From: an uncultured Holophagaceae bacterium
GTDB lineage: Bacteria > Acidobacteriota > Holophagae > Holophagales > Holophagaceae
DNA: 64,000 nt
Direction of reading: 5' to 3'
Assembly (NCBI GenBank): GCA_903857495.1
Contig: CAIOFF010000017.1
Location: 1-64,000 of the forward strand
The notes under the pieces are model-generated. The model ran no database searches and had not been told where the DNA came from. It saw only the letters and a program-made list of their open reading frames with translations. How positions within the stretch are numbered: position 1 is the first letter of the stretch; each line of letters begins with the position of its first letter. This document shows, piece by piece, positions 1 to 64,000 of this stretch. A program made the position numbers and the translations under genes.

Positions 1-244
1 CCTGGACCCTCAATGTCCGCCCGAGGAAGTCCCTCGGCTGGAAATGCCCCGCAGAGCTTTTCCTTCCAGAAGGCGCTTTTGATTTCCAGGCCTTCTGGTC
101 AAACCCACCCAAGCCTGTTGCACTTGGAACTTGAAACCGCCGATTCTTATTTCATTTTTTATCAGCTTTTAATTGGTGTTCATCGGTGGTTAAAAGTCTT
201 TTTTAGGTTGGCTTCGGTGGCGAGCCGCTGCCTGGGAACCCGCG
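1..244. other. Left-edge non-coding stretch with one repeat copy
   Basis: I see no gene that I can support here. An open frame runs through most of it on the plus strand, but it crosses the repeat at 161-189 and resembles no family I know. The AT-rich part at 140-215 is the only distinct element; it carries one arm of the CACCGATGAA-type repeat described separately. Confidence 0.5.
161..189. repeat. CACCGATGAA-type intergenic repeat, copy 1 (single arm)
   Basis: This 29-base stretch read on the minus strand matches the plus strand at 25129-25157 in 28 of 29 positions. It is built of two near-identical 10-nt words (CACCGATGAA, CACCAATTAA). Only one arm is present here, whereas the copy near 25.1 kb is a complete inverted repeat. 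Confidence 0.75.
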
Positions 245-1210
245 TCAGGGCTGCCGGGGTCCGGCGTCGCCCATGCGGATGGACTTCAGATAGCCCTGGC
301 TGTCCAGCTCGATGAGGATGGGGAACCAGGCCAGCCCCAGGTGCTCGAAGGCCCTGCGGCTCGGGGCAAAGTGGGCGGTGCGTCCTGCGGCCCTCAAGCG
401 CTCGGCCAGGGCCTGGCCCTCGGTCAGGGTGGTGCCGGTGAGGCTGGCCTCCCGCTCGTCCTGGTTGCCGGAGGGGCTGGGGATGATCCAGGCGGTTCCC
501 GCCGGGAGGACAGGCAGGGAGTCCCCATCCGCCGCGGGGTAGATCCAGATGCGGGAGGCGCCCAGCTGGTCCAGGGGTGCATCACGGTAGCTGAGCCCGG
601 GCAGGGACCAGAGGCGCAGGTCCGGCGAGGGCCCCCCGAGCAGCCCGAAGAGCCGCTGGAAGCCCTGGATGGTCTCGGCGGCGTCCTGGCCCGCCCGGAC
701 CCGGATGGCCGCCAGCCGCGCCTCGTCCTGCTCCGCCAGGGCCCAGCAGAGGGCGTGCCTCAGGGCATAGCCGCGGAGGACGCCCGGCCGGGCGGCCAGC
801 AGCTGATCCTCCCAGGCCCGGCGCAGCGGGGGCAGGAAGGCGCCGTCCCGCACCCGGCGCTGGCCCCAGCGCCAGAGCGCCAGGCTGGTGCCGCCCTGGC
901 GCTGGGTCAGAGCCTTCAGCCGATCCGGCACCTGGTCGGGAGGGGCCTGCAGGAGGCTCCGCAGGGCCTGGGCTTCCCGGGCGGCCGCGCCGCCCGCGTA
1001 GGGGCTGGCCGGGAGGCCGTGGTCCGGATCGAAGCTGGCCGCGGCCTGCAGCCATCGATAGTCCAGGGCGGCAGGGCCCTTGAGGTTCGGGGCTGCGGGC
1101 TGCGCCCAGCCCCAGTCCAGGGCCTCCAGCAGCGCGGTCTCCGCCTCGGTGTAGCGGGAGGGCGCGGGCGCGACGAGGGCGGGAGGCGAGGGCTGGGGCA
1201 GAGGGGGCAC
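245..1210 (-). CDS. Hypothetical protein with Pro/Ala-rich start
   Basis: A 321-residue protein I do not recognise. The N-terminal 20 residues are rich in Pro and Ala; the middle is Arg/Ala/Leu-rich and probably helical; the C-terminal 100 residues contain a beta-alpha pattern ending in a FPILIELDSQG segment that looks like the late part of a thioredoxin-like fold. No CxxC is present. The start is a GTG at 1210 with only a weak ribosome site, so the true start could differ. It is divergent from pyrF with a 44-base gap that must hold both promoters. Function unknown. Confidence 0.6.
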   Translation of the reverse strand: MPPLPQPSPPALVAPAPSRYTEAETALLEALDWGWAQPAAPNLKGPAALDYRWLQAAASFDPDHGLPASPYAGGAAAREAQALRSLLQAPPDQVPDRLKALTQRQGGTSLALWRWGQRRVRDGAFLPPLRRAWEDQLLAARPGVLRGYALRHALCWALAEQDEARLAAIRVRAGQDAAETIQGFQRLFGLLGGPSPDLRLWSLPGLSYRDAPLDQLGASRIWIYPAADGDSLPVLPAGTAWIIPSPSGNQDEREASLTGTTLTEGQALAERLRAAGRTAHFAPSRRAFEHLGLAWFPILIELDSQGYLKSIRMGDAGPRQP

Positions 1211-1221
1211 GAAAACTCGCT

Positions 1222-1227
1222 TAGAAT
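1222..1227 (+). promoter_or_regulatory. Candidate -10 box (TAGAAT) for pyrF
   Basis: TAGAAT matches the sigma-70 -10 consensus at five of six positions and lies 27 bases upstream of the TTG start of pyrF. I see no convincing -35 hexamer at the usual distance, so this is a weak call. Confidence 0.3.
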
Positions 1228-1254
1228 GGTCATCCGCATCATACGGGAGATCCC

Positions 1255-1980
1255 TTGTCCCCAGCCCCCCTGATTCTCACCCCCCGCGAGCGCCTCGTGG
1301 TGGCCCTCGACGTGCCCACGGCCAAGGAGGCCCTGGCCATGGCCGAGCGCCTGTCGGGCCGGGTGGGCATGCTCAAGGTGGGCCTCGAGCTCTTCTGTGC
1401 CGAGGGTCCGGCCTTCGTCCGGGAGCTGCAGAAGCAGGTGCCGGTCTTTCTCGATCTCAAGCTGCACGACATCCCCAACACCGTGCGGCGGGCCCTGGAC
1501 GCGGTGCTGCGCCTGGATCCGCTCCTGGTGAACGTCCATGCCCAGGGCGGCCCGGCCATGCTGGAGGCGGCGGTGGAGGCCCTGCGCGCCCACCGTGCGG
1601 CCGGGGGCCGGACCGAACTGCTGGCCGTCACGGTGCTCACCAGCCTGGACCGGGAAGCCCTGGCGGCCCTGGGGCATGCGGGACAGCCCGAGGACCTGGC
1701 CCTGGCCTACGCGAAGCTGGCGCACCAGTGCGGCTGCGGCGGCGTGGTCTGCTCCGCCTGGGAAGCCGCGGCCATCCGCGACGCCTGTGGCGAGGGCTTC
1801 CACCGGCTGACGCCGGGCATCCGGCCCGCGGGGGCCGCCACCCAGGACCAGGCCCGGGTCATGACGCCGGCCCAGGCCCTGAAGCAGGGCTCCACCTGGC
1901 TGGTGGTGGGCCGTCCCATCACCCACGCCGCCGATCCCGCCGCCGCCGCCGAGGCCATCGTGGCCGAGATGCAGGGCTGA
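1255..1980 (+). CDS. pyrF: Orotidine 5'-phosphate decarboxylase
   Basis: Converts OMP to UMP, the last step of de novo pyrimidine synthesis, in the cytoplasm. The 241-residue length is normal for the bacterial TIM-barrel enzyme. The early VVALDVP strand, the FLDLKLHDIPNT catalytic loop (Asp-Lys-Asp pattern, about residues 62-73) and the late TPGIRP and GRPIT phosphate-binding motifs are all visible. The TTG start at 1255 follows a GGGAGA-like ribosome site closely. It begins a three-gene run with the membrane protein at 1980 and pnuC, joined by stop/start overlaps. Confidence 0.95.
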   Translation: MSPAPLILTPRERLVVALDVPTAKEALAMAERLSGRVGMLKVGLELFCAEGPAFVRELQKQVPVFLDLKLHDIPNTVRRALDAVLRLDPLLVNVHAQGGPAMLEAAVEALRAHRAAGGRTELLAVTVLTSLDREALAALGHAGQPEDLALAYAKLAHQCGCGGVVCSAWEAAAIRDACGEGFHRLTPGIRPAGAATQDQARVMTPAQALKQGSTWLVVGRPITHAADPAAAAEAIVAEMQG

Positions 1981-2522
1981 TGTCCGTCGGCACGCCCCTC
2001 GTCTTCCGGCCCTCCCTCGCCCAGCGGGCCATGGCCATGGTCCTGTTCGCGGGCTCCTGGCTGGTGGGCGTCCACGCCCTGCACCAGATCCTGGAGCGCC
2101 TGCCCATCCTGCGGGCCTCCCTGAAGGTGGCCGAGGCGGCCAGTGAGCCGACCTGGTCCTACTGGGTCGCCATCACGGCGGCCCTTGGCGCGGTGATCGC
2201 CGGCAGCCTGCTGCTGGTGGCCACGCTCCTGGGCGTGCTGCTGGTGGAAGGCTCCCAGGTGCTGGTCGATGAGCTGGGCATCTCCGTGGAGCACAACGTC
2301 CTGCCGGCGCCGCTGGCCCGGCGCTTCGGCGCGGGACGCCTGCCCTGGAAGCACGTGTCCCGCCTGACCCGCTCCGGCCCCTTCTTCGTGCTGCGGGGCG
2401 GCGCAGAACCGCTCCACGGCGGCCAGCCCGATCCTGTCCTGAAGTTCCTCCTGGTGGACGAGCTAGAGCGGCTGATCCACACCATCCTGGAACGCAGCGC
2501 CAACCTGAAGCACGAGGACTGA
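1980..2522 (+). CDS. Hypothetical two-helix membrane protein
   Basis: A 180-residue protein of unknown function. Two hydrophobic segments (about residues 15-35 and 60-85) suggest a membrane anchor, followed by a soluble C-terminal part with the look of a small beta-rich domain. Its ATG shares bases with the pyrF stop (TGATG), and its own stop overlaps the pnuC start in the same way, so the three genes are probably translated in a coupled manner. No known domain was recognised. Confidence 0.75.
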   Translation: MSVGTPLVFRPSLAQRAMAMVLFAGSWLVGVHALHQILERLPILRASLKVAEAASEPTWSYWVAITAALGAVIAGSLLLVATLLGVLLVEGSQVLVDELGISVEHNVLPAPLARRFGAGRLPWKHVSRLTRSGPFFVLRGGAEPLHGGQPDPVLKFLLVDELERLIHTILERSANLKHED

Positions 2523-3097
2523 TGCCCCACTGGACCGAGGTCTTCGGCTTCCTCACCGGGGCGAGCTGCGTGGCCCTCCTGGTGCGGCAGAACATCTGGA
2601 ACTGGCCCCTGGGCATCGCCAACAACCTGACCTTCATCGTGCTGTTCAACCGCACGGGGCTCTACGCGGACGTAGGCCTGCAGGTCTTCTACATCGCCAT
2701 CTCCGTCTATGGCTGGTGGCACTGGCTGCATGGCGGCCGCGACCACGGGGCCCTGACCGTGAGCCGGGTGAGGCCGGGCACAGCCCTGCTGCTGGCGGCC
2801 ACCGTGACGGCAAGCACTGCGTTGCTGACCTTCATCCTGCGGCGCTACACCAACAGCACCGTGCCGGTCCTGGACTCGCTGATCACGTCCCTCAGCCTCG
2901 TGGCGCAGTTCATGATGACCCGCAAGTGGATCGAGAACTGGCCCGTGTGGATCCTGGCCAACTGCCTCTCGGTCGGCCTGCTGATCTTCAAGGGCCTCTA
3001 CGTCACCAGCCTCCTCTACGTGGTGTATCAGGGCCTGTGCCTCATGGGCTGGAAAGAGTGGCGCGCCGCCCTGCGGCCCAATGGGGCTGTGGCCTGA
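2522..3097 (+). CDS. pnuC: PnuC-type vitamin precursor transporter
   Basis: A 191-residue inner-membrane protein with six to seven hydrophobic segments, the usual size for PnuC. The family imports nicotinamide riboside or related vitamin precursors by facilitated diffusion, with a cytoplasmic kinase trapping the substrate. The NIWNWPLGI stretch near the start and the RKWIENWPVWILAN motif near residues 138-151 are typical. No NAD- or thiamine-linked riboswitch is visible upstream, and no partner kinase lies nearby, so the exact substrate cannot be read from context. Start chosen at the ATG overlapping the previous stop. Confidence 0.88.
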   Translation: MPHWTEVFGFLTGASCVALLVRQNIWNWPLGIANNLTFIVLFNRTGLYADVGLQVFYIAISVYGWWHWLHGGRDHGALTVSRVRPGTALLLAATVTASTALLTFILRRYTNSTVPVLDSLITSLSLVAQFMMTRKWIENWPVWILANCLSVGLLIFKGLYVTSLLYVVYQGLCLMGWKEWRAALRPNGAVA

Positions 3098-3115
3098 GTT
3101 GAAGAAAAAACAACC

Positions 3116-3218
3116 ACTCTCGCGGAGAAAAAGACGAGGGAAGCGGAGGGGCGGGGAGAGTTTTGGGTTAGCCGCTTTTCTCGGCGACCTCAGCCATCTC
3201 TGCGCTCTCTGCGAGAGT
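3116..3218. repeat. Intergenic imperfect palindrome, CTCTGCG type
   Basis: Arms at 3116-3128 and 3206-3218 match in 12 of 13 positions. The right arm region contains a 9-nt near-tandem word (CTCTGCGCT, CTCTGCGAG). It lies between the converging ends of pnuC and the radical SAM gene, where a bidirectional terminator would be expected, and poly-A and poly-T runs flank it. It resembles the other 9-nt-period palindromes in this window. Confidence 0.6.
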
Positions 3219-3265
3219 TTTTTGCTCTAGACCCTGGCGCTTTCCGATCCCGACAACCGGAACCG

Positions 3266-4912
3266 CTAACGCTTGAGGTAGGTCTCAGCACCCTTCATGG
3301 TGCCGGTGGGTCCGTGGGCGGGGCCCTTCTTCCGGGCTGCGGCCCGGGGCTGGCCCCACTGGCGGGCGAGCTCCGTGGCTTCGGGATTGCCCGGGGCCAG
3401 GGCCAGCACCTCAGCCAGGTCGGCGCGGGCCTCGTCCCGCCGGCCCAGCTTCTCCCGCAGCAGGGCGCGCTTCAGGAAGCCCCAGGGGTTCGCGGGCTCC
3501 TGCTGGATGATCTCGGCGTATTCCGCCTCGGCCTCCGTGAAGCGCCCGGCCTCCTCGGCGGTCTCACCGCAGAGCAGGTTGGTCACGGCGCAGTAGCCCA
3601 GCCAGGCCTTCTGGGCGGCGAACTCGGCGGCCGTGAACCGGGACTTCGCCTGGGCCCGGCGGGCGGCCTGGTCCAGGTGGTGCAGGGCCTTCTCCGTGTG
3701 GGCATCCACCCGGGCGAAGATCTCGGCGTCGCCGCTGGTCCGGTAGAAGTCCTTCTGGACGCGGCCCTCGGCCCGGTACTGGTCGAACATCCGGGTGCCC
3801 GGATACAGGGCCAGGGGGCTGATCTGGCAGTCGCTGGGGCGGGTGTCCCGGATGAAGGCGGCGGTCTCCTCCACATCGGCCCAGGTCTCGCCGGGGATGC
3901 CGGTGATCAGGTAGATGCCCAGGTTCATGCCCACCTTGCGCACGGACTCCAGGGCCTTGCGGGCGTGGCGGAGGTTGGTGCCCTTGTCCAGCAGGGCCAG
4001 CACCCGCTCGCTGCCATGCTCCACGCCGAACTGCATGAACTCGCAGCCGGCCCGCTTCATGGCCACGAGCCGGTCCTCGTCCACGAGGTTCACGCGGCTC
4101 TGGCAGTTCCAGAGTGGATGCAGGCCGCTGGCCTGGATGCCCTCCATGAGCTCCAGCACCCGGGCCCGGTTGGCGGTGAAGGTGTCATCCCGGAAGCTGA
4201 AGTAGGTGAGGCCGTGGCGCTCCCGCAGGAGGCGCAGCTCGCGCAGCACCGAGGCCGCGCTGCGGAACCGGATGGAGGTCCCCCAGAACTCCGGGGTGTT
4301 GCAGAAGTTGCAGGTGGCAGGACAGCCACGGCTGGTGCTGAGGTAGGCCAGCTGGCCGACGTCGTCGAGGAAGTCCGCCTCCAGGTGCTCGGCGGGGATT
4401 CCCACGGCGTCCAGGTCCTCCAGGGGCGCCTGGGGCAGGGTGCGGCCGTCCCGGAAGATCAACCCCGGGGTGTGCTTCCAGAGGGTGCTCCCGGGGGCGG
4501 TCGCTAGGCGCTCGGCAATGCCCAGGAGGGTCTGCTCACCCTCACCCATGACGATGGCGTCGAGGGCGGGGCAGTCTTCGAAGACTTCTTCCGCCAGGTG
4601 GGTGGGGTGGGGACCTCCGGCCAGCAGGATCGCTCCGGGGCAGGCTTCCCGGGCCCAGGCCAGCAGGTCTGCCGAACGCTTCCGGTTGAAGGTGAACATC
4701 GAGATGCCCACCACGGCGGGGTTCAAGCTCCGGAGGTAGGCCAGGACCTCCTTTCGCCCCTTGCCGCTCAGATTGGCCACACGACAGGGAAAAGCCCGGG
4801 ACTTAAGCATCGCCTGCAGATAACCGAGACCTATGGGAAGGAAGGTCATCCACTCGTCCCCGAAGCCGCTGCGGGGGGCGCTGTAGGCAAGAAGCGTTCG
4901 GGGTGGGGGCAT
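3266..4912 (-). CDS. B12-binding-type radical SAM protein with C-terminal TPR
   Basis: A 548-residue protein. Residues 1-140 form a cobalamin-binding-like Rossmann domain (GPHPTHLAEEV near residue 101, MGEGE near 122). The radical SAM core begins at Cys197-x3-Cys201-x2-Cys204, which should hold a 4Fe-4S cluster, and continues to about residue 400. The last 100 residues contain Ala-rich helices of TPR type. Families of this layout modify lipids, metabolites or peptides; the substrate is not evident. An upstream ATG at 4987 would add 25 residues but would overlap the divergent PilZ gene; the ATG at 4912 gives the usual N-terminus. Confidence 0.85.
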   Translation of the reverse strand: MPPPRTLLAYSAPRSGFGDEWMTFLPIGLGYLQAMLKSRAFPCRVANLSGKGRKEVLAYLRSLNPAVVGISMFTFNRKRSADLLAWAREACPGAILLAGGPHPTHLAEEVFEDCPALDAIVMGEGEQTLLGIAERLATAPGSTLWKHTPGLIFRDGRTLPQAPLEDLDAVGIPAEHLEADFLDDVGQLAYLSTSRGCPATCNFCNTPEFWGTSIRFRSAASVLRELRLLRERHGLTYFSFRDDTFTANRARVLELMEGIQASGLHPLWNCQSRVNLVDEDRLVAMKRAGCEFMQFGVEHGSERVLALLDKGTNLRHARKALESVRKVGMNLGIYLITGIPGETWADVEETAAFIRDTRPSDCQISPLALYPGTRMFDQYRAEGRVQKDFYRTSGDAEIFARVDAHTEKALHHLDQAARRAQAKSRFTAAEFAAQKAWLGYCAVTNLLCGETAEEAGRFTEAEAEYAEIIQQEPANPWGFLKRALLREKLGRRDEARADLAEVLALAPGNPEATELARQWGQPRAAARKKGPAHGPTGTMKGAETYLKR

Positions 4913-4986
4913 GAGTCGCAATTCCAGAGCTTCCCAGTCTAGGGACTCCTCAGCATGATGGAAGCAGGAACCCGCAGGGAGGCGCA

Positions 4987-6126
4987 TTGACCGGCAATCT
5001 GATCCGCAACCCGGAGACCATCTCGGAGATCTTCCAGCGCGCCTGCGAGCGGCGCGAGCTGATGATCCTCGTGACGCCCTACCTGCGGTTCGAGTCCTCG
5101 TTCCTTCGCGTCATCGGGGACGACCTGCACGTGGCTGCCACCATGGGCCGGGAAGACGCCGTGTTCGGGCTCCGCAGCGAGGACCTCAGGATCCGCTTCC
5201 CCCATGGCGTGAGCTTCCTGGAGGCCGCCACCCAGCTCAAGGGCTTTGGCATGGTCGATGGCCGGCGAACCCTGCGGATCTCCCTGCCTGCCACCCTGCA
5301 GGAGGAGGATCACCGGGGGGCCTACCGCGTGGACCGGGTTGGCCGGGTCCCCGTGACCTTCAGTACGCCGAAGTATGACCTGATCACGGGTACGCTGGTG
5401 GACATCAGCACGACCGGGGCGCGGATCTTCAGCACCCGCGACTTCGGAGAGGGTGAGCTCCAGGTGGGCGAAGACATGGCGATCACCGTCCAGCTCACGG
5501 ACCTGATCCGCATCAACACCCAGGTCAAGCTCCGCCACGTGCGCAATCGCACCTTCGGCGTCGAATACCGGCCCCAACTGGATGACCACATCCTCCATCC
5601 CCTCTCCCGCTGGGTGTTCGAGCGACGGGAGGAGGACCTCGACCGGATCGCCCGGCGGGGCGTGGAGACCGTCGCCACCCCGGAGGTGGGCCGCGTGGTG
5701 AGTCGTCCGCCCACGGGTCTGGTGCTGGTCTCGGCCGATGAGCAGCTCGAGGCCACGCTCAAGGATCTGCTCGGCGGGCTGCAGCCCCTGACGCGCATCG
5801 CGCCCACCATGGCCGCCCTGAAGAAGGCCTACAACGAGAAGCCGGCCCTGGTGCTCTACCACCTGCCGAGCCTCAACCTGGACAGCCGTCGTCGGCTGAA
5901 ACCCATGGTCGAAGCCCTCCAGGGCCGGGTGCCCTTCCTGCTCCTGGGCACGGCCATCGATGGCGGGGCGCTTCTGGAGCTGGGCAGTGAGCTCCGAGCC
6001 GCCGTGTCCATCGTGTTCAATCCGGAGCGGGGGACCTTCTTCCAGCGGCTGGTGCAGGGGGTGCTGCGGCGCACCTACGAAGGCGGTGAGTCGCCCATGG
6101 TGCCCTTGGACCCTGAGAACCGCTGA
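4987..6126 (+). CDS. PilZ-domain protein with N-terminal YcgR-like part
   Basis: A 379-residue cytoplasmic protein. A YcgR-like N-terminal region spans about residues 10-105. A PilZ domain follows with the two c-di-GMP contact motifs, R110-G-A-Y-R114 and D139-I-S-T-T-G144, so binding is expected. Residues 235-365 form a separate alpha/beta domain that resembles a receiver fold without an obvious phospho-acceptor set. The TTG start at 4987 has a strong AGGGAGG site a few bases upstream. Such proteins usually act on motility or secretion; no motility gene is nearby. Confidence 0.85.
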
Positions 6127-6162
6127 GGCATGTCAAGCCTCGTCGCGCCAGACCGGAACCGG

Positions 6163-6168
6163 TAGAAT
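6163..6168 (+). promoter_or_regulatory. Candidate -10 box (TAGAAT) for purL
   Basis: TAGAAT lies 19 bases upstream of the purL start codon in the short gap after the PilZ gene. No good -35 box is present, so this is a low-confidence call based on the match to the -10 consensus and on position. Confidence 0.3.
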
Positions 6169-6187
6169 CAAGGCTTCCGGAGCCTCC

Positions 6188-8488
6188 ATGCCCGCAGCCC
6201 ACGAACCGGCCGTCACTGAACCCCTGGCTCTGGAGCTGGGGCTCTCGAAGGACGAGTGGCAGGTCATCCTGCGGCTCCTGGAGGGGCGCCTGCCCACCTA
6301 TCCCGAGCTGGGCGTGTTCAGCGCCATGTGGAGCGAGCACTGCTCCTACAAGTCCAGCCGCCTCCACCTGAAGAACCTGCCCACGGAAGGACCGCGGGTC
6401 ATCCAGGGACCGGGCGAGAACGCCGGCGTGGTGGACATCGGCGACGGCTGGGCCGTGGCCTTCAAGATGGAGAGCCACAACCACCCCAGCTTCATCGAGC
6501 CTTACCAGGGCGCTGCCACGGGCGTGGGCGGCATCCTCCGTGATGTCTTCACCATGGGTGCCAGGCCCCTGGCTAACCTCAACTCGCTGCGCTTCGGTGA
6601 GCTGGATGCGCCCCGCATGAAGGGCCTCGTGAAGGGTGTCGCCGCAGGCATCTCCGGTTACGGCAACTGCATGGGCGTGCCGATGCTGGGTGGGGATGCG
6701 GCCTTCGACGCCTGCTACAACGGCAACATCTTGGTGAACGCGTTCACCCTGGGCGTGCTGCGCTCGGACCGCATCTTCAAGGGCTTCGCCTCCGGCGTGG
6801 GCAACAAGATGATGTACATCGGCTCCAAGACGGGCCGGGACGGCATCCACGGCGCCAGCATGGCCTCGGCCGAGTTCGGCGAGGGCAGTGAGGAGAAGCG
6901 GCCCACGGTGCAGGTGGGCGACCCCTTCACGGAGAAGCTGCTCCTGGAGGCCTGCCTCGAGATCTTCCAGACGGACTGGGTCATCGGCATCCAGGACATG
7001 GGCGCCGCAGGCCTCACCTCCAGCAGCTTCGAGATGGCGAGCCGCGCCGGCACGGGCCTGGAGATCCGCCTGGATCAGGTGCCCCAGCGGGAAGAGCACA
7101 TGACGCCCTTCGAGCTGATGCTCAGCGAGAGCCAGGAGCGCATGCTGCTGGTGGCCCGCCCTGGCTGCGAGGAGAAGATCACCGCGGTGCTGCACAAGTG
7201 GGGTCTGGACGCCTGCGTGGTGGGCGAGGTCACCGAGAGCGGCCGCTTCGTCGGCAGCTGGCACGGCGAGCCCGTCATCAACCTGCCCATCCAGCCCCTG
7301 GTGGATGCGGCCCCGAAGTACGATCGGCCCCGCCAGCGGCCGGGCTACCTGGAGGCCGTAGCGGCCGCGCCCCTGCCGGCGGACCTAAAGCCCGCCGAGG
7401 TGGAAGGCACCCTCCGCCGCCTGCTCCAGCAGCCCACGGTGGCCAGCAAGCACTGGATCTTCGAGCAGTACGACGGAACGGTCCGCAGCAACACGCTGCT
7501 GGGCATGGGCCGGGGCGACGCGGGCATCATCCGGGTGAAGGACGAGGCGGGCCGGGACACCGGCAAGGCCGTGGCCATGAGCAGTGACTGCAACAGCCGC
7601 TTCTGCTACCTGGATCCCTTCTGGGGCGCGGCCCACGCCGTGGCCGAGGCCTGCCGCAACCTGGCCTGCGTGGGCGCCGAGCCCATTGGCCTCTCGGACT
7701 GCCTGAACTACGGCAACCCCGAGAAGCCCGAGAACATGTGGACCTTCGAGCAGGGTTGCCTGGGCATCCGCCAGGCCTGCCTGGCCCTGGACGTGCCCAT
7801 CGTGTCCGGCAACGTCAGCCTCTACAACGACACCGAGGGCCAGAGCATCTTCCCGACCCCGATGATCGCGGCCGTGGGCCTGGTGGAAGACTGCGCGGGC
7901 CAGGTGGCCATCGACGCGCCGGACGCCACAGCCCTGACCGGCGTGGGCAACCGGATCTGCGGCTCCGGCTTCCGGGCGGCGCACGATGGGATCTTTTTAC
8001 TGGGGGAGACCCGGGACGAGCTGGGCGGCAGCGAATACCTGAAGCTGCGCCTCGGCAAGGTGGAGGGGGCCTGTCCCGAGCTGCGGCTGGATGAGGAGCT
8101 CCGCCTCCAGGCCTGCGTCCGCGAGGGCATCCGCATGGGCCTCATCCGCAGTGCCCACGACACCAGCGAGGGGGGACTGCTGACCGCGGTCCTGGAGAGC
8201 TCCTTTGGCGGGAGCATGGGCTGCCAGCTGCTGCTGACCCAGGGCCCCCTGCGCCTGGACAGCCTGCTCTTCGGTGAGACCGCCGGTCGCATCGTGGCCA
8301 GCGTGCACCCCGAGGGCGAGGCCAGCCTGGCGACCCTCTGCCGCACTCACCGGGTGCCCTGCACGAAGATCGGCACCACCGGCGGTCGCCGGGTCACCCT
8401 GGCGGTGGACGGCCAGCCGCTGCTCGACGCGGACGCCACCGAGCTGAAGGCGCTCTTTGATCGGGCGCTGGAGACCGCCCTGGGCTAG
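6188..8488 (+). CDS. purL: Phosphoribosylformylglycinamidine synthase, PurL subunit
   Basis: ATP-dependent conversion of FGAR to FGAM in purine synthesis. At 766 residues this is the small PurL, which works as a complex with PurS and PurQ. The [20 protein letters not shown] stretch near residue 97 and the duplicated AIR-synthase-like halves are clear. The ATG at 6188 was chosen because it begins the conserved helix region; an open frame continues upstream into the previous gene. The partner genes purS and purQ lie 4 kb away on the other strand, so the complex is encoded at two loci. Confidence 0.96.
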
Positions 8489-8677
8489 CTAGATCCCGAT
8501 CGCCGCGGGCTGCTTCACCTTGTCGAGGACCTGCTGCAGCAAGGCCTCCTCGGCCTTCAGCTCGGCCTTGAAGGCCCGGCGGTCGGTGTGGTTGATCTCG
8601 CGGTGCAGGTCCTCGAGCCTGTGAGTGAGGACCCTCTGCACCAGTTCGGCTTCCTTGGCATCGAGGTAGAGATCCAT
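8489..8677 (-). CDS. Small conserved-looking cytoplasmic protein, 62 aa
   Basis: A short helical protein (62 residues), rich in Leu, Glu and Lys, beginning MDLYLDAKEAELVQRVLTHR. It is preceded by a near-perfect GGAGGT ribosome site at the right distance, which supports it as a real gene. Its stop abuts the purL stop in a convergent arrangement. No function recognised; the pattern resembles short helical regulators seen in many genomes. Confidence 0.75.
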   Translation of the reverse strand: MDLYLDAKEAELVQRVLTHRLEDLHREINHTDRRAFKAELKAEEALLQQVLDKVKQPAAIGI

Positions 8678-8757
8678 GGTGACCTCCTGTCCCAGCCATG
8701 GATCCGTTCCGGCCGGGCCCAAAGGAAATATGGGGTCCTGGCCGAGTTCCCGCCACT

Positions 8758-8943
8758 CTATCGAAGCAGCCGACCCGGGAGCAGGAACAGGCCCTTCACG
8801 AGCCCGAAGGCGCCCTCGACGGCGAACCCCAGGAGGCGGAACGGCAGCAGCAGCAGCCAGATCAGCGGGTAGAGGAACAGCGCCAGCAGCGCCAGGGGCC
8901 AGCAGACCAACAGCAGGATGAGCCAGAGCAGGAACGCGGCCAC
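8758..8943 (-). CDS. Very hydrophobic small membrane protein, 61 aa
   Basis: Almost the entire 61-residue chain is Leu/Phe/Trp-rich and should form two transmembrane helices (about residues 3-20 and 22-45), ending in a basic tail. The GTG start at 8943 is preceded by AGGAGG at a good distance. It lies upstream of the 62-residue gene on the same strand with an 80-base gap. Function unknown. Confidence 0.65.
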   Translation of the reverse strand: MAAFLLWLILLLVCWPLALLALFLYPLIWLLLLPFRLLGFAVEGAFGLVKGLFLLPGRLLR

Positions 8944-9070
8944 AGGAGCCTCCTGTTCCCAGGTTCGACCGCCGGGGCCAGCGGGGCAGCCGGGAATCGG
9001 CCAATGGCCCCGGAACGCCGGTGGGCGGCAAGGGTATGATCCTGGGGCACTGCCTCCGCGAGGTCCGCCC

Positions 9071-10675
9071 ATGTCCAGCCACGCTGCTTCCCTTGTCTTC
9101 GGCCGCCGCGCCTTCCTGGGCGCCAGCCTTGCCGCTGGCGCGGCGGCCCTGGCCGGGGCCGACCCACAGCTTGCCCGGGGGCCGCGGCGCCTGGTGCTGG
9201 AGGAGGCCACGGTGGAGGGGCTGCAGGCAGGCATGGCCGCGGGTCGCTGGACCTCCGCAGACCTGGTGCGCCAGTACCAGGCCCGCATCCGGGCGCTGGA
9301 TCAGGCGGGGCCGAATCTCCGCGCCGTGCTCGAGCTGAATCCGGATGCCCCGGCCATCGCCGCCGCCCTGGATGCCGAGCGCAAGGCCGGCAAGGTGCGC
9401 GGTCCCCTCCACGGGATCCCCGTGCTCCTCAAAGACAACCTCGACACTGCGGACCGGCTGCTGACCACGGCGGGCTCCCTGGCCTTGGCAGACGCGCCGG
9501 CCCCGAAGAAGGACGCCTTCGTTGTGCGGCAGCTGCGGGCGGCGGGCGCGGTGATCCTCGGCAAGACCAACTTGAGCGAGTGGGCGAACCTGCGCTCCAC
9601 CCGCAGCAGCAGCGGCTGGAGCGGGCGCGGCGGGCAGACTCGGAACCCCTATGCTCTGGACCGAAGTCCCAGTGGCTCCAGCTCAGGTTCCGGCGTCGCC
9701 GTGGCGGCAAACCTCTGCGCGGTGGCCGTGGGCACCGAGACCGACGGCTCCGTGGTGAGTCCCGCCAACGCCAACGGCCTGGTGGGGCTGAAGCCCACGG
9801 TGGGACTCCTGAGCCGCAGTGGCATCATCCCCATCTCCCACACGCAGGACACGGCGGGGCCCCTGGCGCGTACGGTGCGCGACGCCGCCCTGCTGCTGGG
9901 CGCCATGACCGGCGCGGATCCCAGCGATGCGGCCACCGCCAGCGCCCCGGCCCGGCTGGACTACACGCGCTTTCTCGTCCGGGACGGGCTGAAGGGGGCG
10001 CGGCTCGGCGTCGTGAAGAACCTGCTGGGCCAGCATGCCCACGTGGACGCGGTGCTGCTGCCAGCCCTGGAGGTCCTGAAGGCCCAGGGGGCCACGCTGG
10101 TGGAGGTCGAGCTGAAGTCCGCCACCTACGACGACGCGGAGCTCGACGTGCTGCTCTTCGAGTTCAAGGCGGGCCTGAATGCCTACCTGGGCGGCCGGGG
10201 CGGGGCCGTGCAGGACCTGGCCAGTCTGCTGGCCTTCAATGAGGCCCGGAAGGCCGAGGAGATGCCCTTCTTCGGCCAGGAGCTGCTGCGCCAGACCCAG
10301 GCCAAGGGACCGCTCACGGACCCGGGCTACCGGAAGGCGCTGGAGGCCTGCGGCCAGGCCCGGCGGGACCTCCTGGGCCTGCTGGAGACGCATCAGCTGC
10401 AGGCGCTGGTGGGACCCACCGGCGGTCCTGCCTGGCTCATCGACCACCTGAACGGCGACAGCTCGAGCCTCAGCTTCTCCACGCCCGCCGCCGTGGCCGG
10501 GTGCCCGCACCTCACGGTGCCGGCGGGGCTCGCCTCCGGGCTGCCCGTGGGGCTTTCCTTCGTGGGTGCGCCCTGGCAGGAGGGACTCCTGCTGAAGCTG
10601 GGCTACGCCTTCGAGCAGGCCACCCTCGCCCGGCGGGCACCCCGGTACCCGGCCACCAGCCCGGTAACCCGTTGA
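9071..10675 (+). CDS. Amidase-signature hydrolase with Tat-type signal
   Basis: A 534-residue amidase family enzyme that hydrolyses C-N bonds; the substrate is not known. The N-terminus carries a twin-arginine motif (GRRAFLGAS, residues 11-19) followed by a hydrophobic Ala-rich stretch, so export by Tat is likely. The catalytic Lys (K121 in VLLKDN), the SGSSSGSG loop and the GTETDGSVVSPA nucleophile segment give the Ser-Ser-Lys triad. The ATG at 9071 is the first start giving this signal peptide. A TATGAT box at 9035-9040 could be its -10. It stands alone, with no transporter or pathway partner nearby. Confidence 0.9.
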   Translation: MSSHAASLVFGRRAFLGASLAAGAAALAGADPQLARGPRRLVLEEATVEGLQAGMAAGRWTSADLVRQYQARIRALDQAGPNLRAVLELNPDAPAIAAALDAERKAGKVRGPLHGIPVLLKDNLDTADRLLTTAGSLALADAPAPKKDAFVVRQLRAAGAVILGKTNLSEWANLRSTRSSSGWSGRGGQTRNPYALDRSPSGSSSGSGVAVAANLCAVAVGTETDGSVVSPANANGLVGLKPTVGLLSRSGIIPISHTQDTAGPLARTVRDAALLLGAMTGADPSDAATASAPARLDYTRFLVRDGLKGARLGVVKNLLGQHAHVDAVLLPALEVLKAQGATLVEVELKSATYDDAELDVLLFEFKAGLNAYLGGRGGAVQDLASLLAFNEARKAEEMPFFGQELLRQTQAKGPLTDPGYRKALEACGQARRDLLGLLETHQLQALVGPTGGPAWLIDHLNGDSSSLSFSTPAAVAGCPHLTVPAGLASGLPVGLSFVGAPWQEGLLLKLGYAFEQATLARRAPRYPATSPVTR

Positions 10676-10724
10676 CAGGCTCCGGCGGGCCATTCACGCT
10701 GGCTTCTTTCCCCCAGGAGAACCC

Positions 10725-11006
10725 ATGAAGCGCACCCTCTTTGCCCTCCTTCTGGCAGCCTCGGTGGCGGCCATGGCCCAGGCTCCCAAGCCCGCGCCAG
10801 CCCCTGCCAAGCCCGCCGCCCCCGCCGCTGCGCCAGCCAAGGCCGCGCCCGCCGCGGCCCTCGTCGGGAACAAGGAATCCAAGACCTTCCACAAGGCCGA
10901 CTGCAAGACCGCCGCGAAGATGAAGGAGGCCAACAAGACCACCTTCGCCACCGCCGCCGAGGCCACCAAGGCCGGCTACAAGGCCTGCAAGGTCTGCAAG
11001 CCCTAA
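10725..11006 (+). CDS. Small exported protein with Ada-like zinc-binding domain
   Basis: A 93-residue protein. Residues 1-19 are a signal peptide ending near AMAQA. A Pro/Ala/Lys linker follows to about residue 45. The last 48 residues resemble the metal-binding domain of Ada: a GNKESKTFHKADC segment and a final YKACKVC supply three Cys and a His in the expected spacing. In Ada this domain binds zinc and accepts methyl groups from DNA phosphates, but here it is exported, so the role must differ. It pairs with the next gene, also exported and Ala/Lys-rich, 43 bases downstream. Confidence 0.8.
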   Translation: MKRTLFALLLAASVAAMAQAPKPAPAPAKPAAPAAAPAKAAPAAALVGNKESKTFHKADCKTAAKMKEANKTTFATAAEATKAGYKACKVCKP

Positions 11007-11049
11007 ACGGCAGTCCCTTCCCCGAATCCGTCCCCTCACCGAGGTGCCT

Positions 11050-11406
11050 ATGACATTGCTCCTGCCCCTGCTGCTCGCCGCCTCCCTGGCGGCCACGGCT
11101 CAGATTCCCTCCAAGGCCGACCTCAAGGCCCAGGCTGATGCCGTCATCGACAAGGGCAAGGCCAAGGCTGACGAAAAGGCCGAGCAGGGCAAGGCCAAGG
11201 CCGACGCCAAGGCCTCTGCCGCCAAGGCCAAGGCCGATGCCAAGGCTGGCGCGGTGCCCGTGGCCGGTGACAAGGTGAAGGCCGCCACCGCCAAGGGCGA
11301 GGGCGCCGCGAAGGCGGGCACTGAGAAGGCCAAGGGTAAGTCGAAGCAGGGCACGGACAAGGGCGCCGCCAAGGCCAAGGCTGTCACGGAGAAGGCGGCA
11401 AAGTAG
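11050..11406 (+). CDS. Exported Lys/Ala-rich low-complexity protein
   Basis: A 118-residue protein. A signal peptide (about residues 1-17, ending ATA) precedes about 100 residues made almost only of Ala, Lys, Asp, Gly and Glu in AKAKADAKA-like repeats, similar in composition to histone H1 tails. It is probably an extended or helical polycation outside the cytoplasm. The ATG at 11050 follows a GAGGTG ribosome site; a GTG at 11044 lies inside that site and is less likely. A strong terminator follows. Confidence 0.75.
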   Translation: MTLLLPLLLAASLAATAQIPSKADLKAQADAVIDKGKAKADEKAEQGKAKADAKASAAKAKADAKAGAVPVAGDKVKAATAKGEGAAKAGTEKAKGKSKQGTDKGAAKAKAVTEKAAK

Positions 11407-11422
11407 TCCGCCCCGGTACGAG

Positions 11423-11452
11423 CAGAGGGCGCCTCGCGGCGCCCTCTGTTTT
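11423..11452 (+). terminator. Rho-independent terminator
   Basis: An 11-bp perfect stem (CAGAGGGCGCC with GGCGCCCTCTG) with a TCGC loop is followed by TTTT. It lies 17 bases after the Lys/Ala-rich gene and just before the converging AraC-type gene. Confidence 0.9.
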
Positions 11453-11466
11453 GGTCAACCCGGAGG

Positions 11467-12351
11467 TCAGTCCTTCCGGCGGGGGAACTGCCGCTCGTAG
11501 GCTTCCTGGGCGTATTCGCTGGGGGGCACGCTGAAGCGGCGCTTGAAGGCGCGGGTGAAGGCGCTGGCGTCGTAGAAGCCCAGGATTTTCGCCACGTCGC
11601 TGGGGCGCTCGCCGTTGGCCAGCAGGGTTACGGCGCGCTGGAGGCGGCGCTCGATGAGGTACTGGTGGGGGGTGGTGCTGGTGGCCTCGCGGAACAGGCG
11701 GATGAAGTGGTCCGGCGTGCAGCGGGCCATGGTGGCCAGCTCGGGCACGCTGTTCTTGGCGCCGATGTGCACTTCCATGTGGTCCAGCACCAGCTGGAGG
11801 GTGGAGCGGTTCAGGCGGTAGGGGAAGCGGCCCCGGTCCTCTTTCTCCGTCAGGCGGGAGAGCTCCGCGCCCAGGAGGATGAGGAACAGCTCGCGGGTCA
11901 TGAGCTGGACGCCGTCAGGGTTGGACAGCTCCTGGCTGAAGATGCTGAAGAGCTGCTTCAGGCTGAGGCTGCGCAGGACGGCGAAGCTGGATTCCTGCCA
12001 CTTGCGGGGCGGGTGCTGCAGGGAGCTGAGCAGGGGCTCCGGGAAGGGGCCTTCCATGAACAGCGCCGTGAAGCCGAAGGGCGTGTTGGGGTGGTGCCGC
12101 TTCAGGGTGTGTCCGAATCCGGGCAGCAGCAGGGCCAGGTCGCCGGAGCGGATCACGCCTTCTTCCCGGTCCTCACCTGTGCAGACGCGCACAGCGTGGG
12201 TGGGCTGGAGCAGGGTCCAGGCATCCCGGGCGGGCAGCAGCTTGCCCGGGACCGGGTCGCGCTTCAGCACGGAAAGGCGGAGCGGTCCGCTGGTGTAGGT
12301 TTGGAGGTTTTTGGTTTCGGGTTCGCTCATGGCGCAAGAAAAACCAGGCAT
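11467..12351 (-). CDS. AraC-family transcriptional regulator
   Basis: A 294-residue DNA-binding regulator. The C-terminal 100 residues carry the two helix-turn-helix motifs of the family (ELATMARCTPDHFIRLFREATSTTPHQYLIERRLQRA, then DVAKILGFYDASAFTRAFKRRFSVPPSEY). The N-terminal part is probably a cupin-like sensor; no ligand can be read from it. The start at 12351 is used; an internal ATG at 12330 would remove seven residues. No co-oriented target gene is adjacent, so its regulon is unknown. Confidence 0.88.
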   Translation of the reverse strand: MPGFSCAMSEPETKNLQTYTSGPLRLSVLKRDPVPGKLLPARDAWTLLQPTHAVRVCTGEDREEGVIRSGDLALLLPGFGHTLKRHHPNTPFGFTALFMEGPFPEPLLSSLQHPPRKWQESSFAVLRSLSLKQLFSIFSQELSNPDGVQLMTRELFLILLGAELSRLTEKEDRGRFPYRLNRSTLQLVLDHMEVHIGAKNSVPELATMARCTPDHFIRLFREATSTTPHQYLIERRLQRAVTLLANGERPSDVAKILGFYDASAFTRAFKRRFSVPPSEYAQEAYERQFPRRKD

Positions 12352-12442
12352 GCCTATCGAGGCGTCCCAGGAAGGTTGACAGGAAAAGTCCCCTCCACGA
12401 CTTTATTTTTCACATCGTTTTCAGTTGTGACCATTGTCAGGT

Positions 12443-13125
<683 letters not shown>

Positions 13126-13126
<1 letters not shown>

Positions 13127-13362
13127 CACAGGACCTCGATGGAGGCCTTCTCCATCACAGGATTGACCAGCAGCTTCTCGCACATGGCGAGGGCCTTGGC
13201 CTTCACGTCGGCCGGATCGGAGCCGGGCACATCCATCTCGATGAGGCGGCCGATGCGCACGTGCTCCACCTCGAAGCCGAAGCCATGGAGACCCTGTTCC
13301 ACTGCCTTACCCTGGGGATCCAGGATCCCGGGCTTCAACTGCACCGACACGCGCACCTTCAT
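13126..13362 (-). CDS. purS: Phosphoribosylformylglycinamidine synthase, PurS subunit
   Basis: A 78-residue protein that bridges PurL and PurQ in the FGAM synthase complex. The start MKVRVSVQLKPGILDPQG is the family signature. The ATG at 13362 was chosen over upstream starts because it begins this motif. It comes directly before purQ with a stop/start overlap; the large subunit PurL is encoded near 6-8 kb. Confidence 0.94.
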
Positions 13363-13394
13363 GGGGTCCTCCATGGCCCAGTGTATCTGAGGAT

Positions 13395-13733
13395 TCAGGG
13401 CCGCCAGCGGTGGGCTTCCAGATCCAGGTTGCCCAGGTCGTCCACCGCGATACCCTCGTCCCGCAGCCGCCCGATCTGCTCGAAGGCGCCCCACCAGCGG
13501 CCCCGGCTGGGCACGTAGCCCCGGGTGTTCACCACCCGGTGCCAGGGCAGGGGCGTGCCCTCCGGCAGGCCCGCCAGCACCATCCCCACCTGCCGGGGCC
13601 GCTGCGGATAGCCCGCCAGGGCCGCCACCTGCCCGTAGCTGACCAGCTTCCCCCGAGGGATCTGCCCCACCACCGCCAGCACCAGACTGCGAAAGTCCGG
13701 CGGCGGAGCCTCAGGTTCAACGCGCTTGGACAT
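13395..13733 (-). CDS. Alkyltransferase-like protein (MGMT family, Trp for Cys)
   Basis: A 112-residue protein matching the C-terminal DNA-binding domain of O6-methylguanine methyltransferases. The usual PCHRV active-site motif reads P63-W-H-R-V67, so the acceptor Cys is replaced by Trp, as in the ATL proteins, which bind O6-alkylguanine without repairing it and pass it to nucleotide excision repair. The ATG at 13733 is used; a longer frame continues upstream through the 13764-13875 repeat but encodes repeat-derived sequence. Confidence 0.88.
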   Translation of the reverse strand: MSKRVEPEAPPPDFRSLVLAVVGQIPRGKLVSYGQVAALAGYPQRPRQVGMVLAGLPEGTPLPWHRVVNTRGYVPSRGRWWGAFEQIGRLRDEGIAVDDLGNLDLEAHRWRP

Positions 13734-13763
13734 GCAACCTAACTCCACAGATCTTTGGCAGTT

Positions 13764-13875
13764 TTTGTGTTCTTTGTGTTCTTTGTGGTTAAACCGCTTT
13801 TTGCTTTGCTTGCGGAGCCAAGAGGACCTCAAAAAAAATGAAAAAATTAACCACAAAGAACACAAAGGGCACAAA
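13764..13875. repeat. Intergenic palindrome, CACAAAGAA type (9-nt words)
   Basis: Arms at 13764-13792 and 13847-13875. The inner 22 bases of each arm pair perfectly and the outer part nearly so. Each arm is three near-tandem 9-nt words (CACAAAGAA, CACAAAGGG, CACAAAGGT). The loop holds A-rich and T-rich runs. It lies between the alkyltransferase-like gene and DUF2203, both on the minus strand. Reading frames across it give repetitive peptides (NHKEHKEHK) that should not be taken as protein. Confidence 0.85.
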
Positions 13876-13955
13876 GGTGAAAACACTGGACCCTGGCCCT
13901 CAAACGGGATTGCTTCGGTGCCTATGTGGTTGAGCCCTTGGTGGGGTTGGCGAGC

Positions 13956-14318
13956 TCAGGCCTGGACGCCGGGGCGCTGGTCGGCGGGGACGCGGGAGCG
14001 GAAGCCGCCTTCGTAGCTGTGCCAGTGGCCCAGCTCGGTCTCGGGGTAGGCCCAGCACCAGTAGCCGTCGCCCGAATCAAAGTCCACGAGCCAGAGGCCC
14101 TTCACCTCGGCCTCCAGGTCCTGCATGCTCTGCTGCCAGCTCTGCACCAGGGTCTGCAGGCGCTCCCGCAGGTCGCTGGCGCGCTCCTCGTCGGAGGCGT
14201 CCTCGGCCTGGCTCAGCTCCTCGGCGAGCGAGGCCGCCAGGGTGTAGACGGGTTCCGTCGTGGCCATCACCTGCGGCATCAGGGCGCGGGCTTCTTCGAG
14301 GGTGAAAATGCGGCCCAT
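13956..14318 (-). CDS. DUF2203 family protein
   Basis: A 120-residue cytoplasmic protein beginning MGRIFTLEEARALMPQV, with a central helical region and a C-terminal GLWLVDFDSGDGYWCWAYPE segment followed by a Gly/Arg-rich end, the pattern of DUF2203. The function of this family is not known. The ATG at 14318 has a GGAGGC ribosome site. It is divergent from the gene at 14347. Confidence 0.85.
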   Translation of the reverse strand: MGRIFTLEEARALMPQVMATTEPVYTLAASLAEELSQAEDASDEERASDLRERLQTLVQSWQQSMQDLEAEVKGLWLVDFDSGDGYWCWAYPETELGHWHSYEGGFRSRVPADQRPGVQA

Positions 14319-14346
14319 GGTGCCTCCGTTGCTCCATGATAAACCC

Positions 14347-15033
14347 ATGCGGTTCCTTCCCCTGGTCCCATCCAGCTCCGACCCCTCGCCCTGGGTGCCT
14401 CTGGCGCCGTTGATGCTGCAGTGGGACGGGTTCCTGCACGGGGGCTGGTCCCTGAGCCAGCGGCTGGGGCTGGCCATCCATGCCGTGTTCCTGCCGGGCG
14501 TGGCTCCCGCAGAGGAGGGCCTGGCCGTGCTCCGCCAGGGCCTCGGCGCGGACTTCCTGGTAATCCCCGTGGGCCAGCCGGAATCCCGTGCCGCTGGGTT
14601 CAAACTGCTCGAGCAGCTCGAGTATCTGCTGGAGGCCACCTCGGGCCGGGGCGTGAAGCTGGCCCTGCGCCTGGCACCTGGCGCCGAGACTCCCGTCCTG
14701 GAGCTGCTGCGCGAGGCCCGGGGGGAGGCCGTGGGCTTCTGCTGGCACCCGGGCACGGTGGATGCCGAGCCCCTGGCAGACCGCCTCTGGTGCGGCGTCT
14801 GTGAGCCCGGCTCCGACCTGCGCGCCCTGCAGGCGCTGGGCTACCGCTGGGACATGGCCCTGCCCGCCGAGGCGCCGGAGCGCTTCCGAGTCGAAGCAGC
14901 CGCTCTGGCGGCCGCCCATCCGCCCGTGCTGTTCCCCGCCGAGCTGCCGACCACGGCTCTGGGCCGCCCAGTGGTGCCCGATGACAGCGTGGTCTTCGGC
15001 AAGCACTGGGACCGCAGCGGAGACCGCCCGTGA
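14347..15033 (+). CDS. Hypothetical protein upstream of lpxB
   Basis: A 228-residue protein with alternating beta-strands and helices, possibly TIM-barrel-like (FLVIPVGQP, VKLALRLAPG, GFCWHPGT segments). No catalytic signature was recognised. Its stop overlaps the lpxB start (GTGA), so it is likely co-translated with lpxB. Whether it serves lipid A synthesis or is only a neighbour cannot be read from the sequence. Confidence 0.7.
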   Translation: MRFLPLVPSSSDPSPWVPLAPLMLQWDGFLHGGWSLSQRLGLAIHAVFLPGVAPAEEGLAVLRQGLGADFLVIPVGQPESRAAGFKLLEQLEYLLEATSGRGVKLALRLAPGAETPVLELLREARGEAVGFCWHPGTVDAEPLADRLWCGVCEPGSDLRALQALGYRWDMALPAEAPERFRVEAAALAAAHPPVLFPAELPTTALGRPVVPDDSVVFGKHWDRSGDRP

Positions 15034-16157
15034 GCCCGACCCTGCTGGTGATCGCGGGTGAGGACTCGGGCGACCTGCATGGTGCGGAGCTGCTGCGGGA
15101 GCTGAAGGCCCGGCGTCCCGATCTGCGCATTGTGGGTGTGGGAGGGCCGCGCATGACGCCCTACCTCGACCGCAAGCTGGCGGATGTGCAGGACCTTGCC
15201 GTGGTGGGCTTCGTCGAAGTCCTTCGCCACCTGCCCCGGCTGAACCGGCTGTTCAAGGCCATCCTTGCCGCCGCGCAGGAGGAGGCGATCAGCGACGCCC
15301 TTCTCATCGACTACCCGGGCTTCAACCTGCGGCTGGCCAAGGCCCTGCGGCGGGACCTGCCGGCCGTGCGGCTGCACCAGTATGTCTGCCCCCAGGTCTG
15401 GGCCTGGAAGAAGGGCCGTATCCCCGAGCTGGGCACGGTGCTGGACACCCTGTTCTGCCTCTTCGACTTCGAGCCGGAGCTGTTCCAGGGCTACCCCGTG
15501 GACGCCCGCTTCGTGGGCCATCCGCTGGTGGAACTTGTGCATCCCGAGTGCGAGCGCGAGGCTTTTTTCGCCGAGACCGGCCTGGATCCCCATCGGCCCC
15601 TGGTGGCCCTGCTGCCGGGCAGCCGCAGGGGCGAGATCCAGCGCCTGCTGCCGCCCATGGCGGAGCTGGTGCGGCGCTGGCAGACGGCCCGGCCCGAGGT
15701 GCAGTGGGTGCTCCCGGTAGCGCCGACGCTGGCGACCGAGTTCGTGCGGGGCTACCTCCAGGGCGCCCCGGTGGTGCTGGTGGAGGGGCGCACCTACGCC
15801 GCCCGGGCCTACGCGGACGCGGCGCTGGTTGCCTCCGGGACCGCGACCCTGGAGACCGCCCTGCTGGGCACGCCCTTCGCGATTGTCTACCGCCTGAACG
15901 CCCTCACCTATCAGATCGCCAAGCGCCTCGTGAAGGTGCCCCACTTCGGCCTTGCCAACGTGGTGGCCCGGCGGGAGGTGGCCCCGGAGCTGCTGCAGGA
16001 CGAGGTCAATCCCGAACGGCTGGGTCGCGAGCTCACCCGCCTGCTGGAGCCCGACGAGGCCCGGCGGCTCCGGGCCGGACTGGCCGAGGTCCGGGGTCAC
16101 CTGGGCGAGCCCGGGGCGGCCGCCCGGGTGGTCGAAGACCTGCTTCGGAAGTTGTAA
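15030..16157 (+). CDS. lpxB: Lipid-A-disaccharide synthase
   Basis: GT-B glycosyltransferase that joins UDP-diacylglucosamine and lipid X at the inner membrane. At 375 residues it is the normal size. The AGEDSGDLHGAEL start, LIDYPGFNLRLAK, CPQVWAWKKGR and LLPGSRRGEIQRLLP motifs are characteristic, as is the ASGTATLETALLGTP nucleotide-sugar region. The GTG start overlaps the preceding stop. Its presence implies an LPS-type outer membrane. Confidence 0.95.
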   Translation: MSPTLLVIAGEDSGDLHGAELLRELKARRPDLRIVGVGGPRMTPYLDRKLADVQDLAVVGFVEVLRHLPRLNRLFKAILAAAQEEAISDALLIDYPGFNLRLAKALRRDLPAVRLHQYVCPQVWAWKKGRIPELGTVLDTLFCLFDFEPELFQGYPVDARFVGHPLVELVHPECEREAFFAETGLDPHRPLVALLPGSRRGEIQRLLPPMAELVRRWQTARPEVQWVLPVAPTLATEFVRGYLQGAPVVLVEGRTYAARAYADAALVASGTATLETALLGTPFAIVYRLNALTYQIAKRLVKVPHFGLANVVARREVAPELLQDEVNPERLGRELTRLLEPDEARRLRAGLAEVRGHLGEPGAAARVVEDLLRKL

Positions 16158-16200
16158 ACCTATTCCGCGTTCAGATCATCTCACTGGCGAAGAGGTATCC

Positions 16201-16716
16201 ATGATCCCCTGGCTCTGCGCGATCCCCCTGCTGTTGCTCCAGCCCGCCGCGGCGCCCCTGCCGGTCGTGGACGCCAAGGATCTGCCGCCCGCGGCCCGTG
16301 GTCCCCTGGCCCCCCGGGCGCCCGACCGGGGGGCCGACGGAAGCATGCTCAGCGCCATGCGCCACCGGGCGCGGCAGGCCGGACTCCCGGCACTGCAGCT
16401 GCCCGCCGGCAGTGTTCGGGTGAAGGACAAGGTCCCCGACATCAGCGGCTGGCGCGCCTATGCCATCGAGGTGCCCGCCGGCGAGAGCGTGCGGGTGCAG
16501 GTGGTGGAGGGCCGCAAGGCGTGGTTCCGGGTGCTGGGCGTGAATGCCTGGGGAGACCTGGAGGAGGGTCTGCTCCAGAACCGCATTCCCAGTGGGGAAC
16601 CCCGGGCCAGCTACAAGAACCCGAAGCGCGAGACCCGGACCATCTACTTCATCGTCGATACCCTGGATGCCAACATGATGGGCGAGGAGTTCGAGGTCGA
16701 AGTCATTCGGAACTAG
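16201..16716 (+). CDS. Exported hypothetical protein
   Basis: A 171-residue protein with a signal peptide (residues 1-18, hydrophobic, ending near PAAAP), a short disordered stretch, and a beta-rich domain from about residue 65 (WRAYAIEVPAGESVRVQVVEGRK and so on) that resembles a small jelly-roll or PPC-like fold. A GAAGAGG-like ribosome site precedes the ATG. It follows lpxB by 43 bases and its last 14 bases overlap the end of the converging Ig-like/SPOR gene. Function unknown. Confidence 0.75.
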   Translation: MIPWLCAIPLLLLQPAAAPLPVVDAKDLPPAARGPLAPRAPDRGADGSMLSAMRHRARQAGLPALQLPAGSVRVKDKVPDISGWRAYAIEVPAGESVRVQVVEGRKAWFRVLGVNAWGDLEEGLLQNRIPSGEPRASYKNPKRETRTIYFIVDTLDANMMGEEFEVEVIRN

Positions 16717-17899
16717 TCGCCTCTGGGGCAGGCTTCGACGCTGGAGGAAGGCGCTGGGGGAAGGCGTCCTTGAAGGCCTGACGGAGGGGCTTTGGGGCAC
16801 TGAGCCAGGCCTTGGAGGCCGCGGCCCGGCTGGGGAAGGTGCCGTAGCAGGCCTGCCAGAACCGGATGCCGTCCCGCCTGAGGAAGGGCAGGATCAGGAT
16901 CATGGGAGCTGTTTCGCCGGCGGCGCGGGCCACCTGTTTCAGCCCATTGGGCGGGCCGGAGACCACCAGCCGGGTGGTCCAGGAGCCCTCGGGAGCGGCG
17001 GCCCGTTGGGTCTCCCCCCGGTGCAGGGCCTCAGGCAGGTTCATGCGCTCCAGGGGTTTGAGGGCCTCTTCCGGATCTTTCAGGTCCTTTTCGCTCAGGA
17101 CGATCCGGGGTTCCTCCACGCGGACTTCAAGGCTGCGGGAGGAGCCGCCCATGAGGTTGCTGACGCTCAGTGTGTAGACCGTGGTCCGGTCCGGGACCAC
17201 GGCGATGCTGGACTGGCCGTCCAGCTCCAGGCCGCCGGGCTCCAGGTGGACCTTGGCGTTGCCCTGGCAGGACCAGCGCAGCTCCACCTGCTCCCCGGGC
17301 CTTACGACCTGGCGGCTGGCGGTGAAGGTGCAAGCCACCGCGGGCAGGGGCAGCGCACCCGCCCCGGGACCCAGCACAGCGACTTCCAGAGTGCGGCTCT
17401 GCCCACCGGCGGCGTTGTTGGCGGTGATGGTGTAGCGAGTGTTCTCCATGGGCGTGACGGTCACCTCGCTCTTGCCGTCGAGCTCCATGCCGCCGGGCTC
17501 CAGGCGGACCTTGGCGCTGCCGGCGCACTCCCACTTGAGCACCACCGGCTCACCCGGCAGCACGGCCCGGGCGCTGGCGTCGAAGGCGCAGATGCGGGCG
17601 GGCTCGCCCAGGGGCAGGCCCGGAGTCACGCGCACCTCGGCGTGCCCCAGCTCCAGGCCGTTCGGGCGGGCGTCGAAGACACGGTAGGTGGTGGTATAGC
17701 CTGGGCGCAGGGTCACCTGTGAGCGGCCCGGGAGGATCATGCCGCCGGGTTCCAGGCGGATGCGGGGCACCTGGGTGCAGGACCAGGTCAGCAGCACCGA
17801 ATCGCCCGGCCGGACCTCGCTGGGCTCCAGAGTCAAGGTGCAGGGCGATGGGACCTGGGCAAGGCAGAGGACCGTGGTCAGAGCGAGCAGCGGAAGCAT
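16703..17899 (-). CDS. Exported protein with three Ig-like repeats and a SPOR-like end
   Basis: A 398-residue protein. After a signal peptide (residues 1-14) come three repeats of about 85 residues, each with a Cys-containing opening strand, a LEPGGM/L turn and a Y-x-V/I closing strand, like bacterial Ig-like domains. The final 80 residues (LVVSGPPNGLKQ to QACYGTFPSRAAASKAWLSAP) fit a SPOR domain, which binds denuded peptidoglycan at division sites. The combination suggests an envelope protein located at septa. The 3' end overlaps the converging gene. Confidence 0.78.
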   Translation of the reverse strand: MLPLLALTTVLCLAQVPSPCTLTLEPSEVRPGDSVLLTWSCTQVPRIRLEPGGMILPGRSQVTLRPGYTTTYRVFDARPNGLELGHAEVRVTPGLPLGEPARICAFDASARAVLPGEPVVLKWECAGSAKVRLEPGGMELDGKSEVTVTPMENTRYTITANNAAGGQSRTLEVAVLGPGAGALPLPAVACTFTASRQVVRPGEQVELRWSCQGNAKVHLEPGGLELDGQSSIAVVPDRTTVYTLSVSNLMGGSSRSLEVRVEEPRIVLSEKDLKDPEEALKPLERMNLPEALHRGETQRAAAPEGSWTTRLVVSGPPNGLKQVARAAGETAPMILILPFLRRDGIRFWQACYGTFPSRAAASKAWLSAPKPLRQAFKDAFPQRLPPASKPAPEATSSE

Positions 17900-18096
17900 G
17901 GGGTGAGTCTACCTTGGGTGGCGGGCTTCCTGCGCCCCTCGGCTGCCCCCGTCCTGGCAAGGATCTGCCCAGACCCTGAGGCGGAGGTCCCCGACCCACC
18001 GCAATCGGAGCCCCGACCTTGACAGATCATGTGTTTGAAACAATCGTGTTGGCAGAGATGTTTGCCAAGGGCGGATCAGAAAAAGGAGATGGAAGC

Positions 18097-18384
18097 ATGG
18101 CCACGGCTCCGCATTCCCCGCTCGCCCCGCGCAAGAAGACCCCCGCCAAGCCCGGGGCCAGGATTCAGCATCGCCTGTGGGACACCGAGCTGCACCGGAA
18201 CGGCCAGACCTGGGTGCTCTCCATCGAGGTGGACTCCCGCCCCTGTACGCTCATCGATCCCGAGGGCCATCCCACCGAGGTCTTCCCGGCTTCCGGCACC
18301 TACAAGCTGGTCTTCCCGGCGGGCTCGCGCTCACCCCTGGTGAGCCTCGCCATCGACCCGGATCCCGGCCCAGGCCGGAGCTAG
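18097..18384 (+). CDS. Small hypothetical protein, 95 aa
   Basis: A basic, Pro-rich N-terminus (residues 1-25) is followed by a beta-rich domain (about 30-90). The ATG at 18097 follows an AAGGAG site; the frame also has an earlier ATG at 18019, but that lacks a ribosome site. A TTGACA hexamer at 18018-18023 could be a -35 element. It faces the next gene end to end. No family recognised. Confidence 0.6.
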   Translation: MATAPHSPLAPRKKTPAKPGARIQHRLWDTELHRNGQTWVLSIEVDSRPCTLIDPEGHPTEVFPASGTYKLVFPAGSRSPLVSLAIDPDPGPGRS

Positions 18385-18411
18385 CCGACCTGGGCTTGGC
18401 CTCGTCAGCAG

Positions 18412-18975
18412 CTACATGCGCAGGCAGGTCTCCGCTGCCCGGTCCGGGTGCTCAAGCAGGGCTTCGACCCGCAGCAGATACCAGGCCACGGCGGCCAGGA
18501 GCGCCGGTCCCGCGGGCTGGATCCGATGGGGCAGTCCCACCTCCGCCTGGGCGAGGATGGGCGCATCCGGGATCATCTTGTGCGAGGTGTCCGGCCGGAG
18601 CGTGAGGCGGACGAGGGTCATGCCATCCGGGTCGAGGAAGGCCCCGCCACCTTCGGGACCCTCCAGGCGGACCCAGTCGAAGGTGTCCCCGCTCAGGAAG
18701 ACCAGCTTGCCATGCCCCAGGGGATGGGGATGGAAGGTGGCCAGATCCACGTGGGAGTCGACCTCCCGGAGGGTCACCGTGTCGGCGGGGAAGCCCCGGT
18801 GCTTCAGGGTCCAGAGCCCGTCAGCGGTCTCCACCCGGGCCAGGGTGTTGTCCCCGGGCTGGAAGGTCAAGGTGGCGACGATGCCCTCCTTCCCATGCAG
18901 GGCAAAGGAGGGCCGGATCCCGGGAGCCCTCTGCCACGTGAGGGGTGTGGTCTCAAGTCTGATGAGCGCTGGCAT
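18412..18975 (-). CDS. Hypothetical protein, 187 aa
   Basis: A mostly beta-stranded protein (residues 10-140) with an Ala/Leu-rich helical end around ALLAAVAWYLLRVEALL. Its first half has a pattern that could fit a LURP-like or tubby-like beta barrel (repeated strand pairs such as TADGLWTLKHRGF), but this is only a fold impression. The ATG at 18975 has a GGGGGA ribosome site. No function can be assigned. Confidence 0.65.
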   Translation of the reverse strand: MPALIRLETTPLTWQRAPGIRPSFALHGKEGIVATLTFQPGDNTLARVETADGLWTLKHRGFPADTVTLREVDSHVDLATFHPHPLGHGKLVFLSGDTFDWVRLEGPEGGGAFLDPDGMTLVRLTLRPDTSHKMIPDAPILAQAEVGLPHRIQPAGPALLAAVAWYLLRVEALLEHPDRAAETCLRM

Positions 18976-19075
18976 GGCGTTCCCCCTTTCCTTGGGGCGC
19001 ACTTGCGCATCCTTCAATGTAGGTCCGGAAGCCTTGGCTGGAAAGGGCATCGCCAGGAAAAGACCTGGATTCAGT

Positions 19076-19891
19076 TCAGTTGCCCAAATACGTGAACCAG
19101 AAGCGAATCCCGAGATACTGCCCCTCGTAGCCCTCGGGCAGACGCTGCAGGGGGGCGGCCCGGAGGACCGCCATGCGGGCGCTCTCATCCATGGCCGAGT
19201 TGCCGCTGGGAATTTCCACGCGCACGCGGTCGAGGCTCCCGTCCTTGGCGATGCGGAAGTAGATCTGCACCCGGCCCTGGGTGTTGGAGACCCGGTTCCA
19301 GTTGGCGGTGATGCGGGTCTGCACCTGCTGCAGGTACCAGACGAAGGGGAAGTCGCCGTCCACCCCCCCCACCAGGCCCACGCCGCCCTGCACGCCAGAG
19401 CTGGGGCTCAGGCCGGGCACGCTGCTGCCGGCCCCGAAGGCGGCGCCATTGCCCGTGCCCACGGCACCCGCCACCGGGTTCGCGGTGGCGGTCTTGCCCT
19501 TGGCGGCGGTGGTGCCGGTGCCCCGGCTGGTGGTGTCCTTGCTGTCGCCCTTGGCGGCGGCCTTGGTGGTCTTGCTGGCAAAGGGATCCGGGGTCGTTGC
19601 AGACGGGGCTGTAGCGCGCACGGGAGCCACCTCCTCCACGCGCCGGAGCCGCTCGCCAGACTTGCCCACCTCCATGGCTTCGGATCCGCCCGAGGCCCCG
19701 GCCATGGCAGCGGGGAGGTTCACCCAGGTGACCTTGAGCTCCTCGGGCTTGGGGCCTGGACCGCGCCCAGGCCAGAAGAAGACCGCCCCCAGGAGTACAT
19801 GCAGGCCGATGCTGATGGCCAGGCCCCGCGTCCAGTCCAGCTCGCCCAGGTGGGCGCGGCTGCGGAGGTAGGCCTGGAGGTCCTGGCTCAT
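19076..19891 (-). CDS. TonB-family energy transducer
   Basis: A 271-residue inner-membrane protein. One transmembrane helix (about residues 24-42) anchors it; residues 60-170 are a Gly/Thr/Ala/Lys-rich spacer crossing the periplasm; the last 85 residues form the TonB C-terminal fold ([25 protein letters not shown] and so on). It passes proton-motive force from ExbB/ExbD to outer-membrane receptors, or acts as the TolA counterpart. Its ATG overlaps the exbD stop (ATGA). Confidence 0.85.
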
Positions 19892-20316
19892 TTCACCTCG
19901 AGGGGCGGCGCGGCGGGGGCGGCGGCGGTGACGAAGCCCACCTGGGTGAAGCCGGCCTCCCGGATGGCATCCACCACCTGGATGACGCGGCCGTAGGGCA
20001 CGTTGTGGTCCGCGCGCACCAGCACCGGACGCTTGCCGCCGCTCTGGGCCTTGGCCTTCAGCTGGTTGGCCAGCACCGGCAGAGCCAGGAAGGCCTTCTC
20101 GAACTCCAGGCGGCCATCGAAGGTGACGGAGACGGTCAGGGCCTCGCTCTCCAGGTTGCGGCCCGTGCGGCTCTCCGGCAGCTTCACATCCACTCCGGTG
20201 GTCATCATGGGCGCCGCGATCATGAAGATGATCAGCAGCACCAGCATCACGTCGATGAGCGGCGTCATGTTGATGTCGGCCATCGCGCCGCGCCTGGATC
20301 CTGGGGTGAAGGCCAT
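19888..20316 (-). CDS. exbD: ExbD/TolR-type biopolymer transport protein
   Basis: A 142-residue protein with one N-terminal membrane helix containing the conserved Asp (Asp22 in [18 protein letters not shown]) used in proton-driven coupling, and a periplasmic domain ending [15 protein letters not shown]. It should form a complex with an ExbB/TolQ protein, which is not in this window, and with the TonB-like protein encoded directly downstream. The ATG at 20316 has a GGGAGC site. Confidence 0.9.
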
Positions 20317-20491
20317 GCTGCTCCCGGGGCTGAAGACCCCAGTCTAGCGCGGCAGATGGTTCCGACCCCATCTCCCCCTCCTATCCCGGCGGAAGTCCCG
20401 GTATCCTGGGCCAAGATCTTTCATCCAATGTGTTTCCATTCCTTCCAGACCTGGGGTAGCCGCAGCTCCCCAGCCCATGAGGACCGCTGCC

Positions 20492-21622
20492 ATGAAACTC
20501 CGCACCCTGGCCCTGCTTCCCCTTCTGGTCCTGGCAGGCTGCAAGCCGACCGCCAAGGAGCTCAAGATCGGCGTCTCGGCGCCGACCACCGGCAGCATCT
20601 CAGCCACAGGCCAGTCGGCGAAGAACGCCATCGCCCTGGTCCAGGACGAGATCAACGCCGGGGGTGGGGTCCAGGTCGGCGACAAGCAGGTGAAGGTGCG
20701 CTTCATCCTCGAGGACGACGAGGACAAGCCTGAGTCCACGGCCACGGTGTTCCAGAAGCTCATCAACCAGGACAAGGTGCTGGCCATCGTGGGCTCCTAC
20801 ACCAGCAAGTGCTCAAACGCCGGCGCACCCATCGCGGAGGCCTCGGGCATCCCCGTGGTCTCGCCCTGGTCCACCAATCCCAACGTCACCAAGGGCCGGA
20901 AGTTCATCTTCCGTGCCTGCTTCATCGACCCCTTCCAGGGCCGCGTGGTGGCCCAGTTCGCCACCAGCAAGCTCAAGGCGAAGACCGGCGCCGTGCTCTA
21001 CGACGTGGCCAGCGACTACAACAAGGGCATCGCCGAGGTCTTCCGCGACGAGTTCACCAAGATGGGCGGGAAGATCGTCGGCTTCGAGACCTACAACACC
21101 AAGGACACGGACTTCTCGGCCCAGCTCACGAAGATCAAGGGCTCGAACCCCGAGGTGCTGTTCCTCCCCAACTACTTCAACGAGGTGCCCCTCCAGATCC
21201 AGCAGGCCAGAAAGCTGGGCCTCACGGCGGTCATGCTGGGCGGGGACGGCTGGGACAACCCGGAGCTGGTGAAGCTGGGCGGCAAGGTCATGGACGGGAA
21301 CTACTTCTCCAACCACTACTCGCCCGACATCGACAACCCCGTCGCCAAGGGCTTCATCGCCAAGTACAAGGCCCGCTTCGGCCTCGTTCCGGACGCGGCG
21401 GCGGCCCTCACCTATGACTCTGCCAACCTGATCCTCAAGGCCGTGGCCACCGCCGGCAAGGCGGACTCCAAGGCCATCCGCGACGCGCTGGCCGCCACGG
21501 TCGGCTTCCAGGGCGTCACGGGCAACATCACCTACGGCGGCGGCGGCGATCCCGTGAAGGGCGCCGTGGTCATCAAGGTCGAGGATGGCAAGTTCGTCTT
21601 CGACAGCGCCGTGAACCCCTAG
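20492..21622 (+). CDS. livJ: Branched-chain amino acid ABC transporter, binding lipoprotein
   Basis: Periplasmic substrate-binding protein of the Leu/Ile/Val class, about 376 residues. A lipoprotein signal (LLVLAGC, lipobox Cys at residue 17) anchors it. The mature start KELKIGVSAPTTGSISATGQSAKNAI and the later SNAGAPIAEASGIPVVSPWSTNP hinge are typical Peripla_BP_6. The ATG at 20492 follows a GAGG site; an ATG at 20477 adds five residues. It heads a five-gene operon that encodes all transporter parts. The real ligand may be another amino acid or small amide. Confidence 0.9.
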   Translation: MKLRTLALLPLLVLAGCKPTAKELKIGVSAPTTGSISATGQSAKNAIALVQDEINAGGGVQVGDKQVKVRFILEDDEDKPESTATVFQKLINQDKVLAIVGSYTSKCSNAGAPIAEASGIPVVSPWSTNPNVTKGRKFIFRACFIDPFQGRVVAQFATSKLKAKTGAVLYDVASDYNKGIAEVFRDEFTKMGGKIVGFETYNTKDTDFSAQLTKIKGSNPEVLFLPNYFNEVPLQIQQARKLGLTAVMLGGDGWDNPELVKLGGKVMDGNYFSNHYSPDIDNPVAKGFIAKYKARFGLVPDAAAALTYDSANLILKAVATAGKADSKAIRDALAATVGFQGVTGNITYGGGGDPVKGAVVIKVEDGKFVFDSAVNP

Positions 21623-21640
21623 GTCCGGGTCGGCCCGCCC

Positions 21641-22531
21641 TTGGACACCATCATCCAGCAGCTCTTCAACGCCGCCCAGCTCGGGGCGGTGTATGCCCTG
21701 ATCGCCCTGGGCTACAGCATGGTGTACGGCATCATCCGGCTCATCAACTTCGCCCACGGTGACATCTTCATGCTCGGGGGCTTCATCGGCCTGCTGCTCA
21801 CCACGCGCTTCGGCTGGATGCCCTTCTACCTGCTGCTGCCCCTGGCCATGCTGCTGACTGCGCTGGTGGGAGTCACCATCGAGCGGGTGGCCTACCGCCG
21901 GCTGCGGAATGCCCAGCGCATGTCCGTGGTCATCACCACCCTGGGCGTGGGCATCTTCCTGGAGAACCTGGTGCGCCTCACGGTGGGCCCCGAGACGCGG
22001 CAGATCCCAGCAGGCCTGCCCTCGGCGCCGGTGGTCTGGCTCCAGCAGCACCTGGGCGCCTTCGTCACCTGGGACAAGCTGCTGATCATCCTGATCTCCC
22101 TGGCCCTCATGGCGATCCTCTGGCTGGTGGTGAACCGGACGCTCATCGGGACGGCCATGCGGGCCGTGGCCGACAACAAGGACGCGGTGCCCCTCATGGG
22201 CGTGAACCTCAACCTGGTCATCGCCGTCACCTTCGCCATCGGCTCGGCCCTCGCGGCGGCGGGCGGCATCTTCTATGGCCAGGCCTACTCCATCGACCCC
22301 TACATGGGCATCGACCTGGGCTGGAAGGCCTTCATCGCCGCGGTGATCGGCGGCATCGGCTCCATCGAGGGCGCGGTGCTGGGTTCCTTCCTGCTGGCGG
22401 GCGTGGAGGTCATCACCGTGGCCTACCTCTCCTCGAACCTGAAGAACGGCATCGCCTTCGGCCTGCTGATCCTGCTCCTCCTCGTTTGGCCCTGGGGCAT
22501 CATGGGCAAGCCCACCCTGAAGAAGGTGTAG
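21641..22531 (+). CDS. livH: Branched-chain amino acid ABC transporter permease, LivH type
   Basis: A 296-residue inner-membrane permease with about eight hydrophobic segments. The GAVYALIALGYSMVYGIIRLINFAHGD opening is the LivH signature, and GWKAFIAAVIGGIGSIEGAVLG is the coupling region that touches the ATPases. The TTG start at 21641 lies 18 bases after livJ and has a weak ribosome site. It pairs with LivM. Confidence 0.93.
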   Translation: MDTIIQQLFNAAQLGAVYALIALGYSMVYGIIRLINFAHGDIFMLGGFIGLLLTTRFGWMPFYLLLPLAMLLTALVGVTIERVAYRRLRNAQRMSVVITTLGVGIFLENLVRLTVGPETRQIPAGLPSAPVVWLQQHLGAFVTWDKLLIILISLALMAILWLVVNRTLIGTAMRAVADNKDAVPLMGVNLNLVIAVTFAIGSALAAAGGIFYGQAYSIDPYMGIDLGWKAFIAAVIGGIGSIEGAVLGSFLLAGVEVITVAYLSSNLKNGIAFGLLILLLLVWPWGIMGKPTLKKV

Positions 22532-22538
22532 ACCGCTG

Positions 22539-23588
22539 ATGTCGACGAAACCCCCGCCGGAGCACGCTGCGCCACCCCCGGAGCTCACCCCGTCCCGGGT
22601 CCGCTTCTGGATGGTCTGCGCCCTGATCCTGGCGCTCGCCCTGCCCCTGCAGCTCTCCGTGGACGCCGGCCTCTTCCCGGACGTGCTCAACCCCTACTAC
22701 CTGCACCTGCTGACCATCATCGGCATGAACATCATCCTGGTGGCCAGCCTCAACCTTCTGAACGGCTACCTGGGCGAGTTCGCCCTGGGGCACGCAGGCT
22801 TCATGGCTGTGGGAGCCTACACGGCGGCGCTGCTGGCGACGAAGGCACTGCCTTCCGCCGCGGCCCTGCCGCCGGTCCTCGGCACCTGCATCATCCTCGT
22901 CGTCACCCTGGGCGGGGCCATGCTCATGGCCGCCGGGATCGGCTACCTCATCGGGCTGGTGACCTTCAAGACCGTGGGTGACTACCTGGCGATCATCACC
23001 CTCGGCTTCAACATGATCATCGTCAACGCCATCCAGAACCTGGACTTCGTCGGCGGCCCCCGGGGCTTCACGGGCATTCCGAAGAACACCAACTTCCTGG
23101 CCGTGGCGGTCTGCGCGCTGCTGACCCTGGGCCTCCTTCGCAACCTGATCCAGTCCAGCTTCGGCCGCGTGTGGGTGTCCATCCGGGAGAACGCCATCGC
23201 CGCGGAGCTGATGGGGGTCTCCATCGCCAAGGCCAAGAACTGGGCCTTCACCATCGCCGCGGCCTTCGCCGGGCTGGCGGGCGGCCTCTGGGCCCAGAAC
23301 CAGCAGTTCATCACGCCCCGCAGCTTCGATTACATCAAGACCACCGAGATCCTGGTGATGCTCTACCTGGGCGGCATGGCCAGCCTCAGCGGCTCGATCC
23401 TGGGCGTGGTGGCCTACACGCTGCTGATGGAGCTGCTGCGGAACCTGCTGAGCGCCTTCGCGCCGCAGCTGGCCGAGTGGCGCATGCTCATCAGCCCCCT
23501 GATCCTGATCATCATCATGCTGACGCGCCAGACGGGCCTCCTGGGCAACCGGGAGTGGCGCTGGCTGCGGCCCCGGCAGGGGGCGTGA
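22539..23588 (+). CDS. livM: Branched-chain amino acid ABC transporter permease, LivM type
   Basis: A 349-residue membrane permease. A charged Pro-rich N-terminal tail of about 25 residues precedes the membrane segments. The LNLLNGYLGEFALGHAGFMAVGAYTAA motif and the later ENAIAAELMGVSIAKAKNWAFTIAAAFAGLAGG coupling helix are characteristic of LivM. Its stop overlaps the livG start by one base. Confidence 0.93.
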   Translation: MSTKPPPEHAAPPPELTPSRVRFWMVCALILALALPLQLSVDAGLFPDVLNPYYLHLLTIIGMNIILVASLNLLNGYLGEFALGHAGFMAVGAYTAALLATKALPSAAALPPVLGTCIILVVTLGGAMLMAAGIGYLIGLVTFKTVGDYLAIITLGFNMIIVNAIQNLDFVGGPRGFTGIPKNTNFLAVAVCALLTLGLLRNLIQSSFGRVWVSIRENAIAAELMGVSIAKAKNWAFTIAAAFAGLAGGLWAQNQQFITPRSFDYIKTTEILVMLYLGGMASLSGSILGVVAYTLLMELLRNLLSAFAPQLAEWRMLISPLILIIIMLTRQTGLLGNREWRWLRPRQGA

Positions 23589-24358
23589 TGGGCCTGCGCA
23601 TCACCGACCTCACCAAGTCCTTCGGCGGCCTCACCGCCGTGGACGGCTTCAACCTGGAGCTGGGCGACCGCGACCTGCAGGGCATCATCGGCCCCAACGG
23701 CGCGGGCAAGACGACTGTCTTCAACCTGATCACCGGGGTCTACGCGCCGGATCGCGGCCAGATCCAGCTGGGGGAGCACACGGTCAGCGGGCTGCCCTCG
23801 GACGCCATCGCCCGGGCCGGCATCGCCCGCACTTTCCAGAACATCCGGCTCTTCGCGCAGATGACCGTGCTGGACAACATCACCATGGCCCTCCACGCCC
23901 GGGCGGGCTATGGGCTGTGGGAGGCCGCCTTCCGCACCGGGAACTTCCACCGCCAGGAGGCGCGGCTGCTGGCCGAGAGCCGGGAGCACCTGGCCCGCTT
24001 CGGCCTGCTGGAGCGCCAGCGCGAACAGGCCGGCAGCCTGCCCTACGGCGAGCAGCGCCGCCTGGAGATCGCCCGCGCCCTGGCCACGGGGCCCAAAGTG
24101 CTGCTGCTGGACGAGCCCGCCGCGGGCATGAACCCCCGCGAGGTGGAGGAGCTGATCCAGCTCATCCAGCAGGTCCACCGGGACTTCTCCCTGGCCATCC
24201 TGCTCATCGAGCACCAGCTACCGGTGGTGATGGAGCTCTGCCGCGAGGTGCAGGTGCTGGACTTCGGCCAGACCATCGCCAGCGGCGCCCCCCAGGAGGT
24301 GGTCCGCAATCCCCTGGTGATCGAGGCCTACCTGGGCGAAGAGGAGGCGCCGGCATGA
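23588..24358 (+). CDS. livG: Branched-chain amino acid ABC transporter ATPase, LivG type
   Basis: A 256-residue cytoplasmic ATPase. The Walker A is GPNGAGKTT (residues 35-43), the signature helix reads LPYGEQRRLEIARAL as usual for LivG, and the Walker B is VLLLDEPAAGMN. The ATG at 23588 overlaps the livM stop, and its own stop overlaps the livF start, showing tight coupling. Confidence 0.95.
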   Translation: MGLRITDLTKSFGGLTAVDGFNLELGDRDLQGIIGPNGAGKTTVFNLITGVYAPDRGQIQLGEHTVSGLPSDAIARAGIARTFQNIRLFAQMTVLDNITMALHARAGYGLWEAAFRTGNFHRQEARLLAESREHLARFGLLERQREQAGSLPYGEQRRLEIARALATGPKVLLLDEPAAGMNPREVEELIQLIQQVHRDFSLAILLIEHQLPVVMELCREVQVLDFGQTIASGAPQEVVRNPLVIEAYLGEEEAPA

Positions 24359-25074
24359 CCCTCCTGCGCGTGGAAAACCTCGCCGTCTCCTACGGCGCCA
24401 TCAAGGCCCTGCATGGCATCAACCTCACCATCGAGGAAGGCGAGATCGTCTCCCTGCTGGGCGCCAACGGCGCCGGCAAGTCCACGACCCTGCGCGCCAT
24501 CTCCCGGATGCTGCCCCTCCAGGGCGGCGACATCTTCTACCGGGACCAGAGTGTCAAAAACATCCCGGCTCATCAGCTGGTGGCCATGGGCATCGGCCAC
24601 GTGCCCGAGGGGCGCGGCATCTTCCCCAACCTCACGGTGCAGGAGAACCTGGCCCTGGCGGCCTGGACCCAGAAGAACAAACAGCGTCTCGCCGCCTCCT
24701 ACGAGAAGGTCTTCGCCCTCTTCCCGCGCCTGGAGGAGCGCCGTCCCCAGCTGGGCGGCACCCTGTCGGGTGGCGAGCAGCAGATGCTGGCCGTGGGCCG
24801 GGCCCTCATGACCGACTGCCGGCTCATGCTGCTGGACGAGCCCTCCATGGGGCTGAGCCCCCTGCTGGTGAAGGAGGTCTTCCGCGCCCTCCAGGCCATC
24901 AATGCCCAGGGCATGACCATCCTGCTGGTGGAGCAGAATGCCCACATGGCCCTCAAGATCGCCCACCGTGGCTACGTCCTGGAGAACGGCCGCATGGTGC
25001 TCGAAGGCCCCGCCACCGAGCTGGCCAAGGATCCCCGCGTGAAAGAGGCCTACCTGGGCGGCGCTACGACCTAA
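24355..25074 (+). CDS. livF: Branched-chain amino acid ABC transporter ATPase, LivF type
   Basis: A 239-residue ATPase that pairs with LivG. The Walker A LLGANGAGKST (residues 34-44), the GHVPEGRGIFPNLTVQENL stretch typical of LivF, the LSGGEQQMLAVGRAL signature and the Walker B LMLLDEPSMGLS are all intact. It is the last gene of the operon; an intergenic repeat region follows. Confidence 0.95.
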   Translation: MTLLRVENLAVSYGAIKALHGINLTIEEGEIVSLLGANGAGKSTTLRAISRMLPLQGGDIFYRDQSVKNIPAHQLVAMGIGHVPEGRGIFPNLTVQENLALAAWTQKNKQRLAASYEKVFALFPRLEERRPQLGGTLSGGEQQMLAVGRALMTDCRLMLLDEPSMGLSPLLVKEVFRALQAINAQGMTILLVEQNAHMALKIAHRGYVLENGRMVLEGPATELAKDPRVKEAYLGGATT

Positions 25075-25128
25075 GGTGCTTTCCCAGAGGAACCGGAAAG
25101 AAGTGCCACCGAAAAATAAAAAAATTTG

Positions 25129-25214
25129 CCACCGATGAACACCGATTAAAAGCTGATCAAACAAGGACACCAAGGTTCTGTTTTTATCATGTCTTTATCG
25201 GTGTTCATCGGTGG
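25129..25214. repeat. CACCGATGAA-type palindrome, copy 2 (complete)
   Basis: The 18-base arms at 25129-25146 and 25197-25214 are perfect inverted copies. Each arm is two 10-nt near-tandem words (CACCGATGAA, CACCGATTAA). The loop of about 50 bases is AT-rich. It lies after the livF stop. A 29-base stretch (25129-25157) recurs at 161-189 in the other orientation with one difference. Confidence 0.88.
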
Positions 25215-25232
25215 TTATAACGCAGTTTTTCT

Positions 25233-25303
25233 TTATCCCCTTCATCCCCTGTATCCCTGTGAAAACTGCTTTGGAACAGGGATGAAGGGGATGAAGGGGA
25301 TAA
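25233..25303. repeat. Intergenic palindrome, GGGATGAAG type (9-nt words)
   Basis: The 28-base arms at 25233-25260 and 25276-25303 pair with only two mismatches around a 15-base loop. Each arm is three near-tandem 9-nt words (GGGATGAAG, GGGATGAAG, GGGATAACA). It lies next to the CACCGATGAA palindrome in the same gap, between the converging ends of livF and the hydrolase gene, so it may also act as a terminator. Confidence 0.88.
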
Positions 25304-25357
25304 CAGCAAAAGCCACTGCTTCCGGGATCTTGTCGGTGTGGGTGGACCTGCCAGGTC

Positions 25358-26212
25358 TCAGACCGCCACGGGGGTGAGGACGTATTTGCCCTTGGCATCG
25401 CGGCTGAGGGTGCCGGCCAGGGTATCGGGATCGTGGTAGAAGGCGCAGAGGTTGTCGGTGCCCGTGATCTCGTTGAGCAGCTTCAGGCGCTCGTCCACGC
25501 AGGTGACCACGTCCAGGTCGTAGCCCATGCACCAGGCGGGCTGGATGTGGCGGGAGGTGGGGATCAGGTCGGACACGAAGAACAGCTTGCGGCCGCCGCC
25601 TTCCACCACCACGATCTGCAGGCCCTTGATGTGGCCCGGGGCGGGCCTCACGGAGATGCCGGGCAGCACCTCGGCGGCGCCGTTGACGGTGTCCAGCACG
25701 CCTGCGGCTTCCAGGGGCTCCCAGTTGGGGGGCAGATAGCTGGCCTTCACCCGCAGGTGGGGCTTCCTGGCGTCGGCCAGGTCCTGGGCCTGCACCAGGT
25801 AGCGGGCATGGGGGAAGCTGGGCACGGCCTGGCCATCGGGGCCGAGGCGGGTGCTGCCGCCCGCGTGGTCGAAATGCAGGTGCGTGAGGATGCAGAGGGT
25901 GATGTCCTCGGGCTTCACGCCGACCTTGGCGAGGTTGGCGTCGAGGATGCCCCGGCCGGCCAGCTTGAACCGGGCCATGAAGTCGTCGGTCTCCTTGTCG
26001 CCGTTGCCGTTCTCCACCAGGATCACGTGCTTCTTGCCGTCCACCTCGCCGCGGATGAGCAGGCACTGGGTGTCCATGAGGATCTGGTTGTCCGCGTCGG
26101 CTGGATGCACGCGGTTCCACACGGCCTTGGGCACGGTGCCGTACATGGCGCCGCCATCGAGGCGGAAGCTGCCGGCGCTGACGAACTGGACATCCCAGGG
26201 ACCGAACTGCAT
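25358..26212 (-). CDS. Metallo-beta-lactamase-fold hydrolase
   Basis: A 284-residue enzyme of the MBL superfamily. The zinc motif THLHFDHAGG (HxHxDH at residues 111-116), a later metal His in GHIKGLQ and the Asp in FVSDLIPTSRH are present, as in lactonases and related hydrolases. The substrate is unknown. The ATG at 26212 has an AGGAG site. It follows the E1 dehydrogenase gene by 28 bases on the same strand, so the two are probably one operon; a role in acyl or lactone metabolism linked to E1 is possible but unproven. Confidence 0.85.
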   Translation of the reverse strand: MQFGPWDVQFVSAGSFRLDGGAMYGTVPKAVWNRVHPADADNQILMDTQCLLIRGEVDGKKHVILVENGNGDKETDDFMARFKLAGRGILDANLAKVGVKPEDITLCILTHLHFDHAGGSTRLGPDGQAVPSFPHARYLVQAQDLADARKPHLRVKASYLPPNWEPLEAAGVLDTVNGAAEVLPGISVRPAPGHIKGLQIVVVEGGGRKLFFVSDLIPTSRHIQPAWCMGYDLDVVTCVDERLKLLNEITGTDNLCAFYHDPDTLAGTLSRDAKGKYVLTPVAV

Positions 26213-26240
26213 GGGGCACTCCTTCAAGATGGGCTTCCGG

Positions 26241-28301
26241 TCAGAATGCCAGCACCTTCTTGGCGGCGGCGAGGACCTTGTCGGTGTTGGGGAGGGTGGC
26301 GCGCTCGAGGATGCGGTTGAAGCCCACGGGGGTGAACTCGCTGCCGACACGCTCCACGGGGGCGTCCAGCCAGGGGAAGCACTCGGAGGCGGCGATGGCC
26401 GCCAGCTCGCCGCCGAAGCCGCCGAAGACCTTGTCCTCGTGGGCGATGAGCACCCGGTGGGTCTTCCGGACGGAGCGCACGATGGTCTCGGTGTCCAGGG
26501 GGCTGAGGCAGCGGAGGTCCACCACCTCCACGGACCGGCCCTCCTTCTCGAGCCGGGCCGCGGCCTCCAGGGCGAAGTGCACCGGGGTGCCGTAGGCGAG
26601 GATGGTGAGCTCGGTGCCCGCACGGCGGACGCGGGCCTTGCCGAAGGGCACGGCGAAGTCCGGGGGCACCACGGTGTAGGCCAGCTTCGAGTTGTAGAGG
26701 AACTTCGGCTCCAGGTAGAGCGTGGTGCCGCGGCTGCGCATGGCGGTGCGCAGCAGGCCCGCCGCGTCGTCCGCGAAGGCAGGCACCACCACGCGGATGC
26801 CCGGCAGGGTGGTGAGCCAGCCCTCCACGTTCTGCGAGTGGTAGAGGCCGCCGCCGATGTACCCGCCCGAGGCGATGCGGATGGTGACGTTGGGGGAGAA
26901 CTGGCCGGCGCTGCGCCAGTAGTCGTGGCTGGTCTCGACGATCTGCTCGGCCGCGGGCCAGATGTAGTCGGCGAACTCGGCGCCTTCCACCACGACCCGG
27001 ATCTTGTCGTCAAGGCGCGAGAAGCCGTTGGCGGTGCCCACGATGAAGTCCTCGGCGATGGGGCCGTTGAACACGCGCTTCTCGCCGAACTCCTGCTGGA
27101 GGCCCTTCGACACGTTGAAGATGCCTCCCTTCTCCTTGTTGGCCATGTCCTGGCCCCAGATGAAGGTGTCGGGGTTGTGGCGGAACTCGGCCTTGAGGGT
27201 CTGGTTCAGGGCCGTGATGACGCTGACCGGATCACCGGCGGCCTGGTGGGTGCCGTCGGGGTAGTCCGGTGAGACCCAGGCCTCGGGGATGATGAAGTCG
27301 TGGATGCTGGCGGGCTCGGGATTCGGCGCGGCCATGGCTAGGTCGTGGGCCGCGAGGTAGCGGGCCTGGTTCTCGGACTCGATGGCCTCCAGCTCGGCCT
27401 CGTTGAGGCCCTGCTCCAGGCAGTAGGCGCGGAAGCGGGGCAGGGGATCCCGGGCCTTGGCCTCGGCGCGCTCGGCCTCGTCCCGGTAGAGCTCGTGGCG
27501 GTCCGAGTTGGAGTGGCTGCCGATGCGGACGCAGGTGGCGTACACCATCGCGGGACCCTGGCCCGTGCGGACGTAGACCCGGGCCGCGTCCATGGCGCGC
27601 AGGGAGTCCGGGAAGTCGAGGCCGTCGCACTTGATGATCTTCAGGTTCGGGAAGCCGCTGAAGTTGTCGCAGATGTGCTCGTTGGCGCTCTGGTCCCGCT
27701 TGGGCACCGAGATGCCGTAGCCGTTGTCCTGGATGACGAAGATGACCGGTAGCTGCTCGCGGTCCGCGCCGTTGATGCTCTCGAAGCAGTAGCCCTCGGA
27801 CAGGGAGGACTCCCCCTGGCTGCAGTAGACGATGCTGTCCCGCTCGTAGTACTTCACCGCGCGGCCCAGGCCCACGGCGTGCTGGGTGTGGTTGCCCGTG
27901 AGGCTGGAGACGTTCTGGATGCCGATCGAGGGCTTGGCGAAGTGGTTGCTCATGTGGCGGCCGCCGCCAGCCACATCCGAGGCCTTGGAGATGCCGTTCA
28001 GGAGCAGCTCCTCGGCAGTGACGCCTGCCGCCAAGCAGGTCAGGAGGTCCCGGTAGTAGGGGAACAGGAAGTCGCGCCCGGCCCGGAAGCCCAGGCCCAG
28101 GGCCAGCTGGATGCCGTCATGGCCGGCGCAGGGGGCGTGATAGGACCAGCCGATGGCCTGCTTGAGGTAGTTCGGCGCCTTGTTGTCCAGGATCCGGCCC
28201 AGGTGCATGAGCTCGTACCAGTGGCACAGCTCTTCTCGGCTCGGGCCTGCCTGGCCATCCATGGCGCTCGGGGCCGCCTTCACCAGGGTCGGAGTAGCCA
28301 A
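26241..28301 (-). CDS. Fused alpha-beta 2-oxoacid dehydrogenase E1
   Basis: A 686-residue protein joining the alpha subunit (about residues 1-335) and the beta subunit (about 355-686) of a thiamine-diphosphate 2-oxoacid dehydrogenase, most like branched-chain 2-oxoacid E1. Alpha motifs include the AGHDGIQLALGLG start region, GGGRHMSNHF and the CSQGESSLSEGYCFESIN to NGYGIS TPP site. Beta motifs include FNGPIAEDFIVGTANG and the late AHEDKVFGGFGGELAA. The TTG start at 28301 has a strong GGAGGTG site. No E2 or E3 gene is nearby, so partner subunits must come from elsewhere. Confidence 0.92.
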   Translation of the reverse strand: MATPTLVKAAPSAMDGQAGPSREELCHWYELMHLGRILDNKAPNYLKQAIGWSYHAPCAGHDGIQLALGLGFRAGRDFLFPYYRDLLTCLAAGVTAEELLLNGISKASDVAGGGRHMSNHFAKPSIGIQNVSSLTGNHTQHAVGLGRAVKYYERDSIVYCSQGESSLSEGYCFESINGADREQLPVIFVIQDNGYGISVPKRDQSANEHICDNFSGFPNLKIIKCDGLDFPDSLRAMDAARVYVRTGQGPAMVYATCVRIGSHSNSDRHELYRDEAERAEAKARDPLPRFRAYCLEQGLNEAELEAIESENQARYLAAHDLAMAAPNPEPASIHDFIIPEAWVSPDYPDGTHQAAGDPVSVITALNQTLKAEFRHNPDTFIWGQDMANKEKGGIFNVSKGLQQEFGEKRVFNGPIAEDFIVGTANGFSRLDDKIRVVVEGAEFADYIWPAAEQIVETSHDYWRSAGQFSPNVTIRIASGGYIGGGLYHSQNVEGWLTTLPGIRVVVPAFADDAAGLLRTAMRSRGTTLYLEPKFLYNSKLAYTVVPPDFAVPFGKARVRRAGTELTILAYGTPVHFALEAAARLEKEGRSVEVVDLRCLSPLDTETIVRSVRKTHRVLIAHEDKVFGGFGGELAAIAASECFPWLDAPVERVGSEFTPVGFNRILERATLPNTDKVLAAAKKVLAF

Positions 28302-28403
28302 CCTTCACCTCCAAAGTGCCGTTTCTCAAACATAATGTTCCAACATCCATCATCATCCCACAGCGGGCCCGCGCAGCCTAGGGATGGACCCCAGCCTTCA
28401 GCC

Positions 28404-29411
28404 TCAGCCATGGTTCCAGACCAGGGGCTTGGCCTCGCGGTTGGCATCGGTGAAGGCCTTTGCGACGCGCCGCAGGGCCCCGTTCATGCTCATGTCCTTG
28501 CCATCGGGGAACCAGAGGGTCATTCCCGTAGGGTGGCTGCCGAGGTGCTTGCGGAGGCGCTCCACCAGCACCTCGGCGCCGGACTCGGACGTGTGCGGCA
28601 TGAGCAACAGATACTCATCGGCGGACAGCTCCACCAGCAGGTCCTCGCCCCGGAGATACGCGGAAGCCGACGTCAGGCGGCCCTTGGTGCCCGCCTTCAT
28701 CGGCTGGGACCAGAGCGCAAGCGCCATGGGCTCCCGGCGCCGACGGGACATGAACAGCGTGGACCGGAGCCAGATGTCCAGGAAACGGCGGTTCGGCAGG
28801 CCCGAGCGGGCACTCTGCAGCGTGCTGTCCTCCACGATGGCGCTGCTCAGCTCCAGCGCCTCCATGGCGGAGTGCAGCTCCTGCTTGAGGTTCTCGGACT
28901 CCATGGTCCGGGCCATGAGCTGGCCCAGGGTCATGAGCAGCGAGATCTGGCCCCGGGTGAAGGGCCGGGGGCCGTGGTGCTGGACGCAGAGGGTGCCGAT
29001 GGAGCGGTCCTCGAGTTGGAGCGCCACGCCGGCGTAGCCGCGGATGCCCAGCTTCAGGTGGCCGCTACTCCTGCGCCACCGGGCCTCCTTGGCCGCGTCC
29101 CGGATGACCAGGGGCCGGTCGGGATGCGCGAGGACGAAGGGGCAGAAGCCCTGCTCAGGCGCCTCGAAGATCCCGCTCATGTTGCCTTTTGGGCTCACGG
29201 CCCACCAGAACACCTCGTAGCCCAGACCGGTGACCCGGGTCAGCAGGGCCCGGTCGACGCCCAGGGACTGCACCAGGAGGGCCAGTCCCCGCTCGAAAAG
29301 CTTCGCGGGATCCGTCCGGCTCTTCTTGAGCAGATCGGACAACGCCGCGAGAGGGTCAGGAGTGCCCCTGTGACGTTTGACGGGGTTGGCCACCACTGCA
29401 GGGATCTCCAA
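28404..29411 (-). CDS. GAF domain protein with degenerate GGDEF domain
   Basis: A 335-residue protein. A GAF sensor domain spans about residues 35-170. A diguanylate-cyclase-like domain follows (SGLPNRRFLDIWL at about 203-215), but the active-site loop reads SADEY (263-267) in place of GGDEF, and the domain is shortened. Cyclase activity is therefore unlikely; it may bind nucleotide or act as a scaffold. The TTG start at 29411 has a GAGG site about seven bases upstream. It stands alone between the E1 and Fe-S genes. Confidence 0.78.
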   Translation of the reverse strand: MEIPAVVANPVKRHRGTPDPLAALSDLLKKSRTDPAKLFERGLALLVQSLGVDRALLTRVTGLGYEVFWWAVSPKGNMSGIFEAPEQGFCPFVLAHPDRPLVIRDAAKEARWRRSSGHLKLGIRGYAGVALQLEDRSIGTLCVQHHGPRPFTRGQISLLMTLGQLMARTMESENLKQELHSAMEALELSSAIVEDSTLQSARSGLPNRRFLDIWLRSTLFMSRRRREPMALALWSQPMKAGTKGRLTSASAYLRGEDLLVELSADEYLLLMPHTSESGAEVLVERLRKHLGSHPTGMTLWFPDGKDMSMNGALRRVAKAFTDANREAKPLVWNHG

Positions 29412-29453
29412 TAGGTGCCTCTAGGGTGCCGGGGTTTGAGCGGGGCGCAAGGT

Positions 29454-29999
29454 CTACCAGCTGACCACGCGGAGAGAGGGACTGATCTCGGACTGGAGCA
29501 GTCCCTCAATGTAATACAGGGTGCCGCTGGTGGAGGAGGGGCAGGAGCCGCAGGCGCCGTGATAGCTGATCTGCAGGGTCTGGCCATCGAAGGAGATGAC
29601 TTCGAGGCCGCCGCCGTCGCCAGCCAGGCCGGGCCGAACCCGGGTGTCCAGCAGCTCATTGATGCGGGCCAGGGTCGCGTCCGCGTCGCCGCCCGGGGTG
29701 AGGGGAGCCGTGTCCCCGGTGGCATCTTCCGGCAGCTTCAGGTCCTCGATGGCGTCGCAGATGGGATCGATGAGGTCGCTCCAGACGGCGGACGGCTCCT
29801 TGTTTACGGTGACGAAGCGGTCCATGTAGAACACCGAGGTGATCTTCCCGAGCCCGAAGAGGCAGGAACCCAGCGGATCCCCCACCGCCGCGCCAAAGTC
29901 CTTGAAGGAGCGCGATCCCCCCTTGAGCAGGGCCGGGTTCACCAGGAACTTGAGGGCGTCCGGGTTGGGGGTGGGCTCGATGTTGATGACCTTGGGCAT
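29454..29999 (-). CDS. Nfu-type iron-sulfur scaffold protein
   Basis: A 181-residue cytoplasmic protein. Residues 1-90 match the Nfu N-terminal domain (EPTPNPDALKFLVN, then SFKDFGAAVGDPLGSCLFGLGKITSVF), and residues 105-181 the NifU-like domain with its cluster-binding Cys150-x2-Cys153 (HGACGSCPSST). It carries or delivers Fe-S clusters to target enzymes. The ATG at 29999 has a GGGAGC site. An extended -10-like box and the TTGAC-N7-GTMAA motif sit just upstream. Confidence 0.9.
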   Translation of the reverse strand: MPKVINIEPTPNPDALKFLVNPALLKGGSRSFKDFGAAVGDPLGSCLFGLGKITSVFYMDRFVTVNKEPSAVWSDLIDPICDAIEDLKLPEDATGDTAPLTPGGDADATLARINELLDTRVRPGLAGDGGGLEVISFDGQTLQISYHGACGSCPSSTSGTLYYIEGLLQSEISPSLRVVSW

Positions 30000-30017
30000 G
30001 GCAGGCTCCCAATAAAG

Positions 30018-30034
30018 TTTACCAAATTCGTCAA
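30018..30034 (-). promoter_or_regulatory. Candidate operator TTGAC-N7-GTAAA upstream of Nfu gene
   Basis: Read on the minus strand this is TTGAC, seven bases, GTAAA, a near palindrome. It shares the 12-base block TTGGTAAACTTT with the site in front of the bacilliredoxin gene at 47754-47770. TAAACT preceded by TG fits an extended -10 box, so a repressor binding here would block RNA polymerase. A role for an Rrf2-type regulator is a guess from the motif shape and the gene functions. Confidence 0.45.
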
Positions 30035-30059
30035 GTAATTGGCGGTACATAATCGTCAA

Positions 30060-31544
30060 ATGACCCATCCCATCGGCGCGGTGTACATGGATCCCGGCAG
30101 GCCCCTCATCCTGGTGACGGGGGCCACCGGTTACATCGGCGGCCGTCTGGTGCCGCGCCTGCTGGCGGCGGGTCACCGGGTGCGGTGCCTGGTGCGGAAC
30201 CCGGACCGGCTCTCGGGCCGGCGCTGGCCAGGGGTTGAGCTGGTCAAGGGCGATGTCTCCAATGCCGAGTCCCTGGCGGCCGCGCTCGAGGGTGTCACCC
30301 AGGCCTACTACCTGGTCCACGCCATGGGCGAGGACAGCCCCGACTTCCGGGGCCGGGATCTGCGTCAGGCCCTGACCTTTGCCGACGCCTGCGCCCGGGC
30401 CGGGGTGCGCCGGATCCTCTACCTGGGGGGCTTGGGCGATCCCACGCACCACCGCAGTGACCACTTGGCCAGCCGGCAGGAGGTCGGAGCGGCCCTGGGT
30501 TCCGCCGGGGTGCCGGTGCTGGAGTTCCGGGCCGCGGTGATCGTGGGCAGCGGCAGCGCCAGCTTCGAGATGATCCGCCACCTCACGGAGCGCCTCCCCT
30601 TCATGATCACGCCGCGCTGGGTGAACACCCGCTGCCAGCCCATCGGCGTGCGCGACATCCTGGCCTACCTCGTGGAGGCCCTGACGCACCCGGACGTCGC
30701 CGGCATCTTCGAGGTCGGCGGCCAGGATGTGCTCGACTACCGCAGCATGATGCTGGGCTATGCGGAGGCCCGCGGGCTGCGCCGGATCATCATCCCCATG
30801 AACGTGCCCCTGCCCATCCTCTCGGTGCTCTGGGTGGACCTGATGACTCCCATTCCCTTGGTGCTGGCGGGGCCCCTGGTGGAGGGGATGAGCACAGAGG
30901 TGGTGGTCCGCGATCCCCGCGCCCTGGAGGTCTTCGCGGTGCGCCCCATGAGCTACCGGGAAGCCGTGACCCTGGCCCTGCAGCGCCTGGACGAGGACGG
31001 CGTGGAGACCACCTGGGCCTCCAGCCTGGCGGGTGAGCCCGAGGGAGCCTCCCTGGGCTCCCACGAGGGCATGCTGCTGGAGCGCCACCAGTGCCACGTG
31101 AAGGCGCCGCCCCAGGAGGTCTTCCGGGTGTTCTGCGCCCTGGGCGGGGAGAACGGCTGGCCCGCGGGCAACTGGCTCTGGCAGATCCGGGGCATGCTGG
31201 ATCGCCTCTTCCATGGTGTGGGCATGCGCCGGGGCCGGCGGCATCCCCGGGAGCTGCGCGTGGGCGACCCCGTAGACTTCTGGCGGGTGGAGGCGGTGGA
31301 GGAGGACCGGCTGCTGCGCCTGCGGGCGGAGATGAAGACCAACGGCGACGCCTGGCTGCAGTTCACGGTCCGCCCCGAGGGTGAGGGCTCGCGCCTGGAA
31401 CAGATCGCCTTCTTCGAGCCCCACGGGCTGCTGGGGCTGATCTACTGGTACTCGGTGCTGCCCTTCCATCTCTTCGTCTTCCCCGGAATGATCCGGACCT
31501 TGAGGCGCCGCGCCGAAGCGGCCGCGGCCGGAACAGGACAGTGA
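30060..31544 (+). CDS. SDR-type NAD(P)-binding protein fused to DUF2867-like domain
   Basis: A protein of about 494 residues. The N-terminal 290 residues are an atypical SDR domain with the ILVTGATGYIGG nucleotide-binding motif (residues 17-28) and HAMGEDSPDFRGRD. From about residue 345 a second domain (HQCHVKAPPQEVFRVFCALGGENGWPAGNWLWQIRGMLDRLF) matches DUF2867, a START-like fold. Hydrophobic helices near the C-terminus (LGLIYWYSVLPFHLFVFPGM) suggest membrane contact. The ATG at 30060 is used; 30087 is also possible. It probably forms an operon with the next gene, by stop/start overlap. Confidence 0.82.
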   Translation: MTHPIGAVYMDPGRPLILVTGATGYIGGRLVPRLLAAGHRVRCLVRNPDRLSGRRWPGVELVKGDVSNAESLAAALEGVTQAYYLVHAMGEDSPDFRGRDLRQALTFADACARAGVRRILYLGGLGDPTHHRSDHLASRQEVGAALGSAGVPVLEFRAAVIVGSGSASFEMIRHLTERLPFMITPRWVNTRCQPIGVRDILAYLVEALTHPDVAGIFEVGGQDVLDYRSMMLGYAEARGLRRIIIPMNVPLPILSVLWVDLMTPIPLVLAGPLVEGMSTEVVVRDPRALEVFAVRPMSYREAVTLALQRLDEDGVETTWASSLAGEPEGASLGSHEGMLLERHQCHVKAPPQEVFRVFCALGGENGWPAGNWLWQIRGMLDRLFHGVGMRRGRRHPRELRVGDPVDFWRVEAVEEDRLLRLRAEMKTNGDAWLQFTVRPEGEGSRLEQIAFFEPHGLLGLIYWYSVLPFHLFVFPGMIRTLRRRAEAAAAGTGQ

Positions 31545-32323
31545 CCATGCTCCATGCGCAACGGGAAGCCTGCCTGGCGGCCGCCCAGGCTGGGAGCAAG
31601 GTGCTGATGGGGTACTTCCGCCAGCTGGATCCGGCCCAGATCACCGAGAAGACCAAGAACGACTACGTGAGCAACGCGGACCGCGAAGCCGAGGCCGCCA
31701 TCCGCGCGGAACTGGCGGCCCGGTTTCCAGAGTATGGCTTTCTCGGCGAGGAGTCCGGCGGCTCCGGAAGCACGGACATCCTATGGATCGTCGATCCTCT
31801 CGACGGCACGCTGAACTTCGTCCAGGGCTGCCCCCACTGGTGCGTCTCCGTGGCCCTGTGGGACGCGACAGGCCCCCTGGTGGGCTGCGTGCTCGATCCC
31901 CTGCGTGGCGACTGCTTCCTGGCGGCCCGGGGCCAGGGCGCCACCTGGAACGGCCAGCCCATGCGCGTGTCGCGCCAGCCGGGCCTGGATGGGGCCTTCC
32001 TGGCCACAGGCTTCGCCTTCCAGTTGGGCGACCGCTGGCCCGCCTTCAACGCCGCCCTGGGCCGCGTCTTCCCCCGCGCCAAGGGCCTCCGCCGCGCCGG
32101 CAGCGCCGCCCTGGACCTGGCCCACGTGGCCTGCGGCATCTACGACGGCTTCTTCGAGCTGGGCCTCAAACCCTGGGACATCGCCGCCGGAGTGCTGCTT
32201 GTCTTAGAAGCCGGCGGCGTCCTCACCGACTGGGAAGGCGGCCAGGACTGGTTCCAGAGCGGCAACCTCGTCAGCGGCACCCCGGGTGTTGCACCGGAGC
32301 TGCTCGAGGCGCTTAGGGGCTAA
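31541..32323 (+). CDS. Inositol-1-monophosphatase family protein
   Basis: A 260-residue magnesium-dependent phosphatase of the IMPase/SuhB family. The metal site motifs GEES (about residue 68) and WIVDPLDGTLNFVQG (about residues 84-98) and the C-terminal KPWDIAAGVLLVLEAGGVLTDWEGG are complete. Substrates in this family include inositol phosphate and related sugar phosphates. The GTG at 31541 overlaps the previous stop (GTGA); an ATG at 31547 is an alternative. Confidence 0.9.
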   Translation: MTMLHAQREACLAAAQAGSKVLMGYFRQLDPAQITEKTKNDYVSNADREAEAAIRAELAARFPEYGFLGEESGGSGSTDILWIVDPLDGTLNFVQGCPHWCVSVALWDATGPLVGCVLDPLRGDCFLAARGQGATWNGQPMRVSRQPGLDGAFLATGFAFQLGDRWPAFNAALGRVFPRAKGLRRAGSAALDLAHVACGIYDGFFELGLKPWDIAAGVLLVLEAGGVLTDWEGGQDWFQSGNLVSGTPGVAPELLEALRG

Positions 32324-32329
32324 TAGACT

Positions 32330-32381
32330 CTCCACGAAGGGCACGAAGATGGACCTGTATTTCTTCGTGCCCTTCGTGGAG
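32330..32381. terminator. Perfect 20-bp palindrome with 9-nt words, likely bidirectional terminator
   Basis: Arms CTCCACGAAGGGCACGAAGA (32330-32349) and its exact reverse complement (32362-32381) enclose a 12-base loop. Each arm is two near-tandem 9-nt words (CCACGAAGG, GCACGAAGA). It sits exactly between the converging stops of the IMPase gene and the first OPT gene. It belongs to the same 9-nt-period palindrome family as 13764-13875 and 25233-25303. Confidence 0.85.
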
Positions 32382-32394
32382 ATCCTTTCAATTC

Positions 32395-34437
32395 TTACGC
32401 CTCGCCCTTGGCCTGGCGGCTGTAGACGACGACGTAGAGGCAGAGGGCGATGAGGGCCAGGAGGCCGAGCCACTCGCCGAGGGCGCCTTCGGCGGCGTGG
32501 GCGCTGAGGAGGGGGAAGCCCTCGGTCCACTTGAGCTTCACGAAGCTGGCCACGACGCCCATGATGGCGCCGCCGGCCATGAGGCCGCTGGCGATGAGCA
32601 CGCCGCGGTTCTCCCGGGCCTTGGCGTCGGCCTCGCTGGTGCCGGCCTTGGGACGGTTCACCCAGTGGGCCAGCAGGCCACCCAGGAAGAGGGGCGTGTT
32701 CAGCTCGATGGGCAGGTACATGCCCAGGGCGAAGCCCAGGGCGGGCAGCTCCACCATGCGCAGCACGATGGAGAGCATGACGCCGAGGCCGAAGGCGTAC
32801 CAGCGCAGGGGCATGGACACGGTGCCGAAGATGCCCTCGAGGATGGCCTTCATGGCGCTGGCCTGGGGGGCGGGGATGGAGCTGCCCAGGGCCATGGTGC
32901 CGTCCAGGTTCACCTGCTTGGCCATGAGCCACATGGCGATGCCTGTGAAGATGGCCGCCACCAGGGTGCCCACGAACTTCCAGGCGATCTGCCGCGCGGG
33001 AGTAGAGCCGATCCAGTGGCCGATCTTCAGGTCCGTGCTGAAGGCACCCGAGGCGGCCAGGGCTGTGCAGACGATGCCGCCCACCATCATGGTGAGGAAC
33101 ATCCCGTAGCCGCCGGTGAAGTTCAGCTTGAGCATGAGCACGCCGGTGATGACCAGGGTCAGCATGGTCATGCCGCTGATGGGGTTGGTGCCGATGGTGG
33201 CGATGGCGCGGGCGGCCACCGGGGCGAAGAAGAACGAGATGACCATGACGACGGTGGTGGCCACCAGGGCCGGCACCAGGGCGTTGCGGATGCCCAGGCC
33301 GAAGCTGAGGAAGGCCATGGTGCCCACCACGCAGGTGACCAGGCCCGCGGCGACCATGGAGCCCGCCAGGGTGCGGTCCGTGCGCACGGTGACCGCGGCC
33401 TCGGCGGCGGCGTCGCGGTTCATCAGCGCCTTCAGGTTGCTGATGATGCTGCGGATCATGTTGGGCATGGAGGCGGCCACGCCCATGATGCCCGCGCCGG
33501 CGATGGCGCCCACGCCGACGATGCGGATGTAGGAGAAGAACACCTGCTCCGGCGTCATGCTGGCGATGAGCTTCGTGCCTGGGGCCACGACGATGGGCAC
33601 GTACTGGCCGATGGCGTGGAAGAGGGGTACCAGCACGAACATGCTGAAGAACGATCCGGCCGCGATCACCGCCGAGTACTTCAGGCCGATGATGTAGCCG
33701 ATGCCCAGCGTGGCGGCGCTGTTCAGGAAGTTGAAGGACATGAACTTCTGGCGCAGGGCGTGGCCCACCCAGACGTGCTCCAGGCGCAGGTATTCGCCCA
33801 TGCCCCGGAAGATGGACACGATGCCGTCGTAGGCTGCGCCGACGAAGGCGGCCACGGCCAGCTCCTTGGCCTGGTTGCCCGCCTTCTCGCCCGTCACCAG
33901 GATCTCCGCGGTGGCGGTGGCCTCGGGCCAGGGGAAGATGCCGTGGTTCTCGACCATGAAGTGGTGGCGCAGGGGCACCAGGAACAGGATGCCGATGCAG
34001 CCGCCCAGGAAGCTCACGATCACCACCTGCCACAGCGTGGGCGTGGGCACGCCGCTGCCCGGGGTCTGGGCCAGGATGTAGAGGGCGGGGATGGTGAAGG
34101 CCGCGCCGCTCACCACGTGGCTGCTGTTGGCGCCGATGCTCTGGACGATGACGTTCTCGAGGATGGTGTTCTTGCGCGGGAAGAAGCGGGAGAGGCCCAC
34201 GGCCAGAATGGCGATGGGGATGGCGGCCTCGATGCCCTGACCCAGCTTGAGGGCCAGGTAGGCGGCGGCCATGCTGAAGATGGCGCAGAAGATGAGGCCC
34301 ATGGTGATGGCCCGGGGCGTGACTTCGGGCACGCCATCCTGGGGCACCAGCGGCACATAGGCTTCGCCCGGCTCCAGGGGCCGCCGCGCATTAAGGGGCA
34401 GGCCCTTGATCTCCTGGGGGTCGGATCCGTGGGACAT
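32395..34437 (-). CDS. OPT-family oligopeptide transporter, copy 1
   Basis: A 680-residue inner-membrane protein with about 15 hydrophobic segments. The EVTPRAITMGLIFCAIFSMAAAYLALKLGQGIEAAIPIAIL opening, the FPWPEATATAEIL motif and the late MGVVASFVKLKW stretch place it in the OPT superfamily (PF03169), whose bacterial members import peptides or metal complexes. It is the last of a minus-strand run M1-OPT-OPT. The ATG at 34437 has an AGGAG site. It is similar in layout to, but clearly diverged from, the next copy. Confidence 0.93.
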   Translation of the reverse strand: MSHGSDPQEIKGLPLNARRPLEPGEAYVPLVPQDGVPEVTPRAITMGLIFCAIFSMAAAYLALKLGQGIEAAIPIAILAVGLSRFFPRKNTILENVIVQSIGANSSHVVSGAAFTIPALYILAQTPGSGVPTPTLWQVVIVSFLGGCIGILFLVPLRHHFMVENHGIFPWPEATATAEILVTGEKAGNQAKELAVAAFVGAAYDGIVSIFRGMGEYLRLEHVWVGHALRQKFMSFNFLNSAATLGIGYIIGLKYSAVIAAGSFFSMFVLVPLFHAIGQYVPIVVAPGTKLIASMTPEQVFFSYIRIVGVGAIAGAGIMGVAASMPNMIRSIISNLKALMNRDAAAEAAVTVRTDRTLAGSMVAAGLVTCVVGTMAFLSFGLGIRNALVPALVATTVVMVISFFFAPVAARAIATIGTNPISGMTMLTLVITGVLMLKLNFTGGYGMFLTMMVGGIVCTALAASGAFSTDLKIGHWIGSTPARQIAWKFVGTLVAAIFTGIAMWLMAKQVNLDGTMALGSSIPAPQASAMKAILEGIFGTVSMPLRWYAFGLGVMLSIVLRMVELPALGFALGMYLPIELNTPLFLGGLLAHWVNRPKAGTSEADAKARENRGVLIASGLMAGGAIMGVVASFVKLKWTEGFPLLSAHAAEGALGEWLGLLALIALCLYVVVYSRQAKGEA

Positions 34438-34485
34438 GGGTGCTCCTTGAGAACGGTAGGCAGTACGGAGTTCAGAATCGATCCT

Positions 34486-36546
34486 TCAGGGTCCCACTTT
34501 TTCGCGGCAGGCATCCAGGTAGAGGCCCGCCGCCAGGAGCAGGAACACGGCCAGGCCGATCCAGTTGCCCCAGGCGCTGACGAACACCCCGAAGCCGCCC
34601 CAGGTGGTCACATCGGGGATGAGGTGCACGTGGGCGGAGTCTTCAAGGAACTTCAGGAAGGCGGCGAACACGCCCACCAGGGCTCCCCCGGCGATGAAGC
34701 CCGAGGCGATCAGGGTGCCCTTCTCGTGGCGGGCCTTGCTGAGCGCTGCATCCTTGCTGGAGCGCTCCACGAACCAGGCCACGGTGGCCCCCAGCACCAG
34801 CGGGGAGTTCAGCTCCATGGGCAGGTACATCCCCATGGCGAAGGCCAGGCCGGACACGCCGCACATCTCCACCGAAGCCGCGATGACGGCGCCGATGACA
34901 TACATGAACCAGGGCGCGCCGGCGCCGCCGAAGACGCCCCGCAGCACCGCGGCCATGGCGTTGGGCTGGGGTGCGGGCAGGGGGTGGGGGTGCAGGGCGC
35001 TGGGGGAGAAGCCGTAGACTTTCGCCATGAGCAGGATCACGGCGGTGGTCGCCACGGAGGCCGCGATGCTGCCGACGATGTTGCTGATCTCGATGGTGCG
35101 GGGCGTGGCGCCCAGCCAGTAGCCGATCTTGTACTGGGTGACCAGGGAGCCGGCCATGGAGAGGGCCGAGCAGACGACCCCGCCCACCAGCAGCACCTGG
35201 AGCATGCCGCTCCGGCCCGCCAGCCCCAGGGAGGACAGGGCCGCGGCGGTGATGATGAGGGTGGTGAGGGTCATGCCGCTGATGGGGGTGGTGCTGATCA
35301 TGGCCACGGCCCAGGCGCTCACGGCGGTGAACAGGAAGGTGATGACCAGGGTCAGGGCCGTGGCGGCCAGGGCCAGGTGCAGGCTCCGGGTCTCGCCCGC
35401 CAGCACCGAGAACCGGAAGTAGGCGAGGATGGCCAGAGCCACGCCCACGATGCCGAGCAGGTTCACGCTCATGGGCATGGCGCGGTCCGTGCGGATGTCC
35501 TCCACCTGGCTTGCGCCGCCCTTCAGCAGGTGGGCGAGCTCGCCGAAGGCCTGCTTGGTGGCCTTCCCGATCACCGGGGACATCTTCAGGATGGAGATGA
35601 TTCCCGCGGCGAAGATGCCGCCGATGCCCACGGGCCGGACGTAGTTGGCGAAGATGGCCTCGTAGCCCATGGTGTGCAGCGGGGCCGCCCCGGTGGAGAT
35701 GGCCCCGGGGATGAACTGGCCCAGGTGCGCGAAGAGGGGCACCAGCACCAGGAAACTCAGCAGGCTGCCCGCCATGATGATGGCTGCGTACTGGATGCCC
35801 ATGATGTAGCCCAGGCCCAGGACCGCGGCGGCGGTGTTCATGGAGAACACGGCCTTGAAGCGGCCCGTGAACCCATCCAGCACGCCGATGGAGGCAGTGC
35901 TGAAGTTCTCGGCCCAGCCGCGCATGGCGGGCCCCACGAAGTCGAAGGCGGCGGCGGTGAGGGCGGAGTAGGTCAGCACGATGGCGCTGTGGCCGCCCCG
36001 CTTGCCGGCCATGAGGATCTCGGTGGTGGCGGTGGCCTCGGGGAAGGGCAGGCGGCCGTGCAGGTCCCGCACGAAGTAGCGGCGGAAGGGGGCCAGGAAG
36101 AACACGCCGAGGATGCCGCCCAGCAGGGGCACCAGGAAGATCTGCCAGAAGCCCGTCTTCAGCTCCAGGATGTGCAGGGCGGGCATGACGAAGACGCTGC
36201 CGCCGGCGATGATCCCGCTGGTGGCGCCGATGGCCAGCACGTTCACGTTCTCCAGCAGGGTGGAGGACCGGCTCTTGAGGACCTTCACGGCCAGGACGGA
36301 GAAGCCCACGGCCAGGATGGAGATGGGGATGGCGCTCTCGATGCCCTGGCCCAGCTTCAGGGCGATGTAGGTGGCGGCGGCGGAGAACAGCACGGACCAG
36401 ATGAAGCCCGAGACCACGCTCCGCACGGTGACCTCGTGCGGGTGCTCCGTGGCCGGGATGACCGGCTGGTAGGTCTCGCCCTCCCGCAGCTCCCGGAAGG
36501 CGTTCTCGGGCAGGCGGAGGCCCTCCTCGCTCTGCTCAGAGCTCAT
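34486..36546 (-). CDS. OPT-family oligopeptide transporter, copy 2
   Basis: A 686-residue membrane protein with the same topology as its neighbour. It begins with a charged tail, then HEVTVRSVVSGFIWSVLFSAAATYIALKLGQGIESAIPISILAVGF, and has the FPEATATTEILMAGKRGG motif. The two copies are tandem paralogs separated by 48 bases, so an old duplication is likely. It starts 45 bases after the M1 aminopeptidase stop; no clear ribosome site is seen, which suggests coupled translation. Confidence 0.93.
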   Translation of the reverse strand: MSSEQSEEGLRLPENAFRELREGETYQPVIPATEHPHEVTVRSVVSGFIWSVLFSAAATYIALKLGQGIESAIPISILAVGFSVLAVKVLKSRSSTLLENVNVLAIGATSGIIAGGSVFVMPALHILELKTGFWQIFLVPLLGGILGVFFLAPFRRYFVRDLHGRLPFPEATATTEILMAGKRGGHSAIVLTYSALTAAAFDFVGPAMRGWAENFSTASIGVLDGFTGRFKAVFSMNTAAAVLGLGYIMGIQYAAIIMAGSLLSFLVLVPLFAHLGQFIPGAISTGAAPLHTMGYEAIFANYVRPVGIGGIFAAGIISILKMSPVIGKATKQAFGELAHLLKGGASQVEDIRTDRAMPMSVNLLGIVGVALAILAYFRFSVLAGETRSLHLALAATALTLVITFLFTAVSAWAVAMISTTPISGMTLTTLIITAAALSSLGLAGRSGMLQVLLVGGVVCSALSMAGSLVTQYKIGYWLGATPRTIEISNIVGSIAASVATTAVILLMAKVYGFSPSALHPHPLPAPQPNAMAAVLRGVFGGAGAPWFMYVIGAVIAASVEMCGVSGLAFAMGMYLPMELNSPLVLGATVAWFVERSSKDAALSKARHEKGTLIASGFIAGGALVGVFAAFLKFLEDSAHVHLIPDVTTWGGFGVFVSAWGNWIGLAVFLLLAAGLYLDACREKVGP

Positions 36547-36591
36547 GGCTGCACCGGCTGGGCTGGGCGGCTGGACGGGCGGGCCGGGCCA

Positions 36592-38370
36592 TCAGGCGGG
36601 AAACTTGTCGAGCATGCCCTGCACCACGCGGCGCGAGAGGCCGTGGTAGCCGGGGCTGGCGGCGGCATAGATCTCGCGCGCCAGGGCCCGGGTGCGGGGG
36701 GTGGCCTCCAGGGCGCCGTAGAGGGGCCGGAGGTACTTCATGCGGCCCACTCGCAGCAGGACCTCCCAAAGCTTCGGGAAGGCCGGCTCGTAGTCCGCGG
36801 CGGCGGCCAGGGTGAGCCACTCCACCAGGATCTCGTGGTTGCCCCGGCCCATGAGCTGGAAGTGGGCGTCGAGCCAGGCGCAGTCGGCCTGCGTGACGTG
36901 GCGCGGCAGCTTCTGGAGGTAGACCAGCAGCTCGTTGGTGCTCCAGCCGGCGATCTGGCTTTCGCTGGGCCGCTCGCCCGCCGCCCAGCCGTCCGCCAGG
37001 GCCGTGAGGGTGTCCAGCATGGCGCTGTGGAACTGCGGGGCGCTGGCGGGCAGGCCCGGCTCATCCAGGTAGGACCGGGCGTGCACCGCCTCCAGGGCGC
37101 CCGGCAGCTTGGCGTCCACGAAGGCGCAGAACTGCTCGGTGGTGATGGAGGTGAAGCGGAAGGCGTCCATGTACTCGCGGAGGAAACGGTGGAAGCGGTC
37201 CTCGCCCACCTCGCGCTCCAGGGCCGCCACCAGGCGGGCGCCCTTCTCATAGGGGATGCTGGAGAAGGCGTCGTCGGGATCGATCCCCGTCAGGTGCAGG
37301 CGCAGCACAGTCAGATGCGGCTCGTTGGTGAAGCGCTCCAGGCTGTCCTCCAGGGCCTTCTGGCCCATGGCCCAGCCCAGGGCCGCCGCGTCGTCGCCGT
37401 GCAGGGTGCGCAGGATCTTGCGCTCGGCCCAGACGGTGAAGCCCTCGTTGAGCCAGAAGTGCTCCATGCTGGCATTGGTGACCAGGTTGCCGGTCCAGCT
37501 GTGGGCCAGCTCATGCGCCACCACATCCACCAGGCTGCGGTCCCCCGCCAGCAGGGTGGGCGTGAGGAAGGTCATGCGCGGGTTCTCCATGCCACCGTAG
37601 GGGAAGGAGGGCGGCAGCACGAGCATGTCGTAGCGGTCCCAGGGGTAGGGCCCGAAGAGCCCTTCGGCCTTGAGGATCATGTCCTCCACGCCGGCGAACT
37701 CCCAGGCGGCAGCTTCGACGGTCTCGGGCTCGGCCCAGACGCGGGCGCGGGGGCTGAGGTCGCGGCAAGCCAGGCGGCCCACGGCCAGGGCCAGCAGATA
37801 GGAGGGAATGGGCTGGGGCATGGTGAAGCGGAAGGTGTGGCGGCCATCGCCGGTGGGTTCATCCCCGGCGGGGCCTGCGCTCATGACCGCCGTGAGCCCC
37901 TCGGGCACGGTCACCTCGGCCTTGTAGGCCACGCGCACCACGGGGGTGTCCTGGCAGGGCACCATGGTGCGGGCGTGGATCTGCTGGCACTGGCTGAAGA
38001 GGTAGGGGGCCACCTTGCCCTCGGTCTGGCTGGGCTCCAGCCACTGGAGGGCCATGGCGTCCGGCGAGGTGCGGTAGCGGATCGCCACTTCCTGCGTCTC
38101 CGCAGGCAGGTCCAGGCGCAGGCGGCTGCCGAGGATGGCGTCGGGCTCGCCCAGCTCCCAGGCGATGGGGCCATGGCCCGGCACCTGCACGGATAGGATC
38201 TCCAGGCCCTTGGTGTCGAGGTCCAGCGTGCCGCTGGCGTTCGCGCCGAACTCCAGCACCACTTCCCCATCGATGCGCTTGGTGGCGAAGTCCACCCCCA
38301 GCTTCAGCTGCAGGCGCCGGGCCTTGGGCTGCACAGAGTCGTAGTAGGAGTGTGGATCGGGGCGGCGCAT
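36592..38370 (-). CDS. M1-family aminopeptidase (LTA4-hydrolase-like)
   Basis: A 592-residue zinc aminopeptidase. The GGMEN substrate motif is at 259-263 and the zinc site HELAH (286-290) with Glu309 is complete. The N-terminal 200 residues form the beta-sheet saddle, and residues 440-592 the helical C-terminal domain seen in leukotriene-A4-hydrolase-like members. No signal peptide is visible, so it probably works in the cytoplasm on imported peptides. The ATG at 38370 follows a GAGGT site; a longer frame runs through the hairpins upstream. The two OPT genes follow it. Confidence 0.93.
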   Translation of the reverse strand: MRRPDPHSYYDSVQPKARRLQLKLGVDFATKRIDGEVVLEFGANASGTLDLDTKGLEILSVQVPGHGPIAWELGEPDAILGSRLRLDLPAETQEVAIRYRTSPDAMALQWLEPSQTEGKVAPYLFSQCQQIHARTMVPCQDTPVVRVAYKAEVTVPEGLTAVMSAGPAGDEPTGDGRHTFRFTMPQPIPSYLLALAVGRLACRDLSPRARVWAEPETVEAAAWEFAGVEDMILKAEGLFGPYPWDRYDMLVLPPSFPYGGMENPRMTFLTPTLLAGDRSLVDVVAHELAHSWTGNLVTNASMEHFWLNEGFTVWAERKILRTLHGDDAAALGWAMGQKALEDSLERFTNEPHLTVLRLHLTGIDPDDAFSSIPYEKGARLVAALEREVGEDRFHRFLREYMDAFRFTSITTEQFCAFVDAKLPGALEAVHARSYLDEPGLPASAPQFHSAMLDTLTALADGWAAGERPSESQIAGWSTNELLVYLQKLPRHVTQADCAWLDAHFQLMGRGNHEILVEWLTLAAAADYEPAFPKLWEVLLRVGRMKYLRPLYGALEATPRTRALAREIYAAASPGYHGLSRRVVQGMLDKFPA

Positions 38371-38413
38371 GAAGACCTCACAAGACTCAAAATGATACCC
38401 ATTCCCCACAATC

Positions 38414-38439
38414 ACGAGGCCCCGCAAGCGAGGCCTCGT
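38414..38439 (-). terminator. Hairpin downstream of C69 peptidase gene (outer)
   Basis: ACGAGGCC (38414-38421) and GGCCTCGT (38432-38439) are perfect 8-bp arms around a 10-base loop. In the direction of transcription it follows the AT-rich hairpin at 38442-38462 and ends in GATTGTG, a weak T-tract. It lies between the C69 gene and the M1 gene, so it may lower read-through into M1 and OPT. Confidence 0.55.
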
Positions 38440-38441
38440 AT

Positions 38442-38462
38442 CTGAAAATCGAAGATTTTCAG
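38442..38462 (-). terminator. AT-rich perfect hairpin just after C69 stop
   Basis: CTGAAAATC and GATTTTCAG are perfect 9-bp arms with a three-base loop, beginning six bases after the C69 stop codon. With the neighbouring GC-rich hairpin it makes a double stem-loop in a 98-base gap. Confidence 0.6.
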
Positions 38463-38468
38463 TCAGCA

Positions 38469-40118
38469 CTAATCTTCATCAGGAACCAGCCCCTCGACCT
38501 TCTTCACTTTGATGACATCCCCGTGCTCCTTGACGATGCAGCGGAGCCAGTCCTCGGGCGCCTTGGGGTGGGTGACCTCGCCCTTGGGACCGCGCACGTT
38601 GCCATCGAGGTACTTCCAGACCAGGAACTCGCCCAGCTTCTTCCAGCGGGCCATGAGCTTGTCCGTCTCCTGGGCGGCGTTGCGGGTGAGGTAGGCCTGG
38701 GCCTGCGCCGGATCCTTCCGGTAGAGCTCCAGGGCGGTGCGGTCCACCTCGGTCTGGCTGGCGAGGTAGCGGCCCTCGTACTCGCGCTGCACTTTCTGCA
38801 CGTCCACGATCATGTCGCTCCAGCGGGTGTAGGTGTAGTTGGAGACGAAGTTGAAGGTCCAGAAGGCGCTGTCCCAGCTGAACTCATCGAAGTTGCCCGT
38901 GCCAATGGCGAAGGCCTTGGGCGGGGCGGTGATGGCGCAGCTGATGGGTACGTAGACGGTGGTGAAGGTGTCATCCACGCCGAACCAGAGCACCCCGCCG
39001 ACGGGGCCGGGCAGCCAGCCGCGGGACTGGCTCACGAAGGAGAAGCCGGTCTGCTGGGTGCTGATGGCCCGCTCGTGGATGTAGTCCTGGCCGTCAACCT
39101 TGAAGCCCATGGGCCGCCAGCGGTAGGGCACCTTGTAGGCGCCGGCGCCCACGTCCTGGGTCATGTCGAACTCGGTGCCCTCGTAGTGGTCCCGCATCAG
39201 CTCCATCGCGTCATGGACGTCGAGCTTGGTGTCGGGCTTGATGTAAAGCGGCATGGGCTTGGCGCCCTTCTCGGCCTTCACGAAGTCGATGGGCAGCTTG
39301 AGGCTGGGCGCGGCGCGGCGGAAGATGCTCCAGACCCGGGCCTCGCAGGCGCGCAGGGCGCCGAAGGAGAGGGGCGCGTAGGTGTCGGCGAAGCTGAACG
39401 ACTTGTCCTCGCCCTTGAACCAGCCCTTGGCGCGGGCGAAGGAGATCAGGTCCTTGCTGCAGAAGGCCGTGGCGGGATCGTTCTGGGGGAACCGGCGGAT
39501 GCGGGCCTGGTTGGCGTGGGCGCTGATGGTGCCGTCCGGCAGCTTATAGGCCACCCAGTGGGCGCCGGTCTGGCCCTTGCCCTTGCCGATCATCTCGAGG
39601 ATCCAGACCTCGTCGGGGTCGGCGAGGGAGAAGCTCTCCCCGCTGCTGGCGTAGCCGTATTCCTCCACCAGCTTGGTCATCACCTCGATGGCCTCGCGGG
39701 CGGTCTTGGCGCGCTCGAGGGCCAGGTAGATGAGGCTGCCGTAGTCGAGGATCCCGCTGGGGCCGGCCAGGTCCTTGCGGCCGCCGAAGGTCGTCTCGGC
39801 GATGGCGAGCTGGTGCTCGTTCATGTTGCCGACGCGGGTGTAGGTGACCGGCGCTTCCGGGATGCTGCCCAGCACCTTGCCCGTGTCAAAGGTGAAGCCG
39901 CTGTCCCACTCGCGGATCTCGCGCCGGGCGCCCGGCAGGTGGCGGCCGCCGGCCTTGAAGTAGAGCTCCCCGTACAGCGTGTGGCTGTCGGCGGAGTAGG
40001 TCACCATGGTCGAGCCGTCCTTGCTCGCGCCCTTGGTGATGAGCAGGTTGGTGCAGGCGTCCAGGGTCGCGCCAGCGGTGAGCAGGCAGGCCAGCAGGAC
40101 GAGGGGGCGGATGCGCAT
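38469..40118 (-). CDS. C69-family dipeptidase, exported
   Basis: A 549-residue cysteine peptidase of the PepD/C69 (Ntn-hydrolase) type. A signal-like segment (residues 1-21) is followed at once by Cys22 in ACTNLLITKGASKDGSTMVTYSAD; in this family such a Cys becomes the N-terminal nucleophile after processing. The GESFSLADPDEVWILEMIGKGKGQTGAHWVAYKLPDG core is typical. It would cleave dipeptides in the periplasm. It lies between M13 and M1 peptidase genes on the same strand, with a GAGG site before the ATG. Confidence 0.9.
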   Translation of the reverse strand: MRIRPLVLLACLLTAGATLDACTNLLITKGASKDGSTMVTYSADSHTLYGELYFKAGGRHLPGARREIREWDSGFTFDTGKVLGSIPEAPVTYTRVGNMNEHQLAIAETTFGGRKDLAGPSGILDYGSLIYLALERAKTAREAIEVMTKLVEEYGYASSGESFSLADPDEVWILEMIGKGKGQTGAHWVAYKLPDGTISAHANQARIRRFPQNDPATAFCSKDLISFARAKGWFKGEDKSFSFADTYAPLSFGALRACEARVWSIFRRAAPSLKLPIDFVKAEKGAKPMPLYIKPDTKLDVHDAMELMRDHYEGTEFDMTQDVGAGAYKVPYRWRPMGFKVDGQDYIHERAISTQQTGFSFVSQSRGWLPGPVGGVLWFGVDDTFTTVYVPISCAITAPPKAFAIGTGNFDEFSWDSAFWTFNFVSNYTYTRWSDMIVDVQKVQREYEGRYLASQTEVDRTALELYRKDPAQAQAYLTRNAAQETDKLMARWKKLGEFLVWKYLDGNVRGPKGEVTHPKAPEDWLRCIVKEHGDVIKVKKVEGLVPDED

Positions 40119-40151
40119 GGGAACCTCGGTCGGATCAGGAGGGGACTGCGA

Positions 40152-42176
40152 CTACCAGATGGCGGGACGCACCTTGGCGTCGCGCTTCATGGGCTGGCCA
40201 TCGGCGCAGCCGAAGGCCTCGTAGAACTCCGGCAGGTTGGACAGAGGGCCGTTCACCCGCTCCCGGCCGGGGCTGTGGGGATCGGTCTTGAGCCGCAGGG
40301 AGAGGGCCGCCTCGCGGATGTGGTTGCGCCAGACCGTGGCGGCGCCGAGGAAGAAGCGCTGGGGCCCCGTGAAGCCGTCGATGGCCGCCGGCACGGGCTT
40401 GCCCTTCAGGCTGTTCCGGTAGGCGGCGAAGGCGATCTTGAGGCCGCCGATGTCGGCGATGTTCTCGCCCAGGGTCAGCTTCCCGTTCACGTGCTCGCCC
40501 TTAAGGGGCTCATAGGCGTCGTACTGCTTGACCACCATGTCGGTGCGGGACTCGTAGGCCTGCTTGTCCGCCTCGGTCCACCAGTTCTTGAGGTTGCCCT
40601 GGGCGTCGAACTGACTGCCGCTGTCGTCGAAGCCGTGAGTCATCTCATGGCCGATCACGAAGCCCAGGGAGCCGTAGTTCACGGCGTCGTCAGCCTTGGG
40701 ATCGAAGAAGGGCGGCTGCAGGATGCCCGCGGGGAACACGATCTCGTTCATGGAGGCGCTGTAGTAGGCGTTCACGGTGGGCGGGGTCATGCCCCACTCG
40801 GTGCGGTCGATGGCCTTCCCGAGCTTGGCCAGGTTCTCCCGCACGCGGAAGGCGGAGGCCCGACGGACATTGCCGAAGGCGTCGTCGCGCTTGACGTCGA
40901 AGGAGTAGGTTTTCCACTTGTCGGGGTAGCCGATCTTCACCCCGAAGGCGTTGAGCTTGGTGATGGCCTGCTGCTTGGTCTCGGCGCCCATCCAGTCCAG
41001 GTTGGTGATGCGCTCCCGCAGGGCCACCCGCAGGTTCTCCACCATATCCAGCACCCGCTTCTTCGACTCCGGGGGGAAGGCCACCTTCACGTAGAGCTGA
41101 CCCAGGGCCTCGCCGAGGATGGCGTCGGTCAGGGCCTCGATGCGCTTGGCGCGGGGCTCGCGCTCGGGGGTGCCGTTCAGCACCTTGCCCTGGAAGGCGA
41201 AGGCCTCCTCGCCGAAGGCCTTGGGCAGCAGGTTGGCGGAGGCATTGAGCGCGTGCCAGCGCAGGTAGGTGCGCCACTGGGTGGCGGGGGTCTCCGCGGC
41301 CAGCTGGCCGAAGGCCTTGAAGTAGGAGGGCTGGCTGAGGTTCAGGTCCTTGACCTCCACCCCCCGGGCCTGGAAGTAGCCCTTCCAGTCGAACCCCGGC
41401 GCCTCGGTCGCCACCTGATCGAGGGTGCGCTTGTTGTAGCGCTTCATGGGGTTCCGCAGCTCCACGCGGGTCCACTGGGCGGTGGCCATGCGGGTCTCAA
41501 GCTCCAGGATGACCTTGGCGCGGATAGCAGCCAGGGCCGGGCTGTCGCCAGCCAGCTGGAGCATCTTGGCCACGTGGGCCTCGTATTTGGCCCGGATGTC
41601 GCGGCTGCGGGCATCGTCCTTCAGGTAGTAGTCCCGGTCGGGGAGGCCGGTGCCGCCCTGAGTGAGATTGCCCATGTAGCGGGTGGACTCCTTGGCGTCT
41701 TGACCGACGAAGAAGCCGAAGCCGCCGGGCAGGCCCTGGGTGTGGAGCTTTGCCAGCAGGGCCGGCAGCTGCTTCGTGTCCTGCAGGCCGTCGATGGTGG
41801 CGAAGAGGGGCTTCAGCGGGGTGAGGCCCCGCTTGTCGATGGCGGCCTCATCCATGCCCGCGGCGAAGAAGTCGCCGACCTTCTGCTCGACGCTGCCCTT
41901 GACCCAGGTGGTCTTCGCGCTGGTCTCCTCGAGGATCTGCTTGAGGATGGCGCGGTTCCGCTCGCTCACTTCTTCGAAGGCCCCGTAGCGCGCCTTGTCC
42001 GCGGGCAGGGTGTGGCTCTTCAGCCAGCCGCCGTTGGCGTAGGTGTAGAAGTCCTCGCAGGGCTTCACCGAGGCGTCGATGTTCACGGCATCGACGCCGG
42101 GCTTTTCGCCGGCCACCAGGGCCAGGGTCGCCAGGCCGAGATAGAGGCACAGGGAGGCACGGAAGGAGGAAGCCAT
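40152..42176 (-). CDS. M13-family (neprilysin/PepO-like) metallopeptidase, exported
   Basis: A 674-residue zinc endopeptidase. After a signal peptide (residues 1-19) the chain begins with VNIDASVKPCEDFYTYANGGWL, the M13 N-terminal signature. The zinc site is HEMTH at 510-514 with Glu571 in ENIADIGGLKIA. It cleaves peptides of modest size and here probably acts in the periplasm or outside. The ATG at 42176 is used because it gives the signal peptide and has a GAGGT site. It is the first gene of the peptide-use run. Confidence 0.95.
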   Translation of the reverse strand: MASSFRASLCLYLGLATLALVAGEKPGVDAVNIDASVKPCEDFYTYANGGWLKSHTLPADKARYGAFEEVSERNRAILKQILEETSAKTTWVKGSVEQKVGDFFAAGMDEAAIDKRGLTPLKPLFATIDGLQDTKQLPALLAKLHTQGLPGGFGFFVGQDAKESTRYMGNLTQGGTGLPDRDYYLKDDARSRDIRAKYEAHVAKMLQLAGDSPALAAIRAKVILELETRMATAQWTRVELRNPMKRYNKRTLDQVATEAPGFDWKGYFQARGVEVKDLNLSQPSYFKAFGQLAAETPATQWRTYLRWHALNASANLLPKAFGEEAFAFQGKVLNGTPEREPRAKRIEALTDAILGEALGQLYVKVAFPPESKKRVLDMVENLRVALRERITNLDWMGAETKQQAITKLNAFGVKIGYPDKWKTYSFDVKRDDAFGNVRRASAFRVRENLAKLGKAIDRTEWGMTPPTVNAYYSASMNEIVFPAGILQPPFFDPKADDAVNYGSLGFVIGHEMTHGFDDSGSQFDAQGNLKNWWTEADKQAYESRTDMVVKQYDAYEPLKGEHVNGKLTLGENIADIGGLKIAFAAYRNSLKGKPVPAAIDGFTGPQRFFLGAATVWRNHIREAALSLRLKTDPHSPGRERVNGPLSNLPEFYEAFGCADGQPMKRDAKVRPAIW

Positions 42177-42204
42177 GGGTAACCTCGTAAGATGAGGGAG
42201 AAAG

Positions 42205-42210
42205 ATTATC
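42205..42210 (-). promoter_or_regulatory. Candidate extended -10 box for M13 peptidase gene
   Basis: On the minus strand this reads GATAAT, preceded by TG and one base, an extended -10 element. It lies 29 bases before the start codon. No strong -35 is present, as is usual for extended -10 promoters. Confidence 0.4.
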
Positions 42211-42282
42211 ACAGCGCCAGCCAGCCCCGGGAGACCGCCTCTGGCGACCTGGGGCTTGCGCTCTGGGGCGGGCAGGGCTGTC

Positions 42283-43263
42283 CTAGAAGCGAACCGTGAC
42301 GGTCTCGCCTTCCTTCATGTGGACGGTGTCGATGAAGCGCACCTGGCGGCTGCCGTAGGTGAGGATCAGGCTGGACGTGCGGACGCCGTGGCCGAAGTGG
42401 CGGACACCCTGCAGCAGGTTGCCGTGGGTGACGCCGCAGGCGGCGAAGACGATCTGCTGGCCAGGGCAGAGATCGTCCGTGAAGTAGATGCGGTCGAAGT
42501 CCACGCCCATGGCCTCGGCCTTCTCGCGGCTGGCGGTGTTGGTGTCGACCTTGAGGCGGCCCTGGATCTCGCCGTTGAGGCACTTCATGGCCGCGGCGGA
42601 GAGCACACCCTCGGGGGCGCCGCCCGTGCCCATGACCGCATGGATGCCCGTGCCGCTGACCGCGGCGCTGATGGCGGCGCTGAGGTCGCCGTCGCCGATG
42701 AGCTGGATGCGGGCTCCGGTCTTGCGGATGTCGGCGATGAGCTGGGCATGACGCTCCCGGTCCAGCACGCTGACGGTGATCTCGGAGACCAGGCGGTTGA
42801 GAGATTTGGCAATGATGTTGAGGGTGTCCCCCACAGGCGCGTCGAGGCTGACCTTGCCCTTGGCGGAGGGGCCGACCACCAGTTTCTCCATGTAGAGGTC
42901 CGGCGCGTGCAGCAGGCCGCCCTGCTCCGTGGCCGCCAGCACCGCGATGGCGTTGGGTGAGCCGGTGGCACAGAGGTTGGTGCCTTCCAGGGGATCCACG
43001 GCAATGTCCACGGCCGGGTTGTCGCCATCCAGATCCGCTCCCATGCCCACCTTCTCGCCGATGTAGAGCATGGGCGCCTCGTCGCGCTCGCCCTCGCCGA
43101 TGACGATGGTGGCGTCCATGCGGACGGACTCCATGGCCTTGCGCATGGCCTCCACGGCCAGCTTGTCACTGTGCTTGCGGCGACCGTGGCCGATGGACGT
43201 AGCGCAGGCAATGGCAGCTTCTTCAACCACCCTCAGGAATTCGAGCGACAGGGTCTGTTCCAT
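42283..43263 (-). CDS. glpX: Fructose-1,6-bisphosphatase class II
   Basis: A 326-residue enzyme that removes the 1-phosphate of fructose 1,6-bisphosphate in gluconeogenesis. The metal and phosphate motifs [11 protein letters not shown] (residues 56-66) and AVDPLEGTN (88-96), and the late [11 protein letters not shown] substrate loop, are all intact. The ATG at 43263 follows an AGGAG site; upstream frame sequence is not conserved. It follows cutA on the same strand by 34 bases. Confidence 0.94.
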
Positions 43264-43297
43264 GGTGTGAGCTCCTGGGAGGTGGGGTGGGTAAAAC

Positions 43298-43624
43298 TCA
43301 GGCCAGACGGTTGACGCTCTGGCGGATCCAGTCGACAAAGGCCTCGGAGCCTGCCTCGACCGGGAACATCAGAATCTCGGGCACTTCGTAGGTGTGCAGA
43401 TCGGTGATCACTTCGGATACCTGGGGAAAGAGCTCGATGGTGGTCTTGATGACCAGCATGACCTCCTCATCGAGGTGGGTCTCGCCCTTGAAGTAATAGT
43501 AACTTTTGACGCCGGGAATGATGTTCACGCAGGCGGCATAGGCCTGGTCCACCAGCGCGGCGGCGATGGTCAGAGCTGTCTCTTCGCTTCCGCAGGTGGT
43601 GACGATGGTGCAGACGTCGCTCAT
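43298..43624 (-). CDS. cutA: CutA-like divalent-cation tolerance protein
   Basis: A 108-residue trimeric cytoplasmic protein linked by genetics to copper tolerance in E. coli; its biochemical role is not settled. The start [43 protein letters not shown] and the later [26 protein letters not shown] are highly characteristic. The ATG at 43624 has a GGAG site. Confidence 0.95.
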
Positions 43625-43777
43625 CGAGTGAACTCCCCGCCCGGCGGGCGGAACCCCTCATTGTAGCTTGGGATAGCTTGCGTCGCAGGTCACGAAACGG
43701 CGGCAGGTGTCGGGATTTCACGGACGGTGGTCTGACCACGGAGGGCTTGGTGCGCCTGGGGGGGGCTTGGGCTCTGC
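43625..43777. other. Non-coding GC-rich lead-in to the tRNA-Pro repeat block
   Basis: No gene is supported here. Several frames are open because of high GC, but none has a ribosome site or a recognised product. The promoter of cutA should lie near its right-hand side. The stretch leads directly into the tandem repeat units that begin at 43778. Confidence 0.5.
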
Positions 43778-43990
43778 TCGGAGGTCCGAATCCTCTCGCC
43801 TGCAAGGGGTTGGCCCGCTCTCTGTATCCGGCGCCGTCCCACCAGGGCAGTGACTCGAACTGCGTCCAGCTGCGCTGTCCGCCGGCCTTGTTCGGCGCCA
43901 CATCGAGTGGCGCCTCGGCAAGTCTCCGCCTGACGCAGGCTCCCCCGGAGCCTGCTCCCGCGCGCCGCAGCGCGCGGAGTCGGAGCCTCC
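43778..43990. repeat. tRNA-associated structured repeat, unit 1 (213 bp)
   Basis: It starts with a copy of the tRNA-Pro T-arm (one T-loop change) and continues with a core of about 118 bp shared with unit 2. Within the core are a CCT-GCAA-GGG stem with a GNRA-type tetraloop and a CCC-ACCA-GGG stem. A hairpin GGCGCCAC-N5-GTGGCGCC lies at 43894-43914. A 66-bp segment (43924-43989) follows; its ends occur in unit 2 in reverse orientation. That segment holds hairpins CAGGCTCC-N3-GGAGCCTG and CCGCGCGC-N4-GCGCGCGG. Confidence 0.8.
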
Positions 43991-44208
43991 TCGGAGGTTC
44001 GAATCCTCTCGCCCGCAAGGGGTTGGCCCGCTCTCTGTATCCAGCGCCGTCCCACCAGGGCAGTGACTCGAACCGCACCCGGCTGCGCCGTGTGCCGGCC
44101 TGCTTCGGCGTGCCAGAGGCTCCGACTCCGCGATTGAGCGGAGCGAAGAGCGGGAGGACAGCGCCGGGCGCTGTCCGTCAGGCGGAGGGCACGCCTCGGG
44201 CAGTCCAC
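43991..44208. repeat. tRNA-associated structured repeat, unit 2 (218 bp)
   Basis: It begins with a T-arm copy identical to tRNA-Pro over 24 bases, and shares the roughly 118-bp core of unit 1. Its matching hairpin is GGCGTGCC (44107-44114) with GGCACGCC (44188-44195); compared with unit 1 three neighbouring base pairs have changed on both sides, keeping the stem. Here the movable segment (44116-44187) sits inside the hairpin loop and is inverted relative to unit 1. It ends with the stem GGACAGCGCC/GGCGCTGTCC. Confidence 0.8.
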
Positions 44209-44352
<144 letters not shown>

Positions 44353-44394
44353 CGAAGGTTTGACTGTACTCGAATCCCCGGGGGGGGTCCAGTG

Positions 44395-44790
44395 CTACTC
44401 CGCTTCGAGGCCGAGGCGGACCCGCTCCTGGTGGCGGGTTTCCAGCAGGAGCAGGGCCCGTCGGAGGGGATCGGGATCCTGGGGCAGGGTCGGGGTGGGG
44501 ACCGGAGGATCACAGGGCACGATCTGGATGCCGCGGAGGGACAGGCGCAGGGCGCGGTGGATGCGGTCCCGCATCTGGGGCCAGACGGCGAGGGAGGCCT
44601 CGCGCAAGGCGGCGATCCGGGTGAGCTCCCAGCAGCCGATGACGAGGACCTCCCGCTCCACCCGCAGGAGGCGGGTGCGGTCGGCCAGGGCAGGGCCCAT
44701 GACGAAACGCCAGGCCTGCCGGAGGCGGGCCTCGGCCAGCTGGTTCGGTTTCCGGGCCCCCACGGGGACCAGGCGCGGGGCGGCTCTCAC
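44395..44790 (-). CDS. DUF721/DciA-like protein
   Basis: A 131-residue protein. The segment ARLRQAWRFVMGPALADRTRLLRVEREVLVIGCWELTRIAALREASLAVWPQMRDRI has the shape of DUF721/DciA: a W-x5-G-x-A-x2-T motif, then strands and helices of the KH-like fold. DciA helps load or operate the replicative helicase DnaB in bacteria that lack DnaC. The GTG start at 44790 overlaps the CoA-transferase stop (GTGA). A longer frame exists upstream but is antisense-like noise within the CoA-transferase gene. The call rests on one motif region, so moderate confidence. Confidence 0.6.
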   Translation of the reverse strand: MRAAPRLVPVGARKPNQLAEARLRQAWRFVMGPALADRTRLLRVEREVLVIGCWELTRIAALREASLAVWPQMRDRIHRALRLSLRGIQIVPCDPPVPTPTLPQDPDPLRRALLLLETRHQERVRLGLEAE

Positions 44791-45905
44791 GGCTTCCGCC
44801 GCGGCGGGGGCAGGGGTGCGCAGGCCCGCTCCCCATTCAGGAGGATGGGCGAGGCCAGGGTGGGGACCATGGTGTGGGTGTCGGAGTCGAAGAGGGGCTG
44901 CAGCAGGTTGTGCAGCTCGCCGCCCTTGCGGAAGAGCACCTCGTCCACGCTGCGGACCGGGCTGGCGGGGATGGCGTTGGCGGCGCACATCTCCAGCACT
45001 TCGACCACGGTGCTGCCCTGGGTGCGCGCTTCGATGAGGGCCACGAGCTCTACCCGGTCCCGCACCCGGCCGCGGTTCTTGCGCCAGTCTGGCCGGGTCT
45101 CCAGGTCGAGGTCCAGCCACATGGCCAGCACCTCAAACTGCCGGTCGCTGCCGATGCCGATGGCCACGTCCCCGTCACTGCAGCGGAAGGACTGGTAGGG
45201 CACGATCTGGGGATGGGCGTTGCCCCAGCGCTGCGGAGGTTCGCCGGTCATCAGCGAGCCGGCGGCGACGTTCACCAGGCCTGCCAGGGCCGCCTCCATG
45301 AGCGGCACCTCGATGTGGATGGCCTCGCCGGTGCGCTCGCGGTGGAGCAGGGCCGCCTGGATGCCGTTGGCGCAGTAGAGGCCCGCCAGCACATCGACCA
45401 GGGCCACGCCCACCTTCATGGGCCGACCCTCGGGCTCGCCGGTGATGTCCATCCAGCCGCTCTCCGCCTGGATGATGAAGTCGTAGCCGGCCCGGCGGGA
45501 GGCAGTCACGTCGGAGGCGAAGCCGCGCACCGAGGCCAGGATCAGCTTAGGAAACTTCGCGTGGAGCCGCTTCCAGCCCAGGCCCAGGCGGTCCGCGCTG
45601 TCCGAGCGGAAGTTCTCCACCAGCACGTCGGCGTCCTTCAGCAACTCGAAGAGGACCTCGCGGCCTTCGTCGGAGTGGAGGTCGATGGTGCGGCTGACCT
45701 TGCCCCGGTTGGCGCAGCGGAAGTAGGCGCTCTCGCCTTCCTCACCATCTTCGAAGGGAGGCCCCCAGCCCCGGGTGGGGTCGCCGCCTGGCGGCTCCAG
45801 CTTCTGCACCTCAGCCCCGAAGTCCGCCAGCAGCTGCGTGGCGAAGGGACCCGCCAGCACGCAGGACAGGTCCACGACCCGGAAGTGGGAAAGGGGATTG
45901 AGCAT
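44787..45905 (-). CDS. CaiB/BaiF-type CoA-transferase
   Basis: A 372-residue class III CoA-transferase that moves CoA between carboxylic acids. The opening FRVVDLSCVLAGPFATQLLADFGAEVQKLEPPGGDPTRGWGPP and the GVALVDVLAGLYCANGIQAAL segment with the catalytic Asp (near residue 169) are typical. The substrate cannot be told from context. The ATG at 45905 follows GGAG. It overlaps the small DciA-like gene at its end and follows DUF4403 on the same strand. Confidence 0.9.
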   Translation of the reverse strand: MLNPLSHFRVVDLSCVLAGPFATQLLADFGAEVQKLEPPGGDPTRGWGPPFEDGEEGESAYFRCANRGKVSRTIDLHSDEGREVLFELLKDADVLVENFRSDSADRLGLGWKRLHAKFPKLILASVRGFASDVTASRRAGYDFIIQAESGWMDITGEPEGRPMKVGVALVDVLAGLYCANGIQAALLHRERTGEAIHIEVPLMEAALAGLVNVAAGSLMTGEPPQRWGNAHPQIVPYQSFRCSDGDVAIGIGSDRQFEVLAMWLDLDLETRPDWRKNRGRVRDRVELVALIEARTQGSTVVEVLEMCAANAIPASPVRSVDEVLFRKGGELHNLLQPLFDSDTHTMVPTLASPILLNGERACAPLPPPRRKP

Positions 45906-45924
45906 CGGGATCTCCGGCTCCAGC

Positions 45925-47289
45925 CTACTTCATGTCCACCTGGACATCGCCCTCCAGGTAGGCCTGGGACTTGAAGGCCTCGGGCCCCGTGGTCAGCGCC
46001 GCGACCTTGAAGGCCTTCAGGCTGCCGCTGAGCATGAGGTTAGGCGCCAGGGGGCGGTTGAGGCCGGCCTGGACGGCCTCCCGCAGGCCCTGGAACTGCT
46101 GGTCCATGAGGAAGTGGGCCTTCTCCACCAGCAGCTTCTGCAGGCCCGAGTGGTTGAGCCAGACGCCCATGCGGGTCAGCCAGCTCTGGCTGTCCAGGGT
46201 GAAGTCCAGGTCGGCCAGACGCAGGGAGCTGGTGGCCGGGTCGGAGATGGGCCGTCCCGCGAGGGTCACCTTGCCTGTGACGCGCCCCTTGACGCCGATC
46301 TCCAGCAGGGCCCGGCCCTGGTCCCCCCAGACGCGAGCTGACGTGATCTCGAAGCGGCCCTTGTCCGTGTCGAAGGTCTTGCCCACCACCTCCGCGATCA
46401 GCTGCTGCGTGGCGTGGAGGTAGGAGAGCTCCGCCTCGACCCGGAGCCGGAACCCGGGCCTGGGGCTGGTGTTCAGCTCGAGGTCCGGCAGCGGCGTGGT
46501 CACGACCACGGGCTTCGCCCCCAGTACCAGCCGGGGCAGGGCCTCGATCTCCGGAGTGATGACCAGGGTCCGGCCCTGGGTGACCAGCGGGGCGATGCGG
46601 ATGCGCCGGGGCTGGAACAGCAGGTAGAGGTCCTTCCGCAGCTCGATGGGCTGGCTGAAGAGGTTCCACGCTTCCTGGGCCTTCTGGCGGGCGAGGGCGT
46701 TCTCGCGAACCAGCTGGGCCAGGGCTTCCGTGCCCGCCGCGAGGTTGTCCTTCATGCCGGCGGTCACCTGGTTCGTGATGTCGAAGCCGAGGAAGGTGAT
46801 CTCGCAGGTGTTCAGGGGAGTCACCTCGAAGGCCGTCTGGCGCAGGGCCACGCCCCAGCCCGGGAGGATCCCGAGCTCGGTCTTGAGGTCCAGCAGCACC
46901 CGGCGGGGCGGCTCCGGGCTGCGCCCGCAGGACCCCATCACGGTGTAGTGGTTGCCCAGGGTCCGCAGGCCCACATCCATGCCGAAATTGGCCACCATGC
47001 GCAGCGAGAGCTGGGCGTCCTTCATCTGCACCTGCAGCGGCTCCCGGATCAGGTTGAAGCGGAAGTAGGCCCGAGGCTTGCCCTTGATCTCCGCCCAGGT
47101 CTCGATGTTGGGCGGCGAGAGGGGCACCTGAGCCTCGACCTGTCTCAGCAGGGCGGACAGGTCCACCCGGATGGGCAGGGCCAGGCTGGAGGACTCAAGC
47201 TCCTCCACCAGCGCCGGCAGAGGCGGCGCCTGGGCCGCCAGGGGCAGCGCGAGCAGCAGCAGGATCGAGAGGCGGCGGGGGGAGCTCAT
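45925..47289 (-). CDS. DUF4403 family exported protein
   Basis: A 454-residue protein with a signal peptide (about residues 1-20, ending PLAAQA). The long beta-rich chain with repeated amphipathic strands and the LPIRVDLSALLRQVEAQVP start and the ITNQVTAGMKDNL/LFSQPIELRKDLYLLFQPRRIRIAPL middle fit DUF4403, whose members resemble envelope lipid-binding tubular proteins; the actual role is unknown. The ATG at 47289 follows GGGGGAG. It comes 16 bases after the bacilliredoxin gene and 19 bases before the CoA-transferase gene. Confidence 0.82.
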   Translation of the reverse strand: MSSPRRLSILLLLALPLAAQAPPLPALVEELESSSLALPIRVDLSALLRQVEAQVPLSPPNIETWAEIKGKPRAYFRFNLIREPLQVQMKDAQLSLRMVANFGMDVGLRTLGNHYTVMGSCGRSPEPPRRVLLDLKTELGILPGWGVALRQTAFEVTPLNTCEITFLGFDITNQVTAGMKDNLAAGTEALAQLVRENALARQKAQEAWNLFSQPIELRKDLYLLFQPRRIRIAPLVTQGRTLVITPEIEALPRLVLGAKPVVVTTPLPDLELNTSPRPGFRLRVEAELSYLHATQQLIAEVVGKTFDTDKGRFEITSARVWGDQGRALLEIGVKGRVTGKVTLAGRPISDPATSSLRLADLDFTLDSQSWLTRMGVWLNHSGLQKLLVEKAHFLMDQQFQGLREAVQAGLNRPLAPNLMLSGSLKAFKVAALTTGPEAFKSQAYLEGDVQVDMK

Positions 47290-47305
47290 GGACTCCCCCA
47301 AGTTA

Positions 47306-47728
47306 TCAGGCCAGAACCCGTTCGTAGGCCTTGCCCAGGGTAAGGGCGATCTCCTCGGGGCTGCGGCCCAGGAAATCCGAGCGCTGCATGAGGTGCAGCA
47401 GCTGGCCGTCCTTCAGGATGGCGGCCTGGGGGCTGGTGGGCAGGGCGCCCTCGAAGTAGTCCCGGGCCTGGGCCGTGGCCTCCTTCTCCATGCCCGCGAA
47501 GACCGTGACCAGCTGATCGAAGCGCAGACCCATGGTGCGCAGGGCCGCCACCACGCCCGGGCGGGCCCCGGCCGCCGCACAGCCGCACACACTGTTCACC
47601 AGCAGCAGCGTGGTGCCCGGCCGCTGCAGCGCCGCGTCCACCTGGGCTCCGTCCAGCAGCTGGCGGAAGCCCACCTGCGTGAGCTCCTCGCGCATGGGGG
47701 CGACCATTTCTTCGGGGTAGTTGGACAA
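47306..47728 (-). CDS. BrxA/BrxB-family bacilliredoxin (DUF1094)
   Basis: A 140-residue thioredoxin-fold protein. The active motif is Cys48-G-Cys50 in LLVNSVCGCAAAGARPG, as in BrxA/BrxB, which remove bacillithiol from oxidised proteins in Firmicutes. A similar thiol-disulfide role is likely, with the low-molecular thiol unknown. I chose the TTG at 47728 because GGAGG lies five bases before it and MSNYPEEMVAPMREELTQVGF then matches the usual family start; the frame continues upstream to 47761. Confidence 0.88.
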   Translation of the reverse strand: MSNYPEEMVAPMREELTQVGFRQLLDGAQVDAALQRPGTTLLLVNSVCGCAAAGARPGVVAALRTMGLRFDQLVTVFAGMEKEATAQARDYFEGALPTSPQAAILKDGQLLHLMQRSDFLGRSPEEIALTLGKAYERVLA

Positions 47729-47753
47729 AGCATCCTCCGTGGGGAGCCCAAAG

Positions 47754-47770
47754 TTTACCAATCAAGTCAA
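47754..47770 (-). promoter_or_regulatory. Candidate operator TTGAC-N7-GTAAA upstream of bacilliredoxin gene
   Basis: On the minus strand it reads TTGAC, seven bases, GTAAA and contains TGGTAAACT, which fits an extended -10 element 24 bases before the start codon. The block TTGGTAAACTTT is shared with the site before the Nfu gene, and CATAATCTTGAC with the site before the YyaL-type gene at 54261. Confidence 0.45.
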
Positions 47771-47825
47771 GATTATGGCCAGCCCCTCGGTCATGCGATC
47801 CTGGGGCGTATTTTCCGGAGCCGTC

Positions 47826-49601
47826 ATGAAGGACTTCTTCAAGAGTTTCTTTGCCAGCCTGCTGGCCATCATCCTTACGGGGGGGCTGGGGCTGCTGCTG
47901 CTGTTCGGGGTGCTGGCCGCGGTCGGCTCTTCGGGCAAGCCCACGGTGCCAGCCAAGGCCCTGCTGGTCTTCGACCTGGATACGAGCCTGACTGATGGCG
48001 AGCATGAGCCGGAGCCCAGCGAGGCCATCAGCGAGGCCATGGGTGGGGGCGGCAGCCACAGCCAGTCCCTGCCGACAGTCATCGAGGCCCTGGACCGGGC
48101 CGCAGGTGATGCCCGCATCACGGGCCTCTTCCTCACGGGCAACCTTCAGAGCGCCGGACCCGCCCAGCTGAAGGAGCTGCGGGAGGCGCTGCAGCGCTTC
48201 AAGGCCAAGAAGCCTGTCCTCGCCTACAACCTGAACTGGAGCAAGCGGGACTTCTACCTGGCCGCCGGGGCCACGACGGTCTTCATCAACCCCTTCGGCG
48301 AGATGGAGGTCAACGGCCTGGGCAGCGAGCCCATGTTCTTCGGCGAGGCCTTCAAGAAGTACGGGGTCGAGGTGCAGGTCACCCGGGTGGGCAAGTACAA
48401 GAGCGCCGTGGAGCCCTTCATCACGGACCGCATGAGCGAGCCCAACCGTGAGCAGGTGCAGAAGCTCCTCGGAGACATCTGGGGCGACTGGAAGGAGACC
48501 GTCGCCAAGGACCGCAAGAAGGCGCCCGCGGACCTGCAGGCCCTCGCCGATGAGCGGGGCGTGGTCGAGGCCGAGGAGGCCAAGCAGCTGGGCCTCGTGG
48601 ACCGCATCGCCCCCTACGACGAGGTGCTGGACGAGCTCAAGAAGCTGGCGGGCAAGCAGCCCAAGGACAAGGACTTCCCCCAGATCACCCTGGCCACCTA
48701 CGCGGGCATTCCGGGCGAAGCCAAGACGGGCAAGACCCGCATCGCCGTGGTGGTCGCGGAAGGCGAGATCGTGGATGGCGAGGGCAAGCCCAGCCAGGTG
48801 GGTGGGGAGCGGCTCAGCCGCGAGCTGCGCCGCCTGCGGCTGGATGACCGCATCAAGGCCATCGTCATGCGCGTGAACAGCCCCGGCGGCAGCGCCTCGG
48901 CCTCGGAGCTCATCCAGCGAGAAGTGGTGGTCACCCGCAAGCTCAAGCCGGTGGTGATCTCCATGGGCCACCTGGCGGCTTCCGGTGGCTACTGGATCAG
49001 CACCTACGGCGACCGCATCTTCGCGGAGCCCACCACCATCACGGGCTCCATCGGCGTGTTCGGGATGCTGCCCAATGTGAAGAAGCTCGCCAACGAGCAC
49101 GGCATCACCTGGGACAGCGTGCAGACCGCGAAGATGGCCAGCCTCGGGACCATGACCCGCCCCAAGACCGAGCTGGAGCTGGCCCGCATCCAGGGCATCG
49201 TGGATCACATCTACGAGCAGTTCATCGCCAAGGTGGCCGACAGCCGGAAGCTGAAGCGGGAGGCCGTCCACGAGATCGCCCAGGGCCGCGTCTGGTCCGG
49301 CCAGGAGGCCCTGAAGCTGGGCCTGGTGGACGAGCTGGGCGGGCTGGGCGACGCGGTGAAGCACGCCGCCAAGCTGGCCAAGGCCGAGGGTGATTTCTAT
49401 CTGGTCGGCCCCGAGCGGGAGCCCGACACCTTCCGCGAACTCCTCAAGAGTTTTGGCCAGGGCAAGCCCCGCAAGCTGACCAGGTCCGGTCCCGTGGAAC
49501 TGCTCACGGAGCGCTTGAAGGTCCAGCTCGAGCGGCTGTCAGCCCTGAACGATCCGCGCGGCGTCTACGCCCGGATGCCCTTCGAGATCGATATCAACTA
49601 G
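47826..49601 (+). CDS. sppA: Signal peptide peptidase SppA, long form
   Basis: A 591-residue inner-membrane protein with one N-terminal helix (residues 8-33) and two tandem peptidase-fold domains. The C-terminal nucleophile Ser386 in HLAASGGYW is present. In E. coli SppA the catalytic Lys comes from the N-terminal domain in a stretch like YYLASFANKIWLSP; here the aligned residues read FYLAAGATTVFINP, placing Thr151 at the Lys position. The rest of the domain, such as RVGKYKSAVEPFITDRMS, is well kept. The ATG at 47826 follows CCGGAG. Confidence 0.9.
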   Translation: MKDFFKSFFASLLAIILTGGLGLLLLFGVLAAVGSSGKPTVPAKALLVFDLDTSLTDGEHEPEPSEAISEAMGGGGSHSQSLPTVIEALDRAAGDARITGLFLTGNLQSAGPAQLKELREALQRFKAKKPVLAYNLNWSKRDFYLAAGATTVFINPFGEMEVNGLGSEPMFFGEAFKKYGVEVQVTRVGKYKSAVEPFITDRMSEPNREQVQKLLGDIWGDWKETVAKDRKKAPADLQALADERGVVEAEEAKQLGLVDRIAPYDEVLDELKKLAGKQPKDKDFPQITLATYAGIPGEAKTGKTRIAVVVAEGEIVDGEGKPSQVGGERLSRELRRLRLDDRIKAIVMRVNSPGGSASASELIQREVVVTRKLKPVVISMGHLAASGGYWISTYGDRIFAEPTTITGSIGVFGMLPNVKKLANEHGITWDSVQTAKMASLGTMTRPKTELELARIQGIVDHIYEQFIAKVADSRKLKREAVHEIAQGRVWSGQEALKLGLVDELGGLGDAVKHAAKLAKAEGDFYLVGPEREPDTFRELLKSFGQGKPRKLTRSGPVELLTERLKVQLERLSALNDPRGVYARMPFEIDIN

Positions 49602-50079
49602 TCCGCTTGAGGCTGAGTTCCAGCGTGAACTCGGCCACGGGCTCAAAGCCGCCGTCCGGAGTCCGGACGGCGGCTTGCATGTGCATGGGCTCCGTGATGC
49701 GCTCGGAGGTTTCCAGGGCCCGCTGGACCTGATCCCGGATGGCGACGCCTTCCTCGCAGATGAAGTAGACGTCCGATTCCGGGCGCTTGAGGAAGCTGGC
49801 CTGGAAGGCCTTGAAGACCAGCGAGACCCCGCCACCGGCGCGCCGGATGGCGTCCATGGCCAGCAGGCCTCCGGCGCAGTCGGCGCCGATGGCCAGGGCC
49901 CCGAAATACATGGACCCCAGGTGGTTCCGGGTCCAGCGCCGGAGCGGGATCCGGACCACGCAGCGGGTCTCGGACAGCTCCACCACGCTGGGCCGCACCG
50001 AGGCCAGCAGGGGGATCTTCAGCCAGCCGAAGAGCCGCATGCCGAAGGTCTGCTTGAAGCGCTCGAGGCGAGAGCCCAT
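49594..50079 (-). CDS. DUF4442 hotdog-fold protein
   Basis: A 161-residue protein with a hotdog thioesterase-like fold. The NHLGSMYFGALAIGADCAGGLLAMDAI helix region with its HLGSMYFGAL motif is typical of DUF4442. Likely substrates are acyl thioesters, but none can be named. It is convergent with sppA (the ends overlap by eight bases) and lies four bases after rimM, so it may be co-transcribed with the ribosomal genes. Confidence 0.82.
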   Translation of the reverse strand: MGSRLERFKQTFGMRLFGWLKIPLLASVRPSVVELSETRCVVRIPLRRWTRNHLGSMYFGALAIGADCAGGLLAMDAIRRAGGGVSLVFKAFQASFLKRPESDVYFICEEGVAIRDQVQRALETSERITEPMHMQAAVRTPDGGFEPVAEFTLELSLKRTS

Positions 50080-50083
50080 GGCC

Positions 50084-50635
50084 TCAGTCCTTGATCAGGT
50101 TCACGTCCAGCAGGCCCGGCGGGGGATCCAGGTCCAGCCGATGGTTCGGCAGGTCCAGGGTCCACCAGGCCTTGATGTAGGGGATGTCCCGCTGGCCGGT
50201 CCGGCCGGGCCGGAGGTCCTTCATGACGACCATGTCGTAGCCCGTGGGGGCCGGGTCCAGGCGGAGCACCTCGCCCACCTTGCGGTCGGCGACGAAGACC
50301 TCGCAGCCGACCCACTGGTGGCGGAAGCTCTCGCCCTCCTCCAGGGTGGCCTCGGCCTCGGGCATCCACAGCGACCAGCCTTTGAGGGCCTCTGCCGCCG
50401 TGCGGTCCGGCACGTCCGCGAAGGCCAGGCAGGGGCGCTCCTGGTGCCAGCGGAACAGGCGCAGGCTGACGCCCCGCGCGGGGGCAAGCGCTTCGGAACG
50501 CTCCAGGTCCTGGTGCGGGGGCGCCAGGATGAGCCCGGCCATGCCCTCCAGGCGCTCGGGGTTGTCCATGACCGCATGGAAGAGGAACTCACCCTTGAGT
50601 CCCTGGATCTTGGCAAGATGGCCTGCAAGCAGCAT
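50084..50635 (-). CDS. rimM: Ribosome maturation factor RimM
   Basis: A 183-residue protein that binds S19 and aids 30S head assembly. The opening LLAGHLAKIQGLKGEFLFH is a variant of the family GKIxxxHGLKGE start; the LWMPEAEATLEEGESFRHQWVGCEVF and the C-terminal PRC-barrel YIKAWWTLDLPNHRLDLDPPPGLLD fit the two-domain layout. It directly follows khpA (the KhpA stop adjoins its ATG). TrmD, its usual neighbour, is absent. Confidence 0.9.
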   Translation of the reverse strand: MLLAGHLAKIQGLKGEFLFHAVMDNPERLEGMAGLILAPPHQDLERSEALAPARGVSLRLFRWHQERPCLAFADVPDRTAAEALKGWSLWMPEAEATLEEGESFRHQWVGCEVFVADRKVGEVLRLDPAPTGYDMVVMKDLRPGRTGQRDIPYIKAWWTLDLPNHRLDLDPPPGLLDVNLIKD

Positions 50636-50890
50636 CTAGGCCTCCCGCTCGTCCTCGTCGTAGAGCTCCAGCTCCACCACCACGCCGGCTTTCTCGCCCG
50701 CAGCCTTGCAGAGGGTGCGCAAGGCCGAGATCATGCGGCCGTGCTTGCCGATGATGCGGCCGCGGTCCCGGGGATCGGCATAGACCAGCACATCGCGCCT
50801 GCGGCCCTCGCCCGCCACTTCGACGCGGAAGGCGTCCGGGTGGTCCAGCAGGGGGGTCAGCACATCTCGCAGGAAGGCTTCGAAGTCCAT
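50636..50890 (-). CDS. khpA: KH-domain RNA-binding protein
   Basis: An 84-residue KH protein with GRIIGKHGR (residues 44-52), the RNA-binding GxxG loop. KhpA-type proteins bind small RNAs and often pair with KhpB. The gene lies in its usual place between rpsP and rimM. The ATG at 50890 follows GGAG. Confidence 0.93.
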   Translation of the reverse strand: MDFEAFLRDVLTPLLDHPDAFRVEVAGEGRRRDVLVYADPRDRGRIIGKHGRMISALRTLCKAAGEKAGVVVELELYDEDEREA

Positions 50891-50920
50891 GGTCGCTCCA
50901 GGGGAGGCGCGAAGAACAAA

Positions 50921-50946
50921 GAAAGCCGGACCTGCGCCCGGCTTTC
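50921..50946 (-). terminator. Hairpin between rpsP and khpA
   Basis: GAAAGCCGG and CCGGCTTTC are perfect 9-bp arms around an 8-base loop. On the minus strand the stem is followed by TTTGTTC, a short T-rich run. It lies 16 bases after the rpsP stop and so could act as an attenuator that makes rpsP mRNA more abundant than the downstream genes. Confidence 0.75.
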
Positions 50947-50962
50947 GCGATACGAATTCGGG

Positions 50963-51205
50963 CTACAGGACCTGGTTCTTCTTGAACAGGTCGAGCACGG
51001 TCTTGGAGGGCTGAGCGCCCTTCTGGAGCCAGGACTTGGCCTTCTCCACGTCGATCCGCACCGCCTCGCCGGTGCCGGCGATGGGGTTCACGAAGCCGAG
51101 CACCTCGAGGGCCTGGCCCGTCGGGATGCGGTCGTTCTCGGAGACGACGATGTGGTAGAACGGGCGCTTCTTGGCACCATTGCGAGCAAGTCGGATCGAA
51201 AGCAT
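50963..51205 (-). CDS. rpsP: 30S ribosomal protein S16
   Basis: An 80-residue ribosomal protein. The start MLSIRLARNGAKKRPFYHIVVSENDRIPTGQALEVLGF is unmistakable. It lies first in the run rpsP-khpA-rimM. A promoter with -35 TTGGGA and -10 TACACT is visible upstream, giving a short leader. Confidence 0.97.
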   Translation of the reverse strand: MLSIRLARNGAKKRPFYHIVVSENDRIPTGQALEVLGFVNPIAGTGEAVRIDVEKAKSWLQKGAQPSKTVLDLFKKNQVL

Positions 51206-51225
51206 GGGTACTCCCTGAGCAGGAA

Positions 51226-51254
51226 AGTGTAGCGCGGAAGGGTCCAAGTCCCAA
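51226..51254 (-). promoter_or_regulatory. Promoter of rpsP
   Basis: On the minus strand TTGGGA (-35), a 17-base spacer and TACACT (-10) lie 21 bases upstream of the rpsP start codon. Spacing is ideal and both hexamers match well, so rpsP probably has its own promoter apart from the TPR gene and ffh. Confidence 0.65.
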
Positions 51255-51302
51255 GCCCTAATTGGTGTTCCCACGGAAACCGGCGGCTGCCAAAAGGGGG
51301 CG

Positions 51303-52790
51303 TCAAGGATCGAAGGCGGCCGGGGGGAAGCTGCCCGCCAGCTCGGCCTGGCGTTCCCGCACGTTCCGGCGGAGCGTGGGCCAGCGGGGATGCGCCCGGA
51401 CCCGCGCCAGGAACGGCGAGGCCTCATACCAGTCGGCGCAGCTGAAGCCCTGCACGAAGGCCCGGGTGGCGCAGTCGATGCCGTGATCCGCATCGCCCAG
51501 CAGCGAGTAGGCCTCGGCTTCCTTGAAGGTCCACTCGCCGTCAGGGATCCGCAGCTTCCCACGGACCTCGTCCACCTCGTGCAGCAGCTGCAGACCTTCG
51601 TCCACCCGGCCCTCAAGGTAGGCCCGGTAGGCGCGGCACAGGTCGCGGAAGGGGATGGGCTCCATGGCCGGAGCGCTGCCCGCTGTCAGGAAGCCCAGGG
51701 CTGCTTCGCGCTGGCCCTGGAGCAGCGCGAAGTAGCCCTGGTAGAAGAAGGTGCTCGCGTCCTGGCGGAGGCTGCGGACCCGGAGGAGCTCCTGGCCGAA
51801 GGCTGCGTGGTCGCCAAGGTAGAGGTAGGTGGTCTCGGCGAACCAGGCCGAGGGCGAGGCCAGGTGGCCCAGCAGGTCATTGCGCCGGACCAGGGCCCGG
51901 CGGGCACCCTCCAGCAGGCCCGAGGTCCGGCTGGCGTAGGCCACGCCCAGGTAGAGGTCCGCGCTGCCCGGCCGCATGCGGATCGCCTCCTTGAGCAGGC
52001 GGAGGGCCGGGCTCTGATTGCCGGTGTCCGTCAGCATCAGGGACCAGAGAAAGGTCGCCCGGGGGTAGCCGGGTACGAGGTCCACGGCCTTCCGGAAGGC
52101 ATGGTGCGTCCGGGAGTTCAGGCCGACGCCCGCCTCCTCCGGGTTGACCCAGAGGCTGCGGTAGAGGTGGTCACCGAGGGCGGCCCAGGCCGTGGCGCAG
52201 CCCGGCTCCTCCTCGACCAGGTGCCAGGACTGCGGCAGGTGGCTCGACGCTGCGAGGTCATCGCCGATGGCGAGCCCTTCCAGCAGCAGCCAGAAGTTGC
52301 CGGGGGTGCGCGGCAGCAGCTCATTCAGCCGCCGCACCCGGGTCAGCAGGGGCCAGTGCTGGACGACATGGTCCATGGTCCTGGCGGGCTCCCGGGCGGG
52401 GGCCACGTCCGAGACCCAGGGCTGGGCCGCCAGCAGCCGGGCGACGGTGTTCCACTCCAGGCTCAAGGCCAGGAGGTCCTTGTCGCGCCGGCCCTGGAAC
52501 CGGAGCAGCCGCATGCCCGGAGGCAGCTGCTGCAGCTCGGAGGTCGAAGGCAGGCCTTTCCCGTGGGTGACGGTGGCCCCGGCGAGGATCTCCATGTAGT
52601 CCGAGAGCAGGGTCTCCAGACCGGGGCCGAGGTCCTTCCCCTGGCTGTCCAGGGGGGACCGCAGGATCAGCACCCGCTCGGCAGCGGGGGGCCGCAGCAG
52701 GGCAAAGCCCAGGCTGCCGAGGCCAAGCAGAAGCAGGCCCAGGAGGCCCAGGAGTCCGGCGCGGATCAGGGTGGGGCGGGGCGCCTGCAT
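51303..52790 (-). CDS. Membrane-anchored TPR-type protein
   Basis: A 495-residue protein. One hydrophobic helix (about residues 10-32, very Leu/Gly-rich) anchors it. Residues 35-140 may form a small alpha/beta domain, and from about residue 190 to the end there are repeated helix pairs of TPR type (PGYPRATFLWSLMLTDTGNQSPALRLLKEAIRMRPGSADLYLGVAYA and so on). No enzymatic signature. It sits between ffh (10 bases downstream of its stop region) and rpsP, where other genomes have no such gene. Confidence 0.75.
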   Translation of the reverse strand: MQAPRPTLIRAGLLGLLGLLLLGLGSLGFALLRPPAAERVLILRSPLDSQGKDLGPGLETLLSDYMEILAGATVTHGKGLPSTSELQQLPPGMRLLRFQGRRDKDLLALSLEWNTVARLLAAQPWVSDVAPAREPARTMDHVVQHWPLLTRVRRLNELLPRTPGNFWLLLEGLAIGDDLAASSHLPQSWHLVEEEPGCATAWAALGDHLYRSLWVNPEEAGVGLNSRTHHAFRKAVDLVPGYPRATFLWSLMLTDTGNQSPALRLLKEAIRMRPGSADLYLGVAYASRTSGLLEGARRALVRRNDLLGHLASPSAWFAETTYLYLGDHAAFGQELLRVRSLRQDASTFFYQGYFALLQGQREAALGFLTAGSAPAMEPIPFRDLCRAYRAYLEGRVDEGLQLLHEVDEVRGKLRIPDGEWTFKEAEAYSLLGDADHGIDCATRAFVQGFSCADWYEASPFLARVRAHPRWPTLRRNVRERQAELAGSFPPAAFDP

Positions 52791-52800
52791 GGCCGCAGCG

Positions 52801-54159
52801 TCAGAACGGAAGGTTGGGGGCGCCGCCCAGCTTGCCCATGCGCTGCATGCGGGCCATGAACTTGGGGTCGTTCATCTGACCCATGAGCTTCTTGGTCTCC
52901 ACGAACTGCTTGAGCAGCTGGTTGATCTCGCTCACGGGGCGGCCGCAGCCCGAGGCGATGCGGCGCTTGCGCTTGCCGTCCAGCAGGTTGTGGTTCGCAC
53001 GCTCGGCGGGGGTCATGGAGTTGATGATGGCTTCCAGGTGCTTGATGCGCTTGTCCGTGGCCACGCTCGCCAGCTGGTCCTTCATCTGGCCCAGGCCCGG
53101 CAGCATGCCGAGGATCTTGTTCATGGAGCCCAGCTTCTGGACCTGCTGGAACTGCTTGCGCATGTCCTCGAGGGTGAACTGGTTCTTGGCCATGCGCTTG
53201 GCCATGACCTCCGCTTCCTTCTCGTCGATGCGGTCCTTGGCGTGCTCGATGAGGCTCAGCACGTCGCCCATGCCGAGGATGCGCTGGGCCATGCGGTCGG
53301 GATGGAAGCGTTGGAAGTCCTCCAGCTTCTCGCCCTCGCCCACGAACTTGAGGGGGCGGCCCGTGGCCTGCTTGATGCTGAAGGCCGCGCCACCGCGGGT
53401 GTCGCCGTCGGTCTTGGTGAGCACCACACCGGTGATGCCCAGCTTCTCGTGGAAGGCCGTGGCGCTGCGGACCGCGTCCTGGCCCGTCATGGCATCGGCC
53501 ACGAAGAGGATCTCATCGGGCGAAGTGGCGCCCTTGATGCGGGCCAGCTCCTCCATGAGGCCTTCGTCCAGGTGGAGGCGGCCCGCGGTGTCCAGCACCA
53601 CCACATCCCAGCCCTTGAGCCGGGCCTCGGCCACCGCCGCGGCGCAGATGGCCACGGGATCCGTTTCCGTGGTGCGGAAGGAGGGCACGCCGGCGTCCCT
53701 GGCCACCACGTGGAGCTGCTCGATGGCCGCGGGCCGGTAGACGTCCGCGGGTACCAGCAGGGGCGAGCGGCCCAGCTTCTTGAGGAACAGCGCCAGCTTG
53801 CCGCAGGTGGTGGTCTTGCCCGCCCCCTGCAGGCCCACCATCATCACCACCGTCGGTGGGTGGGTGGCGAAGGTGATGGGATGCTCGGGGGCCTGGCCGC
53901 CCATGATCTCCACCAGCTCGCGGTGGACGATGTCGATGAAGGCCTGGGTGGGATTCAGTCCCTGCAGCACCTCGGCGCCCAGCGCCTTCTCCTTCACCCG
54001 CTGCAGGAAGGTGCGGGCCACGCTCACATGGACGTCGGCCTCGAGCAGGGCCATGCGCACTTCGCGGAGCACGCCCTCCAGATTGGCTTCCGTCAGCTTG
54101 GACTGGCCCCGGAGGGCCTTCATCGCCTGGCTGAGCTTCTGGGTAAGGCTGTCGAACAT
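52801..54159 (-). CDS. ffh: Signal recognition particle protein Ffh
   Basis: A 452-residue GTPase that with 4.5S RNA brings nascent membrane proteins to FtsY. The N domain spans residues 1-90. The G motifs are GLQGAGKTTT (109-118), DTAGRLH and TKTDGDTRGGAA. The Met-rich M domain (about 330-445, with the SGCGRPVSEINQLLKQF helix) binds signal peptide and RNA. The ATG at 54159 follows GAGGT. The 4.5S RNA gene itself was not found in the window. Confidence 0.97.
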   Translation of the reverse strand: MFDSLTQKLSQAMKALRGQSKLTEANLEGVLREVRMALLEADVHVSVARTFLQRVKEKALGAEVLQGLNPTQAFIDIVHRELVEIMGGQAPEHPITFATHPPTVVMMVGLQGAGKTTTCGKLALFLKKLGRSPLLVPADVYRPAAIEQLHVVARDAGVPSFRTTETDPVAICAAAVAEARLKGWDVVVLDTAGRLHLDEGLMEELARIKGATSPDEILFVADAMTGQDAVRSATAFHEKLGITGVVLTKTDGDTRGGAAFSIKQATGRPLKFVGEGEKLEDFQRFHPDRMAQRILGMGDVLSLIEHAKDRIDEKEAEVMAKRMAKNQFTLEDMRKQFQQVQKLGSMNKILGMLPGLGQMKDQLASVATDKRIKHLEAIINSMTPAERANHNLLDGKRKRRIASGCGRPVSEINQLLKQFVETKKLMGQMNDPKFMARMQRMGKLGGAPNLPF

Positions 54160-54267
54160 GGGACCTCGGCGGAGTGCAACCTCCCATCTTAACGGGCTCC
54201 GGGGAATCCCGAATCCGGTCTCACCAGGCAAGAGACGCTGTCGCAACACAAAATTTGGCGCATAATC

Positions 54268-54284
54268 TTGACCAACGGAGTCAA
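54268..54284 (+). promoter_or_regulatory. Candidate operator TTGAC-N7-GTCAA upstream of YyaL-type gene
   Basis: A perfect 5-bp inverted repeat, TTGAC and GTCAA, spaced by seven bases, lies five bases before the ATG at 54289 and directly after a CATAAT box (54261-54266) that could be a -10. The right half overlaps the ribosome site region (GGAG), so binding could also affect translation. It shares CATAATCTTGAC with the site at 47754-47770. Confidence 0.45.
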
Positions 54285-54288
54285 GTTC

Positions 54289-56301
54289 ATGCCCAACGGT
54301 CTGGCCGACAGCCTCAGTCCCTACCTCCTGCAGCACGCCCACAATCCCGTGGACTGGCAGCCCTGGGGGGAAGCGGCCCTGGCGCGGGCCCGGGCGGAGC
54401 AGAAGCCGATCTTCCTGAGCATCGGCTACAGCGCCTGCCACTGGTGCCATGTCATGGAGCGGGAGAGCTTCGAGAACCAGGCCGTGGCCGAGGTGCTCAA
54501 CGCGCACTTCGTGAGCATCAAGGTGGACCGCGAGGAGCGGCCGGACCTGGACGACCTCTACATGGACGCGGTGCAGGCCCTCACGGGCCGGGGCGGCTGG
54601 CCCATGAGCGTCTGGCTGACCCCGGACCTGGAGCCCTTCCACGCGGGCACCTACTTCCCACCCCAGTCGAGGGGGGGCATGCCCGGCTTCCTGCCGCTGC
54701 TTACGCGCATCGCCCAGGTGTGGCAGGAGGACCGGACGGGCCTGGTCGCCCAGGCGGCCAGTCTGGCGGCGGAGCTGCGTCGGCAGGCGGAGGTTCAGGC
54801 GGGCGCGGAGCTGCCGGGCTGGCCAGTCATCGAGACCGCCCTGGCCCAGCTGCGGAAGGCCTTCGATGGCCGCTGGGGCGGGTTCGGACCCGCACCCAAG
54901 TTCCCCGCGCACCTGGCCGTGGAGCTGCTCCTGGCCCGGGGCGTTCCCGGGGACCGGGCCCTGGCGACCCGCACCCTTGACGCCATGTGGGAGGGCGGGA
55001 TGTTCGACCACCTGGGCGGCGGCTTCGCCCGCTACAGCGTGGACGGCCAGTGGCTGGTGCCCCACTTCGAGAAGATGCTCTACGACAACGCCCAGCTCGC
55101 CAGCTGCTACCTGACGGCCTGCCAGGCCACGGGGGAGCCCCGCTATGGGCAGGTGGCTCGGGAGACGCTGGACTACCTGCTGCGGGACCTCCGGGATCCC
55201 AGCGGAGGCTTCCACGCCAGCGAGGATGCGGACAGCGAGGGCGAGGAGGGCCGGTTCTACGTCTTCACGCCGGAGGACGTCCATGCGGCCCTGGGATTTT
55301 CTGATGGCGAGCGGTTCTGCGCGGCCTACGGCATCACCGAGGGGGGCAGCTTCGAGCATGGCCGCAGCGTGGTCCACCGCTTCTCGGCCCCCGCGGGCGC
55401 GGTCCTGCCCGAGGCCGAGGACCGGCGGCTGCGGGAGCGGCTGCGCCTCTGGCGGGATCAGCGGGTCCGGCCCGCGAAGGATGACAAGGTGCTGGCCGCC
55501 TGGAACGGGCTGGCCCTGACCGCCCTCGCCCGGGGCTTCCAGGTGCTGGGGGACCTCCGCTACCTCGAGGCGGCCCAGGCCTGTGCCGGCTTCCTGCGCC
55601 GGGAACTCTGGCGCGAGGGGCAGCTGCTGCGGGTCTGGCGCCGGGGCGCGGCCCACACCCCCGGCTTCCTCGAGGACTTGGCGGCGGTGGCGGACGGGCT
55701 GGTGGATCTCTACGAGGCGGACTTCAACCCCGCCTGGCTGCGCTGGGCCGGGGCCCTCGCCGAAGACCTCCTCTCTCAGTTCCAGGACCCCGACGGCGGT
55801 GGCTTCCACAGCACCCGGGCGGGGGCGGTGGACCTGCTCTTCCGCCAGAAGCCGGGCTACGACCAGGCCCTGCCCAGCGGCAACACCCTGGCGGCGCGGG
55901 CGCTTCTGCGGCTCTCCCGGCACCTCCAGCGGGAGGACTTCCGGGCCGCCGCGGAAGGCACCCTGCAGAGCTTCGGCCCCCTGCTGACCCGGGCTCCCCG
56001 GGCCTTCCTGGGCCTGCTGGGCGTGCTGGACACGGTCCTGCGGGATCCACTGGAGGTGACCATTGCAGGCGCGCCCTCCGACCCGGAGGTGGCCGAGCTG
56101 CTCCGGGAAGTGCACCGCCGCCACCTGCCGGGGCGAGTCCTCTCGGCGGCGGCAGAGCAGGGCCTGCCCCTGCACCAGGGCCGCGGGGCGCAGCCAGGTC
56201 GGGTCCAGGCCTATGTGTGCCGGGGCCGGGTCTGCGCGGCCCCGGTCACCGGCGCCGCCGAGCTGGCGGCCCTTCTGGAGGCCCCGCCAGGGGCGGTCTG
56301 A
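54289..56301 (+). CDS. YyaL-type thioredoxin-domain protein (DUF255)
   Basis: A 670-residue protein. Residues 5-165 are the thioredoxin-like DUF255 domain ([23 protein letters not shown], then SACHWCHVM with Cys50 and Cys53). The rest is an (alpha/alpha)6 barrel like six-hairpin glycosidases and epimerases ([34 protein letters not shown]). The role is not settled in bacteria; a protein-thiol or N-acyl-sugar role has been suggested for relatives. It is the only gene of its transcription unit on this strand. Confidence 0.92.
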
Positions 56302-56405
56302 CCACCCTCAGCGGCCGGGCGGTTAGACTGGCACTGGGTACGAGTCCTCTGGGGAGGGAAGCTGGATCATCCTGAGCCGCCGGGGCCTCTCTGGAGGAGA
56401 CCGCC

Positions 56406-58133
56406 ATGAAGACGTTCGGGTTCAAGATTGATCCCCTGACCGGTGAGGACTACTACGAGGTCTACGTACGCGGCAGGCAGCTGCTGAACGACTCACACCT
56501 GAACAAGGGCTCGGCCTTCACCAAGGAGGAGCGTCTGAGTCTTGGCCTGGACGGCATGCTGCGCACGGGCATCGGCTCTCTCAGCACCCAGGTGGACCGG
56601 GTCTACGAGGCCTACCAGCGCAAGCCGGACGACCTGGAGCGCTACATCTACCTCTCGGGCCTGCAGGACCGCAGCGAGCCGCTGTTCTACCGGCTGCTGC
56701 TGGACCACCTCGAGGAGATGGTGCCCATCGTCTACACGCCCACCGTGGGCCAGGCCTGCATGCAGCTGAGCCACATCCAGCGGCGCTATCGCGGCATCTA
56801 CATCACGCCGAAGAACATCGCCAACATCGACCAGATCTTCCAGGGGCTGTCCCAGCCGCAGGTGAACCTCATCGTGGTGACCGATGGCGAGCGCATCCTG
56901 GGCCTGGGCGATCTGGGCTCGGACGGCATGGGCATCTCCGTGGGCAAGGTCAGCCTCTACGTGGCCGCCGGCGGCGTGCATCCCGCCGTGTGCCTAGCCA
57001 TCTGCCTGGATGTCGGCACCAACAACACCCGCCTGCTGGAGGACCCGCTCTACCTGGGCGTCCGCCGGCCCCGTCTGCGCGGCGCGGAGTACGAGGACGT
57101 GGTGGAGAAGTTCATCCTGGGCGTGAAGCGCAACTTCCCGAGTGCCCTGCTGCAGTGGGAGGACTTCGCCAAGCAGACTGCCTTCAAGAACCTGGACCGC
57201 TACCGGGAGCGCATCCTCTCCTTCAATGACGACATCCAGGGCACGGGCTCCACGGCCCTGGCGGCCCTGATGACGGCCATGCGCATCAAGAAGAGCCGCT
57301 TCCAGGACGAGCGCTACGTCATCGTGGGCATGGGCCAGGCCGGCACGGGCATCGCCATGAACATCCGCGCCGCCCTGAAGCAGGAGGGCCTCTCCGACGA
57401 GGCCGCGCGCAAGCTCATCTACGCCGTGGACATGCAGGGCCTGCTGCTGGAGGGCGATCCCCTGCTGGAGGGCCCCCAGGAGCCTGTGGCCCAGCGGCGC
57501 GCCGCCGTGGACGGCTGGCAGCTGGATGACCCCTCCCACATCGGGCTGCAGGATGTGATCCGCAATGCCCATCCCTCGGTGCTCATCGGTGTCACGGCCC
57601 AGCCCGGCCTCTTCAGCGAGGCTATCCTGGCGGAGACCGCCAAGCACTCCGAGCGCCCCGTCGTCCTGGCCCTGTCCAATCCCACGCACAAGTGCGAGTG
57701 CACGCCCGAGGCCGTCTGGAAGGCCACGGACGGCAAGGGCCTGGTGGCCACCGGGAGCCCCTTCGATCCCGTGGACTGGAAGGGCCACAAGCTCCTCTCT
57801 TCCCAGTGCAACAACATGTATATCTTCCCGGGCGTGGGCCTGGGCGCCCTGGTCTGCAAGGCCTCCCGCGTCACGGACGGCATGTTCCTGGCCGGCAGCA
57901 AGGCGATCAGCGAGTTCGTGACCCCCGCCCAGGAGGACATGGGCCTGCTGCTGCCTGAGATGAAGGACATCCGGGCCGTCTCCGCCGCCGTGGCCAAGGC
58001 CGTGGGCATCGAGGCCCGCGACTCGGGGCTGGGTCGCCTCATCGACGACGAACAGCTGGAAGGGATTGTCTCCCGGGCCCAGTGGGTGCCGAAATACGCC
58101 TCCTACCGTCCGGGAACCGCTCCCCGGGACTAG
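56406..58133 (+). CDS. NAD-dependent malic enzyme
   Basis: A 575-residue oxidative decarboxylase that makes pyruvate, CO2 and NADH from malate. It has the long form of the MaeA/SfcA or eukaryotic type: YTPTVGQACM (residues 110-119), the catalytic region TDGERILGLGDLGSDGMGIS, the FNDDIQGTG metal loop and the GMGQAGTG NAD site are intact. It would feed pyruvate to acetyl-CoA or gluconeogenesis, for which glpX is also in this window. The ATG at 56406 follows GGAGGA. Confidence 0.93.
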   Translation: MKTFGFKIDPLTGEDYYEVYVRGRQLLNDSHLNKGSAFTKEERLSLGLDGMLRTGIGSLSTQVDRVYEAYQRKPDDLERYIYLSGLQDRSEPLFYRLLLDHLEEMVPIVYTPTVGQACMQLSHIQRRYRGIYITPKNIANIDQIFQGLSQPQVNLIVVTDGERILGLGDLGSDGMGISVGKVSLYVAAGGVHPAVCLAICLDVGTNNTRLLEDPLYLGVRRPRLRGAEYEDVVEKFILGVKRNFPSALLQWEDFAKQTAFKNLDRYRERILSFNDDIQGTGSTALAALMTAMRIKKSRFQDERYVIVGMGQAGTGIAMNIRAALKQEGLSDEAARKLIYAVDMQGLLLEGDPLLEGPQEPVAQRRAAVDGWQLDDPSHIGLQDVIRNAHPSVLIGVTAQPGLFSEAILAETAKHSERPVVLALSNPTHKCECTPEAVWKATDGKGLVATGSPFDPVDWKGHKLLSSQCNNMYIFPGVGLGALVCKASRVTDGMFLAGSKAISEFVTPAQEDMGLLLPEMKDIRAVSAAVAKAVGIEARDSGLGRLIDDEQLEGIVSRAQWVPKYASYRPGTAPRD

Positions 58134-58598
58134 CCGCCAAACATCTTTCCCGTCCCCCCTTGAGGAAGCCACGCAGGGACCTATGCTGGGGCCGGGAAGA
58201 GGCTCTCTTTCCTCCCGCGGGGCGACCGTTCACGCCAGCCCCTTCCGGCCCGAGTACCTCCAGGCCGCGACCTCTGGGCACCCTTCGGGGTGCCCTTTTT
58301 GGGTCAGACGGGCAGGTTGCTCACGTGGGCAGCCCTAGCGCGGAATGAGGGGTTCCCGCGAGGACGGGCGGCAGGGCCAGAGCCTTGAGCCAGGCGGACG
58401 GCCGCATGCGAATCCTCCCTCGCGTCGAAGCGCAGCGGGGAACTCTTTCTCAATCTCACGAATCAGCATTTGGGCCCATTGCTGCAACAGGCGAATGGGC
58501 GGGTCGAAGAAGAAAACGGCCAAGTTGGCTTGGATAGATCTTCCAGCGAGGGCAGCTCCCCATAAAATCCTGGACAGAGAAAAATGGGATTAATTCGG
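58134..58598. other. Long intergenic stretch after malic enzyme gene
   Basis: Apart from the terminator at 58276-58300, I see no gene here. Two short frames (58335-58523 minus; 58345-58593 plus) are open but have no ribosome site and no recognised product. Base composition falls towards AT from 58440 to the promoter at 58599. Confidence 0.5.
58276..58300 (+). terminator. Rho-independent terminator
   Basis: GGGCACCC and GGGTGCCC form a perfect 8-bp stem with a TTCG loop, followed by TTTTT. It lies 142 bases after the malic enzyme gene. Confidence 0.9.
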
Positions 58599-58627
58599 TT
58601 GACGGGTAGGTAATCAAGGGGTTTATG
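58599..58627 (+). promoter_or_regulatory. Promoter of exported protein gene at 58673
   Basis: TTGACG (-35), a 17-base spacer and TTTATG (-10) lie about 46 bases before the start codon. The -35 matches the consensus in five of six positions. Confidence 0.5.
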
Positions 58628-58672
58628 CTGGCAGACACTTTCCAACCCCATCCCCCCATAAGGAGAAGTGCC

Positions 58673-60289
58673 ATGCCTAGGCCTCAGGGCGGCTGTTCCC
58701 GTCTGTCTGTGTTCACGCTCCTCCTGGCCGCGGCGGCGCTGCCTGCCCTGGGACAAGGAATGGTTCCGCCACCGTCCCCGAATCAGCCCAAGGGCGCTCT
58801 GTCTCCCCTCTCCAACGCCCGGGCGATCCGGCTGGCGCCGGGGGTCGCGACCATCGCCCGGGCCATGCCGGCGGTCCAACCCCTGCACGCCAATGCTGTG
58901 CTGGAGGACATCAAGCGCATCCCGATTCCCCACCAGCCCTTCCAGCTGATCGACCCCAAGACCCGGAAGATTGTCGGCCCCAGCGACAACATCACGCTGC
59001 CCGATGGCCGCGTGGTGCCCGCCGGTGCCTACTACAAGGAGCTGAACGCCCTGGAAGCCTGGCTGAACGGCGCCGGGCACACCCTCAAGACCAAGGATGC
59101 CCTGCCGGTGCTGCGGCGGACGGCGGTCAATGTCTCGCTGCTGAACACCCAGTCCAGCAAGATCGGCACCTTCCACAAGGTGCTGCCCAAGGTCGATCTG
59201 CAGCGCATCAAGCCGACCGCCGGGGCTGCCCCCATCGGCAGCCAGATCCAGAGCATGGTCTCCCAGGGGGATGCCCAGAAACTGGGCCTGAGCCCCCAGC
59301 AGTATCAGGACGGACTCAGGAGCCTGACCGGCGCGAACCTCACCAGCGTCGCACCGGGCCACATGGCCCAGGCGGCCGTCGCGCCCCTCTTCAAGCCGGC
59401 CGGCACCAAGCTCAACGCGGCGGTCGCGGCCATCAAGGTCCGCAAGCCGATCCATCAGACCTACCCCTTCGACTTCGAAGTGGGCAGTGCGGGCACCTTC
59501 CAGGCCTACCTGCGCGGGAAGGGCACCATCGATGGCGAGGTCTTCGCCGTCTCCACGCCGCCCACCAAGGATGACCTCGAGAACAGCGAGAGCCACTTCG
59601 CCTTCCACGGCGATGCCACCGCTGGGGGGGCGGTCTTCAACCAGAGCTTCACCCTGGCGACGGCCACGGCGGACTTCACCTCCTCGGCCAAATCCAATTC
59701 CGCCAAGATGGACATCTCCGTCCTCGGACAGAGCATCTTCCACCTGAGTGAGTCCGCCCCCGCCAAGTGGGAGAAGAGCCAGAAGTACTCCAAGGGCTGC
59801 GATGTCCACACGAGCATTCCCGTGCCCATCGGACCCCTCACCCTTACCGTGAAGCTGGGAGTGCAGGGCGAAGCCGGTCTCGAGTACGGCGTGGGTCTCT
59901 ACGGGGGCCTGCCCATGGTGCGCGCCTGGGTGGATCCCTACGTCCACAGCAGTGTCTACGCCCAGGCTGGCATCGGCATCGGTGGGGACTGGCTGGGCCT
60001 CTCCGCCGGAGTGGGTGCCAACATGACCCTCCTGAACAACGACCTGTCGATCTCCGGGGAGGCCGGTGTGTACTGGTTCTTCGCCTTCGGCATCAAGGAG
60101 AAGCTCGTGGTCCACAACAAGCTGGAGATGCTCAGCGGCCGGGTCTACGCCTTCGTCACCTTCGGACACCCCTGCATTCCGGATGTCTGGAATGCCTGCC
60201 CCAGCACCCTCACGGTGGACCTCTGGAGCTGGCCCGGCCTCAAGCTGGAGGGTGACCTCTTCGCCCTGGACCTGTCCCGACCCCTGTAG
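58673..60289 (+). CDS. Large exported beta-rich protein, unknown function
   Basis: A 538-residue protein with a signal peptide (residues 1-27, ending ALG). The first half is mixed with Pro-rich segments; residues 250-538 are long runs of beta strands (DFEVGSAGTFQAYLRGKGTIDGEVFAV, then LTLTVKLGVQGEAGLEYGVGLYGGLPM, GIGIGGDWLGLSAGVGANMTLLNNDLSISGEAG), which could be a beta-barrel or a large sandwich. The final residues are hydrophobic with aromatic positions but do not end in Phe. The ATG follows AAGGAG. Not recognised. Confidence 0.78.
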   Translation: MPRPQGGCSRLSVFTLLLAAAALPALGQGMVPPPSPNQPKGALSPLSNARAIRLAPGVATIARAMPAVQPLHANAVLEDIKRIPIPHQPFQLIDPKTRKIVGPSDNITLPDGRVVPAGAYYKELNALEAWLNGAGHTLKTKDALPVLRRTAVNVSLLNTQSSKIGTFHKVLPKVDLQRIKPTAGAAPIGSQIQSMVSQGDAQKLGLSPQQYQDGLRSLTGANLTSVAPGHMAQAAVAPLFKPAGTKLNAAVAAIKVRKPIHQTYPFDFEVGSAGTFQAYLRGKGTIDGEVFAVSTPPTKDDLENSESHFAFHGDATAGGAVFNQSFTLATATADFTSSAKSNSAKMDISVLGQSIFHLSESAPAKWEKSQKYSKGCDVHTSIPVPIGPLTLTVKLGVQGEAGLEYGVGLYGGLPMVRAWVDPYVHSSVYAQAGIGIGGDWLGLSAGVGANMTLLNNDLSISGEAGVYWFFAFGIKEKLVVHNKLEMLSGRVYAFVTFGHPCIPDVWNACPSTLTVDLWSWPGLKLEGDLFALDLSRPL

Positions 60290-60312
60290 CCGCGTCCGCA
60301 AGCCCCCTCTGT

Positions 60313-62202
60313 TCACTTGCCGAGGAAGGAGTCTGCCTGTTTCCGGACATCTTCATCCGGGTCCTTGCGGGCTGCTTCCACGGTGGTGAGCACTTCGGGG
60401 TAGCGGTTCCGCAGATCCCAGAGGCTGCCCAGCGCGGCCAGTCGGACCCTGGGGGAAGCATCCTGGAGCGCCGTGTGCGCCAGGGCTCCCACCAGGGTCG
60501 CGCTGGGAGCACGGTACCTGAAGGCTTCGATGACCTTGGTGCGCACCCGGGCTTCGGGGTCAGAGGCCAGTGCCTTGAGCAGGAGGGGGTCCACCGGGGT
60601 CGCTTCGATCCAGCGCAGGGCGTAGAAGGCGAGGGCCCGCAGCTCCGGTTCCGGCGTGGCAGCCCAACTCTGCAGGGTGGGCAGGGACCTGGGTGATCCC
60701 GCATTGCCCAGGCAGAGGAGGAAGCGAGCCGCCAGGACGGGATCCCGCGCCGCTTCCAGCCGGGCCAGAGCGGAGGCGACAATGCCCTCGGCCTTTTCGG
60801 GTGCGCCCTGGCGAGCGAGGTTGAAGGCCATGGAGCCCAGCATCAGCTGGGCGGTGGACGCGATGGACACCACGGGCGAGCCATAGGCGAGCTCCTCCAG
60901 CAGGGCGATGGAGGCCAGCGAGGGGCTCTGGCACTGCCCCAGGGCCGGGATCAGGACAGCCATGCCGGGCCAGTCTTCCCGGCGGCTACGGAGGGCCTTG
61001 GCCAGGGCCTCCTGGCAGGGCAGGGAGCCCGTGGTGCTCAGGGCTGAAGCCAACAGGCGCATGGAGAGGGACTCCGGCGAGGCCGTGGCCAGCACCTCCC
61101 CCATCCGGGCGCAGGCCTCGGGGTGTACGTAGGCCAGCGCCTTGAGCTTGAGGTAGTGGGCGCCGCCATCCTTCTCCCCCTGGCTTTCGGCGGCTTTCAG
61201 GGCTTCGAAGATCTGGTCGGCGGTGGACTCCCCCAGGGCCTTCCTCTGGACTGCGGTCTCCTGTTCCTCGGCGCTGGCCTCCACATACAGGGAGGTTCCC
61301 GGGGAAGCCAGCTGGCGTTGCTTGGCCCAGGTCTGCCGGACCCCGAGGACCTCTGGCTTGAGGCGGCCGGAGCCCGTGAGCCGCAGGGCCAGGCGCACAT
61401 CGGAGCCCGCAACGGTCTTGCCCGCGATGATCGTGCGCTGGACCTCGTGCCCGTCCAGGAAGACGAGATGGCCCCTCTGGGCATGGAAGCCCAGCCCCCG
61501 GGAGCCCTGCACCTGGATGTTGCGCTCGACCTTGAGCTCGCCCTGACGGGTGACCGAGCTGTCGGGCAGGTGGCGCGCCAGCCACTTGCGAAGGCGGGTG
61601 ATGCCGTCCTTCCTGTCCCGGCGCTCAAGCTGATAGACCGCCTCGAAGCGACCGGCCGGATCCTCTTCCACTGCTTCCCAGGTGCTGCTGGGGGTCGGGG
61701 GCAGGATGCACTGCAGCGGGGCGAGGAGGGTCCGGGCGAGTGCCATGATCGTCGGATCCAGGGTCGGGTCCAGATGCAGGGGGCCGAAGCGCCCGTTCCG
61801 GTCCAGCTGCAGGACGAGCGGCAGGGCCAGCCCCTTCTGCAGGGCGCTCAGCAGCTCCGCCCGGGGCTGGCCGTTCGCGGTGATCGTGCCGGTGAGGCGT
61901 TCCCACCGGACGGAGAGCAGCCAACCCTGCTCCTGCATGGCCAGCACCTCGACCTGCAACTGGGCCCGCAGGTGGATGCGCAGCGCATTGATCAGGGAGG
62001 CATCGGTGGAGGCTTCCCCGCCCTGCTCGAACAGGCTGCGGGCATCGGAGCGCGAGTCCGTCTGGTAGTCCTGAGCGTAGGTCAGGCGCTGGCCCGCCTT
62101 GAGCGCGTAGCGAAGGGATGTCGCGCTCCCCGCCAGCCCCGAACGGGTGAGCAGCAGGGCCATGGACAGGAAGAGCGCAGGCAGCACAGCGGGTAAGCGC
62201 AC
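60313..62202 (-). CDS. Exported protein with beta-rich start and HEAT-like repeats
   Basis: A 629-residue protein with a signal peptide (about 1-24). Residues 28-290 are beta-rich, beginning LRYALKAGQRLTYAQDYQTDSRSD. Residues 320-629 are a right-handed run of paired helices; the last part (PELRALAFYALRWIEATPVDPLLLKALASDPEARVRTKVIEAFRYRAPSATLVGALAHTALQDASPRVRLAALGSLWDL) is clearly HEAT-like. The order, a large beta-sheet then a helical solenoid, resembles animal large lipid-transfer proteins (vitellogenin N-terminal region), but this is a fold impression, not a match. Convergent with the gene at 58673. Confidence 0.78.
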   Translation of the reverse strand: MRLPAVLPALFLSMALLLTRSGLAGSATSLRYALKAGQRLTYAQDYQTDSRSDARSLFEQGGEASTDASLINALRIHLRAQLQVEVLAMQEQGWLLSVRWERLTGTITANGQPRAELLSALQKGLALPLVLQLDRNGRFGPLHLDPTLDPTIMALARTLLAPLQCILPPTPSSTWEAVEEDPAGRFEAVYQLERRDRKDGITRLRKWLARHLPDSSVTRQGELKVERNIQVQGSRGLGFHAQRGHLVFLDGHEVQRTIIAGKTVAGSDVRLALRLTGSGRLKPEVLGVRQTWAKQRQLASPGTSLYVEASAEEQETAVQRKALGESTADQIFEALKAAESQGEKDGGAHYLKLKALAYVHPEACARMGEVLATASPESLSMRLLASALSTTGSLPCQEALAKALRSRREDWPGMAVLIPALGQCQSPSLASIALLEELAYGSPVVSIASTAQLMLGSMAFNLARQGAPEKAEGIVASALARLEAARDPVLAARFLLCLGNAGSPRSLPTLQSWAATPEPELRALAFYALRWIEATPVDPLLLKALASDPEARVRTKVIEAFRYRAPSATLVGALAHTALQDASPRVRLAALGSLWDLRNRYPEVLTTVEAARKDPDEDVRKQADSFLGK

Positions 62203-62321
62203 GGTTGTATCTCACAGAAGGGAAGGGCGTGAGCAGGCAGGATGGCGCAGTGTCGCCTTCCTGGGTCCTGGGTTCAAGCCTTCCCTGCATCCAGCGCTCC
62301 AGGATGCGCCCTCGGCCTGCG

Positions 62322-63998
62322 TCAGCGCCCGGGATGCTCGGTGGCGGACTGAGCCAGCCCTCGGGCTGAGAGCACCTGGAGCCTCTGTCCCGGGCGGTGG
62401 GGGACCTTGGCCTGGCGGTGCTCTCCCAGGAGCACGGCCAGCACCTCAAAGGTGTCCGGGTCCTGGACCAGGGTGAAGCCGCCGCCGTTGGAGTCCAGCA
62501 CCTTGACCCCTTCTGAGGAAGAGGCCAGTTCCGGGGGAGCGGCGAAGTCCTCGCCCTCCAGGCGGAAGACCTGCTGGCCCTTGGCGTCCCTCAGGACGAT
62601 GGCGCCCAGAGGCTCGCGCGGGGCCGGAAGGTTGGCCCCGAACAGCCGCTCGCCGAAGGCCTTGTCGGAGAACTCACCCAGCCTTAGCTGCGTGGTGAAG
62701 ATGACCTCCTGGCGCCGGTTCAGGAGCTCCACCCGCAGCCACTCCCCATCCCGTCCCTTCGGGTTCAGGAGGGCGCCGGCATCCGTCGGAATGGACTTGA
62801 TCTTCAGCGGCGGGAACAGGGTGTAGGCTTGGCCGTTCCGGCTTCCCAGCAGCATCAGTACGTCCTGACGCTGCGAGGGCTGCAGCGGCGCATCATTCTG
62901 CTGGAGCAGGCCTTCGGGCTCATCCTGGTTGGCGATGGCCGCCGTGCTCGAGGCCGCCCGCGCCGCGATGAGCACGTCCCAGAAACGATCCGAGATCCCC
63001 TGGGGCCAGCAGTAGGACATCAGGTCCCGGCCGGCCTTGAGGCCGAGGTAGCTCGCTTTCAGGTCCCCGGCGATGGAACAGAAGTGGGCATGGGTGGAGC
63101 CGTCAGGGTAGAGCCTGGTGTCGATTCCCGACGGTCCCCCGCAGTCCGCGTGACCAAACCCCAGGCAGTGGCCTAGCTCATGGGGGAGCGTGCCCATGTC
63201 ATCAAGGCCGATGGCCTCGCGGCCGGTGGTGTTCCCGGGGTCCCCCAGATTCGCCAAGCCGGAAAAGCCACCCACTGTCGCTGTCAGGGCCCCGTAATAG
63301 TAGGCGGCTGGATCTTCCGCCAGGCGCTTGGCTATCAGCCCGGTGAAGAGACCCTCAACCCAGGAGGTGCTGTAGATGTCCTGAGTTGGCGAGGGCCAGA
63401 CCGGGGTTTTCTCCACGGTCAGGTCAGCCACCGGGAGATACCTGGCGATCCAGCCGGTATCCAGCACAAGGTCGATGCTCGGGGTTCCCGCATTGGTCTG
63501 GACCGGGACCAGCTTGACCCGGAGGGGTTTGATCCTTCGGCTCTCCCAGACGGGTGCGTAGCCCTTCACGCCCGAGAGGGAGGAGACCCCCGTCGGCCAG
63601 AGGTTGTTGTCGTGTTGATCTTCTTCGGCCTCGTTGAGCCGGTTGAGCTCGACGGTGTAGCGGTTCCCCGCCTTCATGTAGGTTCCAGGAATCCGGGTCA
63701 GCGCCACCCGCGTCGAGTCCTCGGTGGTGGCATCCTGCCCCGCTTTGGCCGCCTCCTCCTCGGTGGAGGTGTAGAGCAGCTGATCGGTGGAGCTGAATGC
63801 CCTGACGGTGGCCTTGATGGCGTTGGGCGTGGTGTGGCTCGACAGGGGCCAGATGGCGAAGACCGCTGCGCGATTCTCGATGAGGGGAATCGAGTTGTCC
63901 TCCCGCTGGGGCCCCTGGCTGACGATCACCTTGGCGATGGAGTAGTCAGGGTTGGCGGTGGTGACGCTCAGGGTGGCCTCGGCTGTCATCACCGACAC
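62322..63998 (-). CDS. Metzincin-type metallopeptidase, cut by window edge
   Basis: At least 558 residues of a probably exported zinc peptidase; the gene's true start may lie beyond the right edge. The motif HELGHCLGFGHADC (His273, His277, His283 with Glu274) is the HExxHxxGxxH zinc site, and a Met (DLMSYC, about residue 320) fits the metzincin Met-turn. N-terminal residues 1-200 look like a fibronectin- or immunoglobulin-like domain; residues after 380 are a beta-rich C-terminal region. The family within the metzincins was not fixed. No signal peptide is seen because of the cut. Confidence 0.8.
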   Translation of the reverse strand: MSVMTAEATLSVTTANPDYSIAKVIVSQGPQREDNSIPLIENRAAVFAIWPLSSHTTPNAIKATVRAFSSTDQLLYTSTEEEAAKAGQDATTEDSTRVALTRIPGTYMKAGNRYTVELNRLNEAEEDQHDNNLWPTGVSSLSGVKGYAPVWESRRIKPLRVKLVPVQTNAGTPSIDLVLDTGWIARYLPVADLTVEKTPVWPSPTQDIYSTSWVEGLFTGLIAKRLAEDPAAYYYGALTATVGGFSGLANLGDPGNTTGREAIGLDDMGTLPHELGHCLGFGHADCGGPSGIDTRLYPDGSTHAHFCSIAGDLKASYLGLKAGRDLMSYCWPQGISDRFWDVLIAARAASSTAAIANQDEPEGLLQQNDAPLQPSQRQDVLMLLGSRNGQAYTLFPPLKIKSIPTDAGALLNPKGRDGEWLRVELLNRRQEVIFTTQLRLGEFSDKAFGERLFGANLPAPREPLGAIVLRDAKGQQVFRLEGEDFAAPPELASSSEGVKVLDSNGGGFTLVQDPDTFEVLAVLLGEHRQAKVPHRPGQRLQVLSARGLAQSATEHPGR

Positions 63999-64000
63999 CA

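Follow-up and report, generated by a model that had tools for sequence, protein, structure and literature searches.

The intergenic palindromes of the window, by which we mean the whole 64,000-nucleotide stretch of DNA analysed here, are probably the gene-less copies belonging to a selfish repeat system of two parts, one that resembles the REPIN/RAYT systems but is built on an unrelated nuclease. The first part would be a resident gene for a GxxExxY nuclease (PF13366/TIGR04256) lying within or beside inverted arrays of two or three near-tandem words of 8, 9 or 10 nt, and the second a large set of gene-less palindromes that are made of the same words and scattered over intergenic gaps. The nuclease may recognise its own words, either as duplex arrays or as extruded hairpins, and by nicking or cutting at them would copy or move the gene-less palindromes in trans; slippage and arm-to-arm copying would keep the words of the two arms alike. 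On the sequence comparisons, the GxxExxY protein is the putative agent of repeat mobilisation.

Word-built palindromes in the window and its genome

With a tRNA-linked cluster at about 44 kb set aside, the top inverted repeats of the window are three palindromes, none assigned to a strand, in each of which a 9-nt period is dominant. That at 13764-13875 is built of the word CACAAAGAA/GGG and has 29-bp arms with 2 mismatches around a 54-nt loop, its CC/TTAA ends being turned to the loop (the outward arrangement). The palindrome at 25233-25303 combines GGGATGAAG / CCCCTTCAT in 28-bp arms (2 mismatches; 15-nt loop), and its word and inward orientation are identical to those of the arms of two gene-bearing loci, L063 and L078. 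The third, at 32329-32382, lies between convergent genes and has perfect 21-bp arms of CCACGAAGG/GCACGAAGA around a 12-nt loop. Scanning the window de novo for inverted repeats yielded an additional strong palindrome at 25129-25214 (likewise unstranded), overlooked in the initial annotation, with the 10-nt word CACCGATGAA/TTA and perfect 18-bp arms (CCACCGATGAACACCGAT). Measured against shuffles, the single-strand folds have z values of -5.9 (13764-13875), -7.9 (25129-25214), -9.6 (25233-25303) and -10.4 (32329-32382). The initial annotation had listed a fourth 9-nt-word inverted repeat beside the three strong ones, at 3116-3218 (no strand). This one is weak: its arms, of the CGCAGAGAG type, span 13 bp with 1 mismatch, and the fold of 3112-3223 has a z of -1.65, many shuffles folding equally well. 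Because the CGCAGAGAG word is present in its right arm, it may be a decayed copy.

At gathering score, an Rfam scan of the window gave one tRNA as its only match, the palindromes corresponding to no known structured RNA. Inverted and repeated copies of the 3' part of a tRNA (TCGGAGGTTCGAATCCTCTCGCCC) surround a minus-strand tRNA (44278-44351) within 43973-44351, a cluster that looks like an attachment site or tRNA-derived repeats. The CACAAAG palindromes come in two arrangements, with the CC/TTAA ends either outside (inward) or toward the loop (outward), and differ in loop length, as seen on comparing L038:1373-1465 with 13764-13875.

We scanned a sample of the source genome (443,706 bases, or 12%, of which 90% is coding) for inverted repeats with arms of at least 16 nt and periodicity in both arms. 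This recovered 27 repeats, whereas three Markov shuffles contained 0, 1 and 0, and 25 of the 27 are intergenic, compared with 18 of 40 inverted repeats without periodic arms. The initial annotation had proposed one design in different words, placed between genes, for which dozens of copies in several word families would count as support; it was to fall if such arms proved equally common inside genes or in shuffled sequence. Both tests were run, and given these counts they did not refute it: the 27 copies in 444 kb comprise several words. Its single 9-nt period was too narrow. While 15 of the repeats have that period, 6 nt is found once, 7 nt three times, and 8 and 10 nt four times each; periods of 8-10 nt belong to the GxxExxY lineages and 7 nt to a second protein family discussed below. 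Nor are the words unrelated, as had been supposed, many of them having a C-R-C-N-R-A-G core in common with a spacer of 1-3 nt. Over the whole genome the pattern CACAAAGnnCACAAAG, with at most 1 mismatch, has 159 matches and the reversed-pattern control 2.

A GxxExxY nuclease gene between the arms

From the palindromes the initial annotation had surmised a shared generating process or a protein that reads a 9-bp periodic site, and had named a REP-type transposase as an example of a linked gene. A linked gene does exist, but it codes for a predicted GxxExxY/PDDEXK_3 nuclease, which might be the reader of the words. The source genome has eight GxxExxY (PF13366) genes, all eight of which are flanked by word arrays, six of them with one arm on each side, and the family is present in 40 of 60 genomes of relatives. 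The source genome and relatives together supply 104 GxxExxY genes whose 500-nt flanks are complete; inverted word arrays bracket 75 of these, and a palindrome lies next to another 9. The same bracketing is found for 5 of 469 other ORFs of these loci (Fisher p 5e-63 for GxxExxY genes against control ORFs), 4 of 880 random intervals and 2 of 351 shuffled flanks. The bracketed gene-bearing unit is mostly 410-530 bp long. Of 79 long-range bracketing word repeats, 27 have an inner ORF that does not match GxxExxY; these mostly enclose wrong-strand ORFs over GxxExxY genes, or else PF05635 genes.

The association extends to 80 named loci of other organisms, where 75 GxxExxY genes have full flanks and 48 of them are bracketed. 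The search profile for these loci was built from the 8-nt clade, and in the resulting sample, which is biased toward that clade, the period is mostly 8 or 9 and the words mostly have the C-R-C-N-R-A-G core. The loci come from Planctomycetota, Acidobacteriota, Chloroflexota, Verrucomicrobiota, Pseudomonadota, Bacteroidota, Cyanobacteriota, Methanosarcinales and others. A search of viral contigs with one GxxExxY protein as query found no relative.

The protein is about 125 residues long, and its intact copies from the source genome and the best relatives score 118-150 bits, the curated cut-offs being 22/35 (PF13366/TIGR04256). Across 213 proteins the E of GxxExxY, a D, an E-x-K motif and a Q are 98-100% conserved, and the Y of QxxxY 96%; the median dN/dS over 63 same-site pairs is 0.088. 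The near-invariant residues and this purifying selection show that the nuclease is maintained and is not decaying cargo. A sequence search for a solved structure of the GxxExxY protein returned none. Its AlphaFold (AF2) model (pLDDT 95) adopts a PD-(D/E)XK fold of the lambda-exonuclease/Cas4/AddB/Hjc-like type, which Foldseek matches to lambda exonuclease/Cas4 with probability 1.00, though with an E of only about 1e-3. The closest folds are Cas4 SSO0001 (VIA Z 10.0), lambda exonuclease and archaeal Hjc. By modelled fold and catalytic residues the protein is thus a predicted member of the PD-(D/E)XK nuclease superfamily. PADLOC assigned it to no defence system, giving only Cas4b at an E of 0.04.

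Words and periods follow the protein lineage

Clustering of the proteins also sorts the words: CAC(C/G)AAG+1 nt, CAGGATTAA, CCCCTTCAT, CACCGATGAA, CCACGAAGGA and CGCAGAGAA are each confined to one protein group. Every word of the window likewise has a matching protein group, namely CACAAAG in L038/L142/L144, CCACGAAGG in L036, GGGATGAAG in L063/L078, CACCGATGAA in L031-L033 and CGCAGAG in L139/L140. Protein identity and arm similarity are correlated in a Mantel test with shared-flank pairs excluded (r 0.38; 0 of 2,000 permutations) and again when every insertion site contributes a single gene (30 sites; r 0.44; 0 of 10,000 permutations). On a maximum-likelihood tree of 131 proteins, the period changes 23 times, as against 58 for shuffled labels.

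One site carries a CACCAAG-armed gene in six congeners and a related CGCCAAG-armed gene in six others. Were the resident gene the driver of the gene-less palindromes, their genome-wide counts would be expected to follow its word letter, a prediction that held. The CACCAAG/CGCCAAG pair counts are 55/2, 63/4, 84/2, 102/1, 63/32 and 36/1 in the genomes with the CAC-armed gene, and 3/31, 0/27, 2/13, 45/34, 7/94 and 17/23 in those with the CGC-armed gene. The CAC fractions of the two groups do not overlap (6 versus 6; exact p 0.001, with genome kinship left in; the groups also differ in protein lineage and are only partly independent). CACAAAG repeats are present in all 6 genomes with the cognate gene lineage, at higher numbers (p 0.003), and also in 14 of 31 genomes, as draft assemblies, in which no cognate gene was detected. 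Three draft assemblies rich in these repeats yielded no cognate intact gene (G022, 49; G004, 48; G030, 38), and hence the presence of the gene is not strictly required now. The total number of GxxExxY genes shows no correlation with the CACAAAG count (Spearman 0.22, p 0.19). In the GxxExxY alignment, the column of residue A10 of L034 holds T in 19 sequences, every one of which has ..GAG words, and mostly A in those with ..AAG words. The column is a possible specificity residue, although only a lead, given the few independent changes and the many columns tried.

At orthologous sites the elements are present in some species and absent in others. The gap at 13729-13955 is merely 11-80 nt long in about 12 congeners, where the 13764-13875 palindrome is absent; in four congeners it holds either a CACAAAG palindrome arranged the opposite way (G009) or other repeat insertions (G016, G008 and G014). 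At 32330, the source genome (G000) and G029 share CCACGAAGG in the gap; G002, G003 and G018 have different words there, and in G001 the gap measures 29 nt. As for gene-bearing units, the 481-bp L036 element precisely separates two genes which directly adjoin each other in G022 and G003 (92% identical), in such a way that its first bases provide the stop codon for the upstream one. Going by sequence, these two genes are probably cdsA and dxr. G016, G002 and G017 show no trace of the L034 unit. A target-site duplication of 2 bp (CT) is seen at the L036 site and none is detectable at the L034 site. Gene-bearing units are mostly site-stable across several species (81 genes at 30 sites), while the gene-less palindromes scatter.

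The initial annotation had spoken against a single repeat family by descent; within a word family, however, descent is apparent. Homology is seen between the loops of two CACAAAG palindromes, and the arms of the L034 element (CACCAAG) recur around a 13-nt loop in the gene-less palindrome at C15:30601. In the source genome (C12:3737-3916), a CCACGAAGA palindrome is nested within the loop of a CACAAAG palindrome. Words are gained and lost singly, the left arm of the palindrome at 25129 being one 10-nt word longer in G022 than in the source genome, and several groups of same-site genes whose proteins have diverged show concerted change of the two arms.

Alternative movers and known repeat systems

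The same array anatomy is found around genes for a protein without the nuclease fold. In relatives of the source organism, 12 of 14 genes for PF05635, the 23S rRNA IVP with a four-helix bundle, sit between inverted arrays, built of 7-nt words in 11 cases and 6-nt words in one. The bracketed genes are those of L168, L170, L171, L173-L177, L180-L183 and L185, with words such as AGCTATC, AGTCTTC and GTGATGA, the 6-nt words being in L181. We found no PF05635 gene in the source genome, which nevertheless has orphan palindromes of the 7-nt word AGCTGTC at L148:13534-13656, L159:3892-4153 and L160:10312-10435.

That a protein lacking the nuclease fold has this architecture may be a sign that the two families share a mover located elsewhere. 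The GxxExxY gene might then be a passenger or guard in a word-armed element that is moved by another activity, such as host replication or repair, a reverse transcriptase or an unlinked nuclease, with word and protein travelling together. Palindrome families in genomes where no cognate gene was found are in line with such an account, and the match between word and protein could reflect joint inheritance. We nonetheless regard it as rather unlikely: the gene-less copies agree genome-wide with the word letter of the resident gene, the catalytic residues are almost invariant (dN/dS 0.09), and the coupling persists when phyla are compared and when each site is counted once.

The palindromes could instead be host sites with a regulatory or structural function, for instance bidirectional terminators, hairpins of mRNA 3' ends or nucleoid sites, which the GxxExxY protein as a host factor would read or trim. 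They do form strong hairpins, and their placement is uneven: divergent gaps are under-represented, at 1 of 23 as opposed to 50 of 179 gaps (p 0.011), and convergent ones over-represented, at 9 of 23 as opposed to 30 of 179 (p 0.021). Depletion near promoters would, however, be equally expected of a parasite under selection. Host sites need conserved placement at the same genes, and this is contradicted by the orthologous gaps examined, in which congeners have different words, an ordinary terminator or nothing. With one word family also nested in another and copy numbers ranging from 0 to >100 inside one genus, we consider such a host function improbable.

Still more doubtful is that these are ordinary REPs or REPINs moved by a RAYT (Y1/HUH) transposase, the GxxExxY link being secondary. 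In size, copy number and intergenic placement they are like published REPs (PMC2817692, PMC3116915), and they share with REPs and REPINs the many dispersed intergenic copies with inverted pairs. Their arms are word arrays, though, and the gene inside belongs to the predicted PD-(D/E)XK type. The listed arms begin with (A/T)NCC+word, GATCACC or GATCTCC, and none has the GTAG/CGTC tag which is reported to mark most REPs (PMC3733652). Local slippage and chance forming each palindrome in place can be dismissed as the sole cause: the number of words per arm does vary, as at 25129, but the near-empty shuffles, the words common to dozens of loci, the gene association and the precise empty sites refute it.

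We return to a selfish system centred on the GxxExxY nuclease and compare it with other repeats. The 23S rRNA intervening sequence of Coxiella burnetii is 428 nt long, with a PF05635-type (S23p) ORF between inverted terminal repeats of about 28 bp and three tandem heptamers, GACAGAT, on the 5' side of the ORF, the number of which differs among strains (PMC4990558). A length of about 430-500 nt, a single small ORF between inverted repeats and short tandem repeats are thus common to such sequences and our units; the former lie in 23S rRNA genes with PF05635, whereas the GxxExxY units are intergenic and have 8-10-nt words. The window palindromes, as copies between protein genes in a genome where no PF05635 gene was found, are not themselves 23S intervening sequences. 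In this genus PF05635 copies with 7-nt words occur outside rRNA annotation too. It is a tentative possibility that GxxExxY nuclease and 8-10-nt word array form a cognate recognition pair which spreads hairpin palindromes in trans as a widespread selfish DNA of bacteria and archaea, and that, together with PF05635 and the intervening sequences (7-nt words), it represents a broader word-armed kind in which the protein family sets the period. The long-unexplained intervening sequences of 23S rRNA would then have a family to which they could belong, their tandem heptamers and ORF fitting the word-armed anatomy.

Our literature search, outside which most subscription journals lie, found no paper containing the words or studying GxxExxY function, and as far as we could find, a selfish repeat system linked to GxxExxY is undescribed so far. 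MITEs and the enterobacterial RU and ERIC repeats are similar in being short, non-autonomous, palindromic and intergenic, with putative parent elements; the terminal repeats of MITEs, however, match an element with a DDE transposase, whereas here there are word arrays and a predicted PD-(D/E)XK gene, with no clear target-site duplication. The recombination-promoting nucleases of the Rpn/PDDEXK_2 type are PD-(D/E)XK enzymes with many copies in some genomes. They are a different family from GxxExxY, and we know of no word-array arms in them.

The closest parallel is with REPIN/RAYT systems. Both have a vertically held single gene and many dispersed intergenic palindromes of cognate sequence, both have lineage-specific repeat types with palindromes near the gene, and the gene-bearing units are mostly site-stable, as RAYT genes are. 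They differ in that the protein here is a predicted PD-(D/E)XK nuclease with a lambda-exonuclease/Cas4/Hjc-like fold in place of an HUH enzyme, the arms consist of two or three near-tandem 8-10-nt words without the GTAG/CGTC tag, and the gene lies inside the palindrome. GxxExxY proteins, which many environmental bacteria and some archaea possess, often in several copies, are thereby given a testable role, and a class of intergenic palindromes would be explained. As the words are lineage-specific, a protein-DNA recognition code can be tested directly. In the proposed role the nuclease would be paired with DNA arms built of its own words and with dispersed gene-less copies, an analogue of RAYT/REPIN on an unrelated enzyme.
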